Assembly (NCBI GenBank): GCA_003225315.1
Contig: QHZD01000018.1
Span: forward strand, 186,001 to 250,000
Origin: Acidobacteriota bacterium
GTDB lineage: Bacteria > Acidobacteriota > Terriglobia > Acidiferrales > UBA7541
Direction of reading: 5' to 3'
Length of the DNA: 64,000 nt
Below the pieces are notes generated by a model. It ran no database searches, was not told the origin of the DNA, and saw only the letters and a list, made by a program, of their open reading frames with translations. How positions within the stretch are numbered: position 1 is the first letter of the stretch; each line of letters starts with the position of its first letter. A program made the translations under genes and the position numbers. Below are positions 1 through 64,000 of this stretch, in pieces.

Positions 1-504
1 CTTTTCCAGACGCTCCAATCCGTTGTAGAACGCTTCGCGTGCCCTGCTAGGTATCTTCAGCTCCCGGACGGATACTCTGTAATTCGCATTCTTTCTTGGC
101 AGCCGATTGCTGGCCCTAAGATAAAGCTCTATCGGCTGCATAGGCCCGCGCAATTGCAGGCTCGTCCAGGTCGGTTCGTAACCTGGCTCCTGTAGCACGA
201 TTTCGTAATTTCCGGGTGTAAGGCCGCGCATCTCAAAGTGGCCACTGGAGTCTGTCAAGACACCTGCAAAGGATCCACCGGCCAGCGACCGGACGCTCAC
301 AAGAACGCCGCTGATCGGAATGTTTCTGCCCTCAGCCAGCACAGTCCCGAGGATCCCTGGCGATTGCGGATCAAAACTGGCGAGTTGCGCGCGGGCAATT
401 GGCGCGCAAATGAGAACGCCCAGCAACAGTCCCCACGACGCGCCTTCCTTGGTCCATCGTAGGATCCTGCCGATTCTTCCTGGAATAGGTAATGGAGTAT
501 TCAT
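1..504 (-). CDS. Secreted carboxypeptidase-regulatory-like domain protein (partial, 3' end off window)
   Basis: The first 168 codons are present and the gene continues beyond base 1. The ATG at 504 opens a protein with a basic N-terminus, then a hydrophobic run and an Ala-Arg-Ala signal-peptidase-like site near residue 38, so it is probably exported. Residues ~50-115 read as a carboxypeptidase-regulatory-like (CarboxypepD_reg) beta-sandwich: a SGVLVSVRS strand, then GHFEMRGLTPGNYEIVLQEPG, the usual 'the more it applies, the better the fit' pattern of this fold. The last visible residues (SRAREAFYNGLERLEK) look like the start of a TPR helix; carboxypeptidase-regulatory plus TPR proteins are common in Acidobacteriota. 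The role is unknown, probably at the cell envelope. It is divergent from the yceD-fab cluster. The reading frame is strongly supported; the function is not. Confidence 0.75.
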   Translation of the reverse strand, partial: MNTPLPIPGRIGRILRWTKEGASWGLLLGVLICAPIARAQLASFDPQSPGILGTVLAEGRNIPISGVLVSVRSLAGGSFAGVLTDSSGHFEMRGLTPGNYEIVLQEPGYEPTWTSLQLRGPMQPIELYLRASNRLPRKNANYRVSVRELKIPSRAREAFYNGLERLEK

Positions 505-954
505 AAGTTGCCGGCAAAGGGAGGGCCCGGGAAGGTTTTGCCGCCTCAGACTGCCCGCGACATGCGGGCGTTTGTAGAGCGTGGGCAGACCCGTTTGCGA
601 CAGTTTCCGCTGCCGGATAAGAATCCGCTGCTCGAGTCGTTGCACCACGACTGTTTACGAGCGTCGGGCGAAGCGAACTGCAAAGGAGGGGCGGTCAGTC
701 GCGCGGAACTGGCGGGGTCTGCTGCGCGGGCCGTTGATCCTGCATTTCGTGGCCCTTCACGTCCTGCCTCGCACTGTACCGCCTGTTCAGAACATTACAA
801 TCCAACAGGAACCTCAATTACGTTTCCGGCAGAAGCCGAATTCCAAGGTCAGGTAATGCCCCGAGAAGCCCGGCGGATTCCACGGCCAGCCGGGTACTAG
901 GCAGGGATGATGACGAACAGGTTGCAAAAAAGCACAGGAATTAGCGGCGCTTCC
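505..954. other. Intergenic region without a recognisable gene
   Basis: This stretch separates the divergent carboxypeptidase-regulatory gene and yceD. Open frames up to 130 codons exist on the plus strand, but none resembles a protein family and none has a convincing ribosome binding site. No tRNA-like or riboswitch-like structure was recognised. The plus-strand promoter for yceD lies at its right edge. Confidence 0.5.
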
Positions 955-983
955 TTGACTTGGCGGGAAGCCGACTCAATAAT
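955..983 (+). promoter_or_regulatory. Sigma70-type promoter of the yceD-rpmF-fab cluster
   Basis: TTGACT (955-960), a 17-nt spacer and AATAAT (978-983), each one mismatch from the consensus hexamer. Transcription would begin near 990, two bases before an in-frame ATG at 992 but about 32 nt before the ATG at 1022 that has a GGAGG. This supports 1022 as the real yceD start. Predicted by eye only. Confidence 0.6.
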
Positions 984-1021
984 GGTAAAGCATGAGCGTA
1001 CGCGCCGGAGGCGCTGAAGAC

Positions 1022-1555
1022 ATGTTCCTTGACGCCAAGGAATTGGCCGTTCACAAGCTGCGCATCCGGAAGACTTACGCCCCGGGCAGCATCGATTTTC
1101 ATTCCGCGGAGATCAAGCAAATCGAGCCGCTGGAAGTGACGGCCACGGCGGAGTTGCTGGAAGGCCAGATTCGTATTGATGGTACCCTAGAAACAAAGAT
1201 CGAGTTGGTGTGTGCGCGCTGCCTTGAACCGGTCGTGGAAGAGGTAAGCCGGACGTTTGACCTCTTTTATGCGCCGTTGCCCAAGGACATCAAGCATAAA
1301 GAAGACCGGCTGAAGGACGACGATACCGAAATTGGATTTTACGACGGCCCGGGACTTTTCCTGGCGGACGTATTGAAGGAGCAGGTGTTGCTGGCACTGC
1401 CGTTAAAGGTCATCTGCCAGAGCGACTGCCGGGGGCTGTGCCCGAATTGCGGTGCAAACCTGAACCACGAAGAATGCCGCTGTGAGACCCACGCGATGGA
1501 CCCCCGAATGGCCCCTCTCGCGCGCCTCAAGCAGGAGTGGCTCAAGAAACAATAG
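1022..1555 (+). CDS. yceD: YceD/DUF177 family protein (23S rRNA accumulation-type)
   Basis: A 177-residue protein of the DUF177/YceD family. In E. coli YceD affects 23S rRNA accumulation; its exact biochemical role is open. The sequence shows the family's central Cys pair (CARC, about residues 62-65 from this start) and a C-terminal Cys-rich cluster, CQSDCRGLCPNCG followed by CRC, likely a metal-binding knuckle. The start at 1022 is preferred over 992: GGAGG at 1007-1011 lies 10 nt upstream and the promoter's start point falls at about 990. The gene precedes rpmF, the usual order in bacteria (yceD-rpmF-plsX-fab). Family assignment is secure. Confidence 0.88.
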   Translation: MFLDAKELAVHKLRIRKTYAPGSIDFHSAEIKQIEPLEVTATAELLEGQIRIDGTLETKIELVCARCLEPVVEEVSRTFDLFYAPLPKDIKHKEDRLKDDDTEIGFYDGPGLFLADVLKEQVLLALPLKVICQSDCRGLCPNCGANLNHEECRCETHAMDPRMAPLARLKQEWLKKQ

Positions 1556-1562
1556 TTTCGCA

Positions 1563-1584
1563 GGGCTGACAAGCCCGATATAAT
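1563..1584 (+). promoter_or_regulatory. Possible internal -10 element and small hairpin before rpmF
   Basis: A short inverted repeat, GGGCT-gaca-AGCCC (1563-1576), follows the yceD stop and runs into a perfect TATAAT (1579-1584). The -35 region at the right distance (TTTCGC) is poor, so an internal promoter is only possible. It would give rpmF-plsX-fab its own transcript. Confidence 0.3.
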
Positions 1585-1617
1585 CCGCCCACTGGGGCCG
1601 GAACGAGGTGTAGTGCT

Positions 1618-1797
1618 ATGCCTAACCCAAAACGAAGGCATTCCAAGAGACGAACCAGCACACGGCGTGCGCACGACTTTTTGTCCAAGCCCGCGCTGGC
1701 CAAGTGTCCGAATTGCCACGAAATGAAACAGCCGCACCAGGTTTGCCCGCATTGCGGACACTACAAGGGCAAAGCGGCACAAGAGGCGTCGTCGTAA
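1618..1797 (+). CDS. rpmF: 50S ribosomal protein L32 (bL32)
   Basis: A 59-codon gene. The product begins MPNPKRRHSKRRTSTRRAHD, the very basic N-terminal tail of bL32, and contains a CPNC...CPHC zinc ribbon (about residues 31-47), so this is the Cys4 Zn-binding form. It is a structural protein of the large ribosomal subunit near the peptidyl-transferase region. It lies between yceD and plsX in the conserved yceD-rpmF-plsX arrangement that links ribosome and lipid synthesis genes. Identification is secure from length, basic tail and zinc knuckles. Confidence 0.97.
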   Translation: MPNPKRRHSKRRTSTRRAHDFLSKPALAKCPNCHEMKQPHQVCPHCGHYKGKAAQEASS

Positions 1798-1839
1798 GGA
1801 TTCGGAGTTTCTCTCGTTTCGTCTGCGGACAAAAATCCC

Positions 1840-2847
1840 ATGATCACCATCGCCGTTGACGCTATGGGAGGGGACCATGCGCCCCGCCCCGAGGTCGAGG
1901 GGAGTGTGCTGGCCGCGCGGGAGCTTGGAATTCGAATTTTGCTGGTCGGCCAGCCGAATGTGGTGCGTGCGGAGTTGGCGAGACACGCTTCTCCCAACCT
2001 GCCCATCGAGATCGTGCCGGCTGGTGACGTGATCACCATGGAGGATCATCCTGCCCAGGCGTTTCGGCGAAAGAAGGACAGTTCCGTGCACGTGGCGGCG
2101 CGGCTCGTACGCGAGGCAAAGGCCGACGGAATGGTCAGTGCGGGCAACACGGGCGCGGTAATGACTGTAGCGAAGTTTTTGCTTGGAACGCTGGAATCAG
2201 TGGATCGCGTGGCCCTAGCGGCGCCGTTTCCCAACGCCAAGGGCGGTGTTTCCGTGCTCCTCGATGTGGGCGCGAACGTCGATTCCAGGCCCGAACACCT
2301 AGTGCAGTTCGCGGTGATGGGCGAGGTCTACTATCGCGCCACTTTCGGCAGCAAGCGGCCGCGCGTGGGCCTGCTCTCGGTCGGTGAAGAAGAGATCAAG
2401 GGCAACGAATTGACGCGCGAGGTCTACACGCGGCTGAAGAAGAGTCCGGTTCATTTTGTCGGCAATGTCGAGGGCGGGGATTTGTTTTCGGGCAATGTGG
2501 ATGTGATTGTGAGCGACGGTTTCGTGGGCAACATCGCGCTGAAGATTTGCGAAGGCCTGGCGTTTCAGATTTTCGGCTTGCTGCGGAAGTCCATGAACAG
2601 CTCGCTGGTTTCCCAGGTGGGCGGAATGCTTTCAAAAGGCGCCTTCAAGGCTCTACGAAAGACGATTGATTACACGGAGTACGGCGGCGCGCCGCTCTTG
2701 GGCGTGCGCGGCGTTTGCGTGATCGGGCATGGCCGTTCCAACGCCAACGCCGTCAAGAACGCCATTCGCGTGGCCGCGGGGCTGGCCCGCGCCCGCATGA
2801 ACGAAAAAATTGAACAGGAGCTCTCGTCCGCGGCCGTCCTCGCGTGA
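1840..2847 (+). CDS. plsX: Phosphate acyltransferase PlsX
   Basis: A 335-residue protein, normal for PlsX (acyl-ACP:phosphate acyltransferase), which makes acyl-phosphate from acyl-ACP and phosphate as the donor for PlsY in phospholipid synthesis. It is a soluble, peripheral membrane enzyme. The N-terminus MITIAVDAMGGDHAP is diagnostic, and typical motifs follow: a VSAGNTGAV-type loop near residue 100, GANVDSRPEHLVQFA, and VIVSDGFVGNIALK near residue 227. The start has only a weak ribosome-binding site but matches family starts exactly. It sits between rpmF and fabD. In most clusters fabH follows plsX; here fabD follows after 21 nt. Confidence 0.97.
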   Translation: MITIAVDAMGGDHAPRPEVEGSVLAARELGIRILLVGQPNVVRAELARHASPNLPIEIVPAGDVITMEDHPAQAFRRKKDSSVHVAARLVREAKADGMVSAGNTGAVMTVAKFLLGTLESVDRVALAAPFPNAKGGVSVLLDVGANVDSRPEHLVQFAVMGEVYYRATFGSKRPRVGLLSVGEEEIKGNELTREVYTRLKKSPVHFVGNVEGGDLFSGNVDVIVSDGFVGNIALKICEGLAFQIFGLLRKSMNSSLVSQVGGMLSKGAFKALRKTIDYTEYGGAPLLGVRGVCVIGHGRSNANAVKNAIRVAAGLARARMNEKIEQELSSAAVLA

Positions 2848-2868
2848 CGGCTCAAGAGAGGTTTAGCT

Positions 2869-3822
2869 ATGGGCAAAGTCGCATTTGTGTTCCCCGGGCA
2901 AGCTTCGCAATACCCGGGCATGGGCAAGGAGCTGGCTGACAAATACCCGGCGGCCAAGGCCGTTTTTAACGAAGCCGACAGCGCGCTAGGCATCTCGATT
3001 TCCAAGATTTGTTTCCAAGGTACCGAAGAAGAACTCAAGCTGACGGCCAACACGCAGCCGGCGATTTTGACCTGCTCCGTTGCCGTGTTTCGCGTGCTGG
3101 CGGAGAAGGGCCTGGCCCCCGATTTCGTGGCCGGGCACAGCCTCGGCGAGTATTCGGCTCTCGTGGCTGCGGGTTCCCTGAAGTTTGCGGATGCCGTGCA
3201 GTTGGTGCGCAAGCGCGGAACTTATATGCAAGACGCCGTTCCCACGGGCGTAGGCGCGATGGCCGCCATCATGGGTTTGTCTCCCGCCGTGGTTGCGGAC
3301 GCTTGCAAGCGCGCGGCAGGTAGCGAAGTTTGCGCGCCCGCGAACCTGAATTCTCCCGACCAGACGGTCATCTCCGGACACTCCGCCGCGGTGAAGCGGG
3401 CCGTGGAAATTGCCTCGCAACTCGGCGCCAAGCGCGCCGTGATTCTGCCAGTTTCCGCGCCCTTCCATTCGTCTCTTATGATACCGGCTCAGGAGAAGCT
3501 GGAAAAAGATTTGAGAGATACGCAATTTTCAAAATTGCAGGTGCCGCTGGTTACCAACGTGGACGCGGACACCATCGAGACCGGTGAGGAAGCACGCGAA
3601 GCGCTCATTCGCCAGGTCACCATGCCGGTGCGCTGGGAAGCGTCCGTCCGGCTGCTGATTGATGAGGGTGTAAACACTTTTGTGGAAGTGGGTCCCGGGC
3701 GCGTCCTGACCGGCTTGCTCCGGCAAATCGAGCGTTCCGTGGCAGCGCTGAACGTCGAAGACGAAAAAAGTTTGGCCGCGACCACGGAGAAAATCGCCGG
3801 CGCCAGATCCGATGCCGCCTAG
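2869..3822 (+). CDS. fabD: Malonyl-CoA:ACP transacylase
   Basis: A 317-residue cytoplasmic enzyme that moves malonyl groups from CoA to ACP, feeding fatty-acid elongation. The N-terminus VAFVFPGQASQYPGMGKEL is the standard FabD opening. The nucleophile motif GHSLGEYSALVA is present with Ser92, and PVSAPFHSSLM contains the conserved His near residue 201. The GAGG before the ATG is a usable ribosome-binding site. It lies 21 nt downstream of plsX and is almost certainly co-transcribed. The gap to fabG contains a small repeat element. Confidence 0.97.
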   Translation: MGKVAFVFPGQASQYPGMGKELADKYPAAKAVFNEADSALGISISKICFQGTEEELKLTANTQPAILTCSVAVFRVLAEKGLAPDFVAGHSLGEYSALVAAGSLKFADAVQLVRKRGTYMQDAVPTGVGAMAAIMGLSPAVVADACKRAAGSEVCAPANLNSPDQTVISGHSAAVKRAVEIASQLGAKRAVILPVSAPFHSSLMIPAQEKLEKDLRDTQFSKLQVPLVTNVDADTIETGEEAREALIRQVTMPVRWEASVRLLIDEGVNTFVEVGPGRVLTGLLRQIERSVAALNVEDEKSLAATTEKIAGARSDAA

Positions 3823-3840
3823 AGTCGATTTGTTCAGGTG

Positions 3841-3884
3841 TCATCCTGAGCGCACCTAATTTAGGTGCGTAAAGGATCTCAGGC
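3841..3884. repeat. Dispersed palindromic element between fabD and fabG
   Basis: Begins TCATCCTGAGCG and ends AAAGGATCTCAGG. The outer arms CCTGAG/CTCAGG enclose an inner perfect palindrome CGCACCTAA/TTAGGTGCG. Its layout, GTCATnCTGAGCG...CTCAG, recurs at 61305-61333. Elements of the 'GTCATCCTGAGCG...AAGGATCT' type are common between genes in bacteria of this kind; that is recollection, not a search result. Confidence 0.5.
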
Positions 3885-3922
3885 TGACAAAGTTCTAGTG
3901 CTCAAATGGCGAAGCCGAATCT

Positions 3923-4669
3923 ATGTTCAGTTTGAAAAACAAAGTCGCGCTAGTCACCGGTGCCTCCCAAGGCATCGGCCGCGACACGGCGCTAGCGCTC
4001 GCGGAAGCCGGTGCCAAAGTCGCCGCCGCTGCTCGCAATGAAGAAAAGCTGGCCGCGTTGGTAACGGAGATCGTGGCCGCGGGCGGCGAAGCGTTCGCAG
4101 TGAAAATGGACGTGGCCGACGCCGAACAGGTGAAAGCCGGCTTCAAGCAGGTAGTCGAGAAATTCGGCCGCCTGGATATTCTCGTGAACAACGCCGCCAT
4201 CACGCGCGACGGCCTGGCCTTGCGCATGAAGCAGGACGACTGGGAAGCCGTCATTCGTACGAATTTGACCGGTGCCCACCTGTGCATCCAGCAGGCTCTC
4301 GGAACCATGATGCGCGCGCGAGCCGGCCGCATTATCAATATTGCTTCGGTCGTCGCGCAAATGGGCAACGCCGGCCAGGCCAACTATGTGGCTGCCAAGG
4401 GCGGCCTGATTGGACTGACGAAGGCAATTGCCATCGAGATTTCGTCGCGCAACATCACTGTGAACGCCGTTGCGCCTGGTTTCATCGAATCGCCCATGAC
4501 CAACGTTCTAGGCGAAAAGGTGAAGGACGAATTGAAAGCGCGTATTCCGCTGGGCCGCATGGGTTCCGCCCGCGACGTGGCCGCGGCCATCGTGTTTTTA
4601 GCCAGCGATGAAGCTGGTTACATCACGGGCCACGTTTTGGACGTAAACGGCGGCATGTATTTGGCATGA
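3923..4669 (+). CDS. fabG: 3-oxoacyl-ACP reductase
   Basis: A 248-residue short-chain dehydrogenase that reduces 3-oxoacyl-ACP with NADPH in fatty-acid elongation. It has the Rossmann glycine motif GASQGIGRD (about residues 14-22), the NNAA motif (LVNNAAITRDGL), the catalytic Ser in NIASVVAQMG and the YVAAK Tyr-Lys pair, and the C-terminal GHVLDVNGGMYLA typical of FabG. The ribosome-binding site is weak, and the gene is 100 nt beyond fabD with a repeat element between, so coupling to fabD may be looser. The position in a fab cluster favours FabG over another SDR. Confidence 0.95.
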   Translation: MFSLKNKVALVTGASQGIGRDTALALAEAGAKVAAAARNEEKLAALVTEIVAAGGEAFAVKMDVADAEQVKAGFKQVVEKFGRLDILVNNAAITRDGLALRMKQDDWEAVIRTNLTGAHLCIQQALGTMMRARAGRIINIASVVAQMGNAGQANYVAAKGGLIGLTKAIAIEISSRNITVNAVAPGFIESPMTNVLGEKVKDELKARIPLGRMGSARDVAAAIVFLASDEAGYITGHVLDVNGGMYLA

Positions 4670-4679
4670 GCTGGTTAAG

Positions 4680-4708
4680 TTGACCTTGGGGAGCGGGGTA
4701 AATAGAAT
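4680..4708 (+). promoter_or_regulatory. Sigma70-type promoter of acpP-fabF
   Basis: TTGACC (4680-4685), a 17-nt spacer and TAGAAT (4703-4708), each one mismatch from consensus. Predicted start at about 4715, giving a leader of about 130 nt before acpP. A separate promoter would let acyl carrier protein be made in greater amounts than the upstream enzymes, as is usual for acpP. Confidence 0.55.
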
Positions 4709-4845
4709 GGGCAGGTTGTTCAGAGGGGTCCAAACCAACGATTTTGGCGCGGCTGTACTCCGCGCGCATAGTGCAGGCAAATAAGCCTGGGAAACGAAGA
4801 CACAAGTCTACAGACAGTGCGATTAACGATCGCGGAGGAAGAGGA

Positions 4846-5088
4846 ATGGCCAGCGTAGAAGAGCGCGTTAAGCAGATTATCGTCGAGCAGCTTGGTGTGG
4901 ATGAGGCGGAAGTCACTCCCACAGCGTCCTTTGTGGACGACCTGGGCGCGGATTCGCTCGACCAAGTGGAATTGGTGATGGCGTTTGAAGAAGCCTTCGG
5001 CATTGAAGTGCCGGACGAGGACGCCGAAAAAATGACCACTGTGAAAGACGCCGTCGAATACATCGACAAACACGCCAAAGGTAAGTAA
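4846..5088 (+). CDS. acpP: Acyl carrier protein
   Basis: An 80-residue acidic protein that carries growing acyl chains on a 4'-phosphopantetheine arm. The attachment site is the Ser of the DSL motif in [15 protein letters not shown] (about residue 39). The start at 4846 follows a strong GGAGGAAGAGGA ribosome-binding site; an upstream in-frame extension to 4744 is non-homologous and was discarded. Length and composition are typical of bacterial AcpP. It lies between fabG and fabF, with its own predicted promoter. Confidence 0.97.
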
Positions 5089-5117
5089 GCCACGGAATTC
5101 ACACCTCAACAGGGAGC

Positions 5118-6371
5118 ATGGAAGAGTTGACTCGCCGAGTGGTGGTCACGGGTGTTGGACTGGTCTGCGCGCTGGGAATCGGCACGGAGGAGTCATGGAA
5201 AAACCTCGTCGCCGGTCAAAGCGGCATCGGGCTGATCACCCAGTTCGATACCAACGGCTTCGATTGCAAGATCGCCGGTGAAATCAAAAATTTCGACCCC
5301 TTCCAGTGGATCGAGAAAAAAGAACTCAAGAAGATGGGCCGCTTCATCCAGGTGGCGCTGGCCGCCGCGGACTTTGCCGTGAAGTCGGCGAACTGGAAGA
5401 AGGAAGATTCGGACCTGGATGAAGTCGGCGTTTACGTTTCTTCCGGCATCGGCGGGTTTGACATCATCGAGCGCGAGCACTGGAAACTGGTCCAGGGCGG
5501 CCCCGGCAAGATTTCTCCTTTCTTTATTCCTTCGGCCATCGTCAATCTTGCTTCGGGGCATATTTCGATTCGCTACGGCGCGCGCGGGCCGAATTCCGCC
5601 ACTGCCACGGCTTGCTCCGCTTCCGCCCACGCCATCGGCGACTCGTTCAAAATTATCGAACGCGGCGCAGCGGAAATGATGATTTGCGGCGGCACCGAAG
5701 CGACCATCACGCCGATGGGAATCGGAGGATTTGCCTCCATGAAAGCGCTTTCCACGCGCAATGATGATCCCGCGCGCGCCTGCCGCCCATGGGACGCCGG
5801 CCGCGATGGTTTTATCGTGGGCGAAGGCGCGGGAATTTTGATTTTGGAATCTCTGGAGCACGCGCAAAAGCGCAGTGCTTCGATCCTCGCGGAAATTGTT
5901 GGCTACGGAATGTCTGGCGACGCCTTTCACATCACGCAGCCCGCCGAAAATGGCGATGGCGCTTATCGTGTGATGAAAGCCGCAATCAAGGATGCCAAGC
6001 TGACGCCCGACGACATCGGCTACGTGAACGCGCACGGCACTTCAACGCCCATCGGCGATGTCATCGAGACGCGTGCCCTGAAAAGGGTATTCGGCGAACG
6101 CGCGAAAAATGTGCCTATCAGTTCCACGAAGTCCATGACCGGACATTTGCTCGGAGGCGCCGGCGGTTTGGAAGCGGGCATCAGCGTGCTTGCCCTTCGC
6201 GATCAGATTCTGCCGCCCACTATCAATCTGGAAACTCCCGATCCCGAGTGCGATCTGGACTACGTGCCGAATCACGCGCGCAAAGCGCAAGTAGAATACG
6301 CGCTTTCGAATTCGTTTGGCTTTGGCGGCACCAACGCCGCGCTGATTTTCAAGCGCTGGTCCGGCAAGTAG
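5118..6371 (+). CDS. fabF: 3-oxoacyl-ACP synthase II
   Basis: A 417-residue beta-ketoacyl-ACP synthase that condenses malonyl-ACP with acyl-ACP during elongation. The Cys-His-His triad is visible: Cys in TATACSASAHAIGD (about residue 165), His in NAHGTSTPIGD (about 305) and His in STKSMTGHLLGGAGG (about 342). The C-terminus NSFGFGGTNAALIFKR is typical. The ATG follows GGGAG by 4 nt. It starts 29 nt after acpP, the standard acpP-fabF pairing. FabF is preferred to FabB by length and context. Confidence 0.97.
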   Translation: MEELTRRVVVTGVGLVCALGIGTEESWKNLVAGQSGIGLITQFDTNGFDCKIAGEIKNFDPFQWIEKKELKKMGRFIQVALAAADFAVKSANWKKEDSDLDEVGVYVSSGIGGFDIIEREHWKLVQGGPGKISPFFIPSAIVNLASGHISIRYGARGPNSATATACSASAHAIGDSFKIIERGAAEMMICGGTEATITPMGIGGFASMKALSTRNDDPARACRPWDAGRDGFIVGEGAGILILESLEHAQKRSASILAEIVGYGMSGDAFHITQPAENGDGAYRVMKAAIKDAKLTPDDIGYVNAHGTSTPIGDVIETRALKRVFGERAKNVPISSTKSMTGHLLGGAGGLEAGISVLALRDQILPPTINLETPDPECDLDYVPNHARKAQVEYALSNSFGFGGTNAALIFKRWSGK

Positions 6372-6424
6372 CATCCCCTTCTGTGCGTCGCAAACAGTCT
6401 TTAGAGTCAGAGAAGGACAGTCTT

Positions 6425-7189
6425 GTGAACATCATCGTGTGCATCAAGCAGGTTCCTGCAAAAGACGCGCCGCTGGCCATCGCTGGAAACTGGATCAAGG
6501 AATCGGACATCGGCTTCGAAATGAACGAGCCCGATAGTTACGCGCTCGAGGAAGCCCTCCGCCTCAAGGAAAAGCACGGCGGCGAAGTTATCGCGCTCTC
6601 GATGGGCCCGGAGCGCGTGAAACAAACCATCAAAGAAGCGCTCGCAAAAGGCGCGGATCGCGGCATTCACGTTTTAGACGAGAATTTTGCGCAACTCGAT
6701 CCTCTGGGATCGGCGAAGGCCTTGGCCGCTGCGATTCGCAGGGAAAAGGCGGATCTGGTCCTGACCGGATTGCAGAGCGACGACCACGGCTTCGGGCAAA
6801 CCGGCGTTTTGCTCGCCGGCCTGCTGGATTTGCCGCACGCCACCATCATCATGGCTATCGAAGTCACTAATGGAAAAATGACTTTGAAAAGGGAACTGGA
6901 AGCTGGATGGTTTCAGCACATCGACTGCCCGCTGCCTGCGGTTCTCTCGATTCAATCCGGCATCAACAAAGTGCGCTACGCGACCCTGAAGGGCATCATG
7001 GCCGCCAAGAAAAAAGAGATTGCGACGGCCACCAGAGAGTCGCTTGGCATTTTGCATGAACCTATACAAAAGATCGAAAAAATTTACGTCCCGACGAAAA
7101 CCAAGAAAACCGAATTCCTGACCGGCACGCCGAAGGAAGTGGCCGCCAAGCTGGTCGAAAAACTGAAATTCGAAGCTCGGGTGATCTAG
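6425..7189 (+). CDS. etfB: Electron transfer flavoprotein beta subunit
   Basis: A 254-residue small subunit of ETF, which takes electrons from acyl-CoA and other dehydrogenases. The sequence starts NIIVCIKQVP, with EMNEPDSYALEEALRLKE and a DLVLTGLQSDDHGFGQTG stretch in the AMP-binding region, all typical of EtfB. The start codon is GTG at 6425, preceded by AGAAGGA; the frame is open further upstream into fabF in a different phase and that extension is not real. It is 53 nt after fabF and 2 nt before etfA. EtfAB passes electrons to the ETF-QO encoded at 9054. Confidence 0.95.
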   Translation: MNIIVCIKQVPAKDAPLAIAGNWIKESDIGFEMNEPDSYALEEALRLKEKHGGEVIALSMGPERVKQTIKEALAKGADRGIHVLDENFAQLDPLGSAKALAAAIRREKADLVLTGLQSDDHGFGQTGVLLAGLLDLPHATIIMAIEVTNGKMTLKRELEAGWFQHIDCPLPAVLSIQSGINKVRYATLKGIMAAKKKEIATATRESLGILHEPIQKIEKIYVPTKTKKTEFLTGTPKEVAAKLVEKLKFEARVI

Positions 7190-7191
7190 CC

Positions 7192-8208
7192 ATGAAGATT
7201 CTAGTTGTAACCGAACTGCGGCAAGGCAAGTGGAACAATGCAAGTTTCGAGACACTGGCGGCCGCCCAGCAAATCGCCAAAGATACTTCCAGTGCAGTGA
7301 GCGCGCTGGTGATCGGAAAAAGTGTTGTCGCATTCGCGAACGAGTTGGCGTCGAAAAACGTCGCCGAAGTCTTGACCGTCGAACATGACTTGCTCGAAGC
7401 GTACACGCCGGACGGCTATTGCGTCGCGCTGAAACAAGTAGTGGAAAGTGCCAAGCCGGATTTGGTTTTGTTCCCCCACACCTACCAGGTTCGCGACTTT
7501 GCTCCCAAACTCGCGGCCATGCTCGGCAAAGGCATGATCGGCGACTGCATTGGTTACAGATTCGAGGGCGGCCGCAAAGCGGCCGACAACGAAGGTGGCA
7601 AGCTCGTTTTCGTGCGTCAAATGTTCCAGGGCAAAACCGCTGCGGATGTCACGTTTACCGGAACTGCCCCGTGGTTCGCCTCTTTTCAGTCGGGAGCGTT
7701 TCGTGCTGATTTGCTCGCTGCGCATCCCTCGGGGAAAGCGCCCGTAAATTCCGTGGCCGTATCGTTGAGCGCGGCGCAAATTCGCACCAAGCCGCTCGAT
7801 CTCTTCAAAGAGGCGAAATCTGCTGTGGACTTAACGCAAGCGCCGTTGATTGTGGCTATCGGCCGTGGCATCAAAGCTCCCGAAAATATTCCGCAAGCCG
7901 AAGCGCTAGCGAAAGCATTGGGCGGTGAGATTGCCGCATCGCGTCCCATTTGCGACGAAGGTTGGCTCCCCATGGAGCGCCAGATCGGCAGCTCCGGCCA
8001 GACCGTTGCGCCGAAACTCTACTTGGCATTGGGCATCAGCGGCGCGATTCAGCACGTCGTCGGCATGAAGGGTGCCCGCACCATCGTCGCTATCAACAAG
8101 GATTCAAACGCTCCCATCTTCGAAATTGCCGACTACGGTGTCGTCGGCGACATCTTTGAGATCATGCCCGCCCTCACTGAAGCCCTGGAAAAAGCCAAGA
8201 CCGGATAG
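7192..8208 (+). CDS. etfA: Electron transfer flavoprotein alpha subunit
   Basis: A 338-residue large ETF subunit, binding FAD. N-terminal half: MKILVVTELRQGKW and a domain with PDLVLFPHTYQVRDFAPKLA. C-terminal half is the conserved FAD domain: IVAIGRGIKAPENI, ASRPICDEGWLPMERQIGSSGQ, KLYLALGISGAIQHVVGM and ISGAIQ..IVAINKDSNAPIFEIADYGVVGD. The gene begins 2 nt after etfB, so the two subunits are made from one message. Physiological partners are acyl-CoA dehydrogenases (not in the window) and ETF-QO. Secure. Confidence 0.96.
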   Translation: MKILVVTELRQGKWNNASFETLAAAQQIAKDTSSAVSALVIGKSVVAFANELASKNVAEVLTVEHDLLEAYTPDGYCVALKQVVESAKPDLVLFPHTYQVRDFAPKLAAMLGKGMIGDCIGYRFEGGRKAADNEGGKLVFVRQMFQGKTAADVTFTGTAPWFASFQSGAFRADLLAAHPSGKAPVNSVAVSLSAAQIRTKPLDLFKEAKSAVDLTQAPLIVAIGRGIKAPENIPQAEALAKALGGEIAASRPICDEGWLPMERQIGSSGQTVAPKLYLALGISGAIQHVVGMKGARTIVAINKDSNAPIFEIADYGVVGDIFEIMPALTEALEKAKTG

Positions 8209-8249
8209 TGCCTCGTGGCGGCCATCTAGCTTATACTTTTAGAAACGTC

Positions 8250-8462
8250 ATGGAATTCGAGGATTACAAGATCATTCTTTACCGTCAAGACGACGGTTCT
8301 TGTGTCGCCGGAATTCCCTCCATTCCGAGTTGCTACGCCCTCATGGACACTAGGGAAGCAGCTCTTGCGGAGCTTGTTCAGGTTTTCAAGATGATAGCGG
8401 AAACCTACAGGGAAAGAGGTATCCCACTCCCCGCCGACACAACTGAGATCGTAAATGCCTAG
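8250..8462 (+). CDS. HicB-like antitoxin-family protein (orphan)
   Basis: A 70-residue protein beginning MEFEDYKIILYRQDDGSCVAG. The layout strand-DDGS-strand-PSIPSCYALMDTREAALAEL-helix matches the HicB partial RNase-H-like fold, which usually neutralises a HicA mRNA interferase. The ATG at 8250 fits the domain boundary better than the open frame's start at 8208, which would overlap etfA. No HicA-like double-stranded-RNA-binding protein is visible on either side; a 39-codon frame starting at 8455 does not resemble HicA. It may therefore be a solitary regulator or a TA remnant. A TATACT at 8232-8237 lies just upstream, without a clear -35. Confidence 0.6.
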   Translation: MEFEDYKIILYRQDDGSCVAGIPSIPSCYALMDTREAALAELVQVFKMIAETYRERGIPLPADTTEIVNA

Positions 8463-8485
8463 AACATCGGCACATTGGCTATTAC

Positions 8486-8911
8486 CTAAAGGGATGGGCT
8501 CGTCTCGTTCGCGGGTGTACCTTCCCTGGCTCGAATCACTCCAGTTTCGTCTGTATAAAAATGCCAACACTTGATGCAATCCATCGGATCTGCATGAATT
8601 TGATACCCGCTCACGCTTCCCGCTTCTACTGAGATTCTTGGAAGGTAGGTATACCGATGGTGATTCTTCACTCCACTGGCTAGAATTTCATCGATCAATC
8701 GATCGGTGTGAATATCCTCGAGGGTATTGGGGAAACCTCGCTGTGGATGTGCAGTTGCATATGTGCGTGCGCTATTATTCAGAATCCGCAACGAACCTAT
8801 CGCCGAGTCTATATATCCTAAACGTGACGCGGGAAAGAGTACGAAAGACAGGAAGAGCCCTACCAGTATAATTCCCACAAGCACGGAGCTGGCTGTTACA
8901 ATTTTCTTCAT
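8486..8911 (-). CDS. Pilin-like / membrane-anchored secreted hypothetical protein
   Basis: A 141-residue protein from the ATG at 8911, with GGAGG 10 nt upstream on the minus strand (11 further codons upstream are open but lack such a site). An N-terminal hydrophobic segment (about residues 5-26, ending in FVLFPASR) is followed by a soluble domain with SAIGSLRILNNSARTYATAHPQRGFPNTLEDI. The run 'LR.LN.....YA..HP..GFP..L' resembles the short pseudopilin-like secreted proteins frequent in Acidobacteriota, but the segment is not a proven prepilin. A Cys pair, DCIKC, lies near the C-terminus. Function unknown. Confidence 0.6.
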   Translation of the reverse strand: MKKIVTASSVLVGIILVGLFLSFVLFPASRLGYIDSAIGSLRILNNSARTYATAHPQRGFPNTLEDIHTDRLIDEILASGVKNHHRYTYLPRISVEAGSVSGYQIHADPMDCIKCWHFYTDETGVIRAREGTPANETSPSL

Positions 8912-9053
8912 CGCGGGCCCACCTCCACACACAATGACGGTCATCTTTTATGGTAATTCACGGCAACACTTGCAATCTCAAGATGCCAGCTACCGTGCCC
9001 GGTCAAACAATGCGCAAGTCAGTCTCGTATTTCCACTCTGTTAGAATGATTCG

Positions 9054-10724
9054 GTGACTGTGCAGCGCGAACAACTCGAGGCTGACGTTCTCATCGTTGG
9101 CGCCGGCCCCGCTGGCCTTTCCTGCGCGTTGCATCTCTCGAATCTCATCAAAAAGCACAACGAATCCAGCGGCGCGGGCAAGAACGGGCCGCAGCTTTCC
9201 GCGGAAAATATTTATGTCCTCGAAAAAGGCCGCGAAATTGGAGCGCACCAGCTCTCGGGCGCCATCATGAATCCGAAGGCGCTGGCGGAACTGGTGCCGG
9301 ACTTTGAAAAAAGTGCGCCGCTGGATACGCTGGTCACGGATGATGCGGCACTGCTTTTTACCAAAGGATCGTCGTTCCGTTTTCCCATCACTCCGGCGCC
9401 ATTCAAGAACAAGGGCAATTACGTCGTGTCGCTGAGCAAGATGACGAAGTGGCTCGGTGGGCTGGTGGAAGCCGCGGGTGTCAATGTCTTCAAGGAATTC
9501 GGTGGTGCCGAGCTCGTTTACGAAGGGGACGGCATCGGCGGCGTCATCACCGAAGACAAGGGCCTCGACAAAAACGGCAAGCCGAAAGATAACTTCACGC
9601 CGGGCTACGAGTTGCGCGCGAAGGTCACCGTGCTGGCGGAAGGCACCCGCGGCTCGCTCACAAAAAAACTCGTTGCCGCGAAAAGACTCGACAACATCAA
9701 TCCGCAGAGCTACGGCATTGGCATCAAGGAATTGTGGGACGTGCAGCCGGGACGCATTGCCCCAGGCTACGTGGCGCACACCCTGGGCTGGCCGGTTTCC
9801 ATGGACATGTATGGCGGCGGCTGGATTTATGGGCTGTCGAACAATCGCGTGTCCATCGGACTGGTACTCGCGTTGGAATATGCCGACCCGCTGTTCGATC
9901 CCCATGCGGTGTTTCAAACCTGGAAGACGCATCCGTTCCTGAAGAAGATTCTCGACGGCGGGAAGCTGGTGCGCTACGGCGCCAAATCGCTCCCCTACGG
10001 CGGCTGGTACGCGATGCCTCGCAATTACCTCGACGGCGGGCTGATTATCGGCGATTCGGGAAGTTTTCTGGATTCGCAGCGGCTAAAGGGTATTCATCTG
10101 GCCATGAAGAGCGGAATGCTTGCCGCGGAAACCATTTTCGACGCGCTTAAGGCGGGTGATACATCGTCGAAAACTCTGAGCGCCTTCCCAAAAAAAATCG
10201 AGCAGAGCTATATCAAGAAAGAATTATGGCAGGTGCGGAATTTTCATCAGTCGTTCCAGCATGGAATGCTCCGCGGATTTGTCCACACCGCTTTCCAACA
10301 AATTACCGGCGGGCGCGGTTTGATTGATCCCATGCGGGCGCACGCGGGCCACGAAGCCTACAAGAAAATCAACGGCCGCCCGGCTCCGGAAAGATTCAAG
10401 GGCGATGGCAAGCTAACCTTCGATCGCCTCACGGATGTCTATCACTCGGGAACGCGCCACGAAGAAGATCAGCCGTGCCACCTGAAAGTTGCCGATCCTA
10501 ATGTCTGCGCGACGAAATGCGCCGTGGAATATGGGAACCCTTGCCAGTATTTTTGTCCCGCGGCCGTGTACGAAATGGCCAAGGAAGCAAACGGTGGCCT
10601 AAGGCTGAAAATCAACGCCGCGAACTGCGTGCACTGCAAAACCTGCGACATTGCCGACCCGTATCAGATCATTGATTGGGTGGTTCCCGAAGGTGGCGGC
10701 GGCCCCAACTACGAGGGGATGTAG
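9054..10724 (+). CDS. Electron transfer flavoprotein:ubiquinone oxidoreductase
   Basis: A 556-residue membrane-associated enzyme that takes electrons from ETF and reduces the quinone pool. The N-terminal FAD dinucleotide-binding motif is VLIVGAGPAGLSCA (about residues 11-24). The C-terminus carries the 4Fe-4S domain with Cys residues in CHLKVADPNVCATKCAVEYG, CQYFCPA and NCVHCKTCDIADP, then WVVPEGGGGPNYEGM, the signature end of ETF-QO. Length is typical. The start is taken as GTG at 9054; no ribosome-binding site is visible and a TAGAAT at 9042-9047 lies so close that the mRNA might be leaderless. It functions with EtfAB encoded 0.8 kb upstream. Confidence 0.95.
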   Translation: MTVQREQLEADVLIVGAGPAGLSCALHLSNLIKKHNESSGAGKNGPQLSAENIYVLEKGREIGAHQLSGAIMNPKALAELVPDFEKSAPLDTLVTDDAALLFTKGSSFRFPITPAPFKNKGNYVVSLSKMTKWLGGLVEAAGVNVFKEFGGAELVYEGDGIGGVITEDKGLDKNGKPKDNFTPGYELRAKVTVLAEGTRGSLTKKLVAAKRLDNINPQSYGIGIKELWDVQPGRIAPGYVAHTLGWPVSMDMYGGGWIYGLSNNRVSIGLVLALEYADPLFDPHAVFQTWKTHPFLKKILDGGKLVRYGAKSLPYGGWYAMPRNYLDGGLIIGDSGSFLDSQRLKGIHLAMKSGMLAAETIFDALKAGDTSSKTLSAFPKKIEQSYIKKELWQVRNFHQSFQHGMLRGFVHTAFQQITGGRGLIDPMRAHAGHEAYKKINGRPAPERFKGDGKLTFDRLTDVYHSGTRHEEDQPCHLKVADPNVCATKCAVEYGNPCQYFCPAAVYEMAKEANGGLRLKINAANCVHCKTCDIADPYQIIDWVVPEGGGGPNYEGM

Positions 10725-10775
10725 CAGATCTTCCGCCGAGCAACGAAGGCATCTCAAGCTGACTAATACAGACTG

Positions 10776-11777
10776 TCAGGACCCGCTGGGCAATAGCTTG
10801 CGCACGAAGTTACGCACGCGATTGACGAAAGAATCGCTGGCTGGCGCAGTTGGCTTCGAACTGTTCGATGCAACGCCCGGAGCAGGCGTAGGCGCCGGCG
10901 TGACAGCGCTGGGGGCATCTCCTTCCACGCGGCCCTGAAAAATCAGCGTGGGCCGTACGCGCACACGACGTATGACAACGATCATTCTCGGATCGATCTC
11001 CGGCTCCGGCTGAGCTTTAGCGTTGGCCTCATAGATCAACGGCGGCATAACAAACTGATAAATGGGCTCCTCGTTCGGCGGTAACGGTTCGACGGTTGCG
11101 AATTGGGTGGCTGGGGGCTGAGGTGGAGGGGTTGCCTTTGCGATTTGCAAAGCGCAGGCACAATGGCCGGCGCTGGTGCGCAGGTGCTCGAGCTGCCCGC
11201 TAAAGAGAAAAACATCGCCGGTCTGCGGGATGATCACGTTTTGTCCGGTCAACTGCTGTTCCAGGCGGATGGCGCCGAGATTGGCGCGGATGCACATGGC
11301 CCCGGAGGAGTCGAATCCAACCAGGGCGTCCCGCGGCCCGTCGCCGATGGCAACGGTTTGTACCTGGATCAGCGGAGTGTAGATGTTTAGCGGGAGTTCG
11401 TGTTCGATACGCACGTGAACCGTGCCGGTATCGAGAGCAATGGTCAGCGAGCCTCCGGACTTGAGAACCGATAGATGGGCAGGGCCGCAAATGCTGATTT
11501 GGCCGCCTTCGACAAGATCGATGCGCGCGTTGCCGGACTTCACCCGCACGTCGCTGCCGTTGTGCAGGACGGTTTTCACCTGCCCGTTCACGACTTCCAT
11601 GCTCATAGGTCCGGTGACGGCGATGGCTTCGCCGTCGATGACGCCGACGGAGTCGGAAACCGGTTGGTCAGGCCGCGCGCCGGCTGCCGCGATTAACGCG
11701 ACGCAAACGATGGCCTCACAGGCCACCGCAATGGCGGCGCGGCGCCAGCGTCCGATCGAATTAGAGAACACCGTCAC
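10776..11777 (-). CDS. FecR-like secreted/membrane-anchored protein
   Basis: A 333-residue protein with one N-terminal hydrophobic segment (about residues 12-33) and an all-beta region (about 45-200) of repeating short strands (AIAVTGPMSMEVVNGQVKT, GGQISICGPAHLSVLKSGGS, GTVHVRIEHELP) similar to the FecR/LptA-like fold. A Pro/Gln-rich linker follows, and a basic C-terminus (FVNRVRNFVRKLLPSG). It could be an envelope protein sensing or binding something at the surface. No sigma-factor gene is adjacent, so a classic FecR role is unproven. It is divergently arranged with the DUF374 acyltransferase 75 nt away. Confidence 0.6.
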   Translation of the reverse strand: MTVFSNSIGRWRRAAIAVACEAIVCVALIAAAGARPDQPVSDSVGVIDGEAIAVTGPMSMEVVNGQVKTVLHNGSDVRVKSGNARIDLVEGGQISICGPAHLSVLKSGGSLTIALDTGTVHVRIEHELPLNIYTPLIQVQTVAIGDGPRDALVGFDSSGAMCIRANLGAIRLEQQLTGQNVIIPQTGDVFLFSGQLEHLRTSAGHCACALQIAKATPPPQPPATQFATVEPLPPNEEPIYQFVMPPLIYEANAKAQPEPEIDPRMIVVIRRVRVRPTLIFQGRVEGDAPSAVTPAPTPAPGVASNSSKPTAPASDSFVNRVRNFVRKLLPSGS

Positions 11778-11852
11778 TCCGCGATTCTCCCAGCCACGCG
11801 GGCGGAAAGTCTCGCCTATACTATACGTCGGCGGCTCCGCAGCCGCCTAGAG

Positions 11853-12641
11853 ATGACCACGCCAGACACAGCCGTGGAGGCCACCAAGAAGTCCGAGCAG
11901 GACGCTGTGAATGTGCATTACGACACGCGGCTGCCAGAGTTGCCGTGGTCCCGGCGCATCCAGATTCCGATCATCGCCGCTGCGGTGTACAGCGTGATTC
12001 GAATGCTGGGTCCGACGCTTCGCTACGAAGTGCTGGGCTGGCGGCATGCCGAACGCGTGTATGCGGCAAAGAAGCAATGCATCTGGGCGTTCTGGCACCG
12101 CGTCATTCTTCCGATTGTTTGGTGGTACCGCAATCATGGCGTCGTAGTGATGAACACGACAGCCTTCGACGGGCAGTGGACACGCAAAGTGATCGAGTGG
12201 CTCGGATTCGGCACGGCGCAAGGCAGTTCTTCGCGCGGTGGATTGCGCGGACTCGCCGTGATGGCACGCCGATTAGAAGAAGGTTTCGATTGCGCGTTTA
12301 CGATTGATGGCCCGCGCGGGCCGCGCTACGTGGCAAAACCCGGACCAGTCATGCTCGCGCGAAAAAGCGGATGCCCCATCATGGTTTTTCACATCGGCGT
12401 GGACCGGGGAAAAACATTCGAGAAAACGTGGGACCATTTTCTGCTGCCCAAGCCGCTTGCGCGAACGGTGATACTCTTTGCGCCGCCAATTTACGTTCAG
12501 AGCGATGCGAGCGCCGAAGTCATGGAAGCCAAACATGCAGAGATGCAACACGAACTCGAGCGTGTCCGCGACCTCGCGGAAGGCTGGTTTTCACTAAGCG
12601 ATTCAGAGCGAGATAAAATTCGCGCTGATTTTAATCAGTGA
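11853..12641 (+). CDS. DUF374 lysophospholipid acyltransferase-like protein
   Basis: A 262-residue protein. The core resembles the DUF374/LPLAT superfamily: a membrane-proximal helix (about residues 30-50), WAFWHRVILPIVWWY holding the HX4D-type histidine region, NTTAFDGQW, GTAQGSSSRGGLRGL, and FTIDGPRGPRYVAKPGPVMLARKSG, where the DGPRGP loop is diagnostic. DUF374 enzymes are predicted to acylate lipid A or other lipids; the exact substrate is not known. A GGCGGC/GCCGCC hairpin (11830-11847) lies just before the start, with TATACT at 11817-11822. Stand-alone gene between divergent and convergent neighbours. Confidence 0.85.
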   Translation: MTTPDTAVEATKKSEQDAVNVHYDTRLPELPWSRRIQIPIIAAAVYSVIRMLGPTLRYEVLGWRHAERVYAAKKQCIWAFWHRVILPIVWWYRNHGVVVMNTTAFDGQWTRKVIEWLGFGTAQGSSSRGGLRGLAVMARRLEEGFDCAFTIDGPRGPRYVAKPGPVMLARKSGCPIMVFHIGVDRGKTFEKTWDHFLLPKPLARTVILFAPPIYVQSDASAEVMEAKHAEMQHELERVRDLAEGWFSLSDSERDKIRADFNQ

Positions 12642-12696
12642 GCTACGAGCATCGGCTGAAGCGTGCCTCGCGCTATCGGCGGCCCTACATCATTTT

Positions 12697-13860
12697 TCAG
12701 CTGGTGCGTTCGCCGAGCTTCACGGGGACATCCATTTTTTTGCCGCCGCGATAGAGCGTTACCGTCACGGTATCGCCCGGCCGTTTCCGGTTGAGGAGCA
12801 CGTTCACGTCGAATTGCCCTGCAATTTTTTGCGAATCAATTGCCACAATGACGTCGCCACCGATGTAGATCCTGCGCATTCCAGCTTGCGCCACGCGATC
12901 GCCGCCGCGAATTCCGGCGGCTGCTGCCGGACCGCCTTTTGTGGCCCTCTCCACAAGCAAACCTTCTTTCACGGGAAGGTCCAGCGCTTCACTGAGCCAG
13001 CCATTCACCGGCAGCGTTTCCACGCCGAGAAAAGCGCGATGAACGCGGCCATCGGTGATGAGATCATTCGCAATATTTTTCGCGGTGTTGATGGGAATCG
13101 CGAAGCCGATTCCCGCGGTGGTGCCTGTTGGCGTGTAAATCGCCGAATTGATGCCGATGACTTCTCCGTGCGTATTGATGAGCGGGCCGCCGGAATTGCC
13201 GCGGTTGATCGCTGCGTCTGTCTGAATGGCTTCGTCAATGAAGGTGGTCTGGCTGGTCTGCACTGTGCGTCCGAGGGCGCTGACAACACCGGTGGTCAGC
13301 GTGGATTGAAAACCAAAAGGATTGCCGATGGCCAGCACCTTTTGGCCCACTTGCAGCGACGTGGAATCACCCAGCGACAGCACGACGAGATGGTTTCCCT
13401 TGGGTTCGATTTTCACCAGTGCGACATCATTGCGCTGATCCGCGCCGATAAATTTTGCGGGGTAGCGTGATTGATCGCCCAGCACCACTTCGATGGACTG
13501 TGCGCCTTCGACGACGTGAAAGTTGGTCAGGATGTAGCCGCGCGCATCAATCACGAAACCCGAGCCCGCGCCTTCGACGGGAACAGGGTCCATAAAAAAA
13601 TCGTATTCAGTAGTTTTGGTGAGAATATTCGCGACTGCCGGAGAGGCCTGGCGGTAAATGCGCACGTTAATGGATTCATCGTCCGTCAGCGCACGGTCGC
13701 GTTGCTCGACGGACTTCGCATCGCTTGCGCCGAGAGGCACGGCTTCGACGCTGGTGGGTTGGCGAGGGGCGAATCGCGCGCCGGCCCAAAAGGCGCCGAG
13801 AATGAGCACCAGCGCGGCAAGAATGATGCGAGCCCGGTTGGAAGTGCTTACTGCGGTCAT
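12697..13860 (-). CDS. HtrA/DegP-family trypsin-like serine protease with PDZ domain
   Basis: A 387-residue envelope protease from the ATG at 13860 (AAGGGA 8 nt upstream; the 21 codons further upstream lack a site). A single N-terminal anchor (about residues 8-27) is followed by a trypsin-like domain with His in LTNFHVVEGA, Asp in NDVALVKIEP and Ser in NRGNSGGPLIN, then one PDZ domain (GLLVERATKGGPAAAAGIRGGD...GGDVIVAIDSQKI). It degrades or refolds damaged periplasmic proteins. With one PDZ domain and a membrane anchor it is more DegS/HtrA-like than DegP. It is the last gene of folD-coaE-htrA on this strand; the 59-nt gap after coaE may still allow read-through. Confidence 0.93.
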   Translation of the reverse strand: MTAVSTSNRARIILAALVLILGAFWAGARFAPRQPTSVEAVPLGASDAKSVEQRDRALTDDESINVRIYRQASPAVANILTKTTEYDFFMDPVPVEGAGSGFVIDARGYILTNFHVVEGAQSIEVVLGDQSRYPAKFIGADQRNDVALVKIEPKGNHLVVLSLGDSTSLQVGQKVLAIGNPFGFQSTLTTGVVSALGRTVQTSQTTFIDEAIQTDAAINRGNSGGPLINTHGEVIGINSAIYTPTGTTAGIGFAIPINTAKNIANDLITDGRVHRAFLGVETLPVNGWLSEALDLPVKEGLLVERATKGGPAAAAGIRGGDRVAQAGMRRIYIGGDVIVAIDSQKIAGQFDVNVLLNRKRPGDTVTVTLYRGGKKMDVPVKLGERTS

Positions 13861-13919
13861 GGCGGTCGTCCCTTCTGATCCACTCGATGGCAATAGTATA
13901 AGAAAAATTTCGAGACAGG

Positions 13920-14537
13920 TCACCGCGCCGTCTGGCTGAAGCGTAGCTTACTCGCGAGGGCCTCGACCTGGTGACGCGTTTCTTCGAGTGTACCGGAGCA
14001 GTCGATTTTTTCCGTGGCGAGCTGCAGTTTTTCCTCGACGGGAAGTTGCGCGGCGATGCGGCGGCGGGCTTCGGTTTCACTGAGGCCCCGGGCGAGGAGG
14101 CGCTCGAGTTGCTGCTCCGGCGTGCACCAGGCAACCACCAGGCCATCGAGTTTTTTGTTGATGCCGGATTCGATGATCAGCGCGGCTTCGACGAAAGCCG
14201 CGTCGCGAACGCCGCTGCGCCGCCAGGCCTCGAATTGGCTGAAGACAACTTCCGCGACGCGCGGATGCACGATGGCGTTGAGGCGATCGAGCTTCGCCTG
14301 ATCCGCGAAGACAATCGCGCCGAGTTTTGCGCGGTCGACGCGGCCGGATGGATCGACGATCGAACTACCGAATTCCTGGACGACTTTATTGTAGGCGGGC
14401 TGGCCCGGTTCGATGAGCTTGTGCGCCAGCCCGTCGGCGTCGAGAACCGCGAAGCCTAATTCGCGGAGCATGGCGGCGACGGCGCTTTTGCCGCTGGCGA
14501 TGCCGCCGGTAAGGCCGAGTCGGAGCATTTCGATCAC
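13920..14537 (-). CDS. coaE: Dephospho-CoA kinase
   Basis: A 205-residue P-loop kinase that phosphorylates dephospho-CoA at the ribose 3'-OH, the last step of CoA synthesis. Walker A is GLTGGIASGKS (about residues 8-18), followed by DADGLAHKLIEPGQP and HPRVAEVVF, both CoaE hallmarks, and LSETEARRRIAAQLPVEEK of the lid. The start is GTG at 14537, overlapping the folD stop by 4 nt (GTGA); an ATG at 14528 is an equally possible start (MLRLGLTGG). The overlap suggests coupled translation with folD. Confidence 0.95.
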   Translation of the reverse strand: MIEMLRLGLTGGIASGKSAVAAMLRELGFAVLDADGLAHKLIEPGQPAYNKVVQEFGSSIVDPSGRVDRAKLGAIVFADQAKLDRLNAIVHPRVAEVVFSQFEAWRRSGVRDAAFVEAALIIESGINKKLDGLVVAWCTPEQQLERLLARGLSETEARRRIAAQLPVEEKLQLATEKIDCSGTLEETRHQVEALASKLRFSQTAR

Positions 14538-15490
14538 CGCGCCGAAGCGGTCGATTGCGTGGCGGAAAATCTTGGCGATGCCCTCCGCAGGCGGGCGGCT
14601 TTCACGGTGTTGCTCATCAGCATGGTGATGGTCATAGGGCCGACGCCGCCGGGAACCGGAGTGAGCGCTCCAGCCGTGTGGATGGCGCCCGGGTGCACGT
14701 CGCCGACGAGCGCGCTGCCTTTGGCGCGGAATTTTCCGAGGCGATCGGGAAAATCGCGTAAGAGGCGTTCGGCTTCCTTGGGGTCGGTGACGCGGTTGGT
14801 GCCGACATCGATCACAGCTGCGCCCGCCTTGATCCAGTCCGGCTGGACGAAGCCAGCTTTGCCCATGGCGGCGACGACGATGTCGGCGCGGCGAACGACG
14901 TCCGGCAGATCGCGCGTCTTGGAATGACAGATCGTGACGGTGGCGTTGGCATGCATCAGCAAAAGCGCCATGGGTTTGCCGACGATGTCGCTGCGGCCGA
15001 GAACGACGGCGTTGGCGCCCTCGATCTTGATTTCGTTGCGGCGCAGAATCTCCATGCAGCCGGCGGGCGTGCAGGCGACCAGGCCGGGGCGTCCGCTGAC
15101 CAGGCGGCCGAGATTGACGGGATGGAAGCCGTCCACGTCCTTGGCGGAGTCGACGGCTTCAAGAATGCGCTTGGTATCGACCTGCGCGGGAAGCGGAAGC
15201 TGGACGAGAATGCCGTCGACGTTGTTGTCGCGATTTAGATCCTCGATGACTGCGAGCATTTCAAGCGTAGTAGCGGTGGCTGGCGGCGTGAGGAGAGCGC
15301 TGGCGAGGCCAAGTTGTTCACAGGCGGCGATCTTGCTTTTCACGTAAAGCTGCGAGGCGGGATTTTCGCCGACCAGGACAGCGGCCAAGCCCGGGCGAAC
15401 GCCGGCGGAAGTGAGCAGGCGGACTTCGTCGCTCAGGTCAGTGAAAATCTGGTCGCGGATTTTGGCGCCGTCGAGGATTCGCGCGGTCAT
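14534..15490 (-). CDS. folD: Bifunctional methylenetetrahydrofolate dehydrogenase/cyclohydrolase
   Basis: A 318-residue FolD, which interconverts 5,10-methylene-THF, methenyl-THF and 10-formyl-THF with NADP. Motifs: YVKSKIAACEQLGL with catalytic Lys, DGILVQLPLP, KDVDGFHPVN, VLGRSDIVGKPMALLL of the cofactor domain, and the C-terminal PVPGGVGPMTITMLM. A tail after AARLRRA of about 18 residues is longer than in E. coli FolD. It is the first gene of the folD-coaE(-htrA) group. ATG at 15490. Confidence 0.96.
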   Translation of the reverse strand: MTARILDGAKIRDQIFTDLSDEVRLLTSAGVRPGLAAVLVGENPASQLYVKSKIAACEQLGLASALLTPPATATTLEMLAVIEDLNRDNNVDGILVQLPLPAQVDTKRILEAVDSAKDVDGFHPVNLGRLVSGRPGLVACTPAGCMEILRRNEIKIEGANAVVLGRSDIVGKPMALLLMHANATVTICHSKTRDLPDVVRRADIVVAAMGKAGFVQPDWIKAGAAVIDVGTNRVTDPKEAERLLRDFPDRLGKFRAKGSALVGDVHPGAIHTAGALTPVPGGVGPMTITMLMSNTVKAARLRRASPRFSATQSTASAR

Positions 15491-15600
15491 TCCTGGCTCG
15501 CTTTCTTCGCCGAAGGAGAGGCAGCAAAGGCGATGATAGCACAGGGGCGCGCGCAGGCTTGTCCTCTCCGCGGTCTTCGATTTGTAAGACGCCAGCTCGA

Positions 15601-15629
15601 TTGACTTACATTGTCCATTCCGGTATACT
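15601..15629 (+). promoter_or_regulatory. Near-consensus promoter of the abrB-vapC-like TA pair
   Basis: TTGACT (15601-15606), a 17-nt spacer and TATACT (15624-15629): each hexamer has one mismatch. Start point at about 15636, 22 nt before the antitoxin ATG. TA promoters are often strong and autorepressed by the antitoxin. Confidence 0.65.
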
Positions 15630-15657
15630 TTCTCCGAATCTTCCTCCTGGAGCGCGC

Positions 15658-15894
15658 ATGAAGGCCGAAGTCTCTACCGTCACGACCAAAGGCCAGCTGG
15701 TCATCCCCTCGAAACTTCGCCGCAAATACTCCATCAAAAAAGGGACCAAGGTGGCCTTCGTCGAAGAGGAGAACCGGCTTATTCTCCAACCGCTTACCGC
15801 GGAATTTATCCGCAGCCTGCGCGGCTGCCTCGGCAAAGACTCCAAGGCCCTGGAATTTCTCCTCGAGGAGCGCCGCCGAGAGCGAAAACTGTGA
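15658..15894 (+). CDS. AbrB/SpoVT-family antitoxin
   Basis: A 78-residue protein. The N-terminal swapped-hairpin DNA-binding domain is plain: MKAEVSTVTTKGQLVIPSKL, then RRKYSIKKGTKVAFVEEENRLILQPL. The C-terminal tail (residues ~50-78, rich in Arg/Lys/Glu) is where such antitoxins hold their toxin. It should neutralise the PIN toxin encoded 30 nt downstream and repress the shared promoter. The ATG at 15658 fits the domain start; a longer frame from 15559 would cross the promoter. Confidence 0.88.
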   Translation: MKAEVSTVTTKGQLVIPSKLRRKYSIKKGTKVAFVEEENRLILQPLTAEFIRSLRGCLGKDSKALEFLLEERRRERKL

Positions 15895-15924
15895 AACGCC
15901 CCAGATCATGAAGCGCCCCGAACC

Positions 15925-16326
15925 ATGAAGCGCATCGTTCTGGATGCCAGCGCCATCATTACGTTTTCGGCGAACCGACCCGGCGCCGAAAAGGTCGAGC
16001 AACTCATCCAACTCGCCTTCGATGGCAAGCGCGAACTCCTCATGTGCGCGGTCAATTGGGGCGAGGTGTACTATTCCGTGTGGCGCGACCAAGGTCCGGG
16101 ATTCGCGCGGAATCTTCTCACGCAGATTGCCCAACTGCCGATCCATTTGGTCCCGGCGGATGTCGAGCTCGCGCGCCACGCCGCCGAATTCAAAGCCAAT
16201 TTCAACCTCCCCTACGTCGACTGTTTTGCCGCCGCCCTCGCGGCCGCTCGCAAAGCCTCTCTCGCCACCAGTGACCGGGACTTCTCCCAAGTCGAAAAGA
16301 AGCTCCACATCGTCTGGACCGTGTAG
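15925..16326 (+). CDS. VapC-like PIN-domain toxin ribonuclease
   Basis: A 133-residue PIN-domain protein. The acidic metal-binding set is visible: Asp7 (IVLDAS), Glu47 (NWGEVYYS), Asp99 (LPYVDCFAAALA) and Asp117 (ATSDRDF), so the active site seems intact. VapC toxins cleave tRNA or rRNA; the target cannot be told from sequence. The ATG is preceded by a near copy of itself: ATGAAGCGC occurs at 15909 and at 15925, the first being followed by an early stop. It pairs with the AbrB antitoxin. It is next to the Argonaute operon, in what may be a defence-rich region. Confidence 0.88.
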   Translation: MKRIVLDASAIITFSANRPGAEKVEQLIQLAFDGKRELLMCAVNWGEVYYSVWRDQGPGFARNLLTQIAQLPIHLVPADVELARHAAEFKANFNLPYVDCFAAALAAARKASLATSDRDFSQVEKKLHIVWTV

Positions 16327-16383
16327 GGACTGGCCTTCTGAGGGCAGCCGTTCCGGCTGGAAGGAGGGTACCCCGTGTTTTGT

Positions 16384-16465
16384 GTAAATGTTGCATCTAA
16401 AGGGTTTAGCGAATCCGTAAGTCTTTTGTTTGCAACATTTACGGGGAGGCCCGTAGATGTTGCAT
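16384..16465. repeat. Repeat group built on the 12-mer GTAAATGTTGCA
   Basis: GTAAATGTTGCA (16384-16395) is matched by its exact reverse complement at 16431-16442. A third, direct copy, GTAGATGTTGCA (16453-16464), has one change. The first and third copies are followed by related sequence (CTAAAGGGTTTAGCG and TTGAAAGGAGTTAGCG). It looks like part of an interspersed non-coding repeat. Confidence 0.6.
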
Positions 16466-16887
16466 TGAAAGGAGTTAGCGGACGAGGCGGTTGACGGTCC
16501 AGAGCGGGCCGGGATCTTCGATCGACAGTTGAAGGTCGAAAGCGGAGGGATGGAGGAAACAACCAGACCGTTCCGACTGAGCCGGGATCTTGGAGTTCGC
16601 AAGCTCCGGCCCATGAGTAAATGAGTAGAGGACGATGATCGACGAGTCGCCGCACAACAACTCGCATGGCCGGACCAAATCGGGAAGAATGCGCGCCCCA
16701 CCCCCCGGTGTTTTTCGTAAGAGTGGCAAGCAAAGGGGTTACCGGATACGGAACTTGGAAGTGTATACGGAGAACGGAAGGCAGGAGAGTAAAGGATTGG
16801 GAGAACGTCAAGTCGGCGCGGGTGGGATGCGATATACACAAAACAGAGTAGTACGAAATTCTCTGATTGTCAAGTTATTTGTTGGTA

Positions 16888-16908
16888 TACCATTCGAATG
16901 GAATGGTA
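16888..16908. promoter_or_regulatory. Palindromic operator-like site
   Basis: TACCATTC-GAATG-GAATGGTA: 8-bp arms and a 5-nt spacer, with a second palindrome CCATTCGAATGG (16890-16901) nested in it. It is in non-coding sequence and no gene starts close by on a clear frame, so its role is unknown. Confidence 0.35.
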
Positions 16909-16990
16909 AGGTGTTGAAATGTCCCGGCTTAGACTGGGAAACGGTAGCGACAGCTTGATGCGATAGAAATGCAAAGAACAAGAGTCAAAG

Positions 16991-17019
16991 GCCCCGCCCT
17001 CAGACACCGAGGACGGGGC
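16991..17019 (-). terminator. Hairpin downstream of the DREN-APAZ/Argonaute operon
   Basis: GCCCCGCCCTC / GAGGACGGGGC, 10 of 11 pairs, 7-nt loop. Read on the minus strand it lies 56 nt past the Argonaute stop and is followed by a T-rich tract (CTTTGACTCTTGTTCTTTG), without a clean U-run. It may end the operon. Confidence 0.4.
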
Positions 17020-17074
17020 ACCCGGCCCGATGCTCTCAAGAACCGAAAGCGTAGGCCATCCGCGCTCAGTCAAA

Positions 17075-18523
17075 TCACATGTAAAAGCTATAGTGCGCCC
17101 GCATTTGGTCATGCTCCCCTACATACTTCAGTATTTTGCCGACTTGTCGGGCCGCGCGAATCGTTATCGGTTCAAACCCGTCGAATTGCGTGTTGTTCCA
17201 GTTCATCTTCGTAAGGGCAAGGATCTCCTGTGCGTGAAAGCTCTGTGTCTGTTCCGCATCCTCTAGGCGAAAGGCGAGGGACTGAGGCACGTACATACCC
17301 GGATACGTGGAAAAAAATTCCACGCTGCCGCGAGTGTAGAGAATTGCGTTTCTGTCATCCAAAGCCATCGTCGTTCCGCGCAGAGGAGGGTATTTGCCAT
17401 CCCTATACAGACGAATAAGTGACTCGCGCAGACTGACCATTTCAAGAGTATGTATTCCAAATTTATCGGCAGCGGAGTGAAATCCATCCCTCTCCGCATC
17501 GTCAAATGTCGATGTCTTGTGGATTACGAGGCGTGCAGGCAGTGTGTGATGAACAGTTTTGTATGTTTCAAGTGCACTGCTAAGGAGTTCGAAAGCCACG
17601 GGGGCATCCGTGTGAACTTGCCTATCGTCCTTGAAAAGCTTGGCCGGTCCGCCGCGAACAACCATGCCCTCGCCTCGCTGGTTGAAGACTTCTGCCACGC
17701 TCGTCAAGAGTTTAGTCTTGTCGAGGCTCTCATAGAAGCTTACGCCGACATAGCAACTCGTAAACTGGCTGGGGTCTCGCGGAAGCCGCCAAGGAATGCC
17801 TTTCGCTTTGTAATAGATCGCGGTGTGAATGTTCCACGCTCGCGTTGCTTCATCTTGCAGTTTTCGCACCGCAATGGGGTTACGCTTTAGCTTCAATCGT
17901 TTCGACTCATCATAGGTCATCGGAAGTACGATTTGAATTGGCTTATCGATTGTCATCGCCTTGGCCTTGAGATGATTGTGGAAATCGAGCGAATGGCTCG
18001 TAGGTGAAGCTTCGACACGTTCATCGTTTGGCATCTGGCTTACGTCGTCTCCGATTCGTGGGACGAGGTGCATGGGGGCAGCGCACACGAGTACGTCAAC
18101 CTTGTAGTTTTCATCGAGATACTTGAACCGCTCGATGAACCACGACGCTGCTTTCTTTACGAACTCATCTCCGCTCGCGGTTGTGCTTAGTTGGTCGAAT
18201 TCTTTTGGTGGTATTGTTTCTTGAAGCTTTGGGTCAAGTACGAGTGTCGCGCGCCAGTTGTTGTCAGTTCGAAAGCCGGGAAATCGTGGAAACAAGTTGG
18301 GTTGGTTGCTTGTTTTTGCCGGTAGCTCTCCTCTGCACGCTTCAAGCCATCGCACAACTCCTTCGACGGTTTCAGGTGTTCCAACAATGCCGACTCGAAT
18401 CTCCTTCGGCAAATCCGAATCTTTAATGTCGAGAGGCCCGTAATTCATTAAGCCAAACCGGACATCGATGTGCCGCCCGGCTCCGAATTCTAATTCCGGC
18501 TCGTGAGTGAAATCCAATTTCAA
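17075..18523 (-). CDS. Short prokaryotic Argonaute (MID-PIWI, catalytically inactive)
   Basis: A 482-residue protein with the size of short pAgos (MID and PIWI only; no N or PAZ). MID features lie in the first ~120 residues (EIRVGIVGTPETVEGVVRWL). The PIWI half shows YVGVSFYES near residue 250, ARLVIHKTSTFDDAERDGF, MVSLRESLIRLYRDG, GTTMALDDRNAILYTRG and the near-diagnostic ILALTKMNWNNTQFDGFEP + ITIRAARQVGKILKYVGEH. The first catalytic Asp of the DEDX tetrad is replaced (GVS instead of GxD) and the usual Asp after 'IH' is missing, so it should bind guide and target without slicing. Translation starts at TTG (18523), overlapping the upstream stop by 4 nt. Partner: DREN-APAZ. Confidence 0.9.
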   Translation of the reverse strand: MKLDFTHEPELEFGAGRHIDVRFGLMNYGPLDIKDSDLPKEIRVGIVGTPETVEGVVRWLEACRGELPAKTSNQPNLFPRFPGFRTDNNWRATLVLDPKLQETIPPKEFDQLSTTASGDEFVKKAASWFIERFKYLDENYKVDVLVCAAPMHLVPRIGDDVSQMPNDERVEASPTSHSLDFHNHLKAKAMTIDKPIQIVLPMTYDESKRLKLKRNPIAVRKLQDEATRAWNIHTAIYYKAKGIPWRLPRDPSQFTSCYVGVSFYESLDKTKLLTSVAEVFNQRGEGMVVRGGPAKLFKDDRQVHTDAPVAFELLSSALETYKTVHHTLPARLVIHKTSTFDDAERDGFHSAADKFGIHTLEMVSLRESLIRLYRDGKYPPLRGTTMALDDRNAILYTRGSVEFFSTYPGMYVPQSLAFRLEDAEQTQSFHAQEILALTKMNWNNTQFDGFEPITIRAARQVGKILKYVGEHDQMRAHYSFYM

Positions 18524-19857
18524 GAAAAGAGCTCCCCACTTGTATTGATACTAACCGCTTCTTCATTCTCTTCTTTGGGAAGCCATGTAGCGTCGTCAAT
18601 CCCGTATCCAAACCGGAAGACTTGAAGGCCCCCGAATTCCAAATTGGAGTATTGCCTGAAGAGATCAGGTGGCTTGCTCAATAGAGCTCCCCACATAACC
18701 AGCTGTCCAAGAACAGCGCCGTTGCGTTCTAGGCGTTTAATCCCCGCCAGTCGCTCGTCGGCGTTCCCGTCCACGTGATACCCATTCCATGTGTAGCGGT
18801 AGGTGGGCGTAATCTGGAGAAACCAAGAAGCGTCGAGGGACAGAAATTGCCCCTCAAACGCTGAATGTCGGTAGTAGCTAATGTGGTTGGGCGTTACGGT
18901 GCTCTCGTACCCTCTGAATATCTCTCTATGCGATCTTCTGTTATTCAGACTAGTGTAGGGGATGGTTCGTGGTTTTAGGTCTTCGCTCGCTCGAAAATAA
19001 TAATGATTTCGCTGGCGGTCGAATTTGACGCCGAACTTGAATAACTTGGCGGAAAGACATCTGTTCAAAAGTCGCACAAAATCGCGTAGTCTGTCGGTCG
19101 AATCGGAATCTGCCCACTCCTGAGTCTTGAACCGCTCAATTGATCCGTTGTCACAAATCTCGCAAAATGGAAACTCATCGAGCGGCTGAAGGCTGAAAAT
19201 ACGCCCTTCCTTTAGGAACCATTCCCCTCCGGCTTTAGCGTTTCGCTTGTTAAATTCAAACCATAGCTGGCTGGGTAACCGATACTGCGTGTCGGCGACA
19301 TAAAGAGTCTCTGCGTATCTCGTCACAGGAAGCAGGCTAGAATAGAGCAGTTCTTTCCTAGGGATTGGCGGGCGGAATATACCGGCGTCTTTGGGAATTG
19401 CGAGGGTCCAGATCGCGTCGCGTGCTGAAACATCAAAACTGTTGGTGAATTTATTAAACAGAATTTTCCGACTCTTCCGCCGTTCTGTGTCATTGAAATA
19501 TTCCTTGAGTGACACCCAATACGCTTCGTGAGTCCTGGGTCGAGAGCGTACGAGAATGACTGGCGCATTGCCATTCAACCAATAGTCTAAATCGCGTTCA
19601 TCGCAGACAAAGGAAAACCCTGATTCGGTCTCTCCGTCGAAATCGCCCTCGGTTGCCCTGCTCTGGACTTGTACAATGGAATTTCGTACAACGCCTGTCA
19701 TCGGATCGCGAAGTTCTATCAGCCCATCGATTCCTGCTTCCACCTGCCCTGTCGGATACCACAGGTAGCCCATGTCGAGAACGCGCTGGTGGATAAGTGC
19801 AATGCCCTGTTCTCCAATTAGGGAGCTCCTCGAAATTCGTTTCCATCTTGGCGGCAT
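18520..19857 (-). CDS. DUF4365 (DREN) nuclease-APAZ fusion, SPARDA-type effector
   Basis: A 445-residue protein. The N-terminal ~150 residues resemble DUF4365, a PD-(D/E)XK-like nuclease: GEQGIALIHQRVLDMGYLWY, then GIDGLIEL (Asp44, Glu48) and a strand IVQVQSRAT where the catalytic lysine is normally expected; here Gln65 and Arg67 occupy the candidate positions. CDERDLDYWLNGNAPVILV follows. The C-terminal ~270 residues fit an APAZ domain, which docks on a short pAgo. In described SPARDA systems, guide-directed target binding by the complex unleashes DNA/RNA degradation and cell death. It is the first gene of the operon; the start at 19857 has no clear ribosome-binding site. Confidence 0.82.
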   Translation of the reverse strand: MPPRWKRISRSSLIGEQGIALIHQRVLDMGYLWYPTGQVEAGIDGLIELRDPMTGVVRNSIVQVQSRATEGDFDGETESGFSFVCDERDLDYWLNGNAPVILVRSRPRTHEAYWVSLKEYFNDTERRKSRKILFNKFTNSFDVSARDAIWTLAIPKDAGIFRPPIPRKELLYSSLLPVTRYAETLYVADTQYRLPSQLWFEFNKRNAKAGGEWFLKEGRIFSLQPLDEFPFCEICDNGSIERFKTQEWADSDSTDRLRDFVRLLNRCLSAKLFKFGVKFDRQRNHYYFRASEDLKPRTIPYTSLNNRRSHREIFRGYESTVTPNHISYYRHSAFEGQFLSLDASWFLQITPTYRYTWNGYHVDGNADERLAGIKRLERNGAVLGQLVMWGALLSKPPDLFRQYSNLEFGGLQVFRFGYGIDDATWLPKEENEEAVSINTSGELFS

Positions 19858-20040
19858 CTTTATAGCGCACAGTGTAACGGCAGACCTGTGGACTTTACCA
19901 ACGAAGAATATAACCTGGGGGGACCGACAAGCTTTCTAGGGTTAGCAGAGAGGGCTGAGAGATGCCAAGCGCGTGAGTACCCATAGATTGGCGGTGGGGA
20001 AGGATCTTATGGGCCTGCCAGCCGCGAGTGCCAAAGCCAA

Positions 20041-22473
20041 TCATTCCTCGCGCAGGAGAATGGCAGGATCGATGGAGAGAGCGCGTTGGGCGGGAATCCA
20101 GGTAGCCACTAGCCCGAGCAAGGCCATAGCCAGGACAACGCCAGCCAGGACCAGCGGATCGCGGGGAGTGGCCTGGTACACGATGAAAGCCAGGACGCGG
20201 CTGGCCAGAATTCCGAGGAGCAATCCGGCCGCGGAGCCAAACGCGAGCAATTTGAAGGCGCGCCCCAAAGCTGCTTGTAACACTTCCTTGCGCTGCGCGC
20301 CGAGAGCCATACGAATGCCCAGTTCCTTCAGGCGCTTACTGACGGAATGCGCAGCGATTCCAAAGATGCCGGTTACGGACAACATGGCGCCCATCACGCC
20401 CATGACACCGAGGGCCATCGCTGCCATGCGCGCACCAAACAAAGTGGTGCCCAGTTCTTTGTCCCACGGTCCCATGTAAATAGGAAGACCTGCATCAAGG
20501 TTCCGCACGGCACTTCTGATGGCTGCGGCCAGTTGCGCCAGATCGCGGTCCGAACGCACCGCCAGATATGTCTGACTGGATGGTTGCTGCAGGATGGGGA
20601 GAAACATCGCGGGCTGCGGGTCTTCGGTGAGGCTCGCATATTTCCCGTCTTCCACGATACCCACGACCTGGATGCGCGTTCCATCCCGCCTCTTGAAGTA
20701 TCCGCCCATGGCGTTTGCCGCGGACCCAAAGACCGTGCGCGCAAACTGCTGGTTGACCACGGCCACGCTCGGCGCGTTTTTGTCGTCATGCCACGTGAAG
20801 GTTCTTCCGGAGAGCAAGGCTGTGCCCGCGGCGCGGAAGTATTCGGGAGATATGCTGAACAGGAAGGCGTGAGCAGCTGCATTCGATGGCCTCAGGTCCG
20901 TCGTTGCATCGGAAAACACGCGTGCGGCGTATGCGCTCCCAGTGACCAATGGCGCCCTGTCAATTAATCCCACGGACTTTACGCCGGGAATGGTTTCCAG
21001 AGCATCGATCATGCGCCTTTGCATTTCGGGGACGCTATCGCCGCGGTAGCCGCCCATACTCAGATCGGTGTCAGCCAGTATGGCGTTGTACGGATCAAAA
21101 CCGAAACTGCTGTGCAGCGAGCGCACCAGTCCGCGCACGGCAACCATCGAAGAAGTGACCAGCAGGGCGCAGATGGCAATTTGCACGACAAGCGCGAAGT
21201 CTCGGATGGTGATGCGACGCCCGACGCCGGCGAGCGATCCCGCTTTGACGATTTCATAGGGATCGGTGTGAAGCACCTGCCTTACCGGGACGGCGCCAAA
21301 GAGGAATCCGCTGGCCAGAGTCAGGAGCAGAGCCACGCCATAAACATTGGCGTCCGGGTTGACAGGCACATGGATGGGCCATCGGGAAAATGGCTGCCAC
21401 GTGCTCAGGCCGCTAAGGAGCGCAACGCTGCCCCATAGTCCGACAGCGCCGCCCATTAAGGAAAGCAGCACGGCTTCCGTAAAGAGTTGCCGCAAAATGC
21501 GGGAGCGGCTGGCTCCAAGAGCAAGGCGCAGGGCCACTTCGCGAGAACGGTCAGCGGCGCGCGCAGCGAAGAGGCTGCCGAGGTTGGCGCATGCGGCCAG
21601 CAGAATCAAGCCGGCGAGAAGCATCAATCCGGTCATGAAAGCGCGGACGGGCTTGCCAAGATAGTCGCCATAGAGGCTGGGGCGAGCCAAGGTAAAAGTT
21701 CTTTTGTCGTCGTCCTTGGGATAGGTTTTTTCGAGATAGGAGCCAATGGAGTTCAGATCAGCAATCGCCTGTGCCGGAGTGACTCCCGTTTTCAGATGTC
21801 CCATGGTCATAAAAACCCAGCGGTTGCCGCGCGCGTCCAGGTCATTCACGCCCTCGACCTGCTCCTGGTCCACGATGGGCACAAAGAAACCCGGATTGAA
21901 AAAGACTAAAGTGCCGTTGAAGCCGGGCGGCGCTACACCGATGATGGTAAAGGGATGCTTGTTGACCTGGACAACGCGGCCTATCACGCTGCGATCATCC
22001 TGAAAATGCGCGTGCCAATAGTCGTAGGTGAGAACGACGTAGGGAGCGCTGTTCGGGCCATGCTCATCGGAGGCGTGGAAGAAACGGCCAAGAGACGGCT
22101 GAAGGCGTAATACGTCGAAGTAGTTCCCGGTCACTAGTTCGATCCAGACGGGGGATGGATTTTCGCCGGTGTCCAGCCCTACCTGAGCGGCGTCATACGC
22201 GGCCAGACCATCGAAGCTGCGGTTGCGATCGCGCAGATCGAGATAGTCGGGGTAGGACTGAGACGAGGAAGCCTCGTTGCCATGCTGGATGCCGTAGAGG
22301 CTTTCGGCGTCCGGCACGTGCAGCGGGTGGATGATCAGCGCGTTCAAAACGCTAAAGACCACGGCGTTGGCGCCGATGCCCAATGCGAGCGTCAACACCG
22401 CGACGGCGGTGAATCCGCGATTCTTCTTGAGCATGCGGATCGCGTAGCGCAGGTCTTGCCAAAGCGTTTGCAT
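20041..22473 (-). CDS. ADOP-family ABC transporter permease (MacB-like)
   Basis: An 810-residue membrane protein from the ATG at 22473 (AGGGA upstream; 30 more open codons precede it). The N-terminus [20 protein letters not shown] + [21 protein letters not shown] is the signature of the acidobacterial duplicated orphan permease family. The layout is TM1, a large periplasmic MacB-like core (about 45-280), three or more TM segments with FtsX motifs, a second TM-periplasmic domain-TM copy, and an FtsX end ([21 protein letters not shown]). No ATPase gene is adjacent, hence 'orphan'. Such proteins are proposed to export or sense envelope molecules; the substrate is unknown. The stop is near a non-coding stretch. 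Confidence 0.9.
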
Positions 22474-22600
22474 GGCACATCCCTTGAAATCCGGTGAGCC
22501 TAACATGAGGTAAGGGCACATGGCCTTCCGTGCTTGCAGTGTCTTAAGTCCTTGTGCTGCCAATACTTAGTGGCTCATCGGCAGGCGGGATGAACGCAAA

Positions 22601-22639
22601 CTGTCCGGTTGCGGGAAGAGCCGTCGCGGAACCGGACAG
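22601..22639. repeat. Perfect 10-bp inverted repeat upstream of the ADOP permease gene
   Basis: CTGTCCGGTT (22601-22610) and AACCGGACAG (22630-22639) flank a 19-nt loop. It lies between the start of the permease gene (22473, minus) and the small membrane protein (22785, plus), the position expected of a shared regulatory or repeat element. Confidence 0.55.
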
Positions 22640-22784
22640 CGAAGCTGCGGTCAGATTCCGGATTTGTCGGCATTGCACATGGGAAATGACCGGCGACTCC
22701 GAAGATGAAAATGCCAATATTTATTGCTAGATGTTGCACTAGTGTTTTGTTAGCATCGCGTCCATTCAGACGAGGAGGTCCCCC

Positions 22785-23090
22785 ATGGCAACCGTAAAGC
22801 GGATCGGTCCAGGATCGGCATTCAAAATTGGTCTCGTTACGTACGCCATCTTGGGACTGCTGCTAGGGATATTCATGGCGTTTATTTCCATGGTGGCGGG
22901 GACTCTGGGTTCCCTGGGACAGTCAGCGGCGCCAGGTTCGAGACTTTTTGGCTTCGGTATGGGATTCGGAGCGATCATTTTCTTTCCCATATGTTACGGC
23001 ATCATCGGCGGAATTTTCGCCGCCATTGGCGCATTCATCTACAATCTTGTGGCTGGGTGGGTTGGCGGACTAGAAGTCGACATCAGCTAA
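22785..23090 (+). CDS. Small multi-pass membrane protein
   Basis: A 101-residue protein. A short basic start (MATVKRIGPGSAFKIG) leads to hydrophobic segments at about residues 15-42 and 58-92, the second long enough for one or two spans, rich in Gly. The ATG follows GAGGAGG, a strong site. It resembles short, conserved 'VKRIGVGSAFKVG' membrane proteins of unknown function, but I cannot name the family. Upstream, the bases 22724-22760 are AT-rich without a clear promoter. Confidence 0.65.
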   Translation: MATVKRIGPGSAFKIGLVTYAILGLLLGIFMAFISMVAGTLGSLGQSAAPGSRLFGFGMGFGAIIFFPICYGIIGGIFAAIGAFIYNLVAGWVGGLEVDIS

Positions 23091-23219
23091 TCCTATCTGT
23101 TGAGACTATTCGCAACCGTCTGATCTGAATCGCCAATTCCTTTGAGGCATCTAACAGCGCGTTAGTCTTGAGCGTGTGGTTGCGTGTGTTTGGACGTGGG
23201 TCAGGAGGAGCGAGAAGAG

Positions 23220-23837
23220 ATGGCATTGTTTGGAGATCTGGGAGACCGAAGGGAATTGGAGAAGAAGGCCAAGGCGGAGGGACGATTGCCGCCCGGACAG
23301 TCGCTGACGCTGAAGTGGCCGGTGCTGCATTACGGCAGCGTGCCGCATTTTGATGCGGCGAAATGGGACTTCAAGATTTCTGGGCTGGTGGAAGATCCGC
23401 TGCGGCTGACGTGGAAAGAATTTCGCGCGCTGCCGCATGCGGAAGTGACTTCGGATTTTCACTGCGTGACACGCTGGAGCCGGCTGGACAATCGCTGGAA
23501 AGGCGTACTGTTTACGAACGTGCTGAAACTGGTGAAAGTGAAACCGGAGGCGCAGTTTGCGCTGGTGCTGGCGGAAGAAGGCTACACGGCAAATGTGCCG
23601 CTGGCGGATTTGCTGAGGCCGAATGTGTTGTTTGCGTTCGAGCACGATGGCGAACCGCTGACTCCAGAGCACGGAGGCCCGCTCCGGCTGATCGTGCCGC
23701 ATCTGTATGCCTGGAAGAGCGTGAAATGGGCGCGCGGGTTCATGCTGCTCGATCAGGATCGGCTAGGATTTTGGGAGCGAAATGGTTATCACGCGTACGG
23801 CGATCCTTGGAAAGAGCAGCGATATTCCGAAAGCTAG
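23220..23837 (+). CDS. Sulfite-oxidase-like molybdopterin oxidoreductase (YuiH-type)
   Basis: A 205-residue protein with a single molybdopterin domain. The Mo-coordinating cysteine is Cys82 in SDFHCVTRWSRLDNRWKGV, and LTPEHGGPLRLIVPHLYAWKSVKW is the C-terminal cofactor-binding stretch typical of the sulfite-oxidase superfamily. There is no signal peptide and no heme or dimerisation domain, so this is the short cytoplasmic form of unknown substrate. The ATG at 23220 follows GGAGG by 11 nt; an earlier GTG at 23184 is not preferred. It is not next to molybdenum-cofactor genes. Confidence 0.88.
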   Translation: MALFGDLGDRRELEKKAKAEGRLPPGQSLTLKWPVLHYGSVPHFDAAKWDFKISGLVEDPLRLTWKEFRALPHAEVTSDFHCVTRWSRLDNRWKGVLFTNVLKLVKVKPEAQFALVLAEEGYTANVPLADLLRPNVLFAFEHDGEPLTPEHGGPLRLIVPHLYAWKSVKWARGFMLLDQDRLGFWERNGYHAYGDPWKEQRYSES

Positions 23838-24176
23838 AGGATTGTGCATTGTGGTCAGGGAGAAATTCCGGGTTGACGAAGCGCGCAGTTTTGAATGCGC
23901 TTCGGTAGCCTGCATCGATTGACCGGGCGCATCTTTGGGATGAATTCTTTCAATTGGACACGCCGTAAGTAATCTGCAAGAGTGACAGTGTAGAGTTCAC
24001 GCGTTTGCCACGCCGCAACGCACGATAAGAACTTCGTAGTTCTTCAGCAAACTTCGTCCAGCCTCTCGGTTGATCCGTTGTTTCGTGACCTCGTGGTCTA
24101 AGGCGGACATCAGAAAATGCGGTTAGCGCTCGAAGCGAAGGTTGAGCGTGTATGCAAATTCAAATGGAGGAACAAA
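23838..24176. other. Intergenic region, no gene recognised
   Basis: About 340 bp between the molybdoenzyme and a secreted-protein gene. It contains only a short inverted repeat (GAACTTCGTAGTTC, 24029-24042) and no open frame worth reporting. No promoter with both hexamers was found. Confidence 0.5.
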
Positions 24177-24683
24177 ATGGCAACTCTATTGAGTAAATCG
24201 ATTTATGGCAGCACAGTAGCAAGAGTCGTATTGCTGGGACTGATGGCCTTCTGCGGAGCCTCGAGTCCCGTTCTGGGCCAGGAGACGCTCGCGGGGAAGT
24301 TCAAGCTCGCGGAAAGCACACGGTTCGCGAATAAACTGCTCCCTGCGGGAACATATACCTTTTCCGTCGAGCCCGCAGGCACACTGCAATCCGTCGCTGC
24401 GATCCAGGGAGCATGGCAGCCGGTGGTGATGGTGGTGCGCCCGGAAAGCAAGGACGGACGGATTGCGGTCATTCTTGCCAGGGCATCACGAACGGGGCAC
24501 TCGATCGATGCGAGCAAGCTCGTTCTAGGGCCAGAGAACGATGGAATGGCGATGCGCGCCATGTACCTAGACCAGCAGGGACTAGTTCTGGATTTGAACT
24601 GGGCGCACCCCAAGGACAAACGTCAGATGCTCGCCCAGGCAGCACGTCCTGAAGCGGCATCGTCATCCAAGACAACCGATTGA
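24177..24683 (+). CDS. Secreted hypothetical protein (acidobacterial type)
   Basis: A 168-residue protein from the ATG at 24177, which follows GGAGG by 7 nt. The N-terminus has a hydrophobic segment (about residues 12-32) with a signal-peptidase-like VLGQE junction. The mature part shows a pattern of short strands: LAGKFKLAESTRFANKLLPAG + TYTFSVEPAG, VVMVVRPESKDGRIAVILARASR. The 'KLPAGTYTF' phrase is typical of small secreted acidobacterial proteins with a beta-sandwich of unknown role. Hairpin terminator follows. Confidence 0.7.
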   Translation: MATLLSKSIYGSTVARVVLLGLMAFCGASSPVLGQETLAGKFKLAESTRFANKLLPAGTYTFSVEPAGTLQSVAAIQGAWQPVVMVVRPESKDGRIAVILARASRTGHSIDASKLVLGPENDGMAMRAMYLDQQGLVLDLNWAHPKDKRQMLAQAARPEAASSSKTTD

Positions 24684-24699
24684 TTTGAGGTCCGCGACT

Positions 24700-24748
24700 G
24701 GTGCGGCGGGCCGTTCCAGCGGTCCGCCTGCACCGGGCGTTTTCCTTT
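24700..24748 (+). terminator. Likely intrinsic terminator
   Basis: GGTGCGGCGG (24700-24709) pairs with CCGCCTGCACC (24724-24734) with one bulged base; the hairpin is followed by GGGCGTTTTCCTTTC. It lies 17 nt after the secreted-protein stop and before the GAF-ANTAR gene. The U-tract is broken by C residues, so it is not ideal. Confidence 0.5.
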
Positions 24749-24811
24749 CGATTTAACGGCTGCAAAATTTCAATTGGACGCCGCGATTCGGCGCCGGTAA
24801 GTTTAAGAGCT

Positions 24812-25546
24812 ATGAATTATGATAGAGGCTCTTTGTCGGTCAAGAACGTCGAACTGGACATGCTGCATGAAATCGGCAACCGTATCGCGGTTGCCGATCC
24901 TTTGCCCGAAGTCCTGGGGCGCGCTGTAGAAGTTATTTCCGCCGTGGTGGAGTGCGATTCGTGTTTTGTGTACGTCCTTGAGGGGGATGAGCTTGTCCTG
25001 AGGGCGTCCAAGAACCCGCATTCAGAAGTTGTAGACCGATTGAAGCTGCGCGTCGGACAAGGCATCACGGGCTGGGTCGCCGAGCACAAGACGCCGGTGG
25101 CCGTCGGACGCGATGCGTTCCAAGACCCACGGTTCCGATCGTTTAACGAGCTGCCGGAGGATCTCTACCAGGCATTCCTGTCGGTGCCGGTGCTATCGCG
25201 CGACAAGCTGGTAGGCGTCATCAATCTGCAACACCGGCAGCCGCATGACTACAGCCAGCGGGAAATCCACCTGATTTCCACGATTGGATTTCTCGTGGGC
25301 GGCGAAATTGAAATGGCGCGGCTCGAGGGAGAAAATTCGGAGCTTTCGGAGCAATTAGAGGCCCGGAAGGTCCTCGAGCGCGCCAAAGGAATCCTGCAGA
25401 GAGATTTGCAATTGAGCGAAGAAGAAGCCTACGTCACGCTGCAACGGCAAAGCCGTCAACGGCGCAAGTCAATGAAAGAAATCGCGGAAGCGATTGTTCT
25501 GAGCGACGAAGTCAAACGCATCCCAAGCAAGCCGAAACCCAGTTAG
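24812..25546 (+). CDS. GAF-ANTAR RNA-binding antitermination regulator
   Basis: A 244-residue protein. The N-terminal GAF domain covers about residues 10-165 (LHEIGNRIAVADPLPEVLGR, VGQGITGWVAEHKTPVAVGR, FLSVPVLSRDKLVGVINLQHR). After a coiled-coil linker (about 165-190) comes an ANTAR helix bundle (RAKGILQRDLQLSEEEAYVTL, SMKEIAEAIVLS). ANTAR proteins bind paired six-base-loop RNA hairpins and prevent transcription termination. Here the sensor and output are in one chain, so the ligand would act directly. The ATG at 24812 fits the domain start; the frame is open upstream to 24701 without signal. No target was found nearby. Confidence 0.88.
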   Translation: MNYDRGSLSVKNVELDMLHEIGNRIAVADPLPEVLGRAVEVISAVVECDSCFVYVLEGDELVLRASKNPHSEVVDRLKLRVGQGITGWVAEHKTPVAVGRDAFQDPRFRSFNELPEDLYQAFLSVPVLSRDKLVGVINLQHRQPHDYSQREIHLISTIGFLVGGEIEMARLEGENSELSEQLEARKVLERAKGILQRDLQLSEEEAYVTLQRQSRQRRKSMKEIAEAIVLSDEVKRIPSKPKPS

Positions 25547-25656
25547 GCCGTTCAATCGTTCAGACGTGGAACCGATGCATTCGAAAGCCGGGGAACATCC
25601 CGTGCGCCGGAGAGAACGGAAATCCGCCGCACGAGGATGAGAGAACCGGGCCGTAC

Positions 25657-26118
25657 TTAGTCAGCGGCGGCTTGAGTCTTGGTTGGGTCGATTTCGATGC
25701 GGCCCTTGAAGTGGGCACCGTCTTCGATGCTGATGCGCGCCGAGGAAATATCTCCTACGATCGAGCCATCTTTCTTGATGTCGACGCGGCCGCGTGCGTG
25801 GAGGTTCCCGACGACTTTGCCGTAAACGACCACTTCGCCAGCCTGAATTTCGGAATTGAGCTGGGCGGTGGGGCCTATGGTCAGTTCGTGGCCGCGGAGC
25901 GAGACGGGGCCGTCCACCTTGCCGTCGATCCGCAGGTCCTCGGTGCCGGTAATATGTCCCTTGATTGCCAGGCTAGCACCCAGACGAGCAGTTTCACGTA
26001 CGCTGGCGTTGCCGAGCCGCGTTCCTGAAGGAGCGTTGAACGGAACAACCGGCGATGTCGCGGTTTGAACTGGCGGAGCGGCGGGCGCGTCGGCTACAGC
26101 TTGCTGCTTATTCCACAT
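25657..26118 (-). CDS. Bactofilin (polymer-forming cytoskeletal protein)
   Basis: A 153-residue protein with a disordered Pro/Ala-rich N-terminus (about 1-40), then a DUF583/bactofilin right-handed beta-helix (about 45-140) with repeats such as ASLAIKGHITGTEDLRIDGK, VDGPVSLRGHELTIGPTAQL, GEVVVYGKVVGNLHARGRVD. Bactofilins polymerise without nucleotide and help cell shape, stalk formation or division. It is a separate gene, not part of the mre cluster downstream. Confidence 0.94.
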   Translation of the reverse strand: MWNKQQAVADAPAAPPVQTATSPVVPFNAPSGTRLGNASVRETARLGASLAIKGHITGTEDLRIDGKVDGPVSLRGHELTIGPTAQLNSEIQAGEVVVYGKVVGNLHARGRVDIKKDGSIVGDISSARISIEDGAHFKGRIEIDPTKTQAAAD

Positions 26119-26281
26119 ACTTCCTCCCTTAATTGGTGCAGAAATGTAGTTTGTTTAGCTCCGGGTGGGAGGAGCAGTGTGCAATCACTTTAGTTGCGTG
26201 GAGGAGACGAGGCAACCCCGAAAAACTGCGGCTTGCGCAAATCAAACACTGTCCGTCGGTACAGGTCGGGCGCAGCAGGCT

Positions 26282-26695
26282 TCAAGCAATCTCTTGAACT
26301 CGATTCAGAAAGCTGACCAGATATTTCCACGCAAAGTAGTAGACGAGCAGCCCGACGGGCGCGGCGATCGGAAAAGCGTGTGTCACAAAGTTAGGGACGG
26401 GAAGATTGAGAAGACTCGCTACCACAATTCCCATTGGTGCTAATAGAATCGGCAAAAGAGCCCCGTGCAGACCAATGGAGAGTTGCAGGCGCGAACGCAG
26501 CGCCACGAAGAGAACGTTCCAAAGACCCCAGGCGTTGGGAACAACGGCCATGGGGAAGACGATCACGCGCTCCACGGGGACGGGAATGTTGTAAACGTAA
26601 CGGGCGATCGTAAAAACAGCGGCAACGACAAGGAGAAAAACCGTGGGCACAACGATGCCCGCCATGTACGCGCGCAGATAAATGTGCTGACCCAT
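26282..26695 (-). CDS. Polytopic membrane protein of the ECF sigma operon
   Basis: A 137-residue protein from the ATG at 26695, preceded by GGAGG. There are four hydrophobic segments (about residues 12-35, 43-60, 70-95 and 105-128), with FPIAAPVGLLVYYFAWKYLV near the end. No conserved catalytic motif. It is the third gene after an ECF sigma factor and a 77-residue protein, 13 nt past the latter, so it is likely co-transcribed. It may be a product or a transducer of the sigma regulon. Family not recognised. Confidence 0.6.
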   Translation of the reverse strand: MGQHIYLRAYMAGIVVPTVFLLVVAAVFTIARYVYNIPVPVERVIVFPMAVVPNAWGLWNVLFVALRSRLQLSIGLHGALLPILLAPMGIVVASLLNLPVPNFVTHAFPIAAPVGLLVYYFAWKYLVSFLNRVQEIA

Positions 26696-26708
26696 AAGGC
26701 CTCCATCT

Positions 26709-26942
26709 TCACAGGTGATATAGCAGCGCCGGAATGGAACCTGGAAAGAAAACAAGCACTGCGCATAAAATCGCGGCGAGCGCCCAATCGAACCAGGGAA
26801 CATGGAGCGCAGGGGCCGGCTGCCGTTCGAGCTTGCGGAGCATTTGCGGCCAGAGGTCGCGGCGGAGCTCGGTGTCCTGTGCAGGCGGGGTCGCTTGCTT
26901 GAGGAGATCTTTCATCTCTTTGTGATTCTCTTCACTGCTCAT
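26709..26942 (-). CDS. Small single-span protein, possible anti-sigma partner
   Basis: A 77-residue protein, MSSEENHKEMKDLLKQATPP..., with an amphipathic N-terminal region (about 1-45) and one C-terminal hydrophobic span (about 50-75, WALAAILCAVLVFFPGSIPAL). It overlaps the sigma factor stop by 4 nt (ATGA), so its synthesis is coupled to sigma, as for most anti-sigma factors. It lacks the Zn-binding anti-sigma HxxxCxxC motif, and its size is below usual. The frame is otherwise hidden inside a longer, non-homologous open frame on the same strand. Confidence 0.65.
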   Translation of the reverse strand: MSSEENHKEMKDLLKQATPPAQDTELRRDLWPQMLRKLERQPAPALHVPWFDWALAAILCAVLVFFPGSIPALLYHL

Positions 26943-27466
26943 TTCGCATTGACCTCCACGCCAAAAGAGTTGAGCTTCTTGCGCAGGATTCGAACTGCCC
27001 GGAACACGCGGACTTTGACGAGGGCCACGGAAATGCCCGCGGCCTCGGCGATGTTGTTGTACGGCTCTTCTTCGATTAAGGCGAGCGTTGCCACGAGGCG
27101 GTATTTTGCCGGCAGCTCGTGGAACGCCATTCTGATGCGGTCGCGGACCCTGCGGCGGATTGCGGGATCCGCGTCGTTTGCGCAAGGGAGATCTTCGGGC
27201 AAGTCGGTTTCGCGACGCGAATGCCGGAGATGGTCGAACGCGGCGTTGGTAGCGATCCGCCGCGCCCAGGCGCGGAAATTGCCTTGCGGTTGGAACCGAG
27301 ATCGAGCCTTGTAGATGCGCCAGAAAGTTTCCACGGTGAGATCCTCGGCGATACCGGTGTCGCGAACGATGCGGACAATCCAGGCGTAAACTTCCTTCTG
27401 GTGCTGCCGAAACAGCGCCTCGAAGGCTTCCAGGTCGCCCGACGCGAAACGCTCCAACAGCTCCAT
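26939..27466 (-). CDS. ECF-type RNA polymerase sigma factor
   Basis: A 175-residue sigma70-family member with only regions 2 and 4. Region 2: FEALFRQHQKEVYAWIVRIV, then GIAEDLTVETFWRIYKA and FRAWARRIATNAAFDHLR. Region 4: FHELPAKYRLVATLALIEEE, then AEAAGISVALVKVRVFRAVR, the HTH. It directs RNA polymerase to a small regulon. Upstream on the minus strand, TGTAAC (27514-27509) resembles an ECF -35 element, suggesting autoregulation, though no clear -10 was seen. It heads a three-gene operon with two membrane-associated proteins. Confidence 0.93.
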   Translation of the reverse strand: MELLERFASGDLEAFEALFRQHQKEVYAWIVRIVRDTGIAEDLTVETFWRIYKARSRFQPQGNFRAWARRIATNAAFDHLRHSRRETDLPEDLPCANDADPAIRRRVRDRIRMAFHELPAKYRLVATLALIEEEPYNNIAEAAGISVALVKVRVFRAVRILRKKLNSFGVEVNAK

Positions 27467-27641
27467 TTGCCACTCTCTATCACTACTTACTCAGTCGGCG
27501 CGCCTATAGTTACAGCTTTTTCTTAGGTTTTGGCGCTTTCCATTCCTGGGGGAGTCAGACGGTGGCACGGAGAAAGAACTAATCAAAGAAAGAGGTCCCG
27601 GACGATTAACTCGGCCGGGGCGATTGCGCGAGCAGTGTCAA

Positions 27642-27703
27642 GAAGGGCGCAGGGTTGCTGCGCCCCTTCAAAACCTTCAAGAAGACAGGCAAGAATGCCT
27701 GTC
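27642..27703 (-). terminator. Two hairpins after the RNase E/G gene
   Basis: GAAGGGCGCA (27642-27651) pairs with TGCGCCCCTTC (27659-27669), one bulge; GACAGGC-aagaat-GCCTGTC (27684-27703) forms the second. The second shares its arms with the terminator at 53022. The sites lie 19-80 nt beyond the RNase stop (minus strand). No long U-run follows, so the terminator role is tentative; an interspersed repeat family is also possible. Confidence 0.4.
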
Positions 27704-27721
27704 CTATTAGTACCTATCCTA

Positions 27722-30700
27722 TTAGTAGATGTCGTACTGCTCCCAATGAAGGGTGGCGTCGGACTGGATGATGATGTGCTTGTGCGAGGTTTGCTCGAGT
27801 TCGTCGATAAGCATGGACTCGCGGGTCTTCAGAGCTTTGGCGATTTCCGGATTCACGCGGATGGTGAGGTTCGGACCTTCGTGATCGGGAGTCGCCATCT
27901 TGCGCGCTTCGGCCTGGATTTCGTAGCACAGCGTGGGGATGGACTTGACCATACCGGAGCCGGTGCAATACGGGCAAGGCTGGCAGAGGACGCGCTCGAG
28001 AGCCTGCTTGGTGCGCTTGCGGGTGATGCAGACGAGGCCGAATTCGTTGAAGGAAAGCGCCTTTGAAGGAGCCTTGTCTTCTTCGAGGGCCTGCTGCAGC
28101 GCGGACAAAACCTTTTCGCGGTTGCGGCGCTCCTCCATATCAATGAAGTCGACGACGATGATGCCGCCGAGATCGCGGAGGCGAATCTGACGGACGATCT
28201 CCTTGACGGCTTCGAGGTTGGTCTTGACGATGGTGTCCTCGAGGCGCGTGGAGCCTTTGCCGACAAATTTGCCTGTGTTGACGTCGATGGCCACGAGCGC
28301 TTCGGTGTGGTTGATGACGATGTAGCCGCCGGACTTGAGCCAGACCTTGGCGCGCAGCGCTTTGTCCAGTTCGTGCTGGATGCCAAACTCTTCGAAGATC
28401 GGCGTTTCCTTGGTGTAGAGCTTGACCTTGTTGACGAGCTTGGGCTGGAAACGGCTGACGAACTCGACGATCTTGCCGTACTCCTCTTCGTTGTCAATCC
28501 AGATGCCGGTGAAATCGTCGCTAACGTAATCGCGGAGGATGCGCTCGACGAGATTGAGGTCGCGATGAAGGAGAGCAGGTGCTTTGCGCTGCTCGCTGCG
28601 CTCCTTGATTTCGTTCCAGGTCTTGCCGAGGAACTCGATGTCGGTGCGAATCTCGTCGTCCGTGGCGCCGCCGGCCGCGGTTCGGACGATGAACCCGCCG
28701 GGATAGGCGTTTCCAGCTTCGCTGACCAGACGGCGCAAACGCGAGCGGTTTTCTGCGGAGATAATCTTGCGTGAAACCCCCGTGTGATGAACCGTGGGCA
28801 TATAGACAAGGAAGCGTCCCGGCAAAGCGACGTGGCTGGTGATGCGCGCGCCCTTCTTGCCGAGAGGCTCCTTGGCGATCTGGATGACCACGTCCTGGCC
28901 GGCCTTCAGCATTTCGGAAATGAGCTGGGGACGGCGCGATGGGCCGGAATGGCCGCCTTGATAGCCACGGTTGTGCCTTGGACCACCTGGCCCGCGGCGT
29001 TCGAATCGCGGCCCGCCAGGGCGTCCGCCGCGATCGGGACGTCCGCCACGGCTGTCCGGGCGTCCGCTGCGACCACGGTCGCGTCCGCCGCTGCGGAACG
29101 GCCGCTGGAAGCGTGAACGTGGGTTGCCGCCGATGCGGGCGGAATCACGCGGGAAATCCTCGCGAGGAGCCGCGGGGCCACCAATGCGCGGCGCCCGAGT
29201 CTCGCCGGGGAGGAGAATTGCGTCGTCTTCGATGACCGCAGGCGTTTGCGCAACGGATTCGCCGTGAGCCGCCGCGGATAGCACTTCCTCTTCAACATGC
29301 TCCGCTTCGACGTATTCGTGTTCGATATGTTCCGGCTCGCCGTGCTCGTGCGAACCGTGAGCAGCGTCGTGTTCAGCATGCTCTTGAGCCACGTCCGCGG
29401 CAAATTCCGCGCGGTTGGCGGCGCGGCCGGCTTCGACTTCCTCGGCTTCTTCCGCGGAGAGCTGCGAAACTTCCGTGACGATGGTTTCTTCGGCTTCTGT
29501 CTCTTCTTCCTCTTCCTCGTCGAATTCGGCGCCGCCGACGATGGCGTCAGCTTCCACTGCGTCCGAGGTCTCTTCTTGCTTGGCTTCGACGAAACCGGAG
29601 GCGAGCGCGGCGACTTGATCCTCGTTCAGTTCAACGTCATTCCGTTGTGCTTCCACATGGTTAACAACTGGCTCTTGTAGAGGTTCAGATAGAGAGTCAC
29701 CCGCGGCAGGAGATTCCCCAACGGAGTCCGCAGTTTCTCCTGAGGGCGCCGCTTCTACTTCGGCGCCGACATCTGCCAGAAGCCAACGGGGCAATCCGCC
29801 AGAGAACCGCCGAGGAATGCCGCCGGTCGCGGCAGCGGCAGGGAGATTGGAGGTTGCGCGTGGTGCAATTTCTTCGACAGCAGGACGCTCTTCGCGTGCT
29901 TCATGCTCAACAACGGGAACAGGAGCCGGCGCGACGGCAGGCTTGTTGCGGTACTTTGCCAGAGATTCGCCGGGAAGAAGGATCTCTTCCTCGGGCGCAC
30001 GGGTCACGGAGGGTGCGGAGTTGCGCGGAACCTCCGCACGCCGATTGTCGTAGCCGCGAGACTGTCCGCCGCCGCGATTATCGTATCCACGGGATTCGCC
30101 GCCTTGTGGCGACGCGTACTTCGAAGGAGGAAGATTGCGCCCGCCGGGACCACCCTGTGGTCCGCCGCGATGGCGTCCGCCACGACGTCCCCAACGGCCC
30201 CCGCGGCCACGATCCCCGCCTCGGTCACCGCCGCGATCCCCGCCCCGGCTAAAACTCTGTCCTGGACGGTCGTTGCCACCGCGGGCTGGATAGTTTTGTG
30301 TTGGGTTGTAATGGGGCGCGAAATTCTGGGGCGCGGAGGCGTTGGAGTCCGGCTGGCGCTCCTCCGCCGTCTCGGCGTGCCCTACTCCGGGAGCAGAAGG
30401 AAGCGCGTCGTGATGTTCCAAGTGCTGGTCCTCGGCGGCGGGAGCGTCCTCGTGGGAAGCGTGCTGTTCATCTACGGCTTCGTGTTGATGGAACTCGTCG
30501 TGGTGTGCTTCTTCGTGGTGCTCGTTGGCACGGGCCAGAGATTCGCCTGGAAGCACTTCCACGGGAGAACCAATAGCCGGGGGCAGCGATGCCACGGAAG
30601 TTTGCGGCTGCTCGTGTGGGTGCCCGTGATCGTAGTCTTCGAGATTTTCGAAAACATCGCTGACATACAGGAAAGCGTCGCCATCCAGACCGATGTCCAC

Positions 30701-30871
30701 GAAAGCGGACTGCATGCCTGGCAGAACGCGGGTAACTTTTCCTTTGTAGATGCTGCCGACGAGAGCGAACTCTTTTTCCCGCTCGATGTAGATTTCGACT
30801 AACTGACCTTCTTCAAGAATCGCGACTCTCCGTTCGTGGGAGGCCGCGGAAATAACCAATTCTTTCGACAT
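27722..30871 (-). CDS. Ribonuclease E/G family protein with giant insertion in the S1 domain
   Basis: 1049 residues. The N-terminus (KELVISAASHERRVAILEEG; GKVTRVLPGMQSAFVDIG) is the S1-domain start of RNase E/G. It breaks off at about residue 78 and resumes at about 650 with AKEPLGKKGARITSHVALPG; the ~570 residues between are low-complexity: His/Glu-rich, RGG/GGR-rich, Asp/Glu-rich. Then the catalytic DNase I-like region carries AIDVNTGKFVG and IIVVDFIDM with the Mg-binding Asp residues, and CQPCPYCTG is the Zn-link. It processes rRNA, tRNA and mRNA. AAGGAG precedes the ATG. Last gene of the shape cluster. Confidence 0.92.
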   Translation of the reverse strand: MSKELVISAASHERRVAILEEGQLVEIYIEREKEFALVGSIYKGKVTRVLPGMQSAFVDIGLDGDAFLYVSDVFENLEDYDHGHPHEQPQTSVASLPPAIGSPVEVLPGESLARANEHHEEAHHDEFHQHEAVDEQHASHEDAPAAEDQHLEHHDALPSAPGVGHAETAEERQPDSNASAPQNFAPHYNPTQNYPARGGNDRPGQSFSRGGDRGGDRGGDRGRGGRWGRRGGRHRGGPQGGPGGRNLPPSKYASPQGGESRGYDNRGGGQSRGYDNRRAEVPRNSAPSVTRAPEEEILLPGESLAKYRNKPAVAPAPVPVVEHEAREERPAVEEIAPRATSNLPAAAATGGIPRRFSGGLPRWLLADVGAEVEAAPSGETADSVGESPAAGDSLSEPLQEPVVNHVEAQRNDVELNEDQVAALASGFVEAKQEETSDAVEADAIVGGAEFDEEEEEETEAEETIVTEVSQLSAEEAEEVEAGRAANRAEFAADVAQEHAEHDAAHGSHEHGEPEHIEHEYVEAEHVEEEVLSAAAHGESVAQTPAVIEDDAILLPGETRAPRIGGPAAPREDFPRDSARIGGNPRSRFQRPFRSGGRDRGRSGRPDSRGGRPDRGGRPGGPRFERRGPGGPRHNRGYQGGHSGPSRRPQLISEMLKAGQDVVIQIAKEPLGKKGARITSHVALPGRFLVYMPTVHHTGVSRKIISAENRSRLRRLVSEAGNAYPGGFIVRTAAGGATDDEIRTDIEFLGKTWNEIKERSEQRKAPALLHRDLNLVERILRDYVSDDFTGIWIDNEEEYGKIVEFVSRFQPKLVNKVKLYTKETPIFEEFGIQHELDKALRAKVWLKSGGYIVINHTEALVAIDVNTGKFVGKGSTRLEDTIVKTNLEAVKEIVRQIRLRDLGGIIVVDFIDMEERRNREKVLSALQQALEEDKAPSKALSFNEFGLVCITRKRTKQALERVLCQPCPYCTGSGMVKSIPTLCYEIQAEARKMATPDHEGPNLTIRVNPEIAKALKTRESMLIDELEQTSHKHIIIQSDATLHWEQYDIY

Positions 30872-31286
30872 GAAAACTCCTTATGCGTAATTCCAGCGCA
30901 GCCGGAATCACCCTTCTGTGCAGCCCCGGCTTGGCCGAGACTGCCAGGAAGCATCGCCGCGAGCGAATGCCCGTCGGAGTTTCCAAAAATCGGAGCCGCT
31001 CCCGGCAATGCCGGGACGCACGTTGGCCACACTGGTAGGGAAGTGGCTTGGCGTTCGAAGCCAGAGGGGTTGGTCCCGACGAGGCCGGGGCCAGTTACAA
31101 GATGATTCCTCAGTCTTTCGAGGCTGGTCCGTCGCCGGAAACGAGCCGGGCGATCGGCGGACGATGCTGTCCTCACTCTAAAAATCCTTCTTACTTGCGA
31201 CCCCGGCCGAGCCGGGATCAACAAATCCAATTCTTCTCCGGTGCGTTCCGCGGAAGCGGAGACGTCACTCGGTACCGGCGGCTTGG
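30872..31286. other. Hairpin-rich gap between rodA and the RNase E/G gene
   Basis: About 415 bp without a gene. It holds at least two hairpins with the same arms: CCCGGC-AAT-GCCGGG (31001-31015) and CCCGGC-CGA-GCCGGG (31202-31216). Several further GC-rich repeats (CCGGCTTGG, GGCCGGGG) lie around them. It could be the leader of the RNase E/G message (such leaders are often self-cleaved) or repeat elements. No promoter was picked out. Confidence 0.4.
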
Positions 31287-32399
31287 TCAGTTGACGAAGC
31301 GGCGAAGCCGGACATTCATCACCAGGCCAATCGCCAGGAAAACAAACAACGTGGCGGAACCTCCGTAACTCATCAATGGCAGAGGAATGCCGGTTACCGG
31401 CATAGCCCCAATGACCATTGCCACGTTTACCAGTACATGGAACCCAAGCGCCGCTGCCACGCCCATGACCAGAAACATTCCCGCGCGATCTTTCGCGCGT
31501 TGAGCATTCTGCACTAAACGCAACAGAAGCGCCATATACAACCCGAGGGCCAAAAGCACGCCCTTGAACCCCTGTTCTTCAGCCCACGCCGACATAATAA
31601 AATCCGAATACCGGACGGGGATGTAGCCCAGTTGATTCTGACTGCCATTACTGAACCCTTTGCCCCAGAAGCCACCCGAGCCCACGGCAATCTTTGATTG
31701 CAAGAGTTGATAGCCGGAGCCTTTGGCGTCCTCTTCAGGGTGCAGGAAAGAAGTAATTCGTTCCCGCTGATACGGCTTGAGGATTCGCCGGCTAACGGAA
31801 GGATAGAAAACTGCGCCCACCAACAAAATCCCTGCCAGCGAAAACGCCGCCGCGTGTTGCCATTGCAAACCCGCCAGAAATGCGCCAACCACAAGGAGGG
31901 GGATCAGCACGAGGGCCGTCCCCAAGTCGGGCTGCTTGAGTATCAAAACCAGCGGAACACCTACCAACAATCCTGCCTTGATCAGGTCACGCAGATCAAG
32001 CTGATCGGAGCGGACTTCCGCAAAGAAGCGCGCCAACACTATGATTATAATCAATTTGACCAATTCTGACACCTGAAGAAGTTCTCCTATGCCCGGGACG
32101 TTGATCCAGCGTTTGGCACCGAAGCGAGTATGCCCAACAAGGAGAACTGCAATCAGCGCAGTGATGCCGAGCAGATACAGGGCGGGGGCCTGATCCAGAA
32201 TCAGGTGATAGTCCAACCGCGAGAGCGCGAACATCAACACGAAACCGATTACCAACCAGCGCACCTGCTTCATGTGCATGCCCGATAGCGTGCTGCCGTG
32301 CGTGGCGGAATAAATTTCGATCACGCCAAGAGCGCAGATAGCGGCGAGGATGGCCAAGAGCAGCCAGTCGTAATCGCGGGTTCCGGGTGCGTCTTTCAT
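31287..32399 (-). CDS. rodA: Rod shape-determining protein RodA (SEDS glycosyltransferase)
   Basis: A 370-residue, ten-span SEDS-family peptidoglycan polymerase for lateral-wall growth. Typical motifs: GARRWINV-like GAKRWINVPGIGELLQVSEL, LKQPDLGTALVLIPLL, a periplasmic loop with SGYQLLQSKIAVGSGGFWGK, SDFIMSAWAEEQGF, and the C-terminal GIPLPLMSYGGSATLFVFLA. RodA is preferred over FtsW from its length and from the neighbouring PBP2. It starts 110 nt after mrdA on the same strand, so it is probably in one transcript with it. Confidence 0.95.
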   Translation of the reverse strand: MKDAPGTRDYDWLLLAILAAICALGVIEIYSATHGSTLSGMHMKQVRWLVIGFVLMFALSRLDYHLILDQAPALYLLGITALIAVLLVGHTRFGAKRWINVPGIGELLQVSELVKLIIIIVLARFFAEVRSDQLDLRDLIKAGLLVGVPLVLILKQPDLGTALVLIPLLVVGAFLAGLQWQHAAAFSLAGILLVGAVFYPSVSRRILKPYQRERITSFLHPEEDAKGSGYQLLQSKIAVGSGGFWGKGFSNGSQNQLGYIPVRYSDFIMSAWAEEQGFKGVLLALGLYMALLLRLVQNAQRAKDRAGMFLVMGVAAALGFHVLVNVAMVIGAMPVTGIPLPLMSYGGSATLFVFLAIGLVMNVRLRRFVN

Positions 32400-32509
32400 C
32401 GCGGAGGTTGAAAGTTCAAGCGTGAAGGTTGAAAGCCAAGAACCAGCCAGGTGCTGTCAGCACCAGTGTTTCGCGTCTGAACTTCATAAGACAAAATCAT
32501 TAGAGTCCT

Positions 32510-34447
32510 CTAGCGCCGTGGCTCCGCGCTGGCGCGCGCCGGCACAACTGCGGCGCTCTCCTCTGGCTTCAGGGCTGACCGTGGAGCAGTCGCTGCAAGG
32601 CGAGCCGGCGTATTCCGTGGATCAGGCTGCTTGGATTCGGCGGTTTCCTGGCCCTGGGTCTTCTTGTTCTTCTTGTCGTAGTAGGCCTTGATAACTTCCT
32701 TGACCACGGGACCGGCTGCTTCGCCGCCGTGTTTCCCGCTTTCCTGTACCAGCACGCACACGACAATTTCCGGGTTGCGGCGCGGCGCGTAGCCAACGAA
32801 CCACGCGTTGTCCTCGAATTTTTTCTGTTTCCCGAATTTCTCACGGGTTGCATAACCGATCACCTGTGCAGTTCCCGATTTTCCGCCCACTTCGATTCCC
32901 GGTAGCCTGACATTTCGTGCCGTGCCGCCTTCTTCGTTCACGACGCCGTACATTGCGTCGGTTATTTTTTCCACAGTCGCCTCGGAAAGCGCAACCCGTT
33001 CCTCACCAACGTTCAGAGCGTCCTTCAAGAGGTGAGGTTGTTTGAAAACACCGCCACTCGCGATTCCGCCGATCATGCGTGCGAGCTGAAGAGGAGTGGT
33101 GATGACGGCGCCCTGACCGATGGCCACCGAAATCGTTTCACCGGCATACCACTTGCGATGATAGACGCGCTCGACCCATTCAGCGGAAGGCATCAGCCCT
33201 GGCAACTCCTCTGGGAGATCGATTCCAGTCTTGCGCCCTAGCCCGAATTTGCTGCCGTAGTACGAAAGGCGGTCAATTCCCAAGCGCATTCCCACGTTGT
33301 AGAAGAAGATGTCGCAAGATTCAAGGACCGCTTTGTGTAGCCCTGCCACACCGTGAGAGCCCTTCCCGTAAATGTAACACTTGAACTGCCGGCCGTAAAA
33401 AGTAGCGTAGCCGGGGCAAAATGTCGTGAAGCTTTCCGGAGGATTTTTGTCCTCCAACATAGCTGTGGCGGTCACGATTTTGAAAACAGACCCCGGCGCA
33501 AGCTGCGCCTGAATCGCCCGATTGAGGAGCGGTTTTTGCCGGTCCTCGTTGAGACTCTTCCAATCGCTTGCCGAGATGCGCACGGCGAAATCATTTGGGT
33601 CCAAGGTCGGATGGCTCACCATCGCCAGGACTTCGCCGGTGCGCGGGTCCAGCGCGACGGCAGCCCCAGGGCGCGCTCCCAAAGCTTGCTCGGCAACTTG
33701 CTGCAAATCGTAATCGATCGTCAACAAAATCTGCTTTCCGGAAATGGCTTCTTGCGTGGCCAGGCGATCGACTTCTTTGCCGACACTGTTCACGACCACG
33801 CGCCGCATGCCGTCGGTGCCTTGAAGCAGGTCGTTGTATTGGCGCTCCAGACCGCTCTTTCCCGCGAAGTCGCCGGGGCGGAGTCTGCCGTTGCTTGCCT
33901 CGATCTGCTGTTCGCTGACTTCACCGACATAGCCCGCAGCATGAGCAAAAAATCCCCCCGGCAAGTAACGCCTGCGGTGCACGGGGATCATTTCTAGGAC
34001 CGGAATGTCCGAACGGTGCGATTCGATGAAGGCGACGTCCGCGGGTGAAGCGTCGGGCTTGATGATGATGGGCTGGAACTTCGGGAGATTCTTCGCATTG
34101 TTAAGTTGATCATGCAAATCATCCAGGGGAATTCCCAGACCTTCCGATATGCCTGCCAGATGTTTTTGCACTTGCGCCAGATCATCACGCAGGAGGAGCA
34201 CGCTGAAGGACGGCCGATTGTCCACAAGCACGCGGCCTTCGCGGTCCAGCATGCGGCCGCGCGGGGCAATCACGGGAATGTAGCGCACGCGGTTGCGCTC
34301 GGCCAACGAACTGTACTTATCCGCATCGATGACTTGGAGCTTCCAGAAGCCGAGCAGCAACACGCCTATCATTCCCACGATGATGTAGGAAGCTATGGCC
34401 AGCCGCGCCTGCGGCAATCGATTGTCGTTGCGGAACCAGTACGACAC
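32510..34447 (-). CDS. mrdA: Penicillin-binding protein 2 (transpeptidase)
   Basis: A 645-residue class B PBP that cross-links peptidoglycan in the elongasome. One N-terminal anchor (about residues 17-38, ASYIIVGMIGVLLLGFWKLQV), a pedestal domain, and a transpeptidase domain with the S-x-x-K motif in APGSVFKIVTA (Ser about 318), SCD in VLESCDIFFYNVG, and KSG in GGKSGTAQVIGY (about 522-530). The tail after ~600 is Lys/Pro/Ala-rich. It forms the RodA-PBP2 pair with the next gene. The start is followed upstream by 386 bp of non-coding DNA rather than by mreD, which is unusual for this cluster. Confidence 0.95.
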   Translation of the reverse strand: MSYWFRNDNRLPQARLAIASYIIVGMIGVLLLGFWKLQVIDADKYSSLAERNRVRYIPVIAPRGRMLDREGRVLVDNRPSFSVLLLRDDLAQVQKHLAGISEGLGIPLDDLHDQLNNAKNLPKFQPIIIKPDASPADVAFIESHRSDIPVLEMIPVHRRRYLPGGFFAHAAGYVGEVSEQQIEASNGRLRPGDFAGKSGLERQYNDLLQGTDGMRRVVVNSVGKEVDRLATQEAISGKQILLTIDYDLQQVAEQALGARPGAAVALDPRTGEVLAMVSHPTLDPNDFAVRISASDWKSLNEDRQKPLLNRAIQAQLAPGSVFKIVTATAMLEDKNPPESFTTFCPGYATFYGRQFKCYIYGKGSHGVAGLHKAVLESCDIFFYNVGMRLGIDRLSYYGSKFGLGRKTGIDLPEELPGLMPSAEWVERVYHRKWYAGETISVAIGQGAVITTPLQLARMIGGIASGGVFKQPHLLKDALNVGEERVALSEATVEKITDAMYGVVNEEGGTARNVRLPGIEVGGKSGTAQVIGYATREKFGKQKKFEDNAWFVGYAPRRNPEIVVCVLVQESGKHGGEAAGPVVKEVIKAYYDKKNKKTQGQETAESKQPDPRNTPARLAATAPRSALKPEESAAVVPARASAEPRR

Positions 34448-34833
34448 GAAAACCCCGCGCGCGAGTCCTTTTTTCCAGGGCTTTCCGCCCGCTCCGGCCC
34501 GAGTTGACTACACAACCGGACTAAACTCGCGTCACGAAAAAATACACAGCGTGGGTTTCGAGTGGACCCCGAAAAAAAGCAGAGTCACGCCGAAAATGTC
34601 CTTCGAAAATTTCCTCGAACCTGGGAACCGAAAAAATCTCCCGGGACTCCCGAATCACCGCCGGACCGAAGCTGCGTAAAGCAGCAAGAGTCTTCTAAAC
34701 CTACCACCTGCATCAAGGGGCCGCAAGCCGTCCGGGAGGACAGGTTCCAGGAATGCATTGGTGCTTAACTCTGCCGCGGCGCTACGCATGTTGCCGTGGC
34801 TGCGGATATCACGCTATCGTAGGCAGTTCACCT
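34448..34833. other. Divergent intergenic region between mrdA and the ATPase-thrC pair
   Basis: 386 bp. Includes a GCTGC-gtaaa-GCAGC hairpin (34671-34685) and a structured-looking stretch 34714-34770 (AAGGGGCCGCAAGCCGTCC..., GGTTCCAGGAATGCATTGG) that might be part of a leader for the ATPase-thrC transcript. I could not match it to a known riboswitch. No gene. Confidence 0.4.
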
Positions 34834-35502
34834 ATGGCCGCTGAAACAAACAGGGAAAAGCCGCTGCGACTGGCGCTGATTGGCATGTCCGGCGCCGGGA
34901 AGACCTTCTGGACAAAGAAGTTAGCTGCCACTGGGTGCCCTGCTGTTTCTTGCGACGACCGCATCGAGCAGAAGCTCGGGTCGCGCCTTGCTGCCGGCGA
35001 GTACTCCGGCATCAACGGCGTTGCTGCGTGGATGGGCTGGCCGGATGCCGCGACTTACGCTCAACGGGAATCCGAGTACCTAGCCGAGGAGATTCACACG
35101 CTGGATGAAATCTTGACGGAACTCGAGCAACAGCCGCTCAAATCGCTGGTGCTCGATACCACGGGAAGCGTTATTTATAGCGGGAACAATTTGCTGATGC
35201 GCTTGCGGCGGCAAATGACGATTGTGTATCTGGCGGCTTCCGCGGAAGAGCAGCAACTCTTGATCGAAAGATATTTGAACGATCCCAAGCCGGTGTTGTG
35301 GCGCGGCGCGTTTCAACCTAAGTCAGGCGAAAAACCGCGTGAGACAGTGGCGCGATGCTATCCGGCGCTGATTGCCGCGCGGCGCCAAAGCTATGAAGCG
35401 CTTGCGCATTGCACGCTGCAAGTTGCGCTGTTGCGCGAGGGCTCTCTGGATGCACCCTCCTTTCTGAAAATGATCCAAGACAAAACGACGGGCCCGCGAT
35501 GA
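34834..35502 (+). CDS. Shikimate-kinase-like P-loop ATPase
   Basis: A 222-residue protein from the ATG at 34834. Walker A GMSGAGKT at residues 17-24, then SCDDRIEQKLG (the Asp-Arg pair of shikimate kinases) and LDTTGSVIYSG, a Walker-B-like area. It matches the shikimate-kinase-like family, but the substrate-binding Arg/Gly set of true AroK is not fully visible, so it may phosphorylate another molecule. It ends 10 nt before thrC; the two form an operon. The vertebrate THNSL1 protein likewise joins a shikimate-kinase-like domain to a threonine-synthase-like domain, which hints at a functional link. Confidence 0.65.
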   Translation: MAAETNREKPLRLALIGMSGAGKTFWTKKLAATGCPAVSCDDRIEQKLGSRLAAGEYSGINGVAAWMGWPDAATYAQRESEYLAEEIHTLDEILTELEQQPLKSLVLDTTGSVIYSGNNLLMRLRRQMTIVYLAASAEEQQLLIERYLNDPKPVLWRGAFQPKSGEKPRETVARCYPALIAARRQSYEALAHCTLQVALLREGSLDAPSFLKMIQDKTTGPR

Positions 35503-35512
35503 GAAAGATTCG

Positions 35513-36811
35513 TTGAGATATCGGAGCACATCGCGCAAAGCCCCGCTGACTTCGCTTCGCGGCGCCGTGCTGCGCGGACTTGCGCCCGACGGCGGCCTAT
35601 ACATGCCCGTCGAGATTGCGCGCCATTCGCCGGAGGGGCTCGAGGAATTTCGGAGACTGCCGTTCACGGAAGTTTGCTTCCGTGTGGTGCGTCCGTTTGC
35701 CACGCCGGATGTTCCAGAAGAACTGCTATGGCAAATCGTGAGCGAGGCGATTAACTTTCCCATTAAGCTTGTGTCGCTCTCGCCCGGCTTGCACATCCTG
35801 GAACTGTTCCACGGGCCGACGCTGGCGTTTAAGGATTTCGGCGCCCGCTTCATGGCGCGGCTGATGGCGTATTTTGTACGCGGCGAAACGCGGCCCCTTA
35901 CCGTGCTGGTGGCGACGTCTGGGGATACCGGCAGCGCCGTGGCGCATGGCTTCTTGAACGTGCCGGGAATCCGCGTGGTGATTCTCTATCCATCGAAACG
36001 CATCAGCGAAGCGCAGGAGAAGCAGTTCACCACGCTGGGCGAAAACATCACTGCGCTCGAAGTGGGGGGCACGTTCGATGATTGCCAGCGGCTGGTGAAG
36101 CAGGCGTTTTCCGACCTCGAACTGAACAAGCGCGCGTTTTTGACTTCCGCGAATTCCATCAATATCGGACGGCTGCTGCCGCAGATGTTTTATCATGTGG
36201 CGGCTTACCGGCAGTTGCCGGTGGCTTCGGTGCCGCTGATCGTTTCGGTGCCCAGTGGGAATTTTGGCAATCTCACCGCAGGGATTTTCGCCAAACGCAT
36301 TGGCTTGCCGGTAGCGAAATACGTGGCTTCGACAAATTCCAATGACGTCGTGCCGGAATACTTGCGCACCGGAGAATTTCATCCGCGCGCTGCGAAGGCC
36401 ACGTATTCGAACGCCATGGACGTGGGCAATCCAAACAATTTTCCGCGCTTACTCGATTTGTGCCGCAACCGCCTCGAATACGTGCAGAAGGAGATTTGGG
36501 GGCACGGCGTGACAGACGAAGAAACCTTGCGGGAGATGAAGGCCATCCACGATCGCTTCGGCTATATCGCCGACCCGCACACCGCAGTGGGGGTGCTCGG
36601 ATGGGAGGCGTACAAACTCGAACATGCGGAGCCGGCGCAGGGTTTGGTTCTGGCTACGGCGCACCCCGCGAAATTCGCCGATGTAGTTAAGAAAGCTATC
36701 GGCGCTGCGCCGCCCCTGCCAGATCGTCTTGCCGCATATTTGAAGCGCGAAAAACTCTCGCTGCCGATATCGAACGTGTTCGACGAGTTCAAACAGTTTC
36801 TGGCCAACTAA
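35513..36811 (+). CDS. thrC: Threonine synthase
   Basis: A 432-residue PLP enzyme turning O-phosphohomoserine into threonine. The N-terminus, YRSTSRKAPLTSLRGAVLRG + LAPDGGLYMP, is typical. The PLP-binding lysine is in TLAFKDFGARFMARLM (about residue 107), followed by VATSGDTGSAVAHGFLN and SVPSGNFGNLTAGIFAK. It appears to start with TTG (35513), preceded by GAGAAAG; an upstream ATG (35499) leads to a stop after five codons. With the ATPase gene it sits inside the mre/mrd cluster on the opposite strand. Confidence 0.94.
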   Translation: MRYRSTSRKAPLTSLRGAVLRGLAPDGGLYMPVEIARHSPEGLEEFRRLPFTEVCFRVVRPFATPDVPEELLWQIVSEAINFPIKLVSLSPGLHILELFHGPTLAFKDFGARFMARLMAYFVRGETRPLTVLVATSGDTGSAVAHGFLNVPGIRVVILYPSKRISEAQEKQFTTLGENITALEVGGTFDDCQRLVKQAFSDLELNKRAFLTSANSINIGRLLPQMFYHVAAYRQLPVASVPLIVSVPSGNFGNLTAGIFAKRIGLPVAKYVASTNSNDVVPEYLRTGEFHPRAAKATYSNAMDVGNPNNFPRLLDLCRNRLEYVQKEIWGHGVTDEETLREMKAIHDRFGYIADPHTAVGVLGWEAYKLEHAEPAQGLVLATAHPAKFADVVKKAIGAAPPLPDRLAAYLKREKLSLPISNVFDEFKQFLAN

Positions 36812-36823
36812 GTCTCAAGAAAC

Positions 36824-36861
36824 AACCGAGATCCAGCGGCCGAACCGAGATCCAGCGGCCG
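36824..36861. repeat. Two perfect 19-bp tandem copies between thrC and mreD
   Basis: AACCGAGATCCAGCGGCCG occurs twice in a row (36824-36842 and 36843-36861). The genes on both sides are convergent, so the repeat is in a 3'-to-3' junction. It may be the trace of a local duplication. Confidence 0.85.
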
Positions 36862-36876
36862 AAGCATGCCGCATCG

Positions 36877-37404
36877 CTAGTTCCTGCGGAGGCGGTCCAA
36901 AAGTAGGAAGAGGAGCACCGCGACCAGCCCGTTGACGAGCGCTGTAACAATGAGATGCATGTTGAACCAGGGCTCGGGTTGTCCCAGGAGAATCCCGCGC
37001 GTAACGGCAATCAGGCCCTGATGCACAATGAAGAACGCAAAGGTGAGGGCGAAACGCGCTGCGGGATGCTCCGTATCGAGCCTCGCGCCTATCGACGAAG
37101 CAAGATACCCGATGATGGTTTTCGCGATTCCGTAAAGCCCGAGCGGAACCGTGGGGCCGCTAAGACTGTCCTGAAAGAGACCAATGACCACGCCCAGGAG
37201 AAGGCCCGTCGAAGGATTGCGCCGGCTGAGGCCGAAATAAATCGTCACGAGTAAAGGAAAATCGAGTACAGCGGCCTTCGCAAAATGAATCGGGAAAGAA
37301 GCCTGGATCACCAGCGCCAGCAGCGTGGCGATGATGATGGCGCCGGCGCGAAACTTGTGAACTTCGATGTGCGATTCGCCGCGGATATCGAATGCGTCGT
37401 TCAT
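36877..37404 (-). CDS. mreD: Rod shape-determining protein MreD
   Basis: A 175-residue, mostly hydrophobic protein with about five spans (e.g. AVLDFPLLVTIYFGLSRRNP, LLLGVVIGLFQDSLSG, PAARFALTFAFFIVHQGLIA, LVNGLVAVLLFLLLDRLRR). MreD is a small membrane part of the elongasome. Its ATG overlaps the mreC stop by 4 nt (ATGA). Divergent sequence is normal for MreD; identification rests on position, size and the GLFQDSLSG motif. Confidence 0.92.
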   Translation of the reverse strand: MNDAFDIRGESHIEVHKFRAGAIIIATLLALVIQASFPIHFAKAAVLDFPLLVTIYFGLSRRNPSTGLLLGVVIGLFQDSLSGPTVPLGLYGIAKTIIGYLASSIGARLDTEHPAARFALTFAFFIVHQGLIAVTRGILLGQPEPWFNMHLIVTALVNGLVAVLLFLLLDRLRRN

Positions 37405-38303
37405 CGTCTTACCGCCGGTGGGGGAGCAGATGCGATTGGAGCGGAAGGCTGCGCATTCGCGGGACGTTCTTCACTTTTCGTTTCGAGGGGACGGAGTGAT
37501 GGAAGAACCAGCACTTCCTCCAGGCGCTCGAGATTTGCGGACGGCTTGACGCGAATCTGCTTGAATGGATTGCCGGCCTTGATTTCCATGACGGTGCCCA
37601 CAGGAAGATCGCGCGGGAAGATGCGGTCCATGCCGCTGGTAATGACGCGTTCCCCCAGATTGACTTCATCGTCGTTCGGAACGTATTTCATGACCAGCAA
37701 AGGCTCACCCTGCCCTCCAACGGGGCTCTGGATGCGGGAGTCCGCCAGCATTGCGCCGACGCCGCTCTCCTTGTCAGTGAGCAGAAGCACCTGGGACGCA
37801 TTCGGATAAGCTTCAACGACTTTGCCGACCACGCCGTCCGGAGTGATCACTCCCATATTCTTGCGAATGCCGTCGCGCTCTCCGCGGTCTAGTTGAATCA
37901 TGAGGCTCGCTGTTCCCGCGCCCGTGCCAATCACGCGCGCCGTGATCATCGGAACGTCGGCGTGCGATTTCCGGAAATTCAGAAGTATCGCCAGGCGATC
38001 GGCTTCCGCGGCCTTGCCCTGAAGCTGCGCCACTTGGAGTTTCAGCGCATCGTTCTCGCGCCGAATCTGCTCATTTTCCTTCGTCGTGTTTTGCAGCGCG
38101 AAGTACTTGCGCCAAGCATCGCGAAACCACCCGAAGCTCGAGGAGCCTGCACGTTCAAATGGCGAGACTGCGCCAACCGTCCAAACACGAATAAGCCGGC
38201 CCTGGGACTCCCGCTTGATCTGTACGGCCAGCATCAGTACCTGCAGAATAATGACGCCTGCAAGCAGGACCAGTGACTTATGGCGCGAAGGAATGCCAAT
38301 CAT
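37401..38303 (-). CDS. mreC: Rod shape-determining protein MreC
   Basis: A 300-residue protein with one N-terminal anchor (KSLVLLAGVIILQVLMLAVQ, about residues 9-28), a coiled-coil (about 70-105, NTTKENEQIRRENDALKLQV), and the MreC beta domain (ARVIGTGAGTASLMIQLDRG; VVGKVVEAYPNASQVLLLTD; GERVITSGMDRIFPRDLPVG). It links MreB, MreD, RodA and PBP2 in the periplasm. The C-terminus is Pro/Ala-rich. It overlaps mreD by 4 nt. Confidence 0.95.
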   Translation of the reverse strand: MIGIPSRHKSLVLLAGVIILQVLMLAVQIKRESQGRLIRVWTVGAVSPFERAGSSSFGWFRDAWRKYFALQNTTKENEQIRRENDALKLQVAQLQGKAAEADRLAILLNFRKSHADVPMITARVIGTGAGTASLMIQLDRGERDGIRKNMGVITPDGVVGKVVEAYPNASQVLLLTDKESGVGAMLADSRIQSPVGGQGEPLLVMKYVPNDDEVNLGERVITSGMDRIFPRDLPVGTVMEIKAGNPFKQIRVKPSANLERLEEVLVLPSLRPLETKSEERPANAQPSAPIASAPPPAVRR

Positions 38304-38360
38304 AGAACCTAGATTTCCTCGAAAGTCTTCAATTCTATCGGCCGCCCCAAGGAGCGCAAC

Positions 38361-39089
38361 TCAGTCGATCGTCTCCAAGCGTTCTCCCATGAGCAGGGCG
38401 GAAACGGATCGTTGCGTGGCCTTATCCACTTTTCGGAGGTACTCGCGATGCAGCGCTTTTCCCGGACGCACCTTATCTTTCCAGACAAGCTCGTAGCGAA
38501 ACTTTGTTGTTTCCAAAAGCGGGGTAGCATCTTGAATCTCACGGCTCAATTGCGATTCGGGGGGCTCGGCTCGCGCCATTTTATCGTGCGAGGAAATTCT
38601 ATCAATGTCCTTGAAGGTCCACTTCGGAGCGTCTCCCGCAATTGTCAGCTCTCCGGCGCCCAACCCCGAAAGCACGAGGAAAGTGTTCTCTGATTCCTTC
38701 TCAATTCGATCGTAGCCCTGGAATTTTCCCTGCTTCTTCAGCGTAAATTTTGCCAACAGGCTCGGGTGCGCCGCGTCTGAGGTATCAAAGATTTCCAGCA
38801 AGTCCCACGTTAGAATCAGGACCTTGTCTTTGTCGTGGGCGACAGCGTCAAAACCACGCTTCGCGGTAACGGCAACGCGTCCCGTAATCTTCAAGTCGCT
38901 CGCGTCGTCGAGCACGACGACGTTGAGGCCCAGGGCGCCCGTCTTGTCGCAAGAGTAAAAAACAACACGCTTGTCGTACGCGTAGACTGCGGGGCCGCAG
39001 TCGTCAGCACGGCATACTCCAGCGCCAAACAGGATCACCAGAAGGCTGAGCGTAGCAACGGTCTTGTGTTCGGGTGCGATGGCAGGCAT
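38361..39089 (-). CDS. Secreted hypothetical protein between mreB and mreC
   Basis: A 242-residue protein. The N-terminus has a typical signal peptide (LSLLVILFGAGVCRADDCG, cleavage about residue 29). Short repeated strand units, with VFYSCDKTGALGLNVVVLDD and LILTWDLLEIFDTSDAAHPS, recall LVIVD-type beta-propeller repeats, but only about two are seen. No catalytic motif. It lies 12 nt after the mreB stop and 57 nt before the mreC start, in the same direction, so it is likely co-transcribed in the shape operon; it is not part of the standard mreBCD set. Confidence 0.65.
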   Translation of the reverse strand: MPAIAPEHKTVATLSLLVILFGAGVCRADDCGPAVYAYDKRVVFYSCDKTGALGLNVVVLDDASDLKITGRVAVTAKRGFDAVAHDKDKVLILTWDLLEIFDTSDAAHPSLLAKFTLKKQGKFQGYDRIEKESENTFLVLSGLGAGELTIAGDAPKWTFKDIDRISSHDKMARAEPPESQLSREIQDATPLLETTKFRYELVWKDKVRPGKALHREYLRKVDKATQRSVSALLMGERLETID

Positions 39090-39101
39090 GGGGAAGCTCC
39101 G

Positions 39102-40142
39102 TCAGTCGATACAAACCTGGCGCAGAAGTTTGAAGTCGCTGAGCATTTTTCCCGTGCCGAGCACGACTGACGCCAGCGGATCATCCGCAATTGAAACCGG
39201 TAATCCAGTTTCCTCGCGAATCCGTTTGTCGAGATTCTTCAGCAGCGCGCCGCCGCCAGTCAGGACGATACCGCGGTCGCTGATGTCGGCGGAAAGCTCC
39301 GGAGGCGTGCGCTCGAGCGCGACGCGCACGGCGTTGAGAATGGTCGCGACGCATTCGCTCAGCGCTTCGCGAATTTCGCTGTCATCGATGGTGACCGTTC
39401 GCGGTACGCCTTCGATGAGGTTGCGGCCTTTCACTTCCATGGTAAGCGGTTTCTCCAGCGGATAGGCGGAACCAATTTCCATCTTGATCTGTTCCGCAGT
39501 GCGTTCCCCGACGAGCAAGTTGTATTTGCGCTTCAAATACTGCATCACCGCTTCGTCCATCTCATTGCCCGCCACGCGCACGGACCGCGAATAAACAATG
39601 CCGCTCATGGAGATGACCGCGATATCCGTAGTGCCGCCGCCAATGTCCACCACCATGTTGCCCGAGGGTTCTTCGATGGGCAGTCCCGCGCCGATCGCCG
39701 CGGCCATGGCCTGCTCGACGAGGAAAACTTCGCTGGCTCGCGCGCGATACGCAGAGTCCTGCACGGCGCGCTTTTCCACCGGAGTGATTTCGCTCGGGAC
39801 GCCAATGACAATTCGCGGATGCACCAGCACGCGCCGATTGTGGGCCTTCTGGATGAAATAGGTCAGCATCTTTTCGGTGACTTTGAAGTCCGCGATGACA
39901 CCGTCTTTCATCGGCTTGATGGCGACGACGTTGCCCGGCGTGCGTCCGAGCATCTCTTTTGCTTCGCGGCCGACAGCCACGACTTCTCCGCTGGCCTTGT
40001 TGATGGCCACGATCGAAGGCTCATTGACGACAATACCTTTACTGTGCGCGAACACCAGCGTGTTTGCCGTGCCCAGATCGATGGCGAGGTCGGAAGAAAA
40101 TAGACTGAACACCGACCTCATGTTGTAACCGTTCTTGTTCAT
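39102..40142 (-). CDS. mreB: Rod shape-determining protein MreB (actin homologue)
   Basis: A 346-residue cytoplasmic actin-like ATPase that orients wall synthesis. It has [17 protein letters not shown] (phosphate 1), [35 protein letters not shown] (phosphate 2) and the C-terminal [18 protein letters not shown]. The N-terminal seven residues (MNKNGYN) may be extra; an ATG at residue 8 is possible. It is the first mre gene in the cluster; upstream is the FecR-like gene, 138 nt away. Confidence 0.97.
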
Positions 40143-40280
40143 CCCCCATCCCCCTGCGGAGAAAGACTCTCCGCTGTCCGGCCGCCAATAGCGCTGGCCT
40201 CACCGCGGCCAGCCCTCAACTCCTATTGTCTCCGGACGCTACGACCAGCGCAAAGGCGCTTGGGTCTTTCTTCGGAACTC

Positions 40281-41573
40281 TTACTTCGGAACCACGATGG
40301 ACACCTGCTTCGTTGCCGTCCCGCCCCGGCGATTCGCCCCGATAATCGAAATCGTGTGCTGACCCGGAGCAAGCTTATCGGTGAAGTGCCGGAAATTCCC
40401 ATCCGGCGCAATGTTGGGCACGGATTGTCCATTGATAATCAAAGCGGCGCCCGGTTCCGTCCGGCCCACGATCTCTGCCGACTGTCCAACAACCTGTGTG
40501 CTGGTGATCTCCAGGACCATGTCCTGTGTCTTGCCTTGCGCCACGAGCGTGAACTTGAAAATTGTGCTGACTTCGCTGGTCTGCTTCTTTCCATCCGTTG
40601 CAGTGACGCTCCAAAAATAGTCGCCAGGATCCAGGCCTGTGACGTCTATGCCTGTGCCCTTGGTCGGAGCCTCTTTTACCGTCTTGGTGAACATTGAAGT
40701 GGTGCTGATTCGCAGCGTATAGGATACGGCATCCGGAATGGGCTTCCACTCAAAATGAACCGGGTAAAGCCGAGGATTTTCCGCGGTGATCGGCGAGAGA
40801 TTCAAGGGTTCGACGAGGTCGGGAGGAGCTAGCACCGTGGATTTTTGAATCGGACCGCCCTTGGGAATCGTCAGTTTTTCGTACGGCGCGAGATCAATCT
40901 TTTCCTGGCCACGTTGCACTTGCGCGCTGCCGCTTGAGACGACGATTTCGCTTTCCTTCTTCTCAGGATCAGACTTGACCGCCGCGCGGCTGTTGGAATG
41001 CAGTTGGGCGGTAGCATCTTCCGCACTGACCGCGGCCTTGGAGTCAGGGGAACTCCAGTTTGGGGTTGCAAGGTCGACCTGGCCATGATTGATTTGCATG
41101 GCCACGCTGGTGGGCTTGTCGTTCTCCGTGGAATTCTCCTCGACGGTGACGAGCGTATCCGGCTTCACGGTGTAAGTCGTGCCGTCAGCGAAAGTGATGC
41201 GCGCATTGGCGTCGGTTCCGGTCTGAACGAGGTCGCCCTTGTCGAGGGAAGTGCGATAGTCCGCTTCCACCCATTGCACCGAATTCACCTTTTTTACTTG
41301 GACTTTGCCGTCGAGATTGACGAACTTCGCGTGCTTCAGATCGGCGGCCTGAGTTTCCATTTCAGGGTCGCTCACCGCCCGGTCTATTTTCTTCAGCATT
41401 ACTTGGTACAGGTCTGGCTTCATCGCGAAAACGCCGGCGGTGATTATCGTAAGGGCCAGCAGTACGTAGACGATTACCGTTTTATAGGTGACCGCTTTCC
41501 AGTACACCTCGACGTGCGGCGCCCTTTGTTGGTCCCGAGAGAATCGTGGATCGATGGGTGTCTGTGTCGTCAC
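40281..41573 (-). CDS. Membrane-anchored FecR-domain protein
   Basis: A 430-residue protein. One anchor (about residues 31-50, TVIVYVLLALTIITAGVFAM), then a FecR-type domain (VNLDGKVQVKKVNSVQWVEA; LDKGDLVQTGTDANARITFA + DGTTYTVKPDTLVTVEE), then an Ig/FN3-like domain (about 265-345, FEWKPIPDAVSYTLRIST) and a PEGA/cadherin-like C-terminal segment (GRTEPGAALIINGQSV). It probably acts in the periplasm. It precedes mreB on the same strand but no sigma gene is near, so a FecR sigma-regulator role is unlikely. Confidence 0.8.
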   Translation of the reverse strand: MTTQTPIDPRFSRDQQRAPHVEVYWKAVTYKTVIVYVLLALTIITAGVFAMKPDLYQVMLKKIDRAVSDPEMETQAADLKHAKFVNLDGKVQVKKVNSVQWVEADYRTSLDKGDLVQTGTDANARITFADGTTYTVKPDTLVTVEENSTENDKPTSVAMQINHGQVDLATPNWSSPDSKAAVSAEDATAQLHSNSRAAVKSDPEKKESEIVVSSGSAQVQRGQEKIDLAPYEKLTIPKGGPIQKSTVLAPPDLVEPLNLSPITAENPRLYPVHFEWKPIPDAVSYTLRISTTSMFTKTVKEAPTKGTGIDVTGLDPGDYFWSVTATDGKKQTSEVSTIFKFTLVAQGKTQDMVLEITSTQVVGQSAEIVGRTEPGAALIINGQSVPNIAPDGNFRHFTDKLAPGQHTISIIGANRRGGTATKQVSIVVPK

Positions 41574-41825
41574 GGTTGAATGTCCAGCGAACGCTCCAAT
41601 TTTTCAATGTAGCACAGCGGTTTCCGTATGCAGGAATTGAGCAGCTTCGCGTAGTCAAAGTGCAAATAGCACAGTCCTTTCCCGGCCACCTGACCTTCGC
41701 CTGTACCTTGGGGCAGGCCTCATAGCGAACGTGTGGTTGCTCTCTTTCCCGGACGAAAGAGGGTGCTTGGCCATTCGTCCGCTGCTAGAGGAGAATTCTC
41801 CCGGCGCCCGGAAGGATGATTCTGT

Positions 41826-41854
41826 TTGAGACGTGTGGCTATATCTTCTATAAT
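41826..41854 (+). promoter_or_regulatory. Sigma70-type promoter of the PpiD-like gene
   Basis: TTGAGA (41826-41831), a 17-nt spacer and a perfect TATAAT (41849-41854). Start at about 41861, 29 nt before the ATG. The remainder of the 315-bp gap to the FecR-like gene shows no gene. Confidence 0.7.
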
Positions 41855-41889
41855 CTAAAGTTTGTCTACTGACGTGGGAGACTCATTGG

Positions 41890-43806
41890 ATGGCTGGCGC
41901 AGATAAAAGCAAGCTCGGATACCGCATTCTCCTGGGGGTCGTCGTACTGGTCCTGGGCGGGAGCATGTTGCTTTACCTCGTCCCTCAGTCGCCGGTCAGC
42001 GGCGAAGTCTCTACGGACACGGTGGCCAAGATCGGTGATGAGTCCGTCAGCGTGCAAGACGTGCGCCAGCAGCTCAACCAGATCGAGCAGCGCAATCCCA
42101 ACATGAAACCCCTTGAGGCGCTTTACGCCCAGCAGATCCTGAAGCAATTGGTATTTCAAAAGGAAATCGAATACGAGGCCAAGCGGCTCGGAATTGCCGT
42201 TTCCGATCAGGAGCGGGCCGACCGCATCCGCCAGTACGTTCCAACGGCGTTCAATGGCGGCACGTTTGTTGGCATGGACCGCTATTCCGCCGAAGTCCAG
42301 GCGCGCTTTCAACTGACGGTGCCAGTATTCGAGGAGCTCATCCGACAGGGCTTACTCGAGGAGAAATTCCGTAAGCTGGTGACCGATGGGATCAGCGTTG
42401 GTCCGGCCGAGCTGCAAGACGAGTTCCGCTACAAAAATGAAAAGGTGAAGCTGGACTACGCGCTTATCAAGCCAGAAGACCTGGAGGCGAAGATTTCACC
42501 GGAGGAGGCTGAAATCCGCTCCGCTTACGAAAAGAACAAGGCGAAATACCAGGTGCCCGAGCGGCGCGTCGCACGCTACGCGGTTGTAGACGTAAACCAG
42601 ATCCGCCAGAGCCTGCAAGTTTCCGATGACGTCCTCAAGCAGCAATATATGGCCAACATTCAGCAGTACCAGGTGCCCAACCGGGGGCACGTCGAGCACA
42701 TTCTCTTCATGACCGTCGGAAAGACTGACGCCGAAGTCGAGGAAATCAAGAAAAAGGCCGAGGAGGTTCTAAAGCAGGTCAAAAAGGGTGGAAAGTTCGA
42801 AGACCTGGCGAAGAAGTACTCCGAAGACGGATCGAAGGACAAGGGCGGTGACTTGGGCTGGATTACGCAAGGCCAGACCGTCGCGGAATTCGAGAAGGCT
42901 GCTTTCAGCCTCAACGCAGGCCAGATTTCGGATCTTGTCAAGTCGCAGTATGGCTTCCATATCATCAAGGTCGTGGAGAAGGAAACCGCCCACACCAAGC
43001 CATTCGAGGAGGTCAAGGACTCCCTGCGCGCGAACTTCCTGCCCACCCAAGCAGACAAGCAAGCCAACACCATCGCGGATCAACTAACAACCGCCATCCG
43101 GCAGGCGCCAAGAATATCCCTGGACGATTTGGCGAAACAGTTTCACCTGACAATAGGAGAGACGCGTCCCGTTGCCGCATCCGACCCCTTGCTGGAGCTC
43201 GCCAATTCTCAGGAGGCCAAAGATGCCATCTTCCGTGCCAGGCAGGACGAAACAAGTCTTCCGATTCGCACCGATCGTGGCTACGTCGTTCTGTCCGTGA
43301 AATCGATCCTGCCGGCGCACCAGGGATCGCTTGAAGAAGTTCGCGACCGGGTGATCACCGACCTAAAACGCGAAGAGTCTACGGACTTGGCCAAGAGTAA
43401 AGCTGATGAGCTGATCAAGCGCGTCAGGGCGGGCGAAAAATTCGATGCCGCGGGCCGTGCGCTTGGCTTGGAGCCGAAAACAAGCGATCTCATCGCGCGC
43501 GACGGTTCAATACCAAGTGCGGCCAGCGGCAAGCAACTCGGCGCGGCCTTCAGCCTGAAGGCTGGTGACGTGGCTGCTCCCTTGAGCCTGGGACAAAACT
43601 GGCTGGTCTACCGCGTCGCCGAAAAAACGGAAGCAAATCCATCCGATTTTGACAAACAGAAGAAGCAGTTGACTGAAGAACTGCTGCAATCCAAGCGAAG
43701 CTTGGCATTCGAGGCCTTCCAGAAGGCTTTGGACAATCGTTTGAAGCAAGAAGGCAAGCTCAAGCTCATGCCCGACAAACTGAAGAGCTTCGGGACGCTT
43801 GGCTAA
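41890..43806 (+). CDS. PpiD/SurA-like periplasmic chaperone and peptidyl-prolyl isomerase
   Basis: A 638-residue protein anchored by an N-terminal span (about residues 10-31, YRILLGVVVLVLGGSMLLYL). A SurA_N-type helical region (about 45-190), then a parvulin domain (about 268-365, VEHILFMTVGKTDAEVEEIK, YSEDGSKDKGGDLGWITQGQ, QYGFHIIKVVEKE). A second, weaker parvulin-like half (about 430-590) and a Lys-rich tail follow. It assists folding of outer-membrane and exported proteins. Layout and size are those of PpiD. Own promoter at 41826. Confidence 0.9.
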   Translation: MAGADKSKLGYRILLGVVVLVLGGSMLLYLVPQSPVSGEVSTDTVAKIGDESVSVQDVRQQLNQIEQRNPNMKPLEALYAQQILKQLVFQKEIEYEAKRLGIAVSDQERADRIRQYVPTAFNGGTFVGMDRYSAEVQARFQLTVPVFEELIRQGLLEEKFRKLVTDGISVGPAELQDEFRYKNEKVKLDYALIKPEDLEAKISPEEAEIRSAYEKNKAKYQVPERRVARYAVVDVNQIRQSLQVSDDVLKQQYMANIQQYQVPNRGHVEHILFMTVGKTDAEVEEIKKKAEEVLKQVKKGGKFEDLAKKYSEDGSKDKGGDLGWITQGQTVAEFEKAAFSLNAGQISDLVKSQYGFHIIKVVEKETAHTKPFEEVKDSLRANFLPTQADKQANTIADQLTTAIRQAPRISLDDLAKQFHLTIGETRPVAASDPLLELANSQEAKDAIFRARQDETSLPIRTDRGYVVLSVKSILPAHQGSLEEVRDRVITDLKREESTDLAKSKADELIKRVRAGEKFDAAGRALGLEPKTSDLIARDGSIPSAASGKQLGAAFSLKAGDVAAPLSLGQNWLVYRVAEKTEANPSDFDKQKKQLTEELLQSKRSLAFEAFQKALDNRLKQEGKLKLMPDKLKSFGTLG

Positions 43807-44023
43807 TCTAAATATAAGAAAATAAAGGATTTGTATGTTCACAATGACGCACTTGCGTTTCTTCGTGCGTCTCGCTAGGCTATTGGTGCTTTCCTTGAAG
43901 CCGAATTGCAAGCCTTGCGCCCTTGGTTAGATCTCTCGAAGTTGCAGCGAAGGCCCCCGGAATTCGGAGCAGAAGCAATTATGGCCACCCAGCGCCAGCA
44001 ATCCAAAGATCGGTGATACCAAC

Positions 44024-44452
44024 ATGGCAGCACGCACTTCTTCTGTTCGTAACGACTATCGCTGCACCATCGACCGCAATCAGTCTGGCAAATACTGTGT
44101 CCGCATTCAGGCGCGCTATCCACGCCATGCCTGGACATTGGGGGTCTTCTTTCTCGCTTCATCCTTCGATCGCGCGATGAAGCGGCTGGAAGACGCTCTG
44201 GATTTCCTCCAGCGGCAGGAAGAGAAGCTATGGTTCTGGGGTGTGGATCGCGCCGAGGATATGGGTTTTTCGGCTGAGTTTTTGAAAGAGGCGGGGTTGT
44301 TTCTAGACCGCCGCAACGAATTCCCTCGCAAGGCTACCAGCATTTCGTTGGCTCCGGAGCGCGAGGTGCCCGCCTTCGTTCTGGGGCCGATGCGACGGGG
44401 TCTAGCCGAGTCCGTCGAAATGTCCCGAAGCGCAGCAGCCGTCGGCGACTGA
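44024..44452 (+). CDS. Hypothetical protein
   Basis: A 142-residue protein with an Arg-rich, mixed sequence: MAARTSSVRNDYRCTIDRNQ, a helical region DRAMKRLEDALDFLQRQEEK, then LWFWGVDRAEDMGF. No signal peptide or span. Composition and codon use look coding, but I do not recognise the family. The gap from the PpiD-like stop (43806) is AT-rich and contains no terminator with a clear stem. Confidence 0.45.
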   Translation: MAARTSSVRNDYRCTIDRNQSGKYCVRIQARYPRHAWTLGVFFLASSFDRAMKRLEDALDFLQRQEEKLWFWGVDRAEDMGFSAEFLKEAGLFLDRRNEFPRKATSISLAPEREVPAFVLGPMRRGLAESVEMSRSAAAVGD

Positions 44453-44511
44453 TCCTAACTCACTTGTTTTGAGCCGTTTCTACGTTTCTGGACGTTTTTG
44501 CCAGCGCGGCT

Positions 44512-46680
44512 TCAATCCGCCGCTTTGCTCGCCGGTGCAGGTGCAGGTTCGCGGATCAGCAGGGGAAATCTCGGAAAAGAAAAGTTTCCCGCCACGTCGT
44601 CAATCACGTTCACCTGGCAAAGGTACAGCCCCGGTTTCAAGGCCTGTAGGGGCAAGTCCATCTGGAAAATGACGGCCCTACGCTCCGGAGCTGTCACTTC
44701 GTTTGCGACCACCGGTTTTGATTCGTAAACCTTAGTAGCGCCTTGCAGGAACTCAATACTCGTGAAAACCCGAATGCTGTCCTTCGGCGGCTTGGCTGGC
44801 GGGGCATCCTTGGCGGTCCCGTTTTGGCCATTCGTGGCCGCGGGCGCTGGATTCTTCCCCTTCGCCGCGTCGTACACTTCGTACTGCAAATAGAGATGCT
44901 GGTCGGGCGCGAAAACGTGCGTAATGTTCGGCACTAACTCCATCTGGTCCCGCACGAGCGGATTCGCTCCGCTTTTCTTGCCGGTGAAGGGAGCGCGAAG
45001 GCTGCTGAGCACGACCGAGCTCATCTTGAGCGGCGTCTTGCGGAGGTCGGGGATCTGCACGTCCGTCTCGAAAGAGCCCATCCTGCCGGTTTGATTCTCG
45101 CGGATGACAAACTTGAGGTGGTAGCTGCCTGGAGCGAGTACGAAGCCCGTGTTGTACTGTACGTTCTTGCGGCGGACTTCTTGGGCGCTATTCACAGCTA
45201 ATTTGACGGTGTCGCGCAATTGCCCGACGGGGAACTTCCCCCCTTCCCGAACCTCACCAATGATATCGATTGTCGCGTTGTCCTTCTCTTTTTCCGTGAC
45301 GAATGGAATCTGGGAACCAGGCACCACCAAAGAAACCGCCAGGTAATAGTGGGAGTCATCGTGGCGGAAGAACGCCGTTCCTGCGTAGAGGGGCACGTCC
45401 ACGCGAGGCAACTGCGCGGCTAGCTCGTCATCGAGTTGCTGCTCGCGGTCCGCGCGATTCAGGTGCTCGAAATCCCTTCCCGCGTAATAGCCCGAGCGAA
45501 AATCAAGCTTTAGGTCCGGCCGGTTGACCTGCACTTTTAGGCGCCGGAATCGTCCGTCCTTCAGAGGATTGTTGCTAGTGAAGCCTAGAACGTAATAGGC
45601 CGAACTGTCTTTCTGCACCTGCGAGAATACCGCACCGAAATCATTCGAATCGAAAAACGCCTTCCCGCCGGTATCCGACGAAAGCGTTGCCAGCGTTTCC
45701 TGTGACGCGGCGTTCCCATTGAGGTCGTTCAATACGGCCGCGCCTGAATAGGCGGATTGCCCGTGCAAGCTGGCCGACTGCGCTTCTCCTCCCGGGGGGA
45801 ACGCCTGCAGGCCCCGTATATCCATCGAATAGATGGATACGTTGGCCTTCACAGCCGCTGCGGTCGCGGCCCGCACGGCGGACTGGTTGTCGGCACCCGT
45901 CTGGGTTATTCCGTTGCTGAAGTAGATGAGGCTCTTTTTCTGGGGGAGCTTGCCCAGCGCCTGCATCAGCGACTGCAGAGCCAGCAGTTTGCGGTCCGCG
46001 CTGAACGTGTTGAAATCCGTGTCGTCAGCCGAAAAGGCTCCGCTCGTTTCTGCTGCGCCTTCCGCGCTTCCCGTGTTGCCGTTTTCAAATCCTTGGCCTT
46101 GGCCGGAGTTGTACGCGGTAAGGGCCGCCAGCAGTTTGGCCTTGTCGTTAGTGAAATCCAGGTCCACATGCATGTTCGTTGCGAGCGATACCAGGGCCAT
46201 TAGATCGGCTGGCTGCATCTTGGTGCTGACGAATTTCTTCGCGGCTTCGACAGATCGGTCAATCTGTTCCGGCTCCATCGCTGAAAAATCAAAAAAGAGC
46301 AAAATCAATCGCCGGTCGCGGGCGTCCAGCGATGGGGCAGCTTGCTTCCCGGCGCCTAGCACAGTTCCGCCTGCCACTCCCGGTACGGTGGCCTCCGCTG
46401 CGCCTGCGGTTGCCATCTCGTCTACATTCTCGAAATCGAAAGTGGAAATCTCCTGCTTCTTCCCGTCCTCAAAGAGCGTGAAATCTGTCTTCTTCAGATC
46501 GCGAACGAGGTTTCCTTTCTTGTCGTGTGCGACCACATTGACCAGGACAAGTTCGCTCGTCACCTGGATGCGTGATTCAGATTGCCCGGTCTGCTGGGCG
46601 GCCACCGGCGCCGCCGTTTGCAGCAGCAGCCCTGCTGCGCTGAAGATCGAAAATGCTTTTCTGGGAAACTGCATATACAT
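44512..46680 (-). CDS. VWFA-related acidobacterial-domain secreted protein
   Basis: A 722-residue protein with a signal peptide (FSAAGLLLQTAAPVAAQQ). Residues ~40-340 fit the VWFA-related Acidobacterial domain: VTSELVLVNVVAHDKKGNLV, FTLFEDGKKQEISTFD, a MIDAS-like LILLFFDFSAMEPEQIDRS and KSLIYFSNGITQTGADNQ. The rest is a beta-rich region of unknown fold. It is encoded 6 nt after the TonB-receptor stop, so the two are one operon. The role (adhesion, surface assembly or protein interaction) is unknown. Confidence 0.9.
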   Translation of the reverse strand: MYMQFPRKAFSIFSAAGLLLQTAAPVAAQQTGQSESRIQVTSELVLVNVVAHDKKGNLVRDLKKTDFTLFEDGKKQEISTFDFENVDEMATAGAAEATVPGVAGGTVLGAGKQAAPSLDARDRRLILLFFDFSAMEPEQIDRSVEAAKKFVSTKMQPADLMALVSLATNMHVDLDFTNDKAKLLAALTAYNSGQGQGFENGNTGSAEGAAETSGAFSADDTDFNTFSADRKLLALQSLMQALGKLPQKKSLIYFSNGITQTGADNQSAVRAATAAAVKANVSIYSMDIRGLQAFPPGGEAQSASLHGQSAYSGAAVLNDLNGNAASQETLATLSSDTGGKAFFDSNDFGAVFSQVQKDSSAYYVLGFTSNNPLKDGRFRRLKVQVNRPDLKLDFRSGYYAGRDFEHLNRADREQQLDDELAAQLPRVDVPLYAGTAFFRHDDSHYYLAVSLVVPGSQIPFVTEKEKDNATIDIIGEVREGGKFPVGQLRDTVKLAVNSAQEVRRKNVQYNTGFVLAPGSYHLKFVIRENQTGRMGSFETDVQIPDLRKTPLKMSSVVLSSLRAPFTGKKSGANPLVRDQMELVPNITHVFAPDQHLYLQYEVYDAAKGKNPAPAATNGQNGTAKDAPPAKPPKDSIRVFTSIEFLQGATKVYESKPVVANEVTAPERRAVIFQMDLPLQALKPGLYLCQVNVIDDVAGNFSFPRFPLLIREPAPAPASKAAD

Positions 46681-46686
46681 TTTCTT

Positions 46687-49600
46687 TCAGAAGCGGAAGC
46701 GCGCCGTCATCGTCACGCGACGCATGCTGCCCGTCCCAGTAACCTCTCCGTAAGTAAACGAATTCACAACCGTGTTGATGGAAGCGAAATGCACGGTATT
46801 AAAAACATTGTTTGCCGAAATGCGCAGGTCCAGCGCGCGGGATTCTTTAACCTGAATTGTCTTGTTGAGCGACATGTTCATGGCAACTTGCCCTGGGCCC
46901 TCGATAATATTTCGTCCGGCATCGCCAAAAGGGGAGCCATTAAGATTGACGCACGTGGTGCTTGGCGCGCAAAATGCTGCCGTATTAAACCACTTGAGAG
47001 TCGTCGGGTCACTGATCGAAGTCGATTGCCCCGCAACGGCGTTTGCGCGAAGCGATCCGCTGACTCCGCGGCCGATGTCCAGCCTTCCGCCAAGAACCCG
47101 CGGCGTGAAATACAGCCCGGATCCAATCGTAAAGTCGCTGCTCCACTGCCATCCTCCCAGAATATGGCTCCAAGCACCTTTAGTTGCAAAACGCCGGTTT
47201 TCTCCGAAAGGCAGGTCGTAAGTCCAGTTTCCTGTGAATTTGTGCCGCTGGTCAAAGCTGGAGAGCCCGCGGTCCGCGGAAACGTTGAAAGGATCTTGCG
47301 CCACAACGCTTCCCCCGCCTCCGATCGACGAAGCATCGTCTATGGACTTCGATAACACGTACTGTGCGCCCAATCCCAGCCCTTTAGTCATCCGCCTGCG
47401 TACGCGAACCGAGGCCGCATGCAAAATCGAATTTCCTTCCGACGATTCGTAAATGAATGGCTGGCCGCCTGGGACAACTAGGGCTCTTTCAATATCCAGG
47501 CGTGTTCCCTTCGCACCGTTATAGTCCGCGTACATCATCACGCTACCCGGCAATTCCCGCTGCAAGTCGAGATTCCAAATCTGCACATAGCCCAGCCGAT
47601 AGTCAGGGTTGACGGCAAAGTTGTTGGTCACCGTGTTTCCGGAATTGGGGAATCCATCTGTGATGGTTAAGCGGTTTGCGGTCAGGAAGCCGGTGACGTC
47701 CGTGGTATTCGTCGCTGTGTTCGCGAATGGTGGTTGAAACGCGAAGTTTTGAATCATAATGCCGTACTGCGCCAGGTTGTAATTGATTCCGTATCCCGCC
47801 CTCACCACGGTTTGCTTCTGCGGTTTCCACGCAATTCCTACACGCGGGGCGAAATTGTTGCGGTCTGGCCTCACCAGCGAAGCCGGAAATCCGGCTTGGC
47901 CCGACAGCACGGGCGCAGCCGCCGTAAACCCCGGCGCCACGTCCAGATTAGCGATGCGATTTTGCTCCTCGGTATAAGGCCCGTTGTACTCGTAGCGCAG
48001 CCCCAGATTGAACGAGAGATTCGAACGGAACCTCCAATCGTCCTGCGCGAAGAAGTCAAACGCATTGGCACGGAAGTTATAAGAATTCGCACCGGATTGC
48101 AGCGACGTCTGTTGCGGAAAGCCAAGCAGGAAGTCCGCGAAATCGTACCCCGTGTCAGTTAAAGGTTGCGTGCTCCCGGTTCCGTATTGCGACGTCGCAA
48201 ACCCGGTAAAAACAAAACTGCCTTCGGCGTTTCTTGCGGAGTGAAAACTTTGCAGGATGCGCCGGTAATCTCCACCGAAACGCCAATTGTGCTTTCCATG
48301 ATTCCACGCAACAGTCTCCGAGATCGAGTAGGTCTGATCCAGTTCGCGCCTCGCCGTCGGGTCATTCAGCCCGCCGAACGAAGTGAAGCTGATTCCTGGC
48401 AGTCCCCAGTCAAATGGATCGTTCGAAATCCTGGTTATCCCTGCGCCACCCGGTCCGGAGACGTCCAGGACGTTCGAATAGAGGTTGGTCGTGGAAACAT
48501 GATTGTGGTTGTAGTTCACGCGGAAAATGTTTGTGATGCGGCCCCTACCGTAAGTCCATCCTGCGCTGGCGTTGAGCCCTTGTGTTCCCGTTCCTCCCGC
48601 GAGGGACGGGAACGGATTGACGATGTTGCTCGAGCTGCGCGACCAGTTCAGCCCAAAATTAATGTTGTTCTGCGCGCGCCGCCGTCCTCCGCCACCTCCA
48701 CCCCCGCCTGGGCCACCTATGACGAAGGGGCCAGACCCCGGTCCGCCAGCCTGGCCAAAATTGTGAATGAGCCGCAGCATCACCGTATCCGAATTGCTCA
48801 CGGCCGACGTCACGTAATGGAAGTTCTGGCCAGAAGTCGTCGTCGCAATATTTGGCAAAGGGATGTACTGCAGCAGCGCGTTTGACGCCGAACTAATCAA
48901 CGAAGGATCAATCGCGTTCGAAACACCATTGAATTGATACTGCTGCCCGGTCTTAGGATCGAAAATCTGAACCGGCTTGGCATCGTTGTAGGTCGCGCCG
49001 GAGAAATTGCCGTTCCGTTCCTCCTGCGTTGGCACTGTCGAAAACGCATCGTAAGGGTTGCTCCCGCGCGAACCATTCCATCCGCCGAAAAAGAACCATT
49101 TGTTACCGCCGTTGAAAATCTTTGGAATGTTCAGCGGTCCGCCCACGTTGACGCCGAAACGCGCCTGGTTGTAATCCGCTTTAGGCGATTCAATGCCGGT
49201 CAGCGAATACGGTCGAGCGTCCAATCCCGCGTTATCGTCAGAGAAATACAGCACCCCATGCGGCTGATTGATATTGAAACCTCGCGGCATCCTGCCAATG
49301 ACAACCATCCCGCCGCCGGGCCCGCCAAAACCGCCGCCACCACCGCCTCCTGGGAAGCCACCGCCGCCTTCGCGTTGCATGCGATCGCGAAACTCCTGGA
49401 TCCGATCCTGCAGATCCTGTTCGCTCCCGCCGCCGAAATCCTGCGTCCGTCCCTGCGCGCCGCTGACGCTTACCGACTCCGTTGGTCCTTCTGCGCCCGC
49501 TCCGTTCAGGGGAAGGCTGGAAAGAGCGCTGTTGCTTTGGCCTCCGCCGTTGCCGTCCCCGCCGAAGCCGGAGTTTCCGCCGGCAAGCGCAGAGAGCGCG

Positions 49601-50070
49601 TTGTCCATCGCCAAGCTTTGAAATCCCCGGCCTGCTGTGGCAATGGCCGCAAGGTTGCCGTTCGATTGCTCCTGCTGCCGGGAAGCCAAAATCAGTTCGG
49701 CATCCACTTTCGCGGATGGGCTCTCCGGATTCAGCACGACTTCCTGCGTGAACGTGGCGAATCCCATGAACTCGACGCGCACCACGTATCTCCCGCGCGT
49801 CATGCCGGACAACGCAAATTTGCCTTCGGAATTCGTCGCCACCGAATATTTCTTCCCCGTCAGAGTGTTCGCGGCCGTAAAGCTAACTCCTGGCAGCGGA
49901 GTCTTTCCGCTTCGCGCCGAGCCACTAATTTCGTACGTTGGAGCGACGGCAGGAGTTGTCACGGAAGCTGGTGTGGGCGCAGGCGGTGTCGGATCCTGCC
50001 CTTGGACGCTCGACCCAAGAACAATCACGACGAAATGCAGTATGAAGATGCCGCGAGCGATTGACTTCAA
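46687..50070 (-). CDS. TonB-dependent receptor with carboxypeptidase-regulatory plug domain (Oar-like)
   Basis: A 1127-residue outer-membrane protein with signal peptide (FILHFVVIVLGSSVQGQDP). N-terminal carboxypeptidase-regulatory domain (about 45-130, EISGSARSGKTPLPGVSFTA; YVVRVEFMGFATFTQEVVLN). A Gly-rich, disordered linker follows (GGGGFPGGGGGGGFGGPGGG), then the plug and a long beta-barrel with RFRF as the last residues. It starts with TTG at 50070 after AGGGAG. Such proteins import large molecules or serve as surface structures. It is the second gene of the DUF5666-TonB-VWA operon. Confidence 0.93.
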   Translation of the reverse strand: MKSIARGIFILHFVVIVLGSSVQGQDPTPPAPTPASVTTPAVAPTYEISGSARSGKTPLPGVSFTAANTLTGKKYSVATNSEGKFALSGMTRGRYVVRVEFMGFATFTQEVVLNPESPSAKVDAELILASRQQEQSNGNLAAIATAGRGFQSLAMDNALSALAGGNSGFGGDGNGGGQSNSALSSLPLNGAGAEGPTESVSVSGAQGRTQDFGGGSEQDLQDRIQEFRDRMQREGGGGFPGGGGGGGFGGPGGGMVVIGRMPRGFNINQPHGVLYFSDDNAGLDARPYSLTGIESPKADYNQARFGVNVGGPLNIPKIFNGGNKWFFFGGWNGSRGSNPYDAFSTVPTQEERNGNFSGATYNDAKPVQIFDPKTGQQYQFNGVSNAIDPSLISSASNALLQYIPLPNIATTTSGQNFHYVTSAVSNSDTVMLRLIHNFGQAGGPGSGPFVIGGPGGGGGGGGRRRAQNNINFGLNWSRSSSNIVNPFPSLAGGTGTQGLNASAGWTYGRGRITNIFRVNYNHNHVSTTNLYSNVLDVSGPGGAGITRISNDPFDWGLPGISFTSFGGLNDPTARRELDQTYSISETVAWNHGKHNWRFGGDYRRILQSFHSARNAEGSFVFTGFATSQYGTGSTQPLTDTGYDFADFLLGFPQQTSLQSGANSYNFRANAFDFFAQDDWRFRSNLSFNLGLRYEYNGPYTEEQNRIANLDVAPGFTAAAPVLSGQAGFPASLVRPDRNNFAPRVGIAWKPQKQTVVRAGYGINYNLAQYGIMIQNFAFQPPFANTATNTTDVTGFLTANRLTITDGFPNSGNTVTNNFAVNPDYRLGYVQIWNLDLQRELPGSVMMYADYNGAKGTRLDIERALVVPGGQPFIYESSEGNSILHAASVRVRRRMTKGLGLGAQYVLSKSIDDASSIGGGGSVVAQDPFNVSADRGLSSFDQRHKFTGNWTYDLPFGENRRFATKGAWSHILGGWQWSSDFTIGSGLYFTPRVLGGRLDIGRGVSGSLRANAVAGQSTSISDPTTLKWFNTAAFCAPSTTCVNLNGSPFGDAGRNIIEGPGQVAMNMSLNKTIQVKESRALDLRISANNVFNTVHFASINTVVNSFTYGEVTGTGSMRRVTMTARFRF

Positions 50071-50091
50071 ATCTCAGTCTCCCTGAGTGAA

Positions 50092-50868
50092 CTATTGCTG
50101 AGGCGGATTGCTCTTCGGTGCGGTCGAGGGCTTATTTGCGTCCGCCCCGCTTCCGGCAGGCCCGACTCCAGCCATCTTGCGCATTTCCTCCATCTGCTTC
50201 CATTGCTCGGGGGAAAAGAGCATCAGGTTTTTCGGCACAAACACATTATTTTCCACGGCGCCGCGCACCATCACGTGATCGCCCGGCTGGATGTCTGCCA
50301 TGGTGATGCTTTCACGTCCTCTGCGCAGTGATGTATCTTCGTTCAACTCCAACGTTTGCGTGACGTTGTCCGGCCGCAACACAGTGAGCTTTGGCGCGTC
50401 CACCGATTTCACTTCGCCCACAACGAAGTCTTTTCCGAGTTCAAACCCCGTGCCGCCGAATCCTCGGCCTCCTTGCGCACCGCCGCCGGAGCGCCCGCCG
50501 ATCAACTGCGCCGTCACGCTGTGATCCGCGTTCTCCTCTCCGCGTACGAACACCAGGTCGCCGACCTTGAAATCGGCCAGTTTCGCGCCTTGCCGGTCCT
50601 TGCGGTACTCCGTCTTATCCGTGAGCTTTACCGTAGCCGTTGTCCCGTCTGGCCTGGTTAATTCCAATGATCCTTTGTTGATTGCCGTAATCTTTCCGAG
50701 CAGCGGCTGCCCCGGCCCGTCATTTGTTATTCGCCGCTGGCCGCCTGCCGGTGCCGCCTCCTGCTCCTGACTGGGTGCGGCTGGCGCGGGCGTCTGCGCT
50801 CGGCCAGCGGTTGCCGCAAGTAAGAACATTAAACCTACCCGAAAGAGTTGTTTTCCCTGCATTGTCAT
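50092..50868 (-). CDS. Secreted DUF5666-repeat protein
   Basis: A 258-residue protein with signal peptide (FRVGLMFLLAATAGRAQ). Three tandem beta units of the DUF5666 type: LLGKITAINKGSLELTRPDG, VGDLVFVRGEENADHSVTAQ, VVGEVKSVDAPKLTVLRPDN and PGDHVMVRGAVENNVFVPKN. A Gly-rich stretch (RSGGGAQGGRGFGGTGFELG) and a Pro/Ser tail flank them. First gene of an operon with the TonB receptor (21 nt apart), so it may be a periplasmic partner of the receptor. Confidence 0.82.
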   Translation of the reverse strand: MTMQGKQLFRVGLMFLLAATAGRAQTPAPAAPSQEQEAAPAGGQRRITNDGPGQPLLGKITAINKGSLELTRPDGTTATVKLTDKTEYRKDRQGAKLADFKVGDLVFVRGEENADHSVTAQLIGGRSGGGAQGGRGFGGTGFELGKDFVVGEVKSVDAPKLTVLRPDNVTQTLELNEDTSLRRGRESITMADIQPGDHVMVRGAVENNVFVPKNLMLFSPEQWKQMEEMRKMAGVGPAGSGADANKPSTAPKSNPPQQ

Positions 50869-51091
50869 GGCCGTCCCATTTCGCAGCCGTTCATCTCATC
50901 CTTACTAAAGACGTATGCCTAGCGCCAAAGTAACGCCACCCTTCATTTGCCAGCGCTAATTTGACCACTTCCTCATTTCCCCAAGAACGAGACTAAAGTT
51001 CCCGTTCGAAGTGCCTCAATCGCTTATACTTGCGCTCGAATCAAGCCTGGGGAAGAATGGACCAGCCGTTTCGGGCGGAGGATACTTCAAG

Positions 51092-51463
51092 ATGAAAACA
51101 ACGAACGGTTTGCGGATCGCCTTGTTCGGCGCGTTGTTGCTGTTTGCCGGTAGCGTCACGGTCCTGGCGCAAGGGGCGCAGCAGGCTGGCGATCAGAGCC
51201 AGACTGACTCCAACACAGCAAAGAAAGAAAAAGATAAGGACACGAAAGCGGGTGCTGCAGCACCTGCAACCACGGGAACCTCAAAGGCAACAACAGCGCA
51301 GAAAACGCCTCCAGCGAGCAGCGCAGGCATGGTCTGGGTCAACACGGAGTCTGGCGTCTATCACAAGCGCGGCACGCGCTGGTATGGAAGAACAAAAAAA
51401 GGCAAATACATGGCGGAAGCGGATGCCATTAAGGCTGGCTATCACGCAGCAAAGAAGGAATGA
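51092..51463 (+). CDS. Small secreted Lys-rich protein
   Basis: A 123-residue protein from the ATG at 51092 (GGAGG 10 nt upstream). Signal peptide (LFGALLLFAGSVTVLAQG). A disordered Lys/Ala/Thr-rich linker (about 28-75) and a compact C-terminal motif, MVWVNTESGVYHKRGTRWYG + RTKKGKYMAEADAIKAGYHA, with a conserved-looking 'W.N..SGVYH..G.R.YG.TK.GKYM' pattern. Function unknown. Confidence 0.7.
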   Translation: MKTTNGLRIALFGALLLFAGSVTVLAQGAQQAGDQSQTDSNTAKKEKDKDTKAGAAAPATTGTSKATTAQKTPPASSAGMVWVNTESGVYHKRGTRWYGRTKKGKYMAEADAIKAGYHAAKKE

Positions 51464-51533
51464 GAGGGATTTATCAGCAGCAACCACTTCCTTCTTAATA
51501 TTTCCGCCAAAGCGCGCCCAAACAATCTAACGG

Positions 51534-51809
51534 TTATTTTTCGCGCAGAATCACTTCGCCCTGGCCCACCAGTTGGTCGTTCAGCCACAAGCGATATTTA
51601 TACGTGGCCGCTTTGTTTCCGGGGCGAGGTGGGCCGCTGAGCAGCCGCATGCCGGCCGGCGCCTGAAAAACGTTCGAGGAAAACGGGCAGCGGTTCACAT
51701 CGAATTCGACGCGCAAATTGCCAGCATCGGAAATCCAAGACACCTGGTCGCCTTCATCAATCACCACGACTTGCGGGATCAGTCCAACAAGTACGGGACG
51801 TTCAGCCAT
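51534..51809 (-). CDS. Small cupredoxin-like hypothetical protein
   Basis: A 91-residue protein, ATG at 51809 preceded by GAGG. The sequence is all beta: QVVVIDEGDQVSWISDAGNL, VEFDVNRCPFSSNVFQAPAG, YKYRLWLNDQLVGQGEVILR. The 'GDQVSW' strand and overall length resemble cupredoxin-like folds, but the copper ligands (His/Cys/His) are incomplete (only Cys is seen), so it is not a blue-copper protein as such. No signal peptide. Function unknown. Confidence 0.65.
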   Translation of the reverse strand: MAERPVLVGLIPQVVVIDEGDQVSWISDAGNLRVEFDVNRCPFSSNVFQAPAGMRLLSGPPRPGNKAATYKYRLWLNDQLVGQGEVILREK

Positions 51810-51965
51810 TTTTTCCTCGCCCAGATACCGTTCCGGGGCTGCTACTCCTGATTTTATCGGTGCACAGGGACGATAGCATACTCCCCGGAAAGAATTCTTG
51901 TGAGCATCGTCACAACGCCGCGAACCCTGTTAGAGAAACTTAATTTAGGGCTTTTCACAACCAAC

Positions 51966-52041
51966 CTGTACTCCCGGGCATCTGTACAATGGGAACCTGT
52001 ACTTTACTGCGCTTGACCGCACTTCAACGCAACCGTACACT
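51966..52041 (+). promoter_or_regulatory. Desaturase promoter with CTGTAC repeat array
   Basis: CTGTAC occurs three times at 51966, 51982 and 51997, spacing 16 and 15 nt, each in near-identical A/TCCTGTAC-type context at the first and third sites. They are followed by TTGACC (52013-52018), 17 nt, TACACT (52036-52041), a sigma70-like promoter with start at about 52048. The array is where an activator or repressor could bind to tune desaturase expression. The other ~160 bp of the 331-bp gap before the gene contain nothing recognised. Confidence 0.5.
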
Positions 52042-52140
52042 GAAATTGTAGGTTCGTGGCGCGAAGTTCCGGCTGGATCTCTTGCGTTGCGATAGATGCT
52101 CTGAAAGGCGTCCACGTCTGGACGCGGAGGATTTTGCCGG

Positions 52141-52998
52141 ATGGCTTCTGCTTCTCGCTTCTTGTCGATACCGCTCCCAAATGGCTCGCGGATTTCCCTA
52201 CTTCTCTCTTTGCCTTTTGCGCTCATTCATGTCGCCGCGCTGCTGATTTTTTTCATTCCGTTCCACTGGTATTACCTGGTGACCTGCCTGGTCCTGCTGG
52301 TCGTGCGCATGTTTTTCGTCACTGCTGGCTATCATCGCTACTTTTCGCACCGCTCGTTCAAGACCAGCCGCGTGTTTCAGTTCGTGATGGCGTTCATTGC
52401 CATGACCTCGTCGCAGAAGGGTGTGCTCTGGTGGGCGGCCCATCACCGCCACCATCACCGGCATTCGGACCAGGAACTGGATTTGCATTCGCCGACGCTT
52501 TTCGGGTTCTTCTGGTCGCACGTCGGCTGGATCATCTCCGATAAATACAATGACACGCGGCTGGAATACATCGGCGATTTCGCGAAGTTCCCTGAGCTTC
52601 GCTGGCTGAACAAATACCACATGGTGCCGCCTGTCACGCTAGGCGTGGCGTTGTGGCTGATTGGCGGATGGCATCTTTTTGTGTGGGGTTTCTGCCTGAG
52701 CACGGTACTTTTGTGGCACGACACCTTTACCATCAATTCGCTCTCACACCTCTTTGGTTCGCGGCGCTACGAAACCACGGACACCAGCCGTAACAATTGG
52801 CTGCTGGCGCTGCTCACCCTCGGAGAAGGCTGGCACAACAACCATCATCACTTTATGGCCTCGGCTCGGCAGGGCTTCTTCTGGTGGGAGATTGACATCA
52901 CCTATTACACGCTGAAGGTCATGTCCTGGCTCGGCATTGTGTGGGACCTGCGCAAAGTTCCTGCGCACCTGCTTACACAGCAAACCATCGCCGCCTAG
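52141..52998 (+). CDS. Membrane acyl-CoA (delta-9) fatty-acid desaturase
   Basis: A 285-residue integral membrane di-iron desaturase. All three His boxes are visible: HRYFSH (residues 65-70), HHRHHH (101-106) and GWHNNHHH (230-237). About four spans surround them (e.g. LLLSLPFALIHVAALLIFFI, PPVTLGVALWLIGGWHLFVW). It inserts a cis double bond into saturated acyl chains, controlling membrane fluidity. Promoter with repeat array upstream, terminator downstream; a single-gene unit. Substrate (acyl-CoA or acyl-lipid) cannot be told. Confidence 0.94.
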   Translation: MASASRFLSIPLPNGSRISLLLSLPFALIHVAALLIFFIPFHWYYLVTCLVLLVVRMFFVTAGYHRYFSHRSFKTSRVFQFVMAFIAMTSSQKGVLWWAAHHRHHHRHSDQELDLHSPTLFGFFWSHVGWIISDKYNDTRLEYIGDFAKFPELRWLNKYHMVPPVTLGVALWLIGGWHLFVWGFCLSTVLLWHDTFTINSLSHLFGSRRYETTDTSRNNWLLALLTLGEGWHNNHHHFMASARQGFFWWEIDITYYTLKVMSWLGIVWDLRKVPAHLLTQQTIAA

Positions 52999-53021
52999 GC
53001 GCTTGCTCATCCGAGAATTGT

Positions 53022-53052
53022 GGGACAGGCATTTCTGCCTGTCCCATTTTTA
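53022..53052 (+). terminator. Intrinsic terminator of the desaturase gene
   Basis: GGGACAGGCA (53022-53031) and TGCCTGTCCC (53036-53045) form a perfect 10-bp stem with a 4-nt loop, followed by ATTTTTATTT. It lies 24 nt after the stop. The stem resembles the hairpin at 27684-27703, so it may belong to a dispersed family. Confidence 0.8.
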
Positions 53053-53130
53053 TTTCTGCTGAAGTGAAATGAATCTGCAAGGTGCGTGCCCCGTTTAGGG
53101 AATCTGTTGAATTTGATCTGTGTCCTTATA

Positions 53131-53610
53131 ATGAGCGATATGCTCATGGAGCGCGACAACCTGATGAAGGACCTCCACAGCCTCGTTTCCACGGCGAAGG
53201 ATCGGGTCGCCACTCTTCAAGACATCGCGGAGCTTCTTAGGAGCTCCGGCAGCTACCGCTGGGTCGGGCTTTATGACGTGGACCACGCCGCGGGAGTAGT
53301 GAAAAATATTGTCTGGAGCGGCCCCAGTGCGCCTGAGTATCCGATGTTTCCTATTACCAAGGGGCTGACCGGCGCCGTCATTTCCTCCGGGAGAGCAGTA
53401 AACGTCGGGGACGTCGAGGCCGATCCACGGTATCTCACGGCCTTTGGCACGACGAGGTCGGAGATCATCGTTCCAGTATTTGACGGAACGGGCGAAAGCG
53501 TGGTTGGCACGATTGATGTCGAGAGCGAAAAGCCAAACGCGTTCACCGATGACTTACAGACACTTCTCGAGGCCTGCTCCAGGGTAATCCGCCCATTATG
53601 GCGCCGCTGA
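53131..53610 (+). CDS. GAF-domain protein
   Basis: About 159 residues if started at 53131 (ATG codons at 53140, 53149 and 53164 are also possible; the last has GGAG 10 nt upstream). Residues ~20-155 form one GAF domain: RVATLQDIAELLRSSGSYRW, FPITKGLTGAVISSGRAVNV, VFDGTGESVVGTIDVESEKP. The fold resembles free-methionine-sulfoxide reductase, but its catalytic cysteines are missing, so a ligand-binding role is likelier. TATAAT overlaps the first ATG (53127-53132). No output domain is attached. Confidence 0.78.
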   Translation: MSDMLMERDNLMKDLHSLVSTAKDRVATLQDIAELLRSSGSYRWVGLYDVDHAAGVVKNIVWSGPSAPEYPMFPITKGLTGAVISSGRAVNVGDVEADPRYLTAFGTTRSEIIVPVFDGTGESVVGTIDVESEKPNAFTDDLQTLLEACSRVIRPLWRR

Positions 53611-53723
53611 TTTTGGCGTTTCGTAAACCCTGCTGGGCCACACATGGCGTGGTTAACACTTGGACGTCGCTCGGCGTCTTGGCTGGATGTACGCGGAACT
53701 CCAAGTTCCCAGGGAGACCAGCC

Positions 53724-54929
53724 ATGCCACGAAAGCCATTGCTCCTAGCGTTTTACGCTTTGCTTGGTTGCTGCTTTGCCATCTCGTCACATCCTGCTGC
53801 TAAGGAAGCCCGTCCCGTCTATTCCGGCCTCACCGCACACGAATGGGGCACGTTTACCTCTATCGCCGGCAGGAATGGCAGTGCCGTCGAATGGCTACCA
53901 CTCACGGGCTCCACGGACCTGCCCGGTTTCGTGGAACACTTTCGTTATGACGGCTTCAAGCTCGGTTTACGCGGCACTGTGCGGATGGAAACTCCTGTCC
54001 TTTATTTCTATGATTCGCGTGAAGAAACCGTCTCGGTCAAAGTTTCTTTCGCCAAGGGCGTAATCACCGAGTGGTATCCTCGCGCCACGCGCGTCGAGCC
54101 TGCCGCAAATATTTTTGACGGCACTCTCCTCCAACCGCACCCGGACGGAAGTATTGCGTGGGATTCTGTAACCATTTCGCCAAACGTGAGAGAGAAATTT
54201 CCACGCGAGAATTCAGGCAATCATTATTACGCTGCCCGGATGACCTCTTCTACGCCCCTTCGCGTGCAGTCGTCCGTCGGCGAGCAACAGGAGAAGTTCC
54301 TTTTCTATCGCGGCGTGTCCACTTTTTCCGTGCCGCTTTCGGCCACGCTTACGCCTGCAAGCAAATTACACGTCGAAAACCACGGCCAGGAAGAAATTCC
54401 CAACACCATTCTTTTCGAGCGCCGTGGCGAGAGAGTGGGTTACCGAATCGGCGGAGGGCTGCAAAAAGATGCCATCCTGGATCCACCGGAACTCACGGGC
54501 ACGATCGGCGATCTCGGCAGGGAACTGGAAGGCATGCTCGTTGCCCAGGGTCTTTACCAGGACGAAGCGCACGCCATGGTCGAAACGTGGCGCGGCTCCT
54601 GGTTCGAAGAAGGCAGCCGTCTGCTGTACATTGTACCGCGAACATTTGTAGATGGTGTCCTGCCACTTTCGATCCATCCTGCTCCCGCGCAAACCGTACG
54701 CGTGTTTGTGGGACGCCTTGAAATCGTTACGCCCGCGACGGAAAGGGCCGTGGAGAGAGCATTGGCCACGCAAGACAACGCGACACTGAAGATGTTCGGC
54801 CGGTTCCTCGAGCCCATTCTGGAAACCATGATCCGGAAGGAATCAAATCGGGCCAGTGTTCAACAGTTCAACCAAGCCTTGAACGCTTACTACAGTGCAG
54901 AAACTGCTCGCAATATTCGCCGGGACTGA
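53724..54929 (+). CDS. Secreted hypothetical protein
   Basis: A 401-residue protein from the ATG at 53724 (AGGGAG 8 nt upstream). Signal peptide (LLLAFYALLGCCFAISSHPA). The mature part starts YSGLTAHEWGTFTSIAGRNG and contains GVITEWYPRATRVEPAANIF and LLYIVPRTFVDGVLPLSIHP. No domain that I can name, though 'LTAHEWGTFTSIAG' is strongly patterned and probably conserved in related bacteria. The C-terminal ~60 residues are helical. Envelope or extracellular role inferred from the signal peptide only. Confidence 0.7.
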   Translation: MPRKPLLLAFYALLGCCFAISSHPAAKEARPVYSGLTAHEWGTFTSIAGRNGSAVEWLPLTGSTDLPGFVEHFRYDGFKLGLRGTVRMETPVLYFYDSREETVSVKVSFAKGVITEWYPRATRVEPAANIFDGTLLQPHPDGSIAWDSVTISPNVREKFPRENSGNHYYAARMTSSTPLRVQSSVGEQQEKFLFYRGVSTFSVPLSATLTPASKLHVENHGQEEIPNTILFERRGERVGYRIGGGLQKDAILDPPELTGTIGDLGRELEGMLVAQGLYQDEAHAMVETWRGSWFEEGSRLLYIVPRTFVDGVLPLSIHPAPAQTVRVFVGRLEIVTPATERAVERALATQDNATLKMFGRFLEPILETMIRKESNRASVQQFNQALNAYYSAETARNIRRD

Positions 54930-54970
54930 ATCCTCGAGACCTGATATGGAAGGCATGCGGCAGAGATGAC

Positions 54971-55225
54971 TTATAACAAGCCTAGTTCGCGGGCATGTTT
55001 GGCGCAGAGGAAGAGATTCAGGTAGTGGTTCCGGCCGGAATTCCAGTCCGTCCACCGATGCGCCCAGTCGGGCCTCCTAAAATCGCAAGTGTAATCGCCG
55101 AGAACTTCCACAGAGCCCAGCTTGCGCGATTGATTTCGCGCATAAAAAATGAACTCCGCGCGGCACTCCGTTGCAGGAGAAGTACCCATGGGCGCGGCGC
55201 TGCCTTTTTGTTCCTGCCCTTTCAT
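54971..55225 (-). CDS. Small hypothetical protein
   Basis: An 84-residue protein. Two Cys-containing halves (ECRAEFIFYARNQSRKLGSV; YTCDFRRPDW) and a C-terminal LNLFLCAKHARELGLL, which contains a CxxH-like end. The start overlaps the previous stop by 4 nt (ATGA), so it is coupled to the membrane-protein gene at 55222. The Cys/His residues might bind zinc. Family unknown. Confidence 0.5.
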   Translation of the reverse strand: MKGQEQKGSAAPMGTSPATECRAEFIFYARNQSRKLGSVEVLGDYTCDFRRPDWAHRWTDWNSGRNHYLNLFLCAKHARELGLL

Positions 55226-55407
55226 TTGATGGTTGGCCTTGTGATGTAATAAAGCAAAGTAAGAGCGAGAGAGAATAGCACTGCCCCAGCTATGACACTG
55301 TCAGCCTCCGCAGCGCTCCTGCGTGCCATGGAGTTGTAGAGAATGAAGATTCCGAGCGAGATCAACGCCAGCATAAGAGCAATCGCGAACCCCCTAAATA
55401 CCCGCAT
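55222..55407 (-). CDS. Small two-span membrane protein
   Basis: A 61-residue protein from the ATG at 55407 (GGAGG upstream). It has two hydrophobic segments (ALMLALISLGIFILYN, about 8-26; AGAVLFSLALTLLYYI, about 40-57) and a short C-terminal Arg/Lys end. Followed, with a 4-nt overlap, by the Cys-rich 84-residue protein. Unknown function. Confidence 0.55.
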   Translation of the reverse strand: MRVFRGFAIALMLALISLGIFILYNSMARRSAAEADSVIAGAVLFSLALTLLYYITRPTIK

Positions 55408-55485
55408 CTTGGCAGCTTCCCTCCGCGTTTTATGCGACGGGCCAGGGTTGCACGCCGCACGAAGAGTCTGGGAGACGTCAATCAA

Positions 55486-55731
55486 CTAGTTTCGCGACGC
55501 CTCGAGCTTGACGCGCGCCTCCACTTCAGACTCAAAGGGACGTAGTCCCGGCTGGGTATAGGGTTTCTTCATGATCTCGCCACACGAACATCGTGGGTTG
55601 GAGCCTCCTTGCGCGCGGCTTGAAGTAGTCACGAGGATTTCGCTTCCACAAACTGGATTCTGACAATGCCACCGCTCTCCCTTTTGGATATCCACGGCGG
55701 TCCATCCTCCTGTGTGAATGTTCACTGACAT
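55486..55731 (-). CDS. Small zinc-ribbon-like protein
   Basis: An 81-residue protein from the ATG at 55731. CQNPVCGSE... and CSCGE form a Cys4-type cluster (about residues 23-28 and 47-49), likely a zinc ribbon. The C-terminus (LRPFESEVEARVKLEASRN) is helical. No clear ribosome-binding site, so the start is uncertain. Same strand as the two small genes downstream, 78 nt away. Confidence 0.5.
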   Translation of the reverse strand: MSVNIHTGGWTAVDIQKGERWHCQNPVCGSEILVTTSSRAQGGSNPRCSCGEIMKKPYTQPGLRPFESEVEARVKLEASRN

Positions 55732-56384
55732 AGCTGAACGATGCGGATGTTCTCTTCTTCTGGAACACAAAACGCAGGGCAATTGCAGCGCTGCCGTGGA
55801 TGCCTAAAGCGCTTCACTTTTTGGCTTTCTGTACCCATGATTCAGTATTCGTTCGGGGCAAGGAGCGAATCGCCGGAATTGATGGCTTGATTGGGATCAC
55901 AACCGCTGAGGCGTGCGCGGCAGAACTATATTGAAAATCGCCCGGGGGCCACAAAGGCGCCGGAGCATTCCAGGAAGTTGTTCTAAATGGCCAGACATTT
56001 ACAAGCCGGTATGAGCCATGGAGTGACCGGTCATGGCGTCCAAAGCGGCAGTTGCTCCATTTTGAGGCCAAAATGACGCTATTGCAGAACCTGGCGTGCG
56101 TTGTTGCGAGCACCTCATGGGGCGTGCGGCCCCCTGACCCTGCAGTTTCGTTCACATCGCAGTCTGAATCGCGTTTCTGACATCGCACTTTTTCTTATTT
56201 TGATTTCGATCCCGCGTTATTGATCTGCCCGCGCGATGCTTCGGCCCTGGTCTTGGTTGGGATGCCAACCAGACACCTGGCTACAGCGCGCGTTTCCAGT
56301 TTTTCTCATAGCCTCCCCACAGGCTACGAATGGGGCGTCACGATCCAAGCCACCATCGTTTCTACTTTCTTCGAGGAGAGTCAA
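55732..56384. other. Intergenic region upstream of the peptide cassette
   Basis: About 650 bp. A 124-codon minus-strand frame (55814-56188) shows no domain or good start and is likely chance. No tRNA, repeat or promoter was identified with confidence. The last ~30 bases carry the GAGGAG site of the peptide gene. Confidence 0.45.
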
Positions 56385-56588
56385 ATGACGAAATCTAAAA
56401 CTCAGGTAGCGTTTGCCACGTTCGTTTTATCCGCTGCTGTAGCTGTTTTTTCGGGGGCGATACCGGTTCCATTCTTGAATGCAGGGAAGCATAGCCTGCC
56501 GGCAATACAATCCAATGGAGCGGTCACCTTGATCGCCGATGGTGGTGACCCGCAGCCACCGCCGACCCCGCTACCTTGGCTGGTGTAG
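56385..56588 (+). CDS. Small exported proline-rich peptide precursor
   Basis: A 67-residue product with an excellent ribosome-binding site (GAGGAG, 6 nt before the ATG). The N-terminal half (TKSKTQVAFATFVLSAAVAV) is a signal-peptide-like segment. The C-terminus is short and striking: ...LIADGGDPQPPPTPLPWLV, a Gly-Gly followed by a 13-residue proline-rich tail. It could be a processed signal peptide or a bacteriocin-like product. The next genes on the same strand encode two membrane proteins and a soluble protein, then a convergent XRE regulator. Not recognised as a known family. Confidence 0.7.
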   Translation: MTKSKTQVAFATFVLSAAVAVFSGAIPVPFLNAGKHSLPAIQSNGAVTLIADGGDPQPPPTPLPWLV

Positions 56589-56693
56589 TGTCCTAAAGGA
56601 ATGACGCGCAGTGGGGAAGACGCTCTGCGCTCTTCCCCCTCGGTCGTGCTAGCATTTGCTCCCGAGGGCCTGCCAGGCCCGCTCCGGAGGAAA

Positions 56694-57455
56694 ATGCTCG
56701 GGCAAGCCATTTGGTGGGGCAGTATTACCCTGGAGACTTTGCTGTTAGTTCGCGGGCTCCAAGGCAGACTGCTCGCCCGATTTCCGGTTTTTTACGTCTA
56801 TATTTTATTCGTCTGGTTGCAGTCTCTCCTGCGCTTTTCCATATACCATGCTCGCCCACAGCTCTATCTACCGGTTTATTGGATCACGGAGTATTCCGGC
56901 GTCTTAATCGGTTGCGCGGTAGTTTTTGAGATTTATCGCGTGGCGCTGGCCGCCTATCCTGGCACGGCGCGAATGGCCAGAAATCTCGTTACCTTCGTGT
57001 TTGTGATGGCCTTCACGAAAGGGCTGGTCGAGACTTGGAACAATCCGTATTGGTGGTCTGTAACGACCACGATAGAATTTGAGCGCGCGCTTAGAACCGT
57101 GCAAAGTCTGGCGATTATTGCTCTTGTGGCGCTTTTCCTGTTTTATGCAATTCCCTTCGGCAGGAATCTAAGAGGCATTCTTCTAGGGTATGGCCTGTTT
57201 GTGGGAATCAGCGTAATCCAACTGACGTTCGTAACCAATACCGCGAGCAGGTTTAACCGTTTCTGGGCACACGTCAGTCCTGGCTCTTACCTCATGGTCC
57301 TCGGTCTTTGGGCACTGCATCTATGGTCCTATGCTCCTAACCCTGAGCCAAAAAGAGCAGTGCGCTTGGAAGAGCAATACCAAAGAATTGCTGCTGCGAC
57401 GGGTCAGAGATTACGAGAAGGACGAGCGTACCTGGCGAAGGTGGTGGGCTCGTGA
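56694..57455 (+). CDS. Polytopic membrane protein of the peptide cassette
   Basis: A 253-residue protein from the ATG at 56694 (CGGAGG upstream). Six or seven hydrophobic spans (TLETLLLVRGLQ, PVFYVYILFVWLQSLLRFSI, YSGVLIGCAVVFEIY, MARNLVTFVFVMAFTKGL, SLAIIALVALFLFYAI, GLFVGISVIQLTFVTN, YLMVLGLWALHLWSY) and a basic C-terminal cytoplasmic tail. No catalytic motif was recognised. It lies 106 nt after the peptide gene and overlaps the next gene by 4 nt. Transporter, receptor or peptide-processing partner are open options. Confidence 0.65.
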   Translation: MLGQAIWWGSITLETLLLVRGLQGRLLARFPVFYVYILFVWLQSLLRFSIYHARPQLYLPVYWITEYSGVLIGCAVVFEIYRVALAAYPGTARMARNLVTFVFVMAFTKGLVETWNNPYWWSVTTTIEFERALRTVQSLAIIALVALFLFYAIPFGRNLRGILLGYGLFVGISVIQLTFVTNTASRFNRFWAHVSPGSYLMVLGLWALHLWSYAPNPEPKRAVRLEEQYQRIAAATGQRLREGRAYLAKVVGS

Positions 57456-58003
57456 TCGGAACCACCACTGCACTAATCGGAGCCGCTGTCCTTCTTGTAT
57501 TGATACTCGTGTGGGTCCGAGGGCAATCGGCCTCGCGACATCTGCCTGCTGTTATGGACGAGTGGCTGACTGGCCAGGACGACCTCCCGGAGGCGTGTCC
57601 GCCGGAATTTGTCTCGCAAATCTTTTCAAGCCGGGACTTTGAATTCATTTCTCGGTTGGAATCGGTCGATTTGAAGCGGCTCTTCCTTCGGGAGCGCAAT
57701 GCCGTGGCGCTGCTTTGGGTGCAGCAGACCGCGGCCACCATCCGCCGAATCATGCGCCACCATTTGGAAGCGAGTCGGCTGAGTGCGGATATTAAATTCG
57801 CGATGGAGGCTAGGATACTCCTCCAATACGCACAACTCAGGCTGATTTGCGGAGCTCTTTTTCTTTTGATTGGATTGGCGGGCCTAGAGAGGCTGCGCTG
57901 GATGGCCTTGCGCGCCGACAAACTTACTCAGCGCATCGGCAATGTCCTAAGAGAGTTCGAGTCTGGAGCCCGATCGCGCGAAATGGATGGTGTGCAATCC
58001 TGA
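57452..58003 (+). CDS. Membrane-anchored protein of the peptide cassette
   Basis: A 183-residue protein starting with GTG at 57452, overlapping the previous stop by 4 nt (GTGA). It has an N-terminal span (about residues 6-23, ALIGAAVLLVLILVWVRG), a long charged helical middle (FVSQIFSSRDFEFISRLESV, LLWVQQTAATIRRIMRHHLE) and a second hydrophobic stretch (about 128-146, LRLICGALFLLIGLAGLERL). No known domain. Coupled translation with the gene before suggests a complex. Confidence 0.6.
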   Translation: MIGTTTALIGAAVLLVLILVWVRGQSASRHLPAVMDEWLTGQDDLPEACPPEFVSQIFSSRDFEFISRLESVDLKRLFLRERNAVALLWVQQTAATIRRIMRHHLEASRLSADIKFAMEARILLQYAQLRLICGALFLLIGLAGLERLRWMALRADKLTQRIGNVLREFESGARSREMDGVQS

Positions 58004-58040
58004 GCTGCATCGCGTCTGCCGCAATTGAAGCGCCGTAACC

Positions 58041-58490
58041 ATGAGCTCTGCGATCAAACTCGTTCCTGTGCAAGAGGCCTACGACGACCTCTTGAACCGG
58101 ACGCTCGCCCGGATTCCCTGTGATCTTGGGCGCCTGATTTATCTGGCCTCGACGCGCGATTACAACACAGGAAACTATTATCATGAGGGGCTTGCGAACC
58201 GCTTCCGTCCGGAAGTCGCGCGCAAAGCGTTGGAAATCGCCCACCGGCAGGCATTTTACAGACTCTCCGCCTTTTCGCTGGAGAGTTTGGTCAGCGACCT
58301 TGAGGCCTATCTACAGTCTACCCGGGAGAATCCTCGGGAGTTTTTGCGCGCGTGGCAGAAGCTGGAGCCATACCGTGTCGCCATTCCTACAGAAGTGAAT
58401 TTGACGGTTGCGCGCCTCTTCACTTCCAATCTCAGACTCGCCTTGGCAATCTTGCATTATCGTCAGGCGCAGAATCACTTGGGTCGCTGA
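58041..58490 (+). CDS. Soluble hypothetical protein of the peptide cassette
   Basis: A 149-residue, mostly helical protein (QEAYDDLLNRTLARIPCDLG, FRPEVARKALEIAHRQAFYR, FSLESLVSDLEAYLQSTREN). No signal peptide or span. It is 37 nt after the membrane-anchored protein. Its last 59 bases overlap the 3' end of the regulator gene on the other strand. Function unknown. Confidence 0.6.
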   Translation: MSSAIKLVPVQEAYDDLLNRTLARIPCDLGRLIYLASTRDYNTGNYYHEGLANRFRPEVARKALEIAHRQAFYRLSAFSLESLVSDLEAYLQSTRENPREFLRAWQKLEPYRVAIPTEVNLTVARLFTSNLRLALAILHYRQAQNHLGR

Positions 58491-59313
58491 GTCTCATCGC
58501 CACGGCTGTCACCTGCCCGACGATCTCAGCGTCGGTTCCAAACTTGAATTTTCGCACGCTGCATGGAGAGAGAGGATGAGGCAGTAGCAGGAGGTGGTCG
58601 TCCAGAAGATCACACCACGCGCAAGCATAGCCGTCGCGCAACTCTACGAAATAGATGGCGCGGTCAAACTCGGTGCGGCGGCGAAGCGGCTGCACTTTTC
58701 TGACGCGTGAATCGATTTGCACGAAGGAACCAGGGCGTAGCAGGGGATAAAGGGTGTAATCCTGCAGGCCAACGTAACCGTACTGGCTGTGCCGGATGTC
58801 CAGGTGTTGAATCAGCGCGATGGGTACTTCTCCCCAAAGTTCCACCATGCGTGAGAGGAGGTTGGTGTTGTCCACATCGAAGGATCTATCAAACCGGATG
58901 GGAAACGAAACCGTACGGTCCGCGTCGTAAACTTCCAGCGAAGTCAGGTGCGTGTGCGGCAGCGGGGCAGCAAGCTGATGCATCCCCAGCTTCTGCAGGT
59001 CAAGCCCGTACAGGAGCAGCAGGTCGGTGAACTTCATCCTGTAAATAGCGCTCAAACTGTACAGTTTGAATATGCTCGGAACGGAGTCCGAATTCTCGAT
59101 TTGCGTTAGCCAGGCGTTTGAGATCTGAAATTCCGGATTGCCTTCCGCTTCCGCAATACGCTGGCTAAACTCCGCCACATCGCGGGTAGTGATGCCCAGC
59201 CGCGAGCGTAGGTCTTTCAGCTGTTCATTGGGAAGCAGCGCCGTCACAGCTCGGTATCTTACCGCAAGCACGCCTTGAATTAGCTGCCGGGATTGGCACT
59301 TCGAGAAACGCAA
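58432..59313 (-). CDS. XRE-family regulator with S24-like C-terminal domain
   Basis: A 293-residue protein. Residues ~30-105 form a helix-turn-helix of XRE type (LKDLRSRLGITTRDVAEFSQ, ISNAWLTQIENSDSVPSIFK). The C-terminal half reads like a peptidase-S24/LexA-type fold (LYPLLRPGSFVQIDSRVRKV, IYFVELRDGYACAWCDLLDD, AEIVGQVTAVAMRL), but a Ser-Lys dyad is not obvious, so it may be a sensor rather than a protease. The upstream gap 59314-59367 is AT-rich with ATACGTAT (59331-59338). It is convergent with the peptide cassette and probably controls it. Confidence 0.82.
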   Translation of the reverse strand: MRFSKCQSRQLIQGVLAVRYRAVTALLPNEQLKDLRSRLGITTRDVAEFSQRIAEAEGNPEFQISNAWLTQIENSDSVPSIFKLYSLSAIYRMKFTDLLLLYGLDLQKLGMHQLAAPLPHTHLTSLEVYDADRTVSFPIRFDRSFDVDNTNLLSRMVELWGEVPIALIQHLDIRHSQYGYVGLQDYTLYPLLRPGSFVQIDSRVRKVQPLRRRTEFDRAIYFVELRDGYACAWCDLLDDHLLLLPHPLSPCSVRKFKFGTDAEIVGQVTAVAMRLSDPSDSAPDDNARLPRRV

Positions 59314-59367
59314 GTAGACTTATTTAAAATATACGTATTCTTATAACAATGATAGTCAATTACTTTT

Positions 59368-59811
59368 CTATTTACCAATCAGGCTGAGTTGGCTTGCAAT
59401 GCAAAGCCACTGCCCGTCCTTCTTGATCCACGTATCGGTGAACCGGCCGTGATGCGAAAAAGGCTTTCCTTTCTCCGTGCCCTTCTCGTGCGTTGCACCG
59501 ATGACGACCACGGTATCACTGTGCCGGTGCAGCTTCATATCCTCGGAAACTTCAGTCGCGACCTGGATGGACTTGTCTCGGATGGTCGCCAGGAATTGGT
59601 CCTTGCTGAAGACTGTGCCATCGTAGTCCGTGAGAACAAAATCGCTGTCCAGCATTTTCCCCATGGCGTCCGCGTCGTGATTGATCTGCATCTGGTTCCA
59701 CAGATTCTCCAGCGCGATGATTTTCGTCTCGTCACCCTGGGCAATGGAAACGTTTTGCAAGAAGGGCACAGAGACGACTGCAAGCAAGAGAATGAGACGG
59801 CGTAGCTTCAA
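59368..59811 (-). CDS. Secreted NTF2/SnoaL-like (DUF4440) protein
   Basis: A 147-residue protein with a signal peptide (LILLLAVVSVPFLQNVSIAQ) and one NTF2-like cone fold: IIALENLWNQMQINHDADAM, LDSDFVLTDYDGTVFSKDQF, HHGRFTDTWIKKDGQWLCIA. DUF4440 proteins serve many small-ligand roles; no catalytic set was recognised. It precedes the XRE gene on the same strand, 54 nt away. Confidence 0.85.
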   Translation of the reverse strand: MKLRRLILLLAVVSVPFLQNVSIAQGDETKIIALENLWNQMQINHDADAMGKMLDSDFVLTDYDGTVFSKDQFLATIRDKSIQVATEVSEDMKLHRHSDTVVVIGATHEKGTEKGKPFSHHGRFTDTWIKKDGQWLCIASQLSLIGK

Positions 59812-60072
59812 GGTTGCTCCTTTAGGTCTTATGTTCCTTCAAGAATGCCACGAATCAAGCCGCCGGCGGCTGCCGAATTCCCGAACTTGCTCCCTCAGAG
59901 TAAGAGGCCTTCCGCGTACGGACGCAGCCAATTTGTCCGTTGCGTGAGTTTGGGGATTGCGCGAAAATTAAAGTTCCCGCCGCGGCAGGGAAAGTCTCCG
60001 ATAGCGCATTTGCGGGGCGTTTCAGGATTCCTGAGCGAGAATCAAGCGCAAGCATAAAGAAGGGCAAACGTC

Positions 60073-61281
60073 ATGACGCAACATGTTGGCGAACTCACTC
60101 CCCCCGTGCGGTTAATGCTGACTCCCGGACCGTCTTCCATCGACCCGCGCGTCTATCGCGCCATGGCCACGCCGCTGGTGGGTCACATGGACCCCTGGTT
60201 CAAAGGGTGCATGGACGAAACGCAAATCCTCCTGCGGCAAATTTTTCAGACGGAAAACCGCATCACCATGCCGCTTTCGGCTTCCGGTTCTGGCGGGATT
60301 GAAGCAGCCGTGCTTAACACCCTGGAAGAGGGCGACGAAGCCATCGTTGCGGTCAATGGCGTTTTCTCCGAACGCATGTACGAAATTGCGACGCGGGCTT
60401 CGTCGAAAGTAATAAAGGTGGAAGCGCCGTACGGAAAGCCGGTGGATGTGGAAGATGTGCGACGCGCAGGCAAGGGCAAAAAAATCAAGATTATCGGCTT
60501 CGCGCACGGGGAAACTTCCACTGGCGTGATTACCGGTATCGATTCTTACCGCAAGGTCGCTGACGAACTGGGTGCGCTGCTGATTGTGGATACCGTGGCG
60601 TCGCTCGCAGCTGTGCCAATCGATGTGGACAAGCAGCGCGTTGATATTTGCTTCAGCGGATCGCAAAAGGCCATCAGCGCTCCCCCCGGAATGTCGCCTA
60701 TCACGGTGAGTCCGGCCGCCGAAGAAATCTTCCGCAAGCGCAAGACGAAAGTGCAGAGCTGGTATTTCGACTTGACGACCGCGATGAATTACTGGGGCAA
60801 AGACCGGCTGTATCATCACACGCCGCCGATTTCCTTGATTTTTGCGCTGCGCGAAGCGATGCGCCTTGTCGTCGAAGAGGGCCTGGAAGCGCGCTGGGAG
60901 CGGCATCGTGTGAATCAGCTCGCGCTGATCGCGGGTCTCGAAGCCATGGAGCTCGATCTGCTCGTCAAGAACCCGGCTGACCGTTTGCCGACAGTCACCG
61001 CAGTAATGATTCCCGGCGGCGTTGACGATGCGAAAGTTCGCAATCAGTTGCTCGACGAGTTCAACATCGAAATCGCTGGCGGCTTCGGCCCGGTCAAGGG
61101 CAAAATCTGGCGCGTCGGATTAATGGGCTACTGCAGCCAGAAGCCATTCGTGCTTCTATTCCTGTCGGCTTTGGAAAAGTGTTTGCTCGATCAGGGATTC
61201 CGTATGGCGAACGGCGCAGGGGTTGCTGCCGCGATTCGGAGCTATTCGCAAGTGGAAACCGGCGCGGCAGTGAGCCGCTGA
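60073..61281 (+). CDS. Class V PLP aminotransferase (alanine/serine-glyoxylate type)
   Basis: A 402-residue fold-type-I enzyme. MLTPGPSSIDPRVYRAMATP + LVGHMDPWF is the usual start of alanine-glyoxylate/serine-pyruvate aminotransferases. ASGSGGIEAAVLNTLEEGD and HGETSTGVI bind cofactor; LLIVDTVASLAAVPID carries the PLP Asp and FSGSQKAISAPPGM the PLP-binding Lys (about residue 197). IWRVGLMGYCSQ is typical. Likely in glycine/serine or photorespiratory-like glyoxylate metabolism, or phosphonate use; the substrate is not decided by sequence. Confidence 0.92.
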   Translation: MTQHVGELTPPVRLMLTPGPSSIDPRVYRAMATPLVGHMDPWFKGCMDETQILLRQIFQTENRITMPLSASGSGGIEAAVLNTLEEGDEAIVAVNGVFSERMYEIATRASSKVIKVEAPYGKPVDVEDVRRAGKGKKIKIIGFAHGETSTGVITGIDSYRKVADELGALLIVDTVASLAAVPIDVDKQRVDICFSGSQKAISAPPGMSPITVSPAAEEIFRKRKTKVQSWYFDLTTAMNYWGKDRLYHHTPPISLIFALREAMRLVVEEGLEARWERHRVNQLALIAGLEAMELDLLVKNPADRLPTVTAVMIPGGVDDAKVRNQLLDEFNIEIAGGFGPVKGKIWRVGLMGYCSQKPFVLLFLSALEKCLLDQGFRMANGAGVAAAIRSYSQVETGAAVSR

Positions 61282-61304
61282 AAATCGAAGCATGGAACGC
61301 CGTT

Positions 61305-61333
61305 TGTCATGCTGAGCGAAGCGTCTCAGCGTA
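61305..61333. repeat. Second copy of the GTCATnCTGAGCG element
   Basis: TTTGTCATGCTGAGCGAAGC followed by GTCTCAGC: arms GCTGAG/CTCAGC around an 8-nt loop, matching the layout of the element at 3841. It lies between the aminotransferase stop and the next small gene. Confidence 0.45.
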
Positions 61334-61367
61334 CTCTATTGAGCCACAAGTCAGGCAAGGAGACCGC

Positions 61368-61742
61368 GTGACGACACGCCCAGTGCTCGCGAATACCGGT
61401 GCGATGAGCCAATTCATCGGCGCCTTCGAAGTGACTTCCAAGTTGAGCGGGGAAACGTACCAGTGCCGCTTCTCGCACATGTGGAACGGCATCGCGACGC
61501 GTCATGCGGACACGATTGACACGAAGTTTTTCGTCGACGGGCAGGCCCATGTCGTCGGATTGGCGCACACCGCCTTCGTCAAATTCCGTGCGAAGACTGA
61601 GCGTGACCTGACGGACCGCGAAGCAAGTTTCGTCGCTGCGGAATATCTGCGCGAGCGCCTGGAAGAAGACGACTTGCGCCCTCTTTACGATGTCCCGGAA
61701 ACTGAAGTTCTCCGCCTGATCAAGCAGGTCAGCATCAAGTAA
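61368..61742 (+). CDS. Hypothetical protein downstream of the aminotransferase
   Basis: A 124-residue protein starting with GTG at 61368 (AAGGAG 5 nt upstream); an ATG at 61404 is an alternative. The sequence is a mixed alpha/beta domain (FIGAFEVTSKLSGETYQCRF, DTIDTKFFVDGQAHVVGLAH, LTDREASFVAAEYLRERLEE). No signal peptide, span or known motif. It follows the aminotransferase on the same strand with 86 nt and a repeat between. Confidence 0.6.
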   Translation: MTTRPVLANTGAMSQFIGAFEVTSKLSGETYQCRFSHMWNGIATRHADTIDTKFFVDGQAHVVGLAHTAFVKFRAKTERDLTDREASFVAAEYLRERLEEDDLRPLYDVPETEVLRLIKQVSIK

Positions 61743-61797
61743 TAATCTCAACTTCGCGTTCAATAGTGGCGTTCGGGACTGCCCGTGCGCACGAATT

Positions 61798-63042
61798 TCA
61801 GTCGCCGGGTTCGGCATGGAAAGCGTCGAGCGCTGGATGGCGGAGGCCGTCGCGGCGAATGAAGTGAATAACCAGGAGCATCAGCAGCGCGCCGCAAACC
61901 ATGACCGCCACGGCGATTTGCAGCCCCAGTTGCAAATCGTGAAGATCGGAGATTTTGCCAACAACTGCCGGACCAAGGCCACCGATCAGTTGGGTTGCAA
62001 ACATATACACGCCAACCGAAGTCGCGTGCGCGCGGCGCGGCATCATGTCGTGAAGGACAGCGGTGACCGGGCCGTGATACCAGGACATGAAAAAGCCTGC
62101 AACAAAAAGACCCACGAGCACCATTGATTTTTCATCTGACTGGATGGCCAGCAAGAGAAACGGCGCCGCAAAAAGGAAAGCGGCAGCCACAGCGATAATC
62201 CGCCCGTAAGCAAATATTCGATGCAAGCGATCCGCAACATACCCCCCGGCCAAAACTCCCAGCACCAAGGAGAAAAGCGTAATCAGCGAAAGCGAGACCG
62301 AAGCTTCGCGCAGGCTGAAATCTTTGTAGCTCTTCGCGAAATCCACTCCCCATGAAATGAGTGACACGGTGGAAAAAGTGATGCAGATTCCTGCGGCGAT
62401 CATCGCGACGAATGCGGGAACGCTGAGCAGTCGCCTGATGGGCACAACTTCGCATCGTGGTCCACGCGGTGGCTCCTCTATCCCCCACAGCGCGAGCCCC
62501 GGGAGAATGCCGGCAAAGGCCATCACAAAAAGAACGTATTTCCATCCGTAATGCGCCCCGATGATGCCGCCAAGTGCGCCGCCGCACGCTCCGCCGAGCA
62601 ACATTCCGGAGGCGAAAATCGCCTGTGAAAAGGCGCGGCGCTCTTGGGGGAAAGCGCCGGAAATCATGGATTGCGCGGCCGGAGCATATGCGGCTTCACC
62701 CAGGCCGACCATTGCTCGTGCGATAAGGAACAGAAAAAATGTCGATACCAGGCCGCCGGCGAACGAAGCCGCACTCCAGAAAAAAATGCCGATGCCAATG
62801 ATGGCTTTGCGGCTGAAGCGATCCGCAAGGAATCCAAACGGAATGCTCCCGGCCGCAAGAACAGCCAGGAGCCCGGCCTGCAGCCAGCCCAGCTCGGCGT
62901 CCGTGGGGTGGAAATAATCCCGCAACAATGGGATCAGCGGAACGACCGCCTGGCGCGCCGCGAAGTTGACAAAATTGATTAAAGCAAGTACAGCAAGGAG
63001 ACGAATCTGGTAGCTAGTGAGCGGGATGGACTTCGTAGACAT
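61798..63042 (-). CDS. MFS transporter (Spinster/sugar-phosphate-type)
   Basis: A 414-residue, twelve-span major facilitator. GFLADRFSRKAIIGIGIFFW carries the loop 2-3 motif (G-x-x-x-D-R-x-x-R/K), and GGYVADRLHRIFAYGR is its C-terminal copy. IARAMVGLGEAAYAPAAQSM resembles the Spinster-like branch. The substrate (lipid, organic acid or sugar phosphate) is unknown. It stands alone on the minus strand, converging with the aminotransferase-linked gene and divergent to the AI-2E-family gene. Confidence 0.88.
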   Translation of the reverse strand: MSTKSIPLTSYQIRLLAVLALINFVNFAARQAVVPLIPLLRDYFHPTDAELGWLQAGLLAVLAAGSIPFGFLADRFSRKAIIGIGIFFWSAASFAGGLVSTFFLFLIARAMVGLGEAAYAPAAQSMISGAFPQERRAFSQAIFASGMLLGGACGGALGGIIGAHYGWKYVLFVMAFAGILPGLALWGIEEPPRGPRCEVVPIRRLLSVPAFVAMIAAGICITFSTVSLISWGVDFAKSYKDFSLREASVSLSLITLFSLVLGVLAGGYVADRLHRIFAYGRIIAVAAAFLFAAPFLLLAIQSDEKSMVLVGLFVAGFFMSWYHGPVTAVLHDMMPRRAHATSVGVYMFATQLIGGLGPAVVGKISDLHDLQLGLQIAVAVMVCGALLMLLVIHFIRRDGLRHPALDAFHAEPGD

Positions 63043-63126
63043 TCAGAATGGGCTCGGTGATCCGCGTGTGGCCTGGTGGAGCGTAAGCCGGAAGTTATCA
63101 GTCTTTGCCCGGCCTATCAACATTAT

Positions 63127-64000
63127 ATGACGACTCGCAATTCTGCTCCCACGAACGCCACGACCAGTGATCGTTTAACCACTGTTCTTTCTTATGGCGT
63201 ACTCCTTCTGCTCATTTACCTGGTTTTCCGGATTTACGAACCTTTCCTCTCAGCGCTGGGTTGGGCGGCCATCCTGGTGATTTTTTTCTACCCCATGCAC
63301 GAGCGGCTGGTGCGGAAATTCTCTGCGACTAAGGCGGCGGTCATCAGCACCGTGGCGGTGACCATTTTGCTCATCGTGCCGGCCATTTTCGTAACCACGC
63401 TGTTCGTGCGCGAAGCAGTGTCGATTTCGCGCGGCGTGCAGCATTCCATTGCCGGAGAGCACGCGCCCGTGGTGGCTAGAAAGTGGGCGTGGATCGCGCA
63501 ACATGTGCCGGGATTGGATCCCAACGCCGACGTCGCCGACATGGTGGAACAGGCCGTTCAGAAAGAGGCCGGTTTTCTCGCGGAGCGCCTCGGGACCATT
63601 CTGCGCAACATCGCGGCGTTTATCTTCGACCTTTTTGTGATGATCTTCGCGATGTTCTATTTCTTCCGCGACGGCGACCGGATTATCCTTGGAGTTCGCA
63701 GCATTTTGCCCTTCGATACCGAGCACCGTGACGCCATGATGAAGCAGGCGCGCGACCTTATTTCCGCGAGCGTCACGACCAGCCTGATTATTGCCGCCAT
63801 TCAGGGCATTCTTGGCGGCCTGGGATTCGCCATTGTGAAATTGCCGACGCCTCTTTTCTGGGGCGTAGCAATGGCTTTTTTTTCGCTGGTCCCTGTAGTG
63901 GGCTCCGGACTGATCTTCGTGCCTGCGTCATTGTGGCTCGGCTTCACGGGACATTGGGGGCGCGCCATTCTGCTGCTCGCGATTTGCGCGGGAGTATCCA
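63127..64000 (+). CDS. AI-2E-family transporter (partial, 3' end off window)
   Basis: The first 291 codons of an integral membrane protein. It has an N-terminal span pair (TVLSYGVLLLLIYLVFRIYE, SALGWAAILVIFFYP), MHERLVRKFSATKAAVISTV, a periplasmic-cytoplasmic helical region (about 95-160), IAAFIFDLFVMIFAMFYFFR + DGD, and LIIAAIQGILGGLGFAIVKL. This is the AI-2E family (YdiK/PerM type), permeases of varied, mostly unproven, function; some export autoinducer-2. Start at ATG 63127. The C-terminal end is not in the window. Confidence 0.88.
   Translation, partial: MTTRNSAPTNATTSDRLTTVLSYGVLLLLIYLVFRIYEPFLSALGWAAILVIFFYPMHERLVRKFSATKAAVISTVAVTILLIVPAIFVTTLFVREAVSISRGVQHSIAGEHAPVVARKWAWIAQHVPGLDPNADVADMVEQAVQKEAGFLAERLGTILRNIAAFIFDLFVMIFAMFYFFRDGDRIILGVRSILPFDTEHRDAMMKQARDLISASVTTSLIIAAIQGILGGLGFAIVKLPTPLFWGVAMAFFSLVPVVGSGLIFVPASLWLGFTGHWGRAILLLAICAGVS

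Follow-up and report, generated by a model that had tools for sequence, protein, structure and literature searches.

A recurrent gene cassette of Acidobacteria with a candidate secreted peptide signal and a co-diversifying seven-span membrane protein

The window, a stretch of 64,000 nucleotides from an Acidobacteriota genome, contains five adjoining genes, here called A to E (Table 1), and a sequence check verified all five reading frames as real. The first-pass annotation had described this layout as a peptide gene followed by genes for a seven-span, an anchored and a soluble protein, with a convergent XRE regulator. The layout is real, and comparison with the loci of relatives identifies it as a recurrent unit across Acidobacteriota. 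Gene A has the strong ribosome-binding site (GAGGAG, six bases ahead of the ATG) and the hydrophobic, signal-like N-terminus ascribed to it. Gene B most likely starts at the ATG at 56694, which follows CGGAGG and from which the relatives align; its seven spans stand, but its length becomes 253 aa instead of the 284 aa originally given. The anchored protein is coupled to B as described, and E, whose most likely start is the GTG at 59247, is indeed convergent, its 3' end overlapping D by 59 nt. No cassette protein of the window attains a curated cut-off in Pfam or NCBIfam, no Rfam family is found in 55900-59500, and defence-system models return nothing beyond a weak HTH match of E.

Table 1. Features of the cassette, in positions of the window.
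Feature	Position	Strand	Description
Gene A	56385..56588	+	ATG start, 67 aa; putative small secreted-peptide precursor; tail ADGGDPQPPPTPLPWLV; conserved upstream of B in relatives
Hairpin	56613..56638	+	GGGGAAGA/TCTTCCCC, between A and B; probably an attenuator or the 3' terminus of A's transcript
Extended -10-like element	56647..56655	+	TGCTAGCAT; probable separate promoter of B-C-D
Gene B	56694..57455	+	Seven-span membrane protein, 253 aa; candidate peptide receptor
Gene C	57452..58003	+	Membrane-anchored protein, 183 aa, GTG start; overlaps the end of B by 4 nt
Gene D	58041..58490	+	Soluble all-helical protein, 149 aa
Gene E	58432..59247	-	XRE-type regulator, 271 aa; convergent with D; no family detected for the C-terminal domain

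Gene D is found in 154 of 299 genomes sampled from the class and in 10 of 396 sampled across the phylum, the two figures resting on different alignments of D, of which the phylum-wide one is the smaller. The host genome carries five copies of the cassette, each with its own distinct peptide. Eighty of the 352 relatives of E were taken as loci, and all 80 stand under acidobacterial record titles. Neither B nor E has a match among 72,556 plasmid records, nor does E among 50,697 phage records. Searches of a literature collection whose coverage excludes most subscription journals and bioRxiv preprints turned up no account of such a system. Apparently, the A-E gene set is widespread in soil Acidobacteria and undescribed so far.

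Conservation of the 67-codon frame, on which the earlier reading hinged, is borne out by counterparts upstream of B in relatives. A strict filter (small ORF, ATG, strong ribosome-binding site, hydrophobic signal-like N-terminus) finds one in 41 of 53 distinct cassettes against 0.36 expected, and one that is also proline-rich in 39 of the 53 against 0.03 expected, both expectations being derived from the flanks of the same loci. Inspection by eye of the 12 failures shows three precursors starting with GTG (L068, L136, L148), one of 187 residues that exceeds the length limit (L087), one with a weaker leader (L115) and five short proline-rich frames without a leader (L064, L139, L145, L147, L150); in L090 and L105 no peptide frame was seen. 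The peptide gene therefore accompanies B with D or E in 51 of 53 cassettes, 41 by the filter and 10 more by eye. Occurrence of the downstream genes without the peptide had been named as evidence against the reading. Such separation is seen for D and E, which are found without B in stretches of other lineages (e.g. L127, L134, L188, L190) and on the shorter contigs L129, L132 and L137, but cassettes that have B with D or E nearly always have the peptide gene. One locus (L069) has B with D and E absent and no peptide gene seen. In the class-wide set, in which L192 and L193 duplicate loci of the first set, the peptide gene is present in 12 of 15 loci with B; none was seen in L182, L186 and L193, the last being truncated where its contig stops. 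Sec export is not universal, because one clade (L064, L139, L065, L145, L147) has leaderless peptides of 18-30 residues.

Of 66 upstream candidates, 22 have a tandemly repeated tail in which 2 to 6 copies can be counted by eye; the 66 include a locus entered twice, copies that are nearly identical and some frames that are false. The precursor in the window has a single core. Tail repeats were sought identically in all three frames. In-frame repeats (22 loci, 1006 codon pairs) have a pN/pS of 0.09, whereas the repeats of frames 1 and 2 (14 loci each; 289 and 293 pairs) give 0.92 and 0.97. When repeats are defined from the DNA alone (23 loci, 1266 columns), differences between copies number 36 at codon position 1, 36 at position 2 and 151 at position 3. 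As far as these substitution patterns tell, selection is acting on the peptide cores. Fourteen multi-copy precursors have DG cores; in 12 of these every copy carries the same two residues after DG, and those residues vary from locus to locus. Position -1 of the core is A in 43 of 65 cores and position -3 is L in 30 of 65, and the 22 multi-copy precursors contain just one dibasic pair past residue 22. Another form of multiplication is seen in L194, where the whole peptide gene is repeated four times in place of tandem tails.

The gap between A and B has a common layout in relatives: a stem of at least 10 pairs is present in 34 of 49 gaps against 3.6 expected, and TGnTAnn[AT]T in 40 of 49 against 1.4 expected from shuffles. 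The hairpin of the window lacks a T-run, which several relatives have. Consensus scans of 56100-56800 returned no sigma-70 promoter, with no full match at the -10-like element, and no terminator at the hairpin, the one weak terminator lying inside A on the opposite strand. Inspection by eye of the regions upstream of A and of E showed no operator in common. From the frequency of this hairpin and -10-like arrangement, A and B look to be transcribed separately.

The model of B (pLDDT 84.6) has seven membrane helices and a C-terminal helix, and the positive inner loops and C-terminal part predict an outside N-terminus and an inside C-terminus. The outer halves of the helices with their loops are more variable than the inner ones (entropy 2.56 versus 1.97, p 2e-7); the C-terminal inner part is likewise variable (2.54). 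The 50 best solved chains for the model are all either seven-span receptors or a designed version of that fold, with Z up to 12.3 (rmsd 4.0, 183 aligned), which is below the level of about 13 that the tool assigns to a mere common helix arrangement; every Foldseek E-value exceeds 0.07, and by sequence B matches no solved protein. Among 52 members of B, each Pfam hit is confined to a single member and no ATPase or protease family recurs, while NCBIfam gives a weak cation-antiporter model in two (best E 0.012) and an archaeosortase model in one (E 0.0031). An identity with AgrB was rejected, since only one of the 52 matches, at E 0.23; 7TMR-DISM and other families were likewise dismissed on single weak members and one NCBIfam model in two.

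Residues Y46, H48, G50, H68 and P116 of D are invariant across 62 sequences. Its model (pLDDT 92) has no close PDB match, and neither Foldseek (best E 2.1) nor VIA-align (Z no higher than 5.0) gave a relative of use. With hits up to E 1 counted, HTH_31 matches 21 of the 24 E proteins compared; the E protein of the window does so at 0.0021, below the curated cut-off, and the best PDB hits of E are the HTH domains of DdrO (E 0.001). The S24-like domain that had been attributed to the regulator finds no support: Peptidase_S24 is absent from the Pfam hits of all 24 E proteins, a family search of the genome locates S24 in one place only, on another contig, and hhalign, comparing a profile of the C-terminal part against nine S24 proteins from related genomes, returns a probability of 1.3%. 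A LexA/S24-type repressor is rejected by sequence on these grounds. No TPR family is among the hits of the 24 E proteins, although TPR-like members escape such a sequence search.

Diversification of the tail was compared with that of the other proteins at those loci of L071-L150, L042, L054 and the window that offered B, C, D and E along with a called precursor. By our choice, near-duplicates and the leaderless clade were omitted, as were L136 and L143 (Cys-type peptides, C not found) and loci with no precursor or a cut one (L090, L095, L099, L105, L119, L145-L148, L150); L087 (miscalled start) and L091 (broken B frame) were dropped later, reducing 38 loci to 36. In Mantel tests, which take loci as exchangeable, tail distance follows B given C, D and E under three distance measures (r 0.39 to 0.48, p 0.001, n=36). 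With B controlled it follows none of C, D and E, the value for E given B, C and D being -0.27 to -0.11; without this control, some measures tie the tail to C, D and E too (up to r 0.30, p 0.003). The association with B is also present in 18 dereplicated loci (0.36, p 0.012) and in 37 precursors of more than 45 residues with L087 and L113 restored (0.41 to 0.44, p 0.001; the others at most 0.05), and the leader does not track B (0.04). The peptide and the seven-span protein seem, on these comparisons, to have evolved together. Because the outer and the inner halves of B each follow the tail, the test does not point to one contact face. That A and B are neighbours could contribute to the signal; C, which overlaps B, has none once B is given.

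We propose, with a probability of roughly 0.6, that A encodes the precursor of a secreted signalling peptide, which B senses and whose message C and D relay to E. The precursor would leave the cell by the general secretory route and be cut, perhaps after L-x-A and ahead of the DG that opens many cores, freeing a short, mostly proline-rich peptide in one or more copies. B would be the membrane partner of this peptide, most likely its receptor, and would hand its state at the inner face to C and D; these would control E, which would switch target genes, probably including its own cassette. We infer secretion, processing, the receptor role of B, the C/D-to-E relay and the targets from the genomic patterns. 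The peptide signalling originally suggested gains from the conserved precursor, the tandem tails, the selection on them and their co-diversification with B; the S24-like part of the suggestion is unsupported. The co-variation does not speak for RRNPP-like sensing, in which the XRE protein would bind the peptide: the tail follows B, and not E given B, C and D.

Co-diversification could instead join an enzyme or transporter to its substrate, if B and C serve to export, mature or process the peptide and not to sense it, with E-D as regulators of the module. B alone follows the tail given the others, the leaderless clade retains B, and a seven-span protein without a known family could be a transporter; yet 41 of 53 precursors pass a filter that requires a signal-like leader, no ATPase or protease family recurs in B (nor does AgrB beyond its single match), and the inner side is the conserved side of its membrane part. 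We regard this role as unlikely. A toxin with its immunity would also join a diversifying peptide to a co-diversifying membrane partner, A then being a secreted bacteriocin-like or antimicrobial peptide, B/C immunity proteins and E-D regulators, and some E relatives adjoin lasso-peptide-like genes. The tails, however, are mostly non-cationic (median net charge 0 among 52 precursors, 14 positive), and 2-6 near-identical selected copies with one dedicated regulator would better suit a signal, which makes a bacteriocin a distinctly poor candidate. Proline-rich repeats are common among cell-surface proteins, and a secreted structural or adhesive protein beside a B-C-D-E envelope-stress module would account for those of A. 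This is highly improbable in view of the many precursors that are short (43-71 residues) and single-copy, and of cores that are alike within a precursor and different between paralogues of one genome.

The RRNPPA receptors of Firmicutes are described as cytoplasmic sensors that use a TPR or TPR-like domain for the peptide (PMC9765709). The acidobacterial cassette shares with these systems a small, here putatively exported peptide near an HTH-domain regulator, including the N-terminal XRE-type HTH that their DNA-binding members have and E has too; its host phylum is different, its peptide gene adjoins a membrane gene, and its tail co-varies with B and not with E. In Agr systems (AgrB/AgrD), too, the peptide gene has a membrane gene as its neighbour. 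B is not AgrB by sequence, the tail in the window has no Cys for a thiolactone, and the cassette has an XRE-like regulator and no sensor kinase. The fungal alpha-factor pheromone is sensed by a seven-span receptor, and B is like the GPCR-like seven-span receptors in its predicted helix number and orientation; its fold scores against solved receptors are those given above. Accounts of fungal alpha-factor and KEX2-processed precursors describe secreted proteins with several near-identical cores (PMC7329392, PMC6339444). The tandem precursors here also place several cores behind a secretion leader; they are bacterial, nearly devoid of dibasic sites, and many of their cores begin with DG after L-x-A. 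One tentative extension, whose chances we put somewhat short of even, is that the class has a bacterial equivalent of the yeast mating-factor design: multi-copy secreted precursors, private seven-span receptor-like partners that signal to a dedicated transcription factor, and several parallel channels in one genome.

Acidobacteria are reported among the dominant bacteria of many soils (PMC7315648, PMC7661733), and the available text of a phylum review mentions quorum sensing once, for acyl-homoserine lactone genes (PMC7661733). The combined patterns suggest that the cassette may be a new way for bacteria to communicate by peptides. If so, the phylum would gain a testable peptide language, its D gene occurring in half of the sampled class genomes and the host genome having five private channels. 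A seven-span peptide receptor in a bacterium would be something of a new kind. Because the cores are short and predictable and lend themselves to synthesis, a direct test of the idea is possible. Pfam hits of neighbouring genes also place what we take to be lasso-peptide genes beside some E relatives in other Acidobacteria; the neighbours tested in the window do not belong with these and comprise DUF4440, a class-V aminotransferase, GAF, a fatty-acid desaturase and one protein that has no family.

The five genes of the cassette keep the coordinates and order proposed in the first-pass annotation, with the starts of B and E revised here. The ATG of gene A is preceded by GAGGAG at a spacing of six bases and opens a hydrophobic N-terminus (the leader); the precursor ends in the core ADGGDPQPPPTPLPWLV (the tail). 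The host draft genome comprises 4.98 Mb in 57 contigs, and the relatives, gathered as loci with L-numbers, are acidobacterial records.

Genes of the cassette (window positions, strand and product)
A	56385-56588	+	small peptide precursor
B	56694-57455	+	seven-span membrane protein; corrected start 56694
C	57452-58003	+	cassette gene between B and D
D	58041-58490	+	all-helical protein
E	58432-59247	-	end overlaps D; GTG start at 59247

The peptide gene A is real. We searched 53 distinct cassettes in which 500 bases or more precede B for small ORFs (40-170 codons, ATG, strong ribosome-binding site, signal-like N-terminus), and found them in 41, whereas 0.36 were expected from their frequency in 560 kb of flanking sequence; for proline-rich ORFs the figures are 39 and 0.03. 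Five D genes are present in the host genome, and each adjoins its own distinct peptide (in the window, L042, L054, L171 and L064): L171 encodes four copies of ADGWPLPPGPP and starts with TTG, and L064 encodes a leaderless peptide of 30 residues. Distant relatives carry other tails, such as PxPxCxPC types, and L197 has a DDLFPCPDGDCK unit in three copies. Upstream of B in L194 (4736-5336), a 39-codon peptide gene is repeated four times in tandem with identical tails. Secreted peptides with ADG and a cysteine-rich end in CKP adjoin B-D-E relatives in L143 (a record named Acidobacteriaceae), L148 and L176.

Among 66 upstream candidates, 22 have a tail repeated in tandem, to a degree reached by no more than 1 of 500 shuffles. 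The L042 tail contains ADGTEPPPPPIPW three times, L106 six variants of EDGTQPVPPPIIPPH, L089 four copies of LDGPMRPHV, and L100 four of DVPNPGPH. Copies differ by 439 silent and 108 replacement changes (pN/pS 0.094), a ratio biased low by the choice of segments on amino-acid identity; we therefore applied one repeat search to all three frames. Frame 0 yields a pN/pS of 0.09 (22 loci, 1006 codon pairs), versus 0.92 in frame 1 (14 loci, 289 pairs) and 0.97 in frame 2 (14 loci, 293 pairs). Repeats defined solely on DNA (23 loci) differ at codon positions 1, 2 and 3 in 36, 36 and 151 cases, and no period breaks the frame. The three-frame ratios and these codon-position differences indicate that the copies are conserved in amino-acid sequence. 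Cores starting with DG (65 in 33 loci) have A at -1 in 43 and L at -3 in 30 instances; the precursor may be processed after L-x-A, before DG.

Across 36 loci and three distance measures, tail distance follows B distance with C, D and E removed (r 0.39, 0.44 and 0.48; p 0.001 each), and the relation holds after dereplication to 18 loci (0.36, p 0.012). The corresponding partial correlations are -0.04 to 0.02 for C, -0.05 to 0.04 for D and -0.27 to -0.11 for E. In the same precursors, the leader shows no tracking of B beyond C, D and E (0.04, p 0.29). Without this correction, correlations of 0.24-0.30 link global tail distance to C, D and E as well, and the leader is linked to all four proteins (0.27-0.33), as expected from shared ancestry. 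The seven-span part of B tracks the tail more (0.42) than its C-terminal part (0.18); its outer and inner halves were not distinguishable in this respect.

In the model of B (pLDDT 84.6), seven helices span the membrane and one more lies at the C-terminus. K/R residues are frequent in loops 1, 3 and 5 and in the C-terminal part (means 3.1, 2.5, 2.1 and 6.1) and scarce in loops 2, 4 and 6 (0.9, 0.6 and 1.3), a pattern that predicts the N-terminus outside and the C-terminus inside. Within the membrane part, variability is higher in the outer half (mean entropy 2.56) than in the inner half (1.97; p 2e-7); the C-terminal part, outside this test, is variable as well (2.54). Among solved structures, seven-span receptors rank closest (Z 12.3, rmsd 4.0, 183 aligned), a score in the range, below about 13, that may reflect a common helix arrangement according to the comparison tool, and Foldseek returned no E-value below 0.07. 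Our claim for B is thus limited to a receptor-like design of the model, not homology.

The most likely reading, to which we assign a probability of about 0.6 from sequence comparisons, is that the A peptide would be secreted as a signal, B would sense it, and C and D would relay the signal to E. Counting against signalling are the clade with leaderless peptides of 18-30 residues and the D+E pairs without B. B might instead export or process the peptide, which we consider unlikely, and a toxin with its immunity protein appears less probable still. Peptide signalling is already known as a working principle. For RRNPPA, Agr, S24 and KEX2-repeat systems alike, the cassette departs from one or more of the defining features tested. 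No description of such a system was found in the open-access literature searched, and to our knowledge multi-copy secreted peptides paired with seven-span proteins are undescribed in bacteria. Of the parts of the cassette, only the HTH of E could be placed in a known system; the proposed mechanism is putative.

Of 49 A-B gaps, 34 contain a stem of at least 10 pairs (3.6 expected), and 40 have TGnTAnn[AT]T within their final 75 bases (1.4 expected). A T-run follows the hairpin in several loci and is absent in the window, where the A-B region revealed no terminator or full sigma-70 promoter. We infer that A is probably transcribed on its own and that a second promoter drives B-C-D.

In Pfam and NCBIfam, the five window proteins have no match at the curated cut-off; E has weak HTH matches. 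No family was detected for the C-terminal domain of E, and the S24-like domain first proposed for this protein finds no support. D is confidently modeled as all-helical (pLDDT 92), with no close match in the PDB. Median distances are lowest for E, the most conserved protein (0.39), followed by D (0.57), B (0.68), A (0.77) and C (0.82).

Of 61 genomes searched, 35, the host among them, have a B relative. B, D and E are found together in 37 of 40 stretches around B relatives; of the others, L052 and L057 end at contig ends and L069 has B alone. Close relatives maintain the order A-B-C-D with E convergent, and in more distant ones B is oriented away from D. When the E alignment was used to scan a single genome of each species, it gave 352 relatives, of which the best 80 are all acidobacterial by record title. 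Of 95 genomes of the order, 79 have D, as do 154 of 299 sampled from the class and, with a smaller alignment, 10 of 396 sampled phylum-wide; because D also occurs without B, these counts represent D alone, not complete cassettes. Plasmid and phage records gave no match to E, nor plasmid records to B.

Several further arrangements were observed. B is split across two frames in L091, and L105 has no clear peptide frame upstream of B, both possibly decaying. The stretches of L127, L129, L132, L134 and L137 contain a D-E pair without B, then genes of cluster c32, whose L127 member is deoxyhypusine-synthase-like. E relatives in L121, L124, L125, L126, L131, L138, L141, L142 and L144 adjoin an opposite-strand gene with E-like matches, of 530-580 residues where gene listings were made. 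Pfam neighbours are an ABC exporter, a prolyl oligopeptidase and an APH-type kinase in L124, and asparagine synthase and Transglut_core3 in L131, families we take to be reminiscent of lasso-peptide clusters. A tandem second E copy is found in L054, L113 and L114; past it, L113 has PqqD-like, ABC-exporter and glycosyltransferase genes, so the cassette may border on a peptide-modification cluster.
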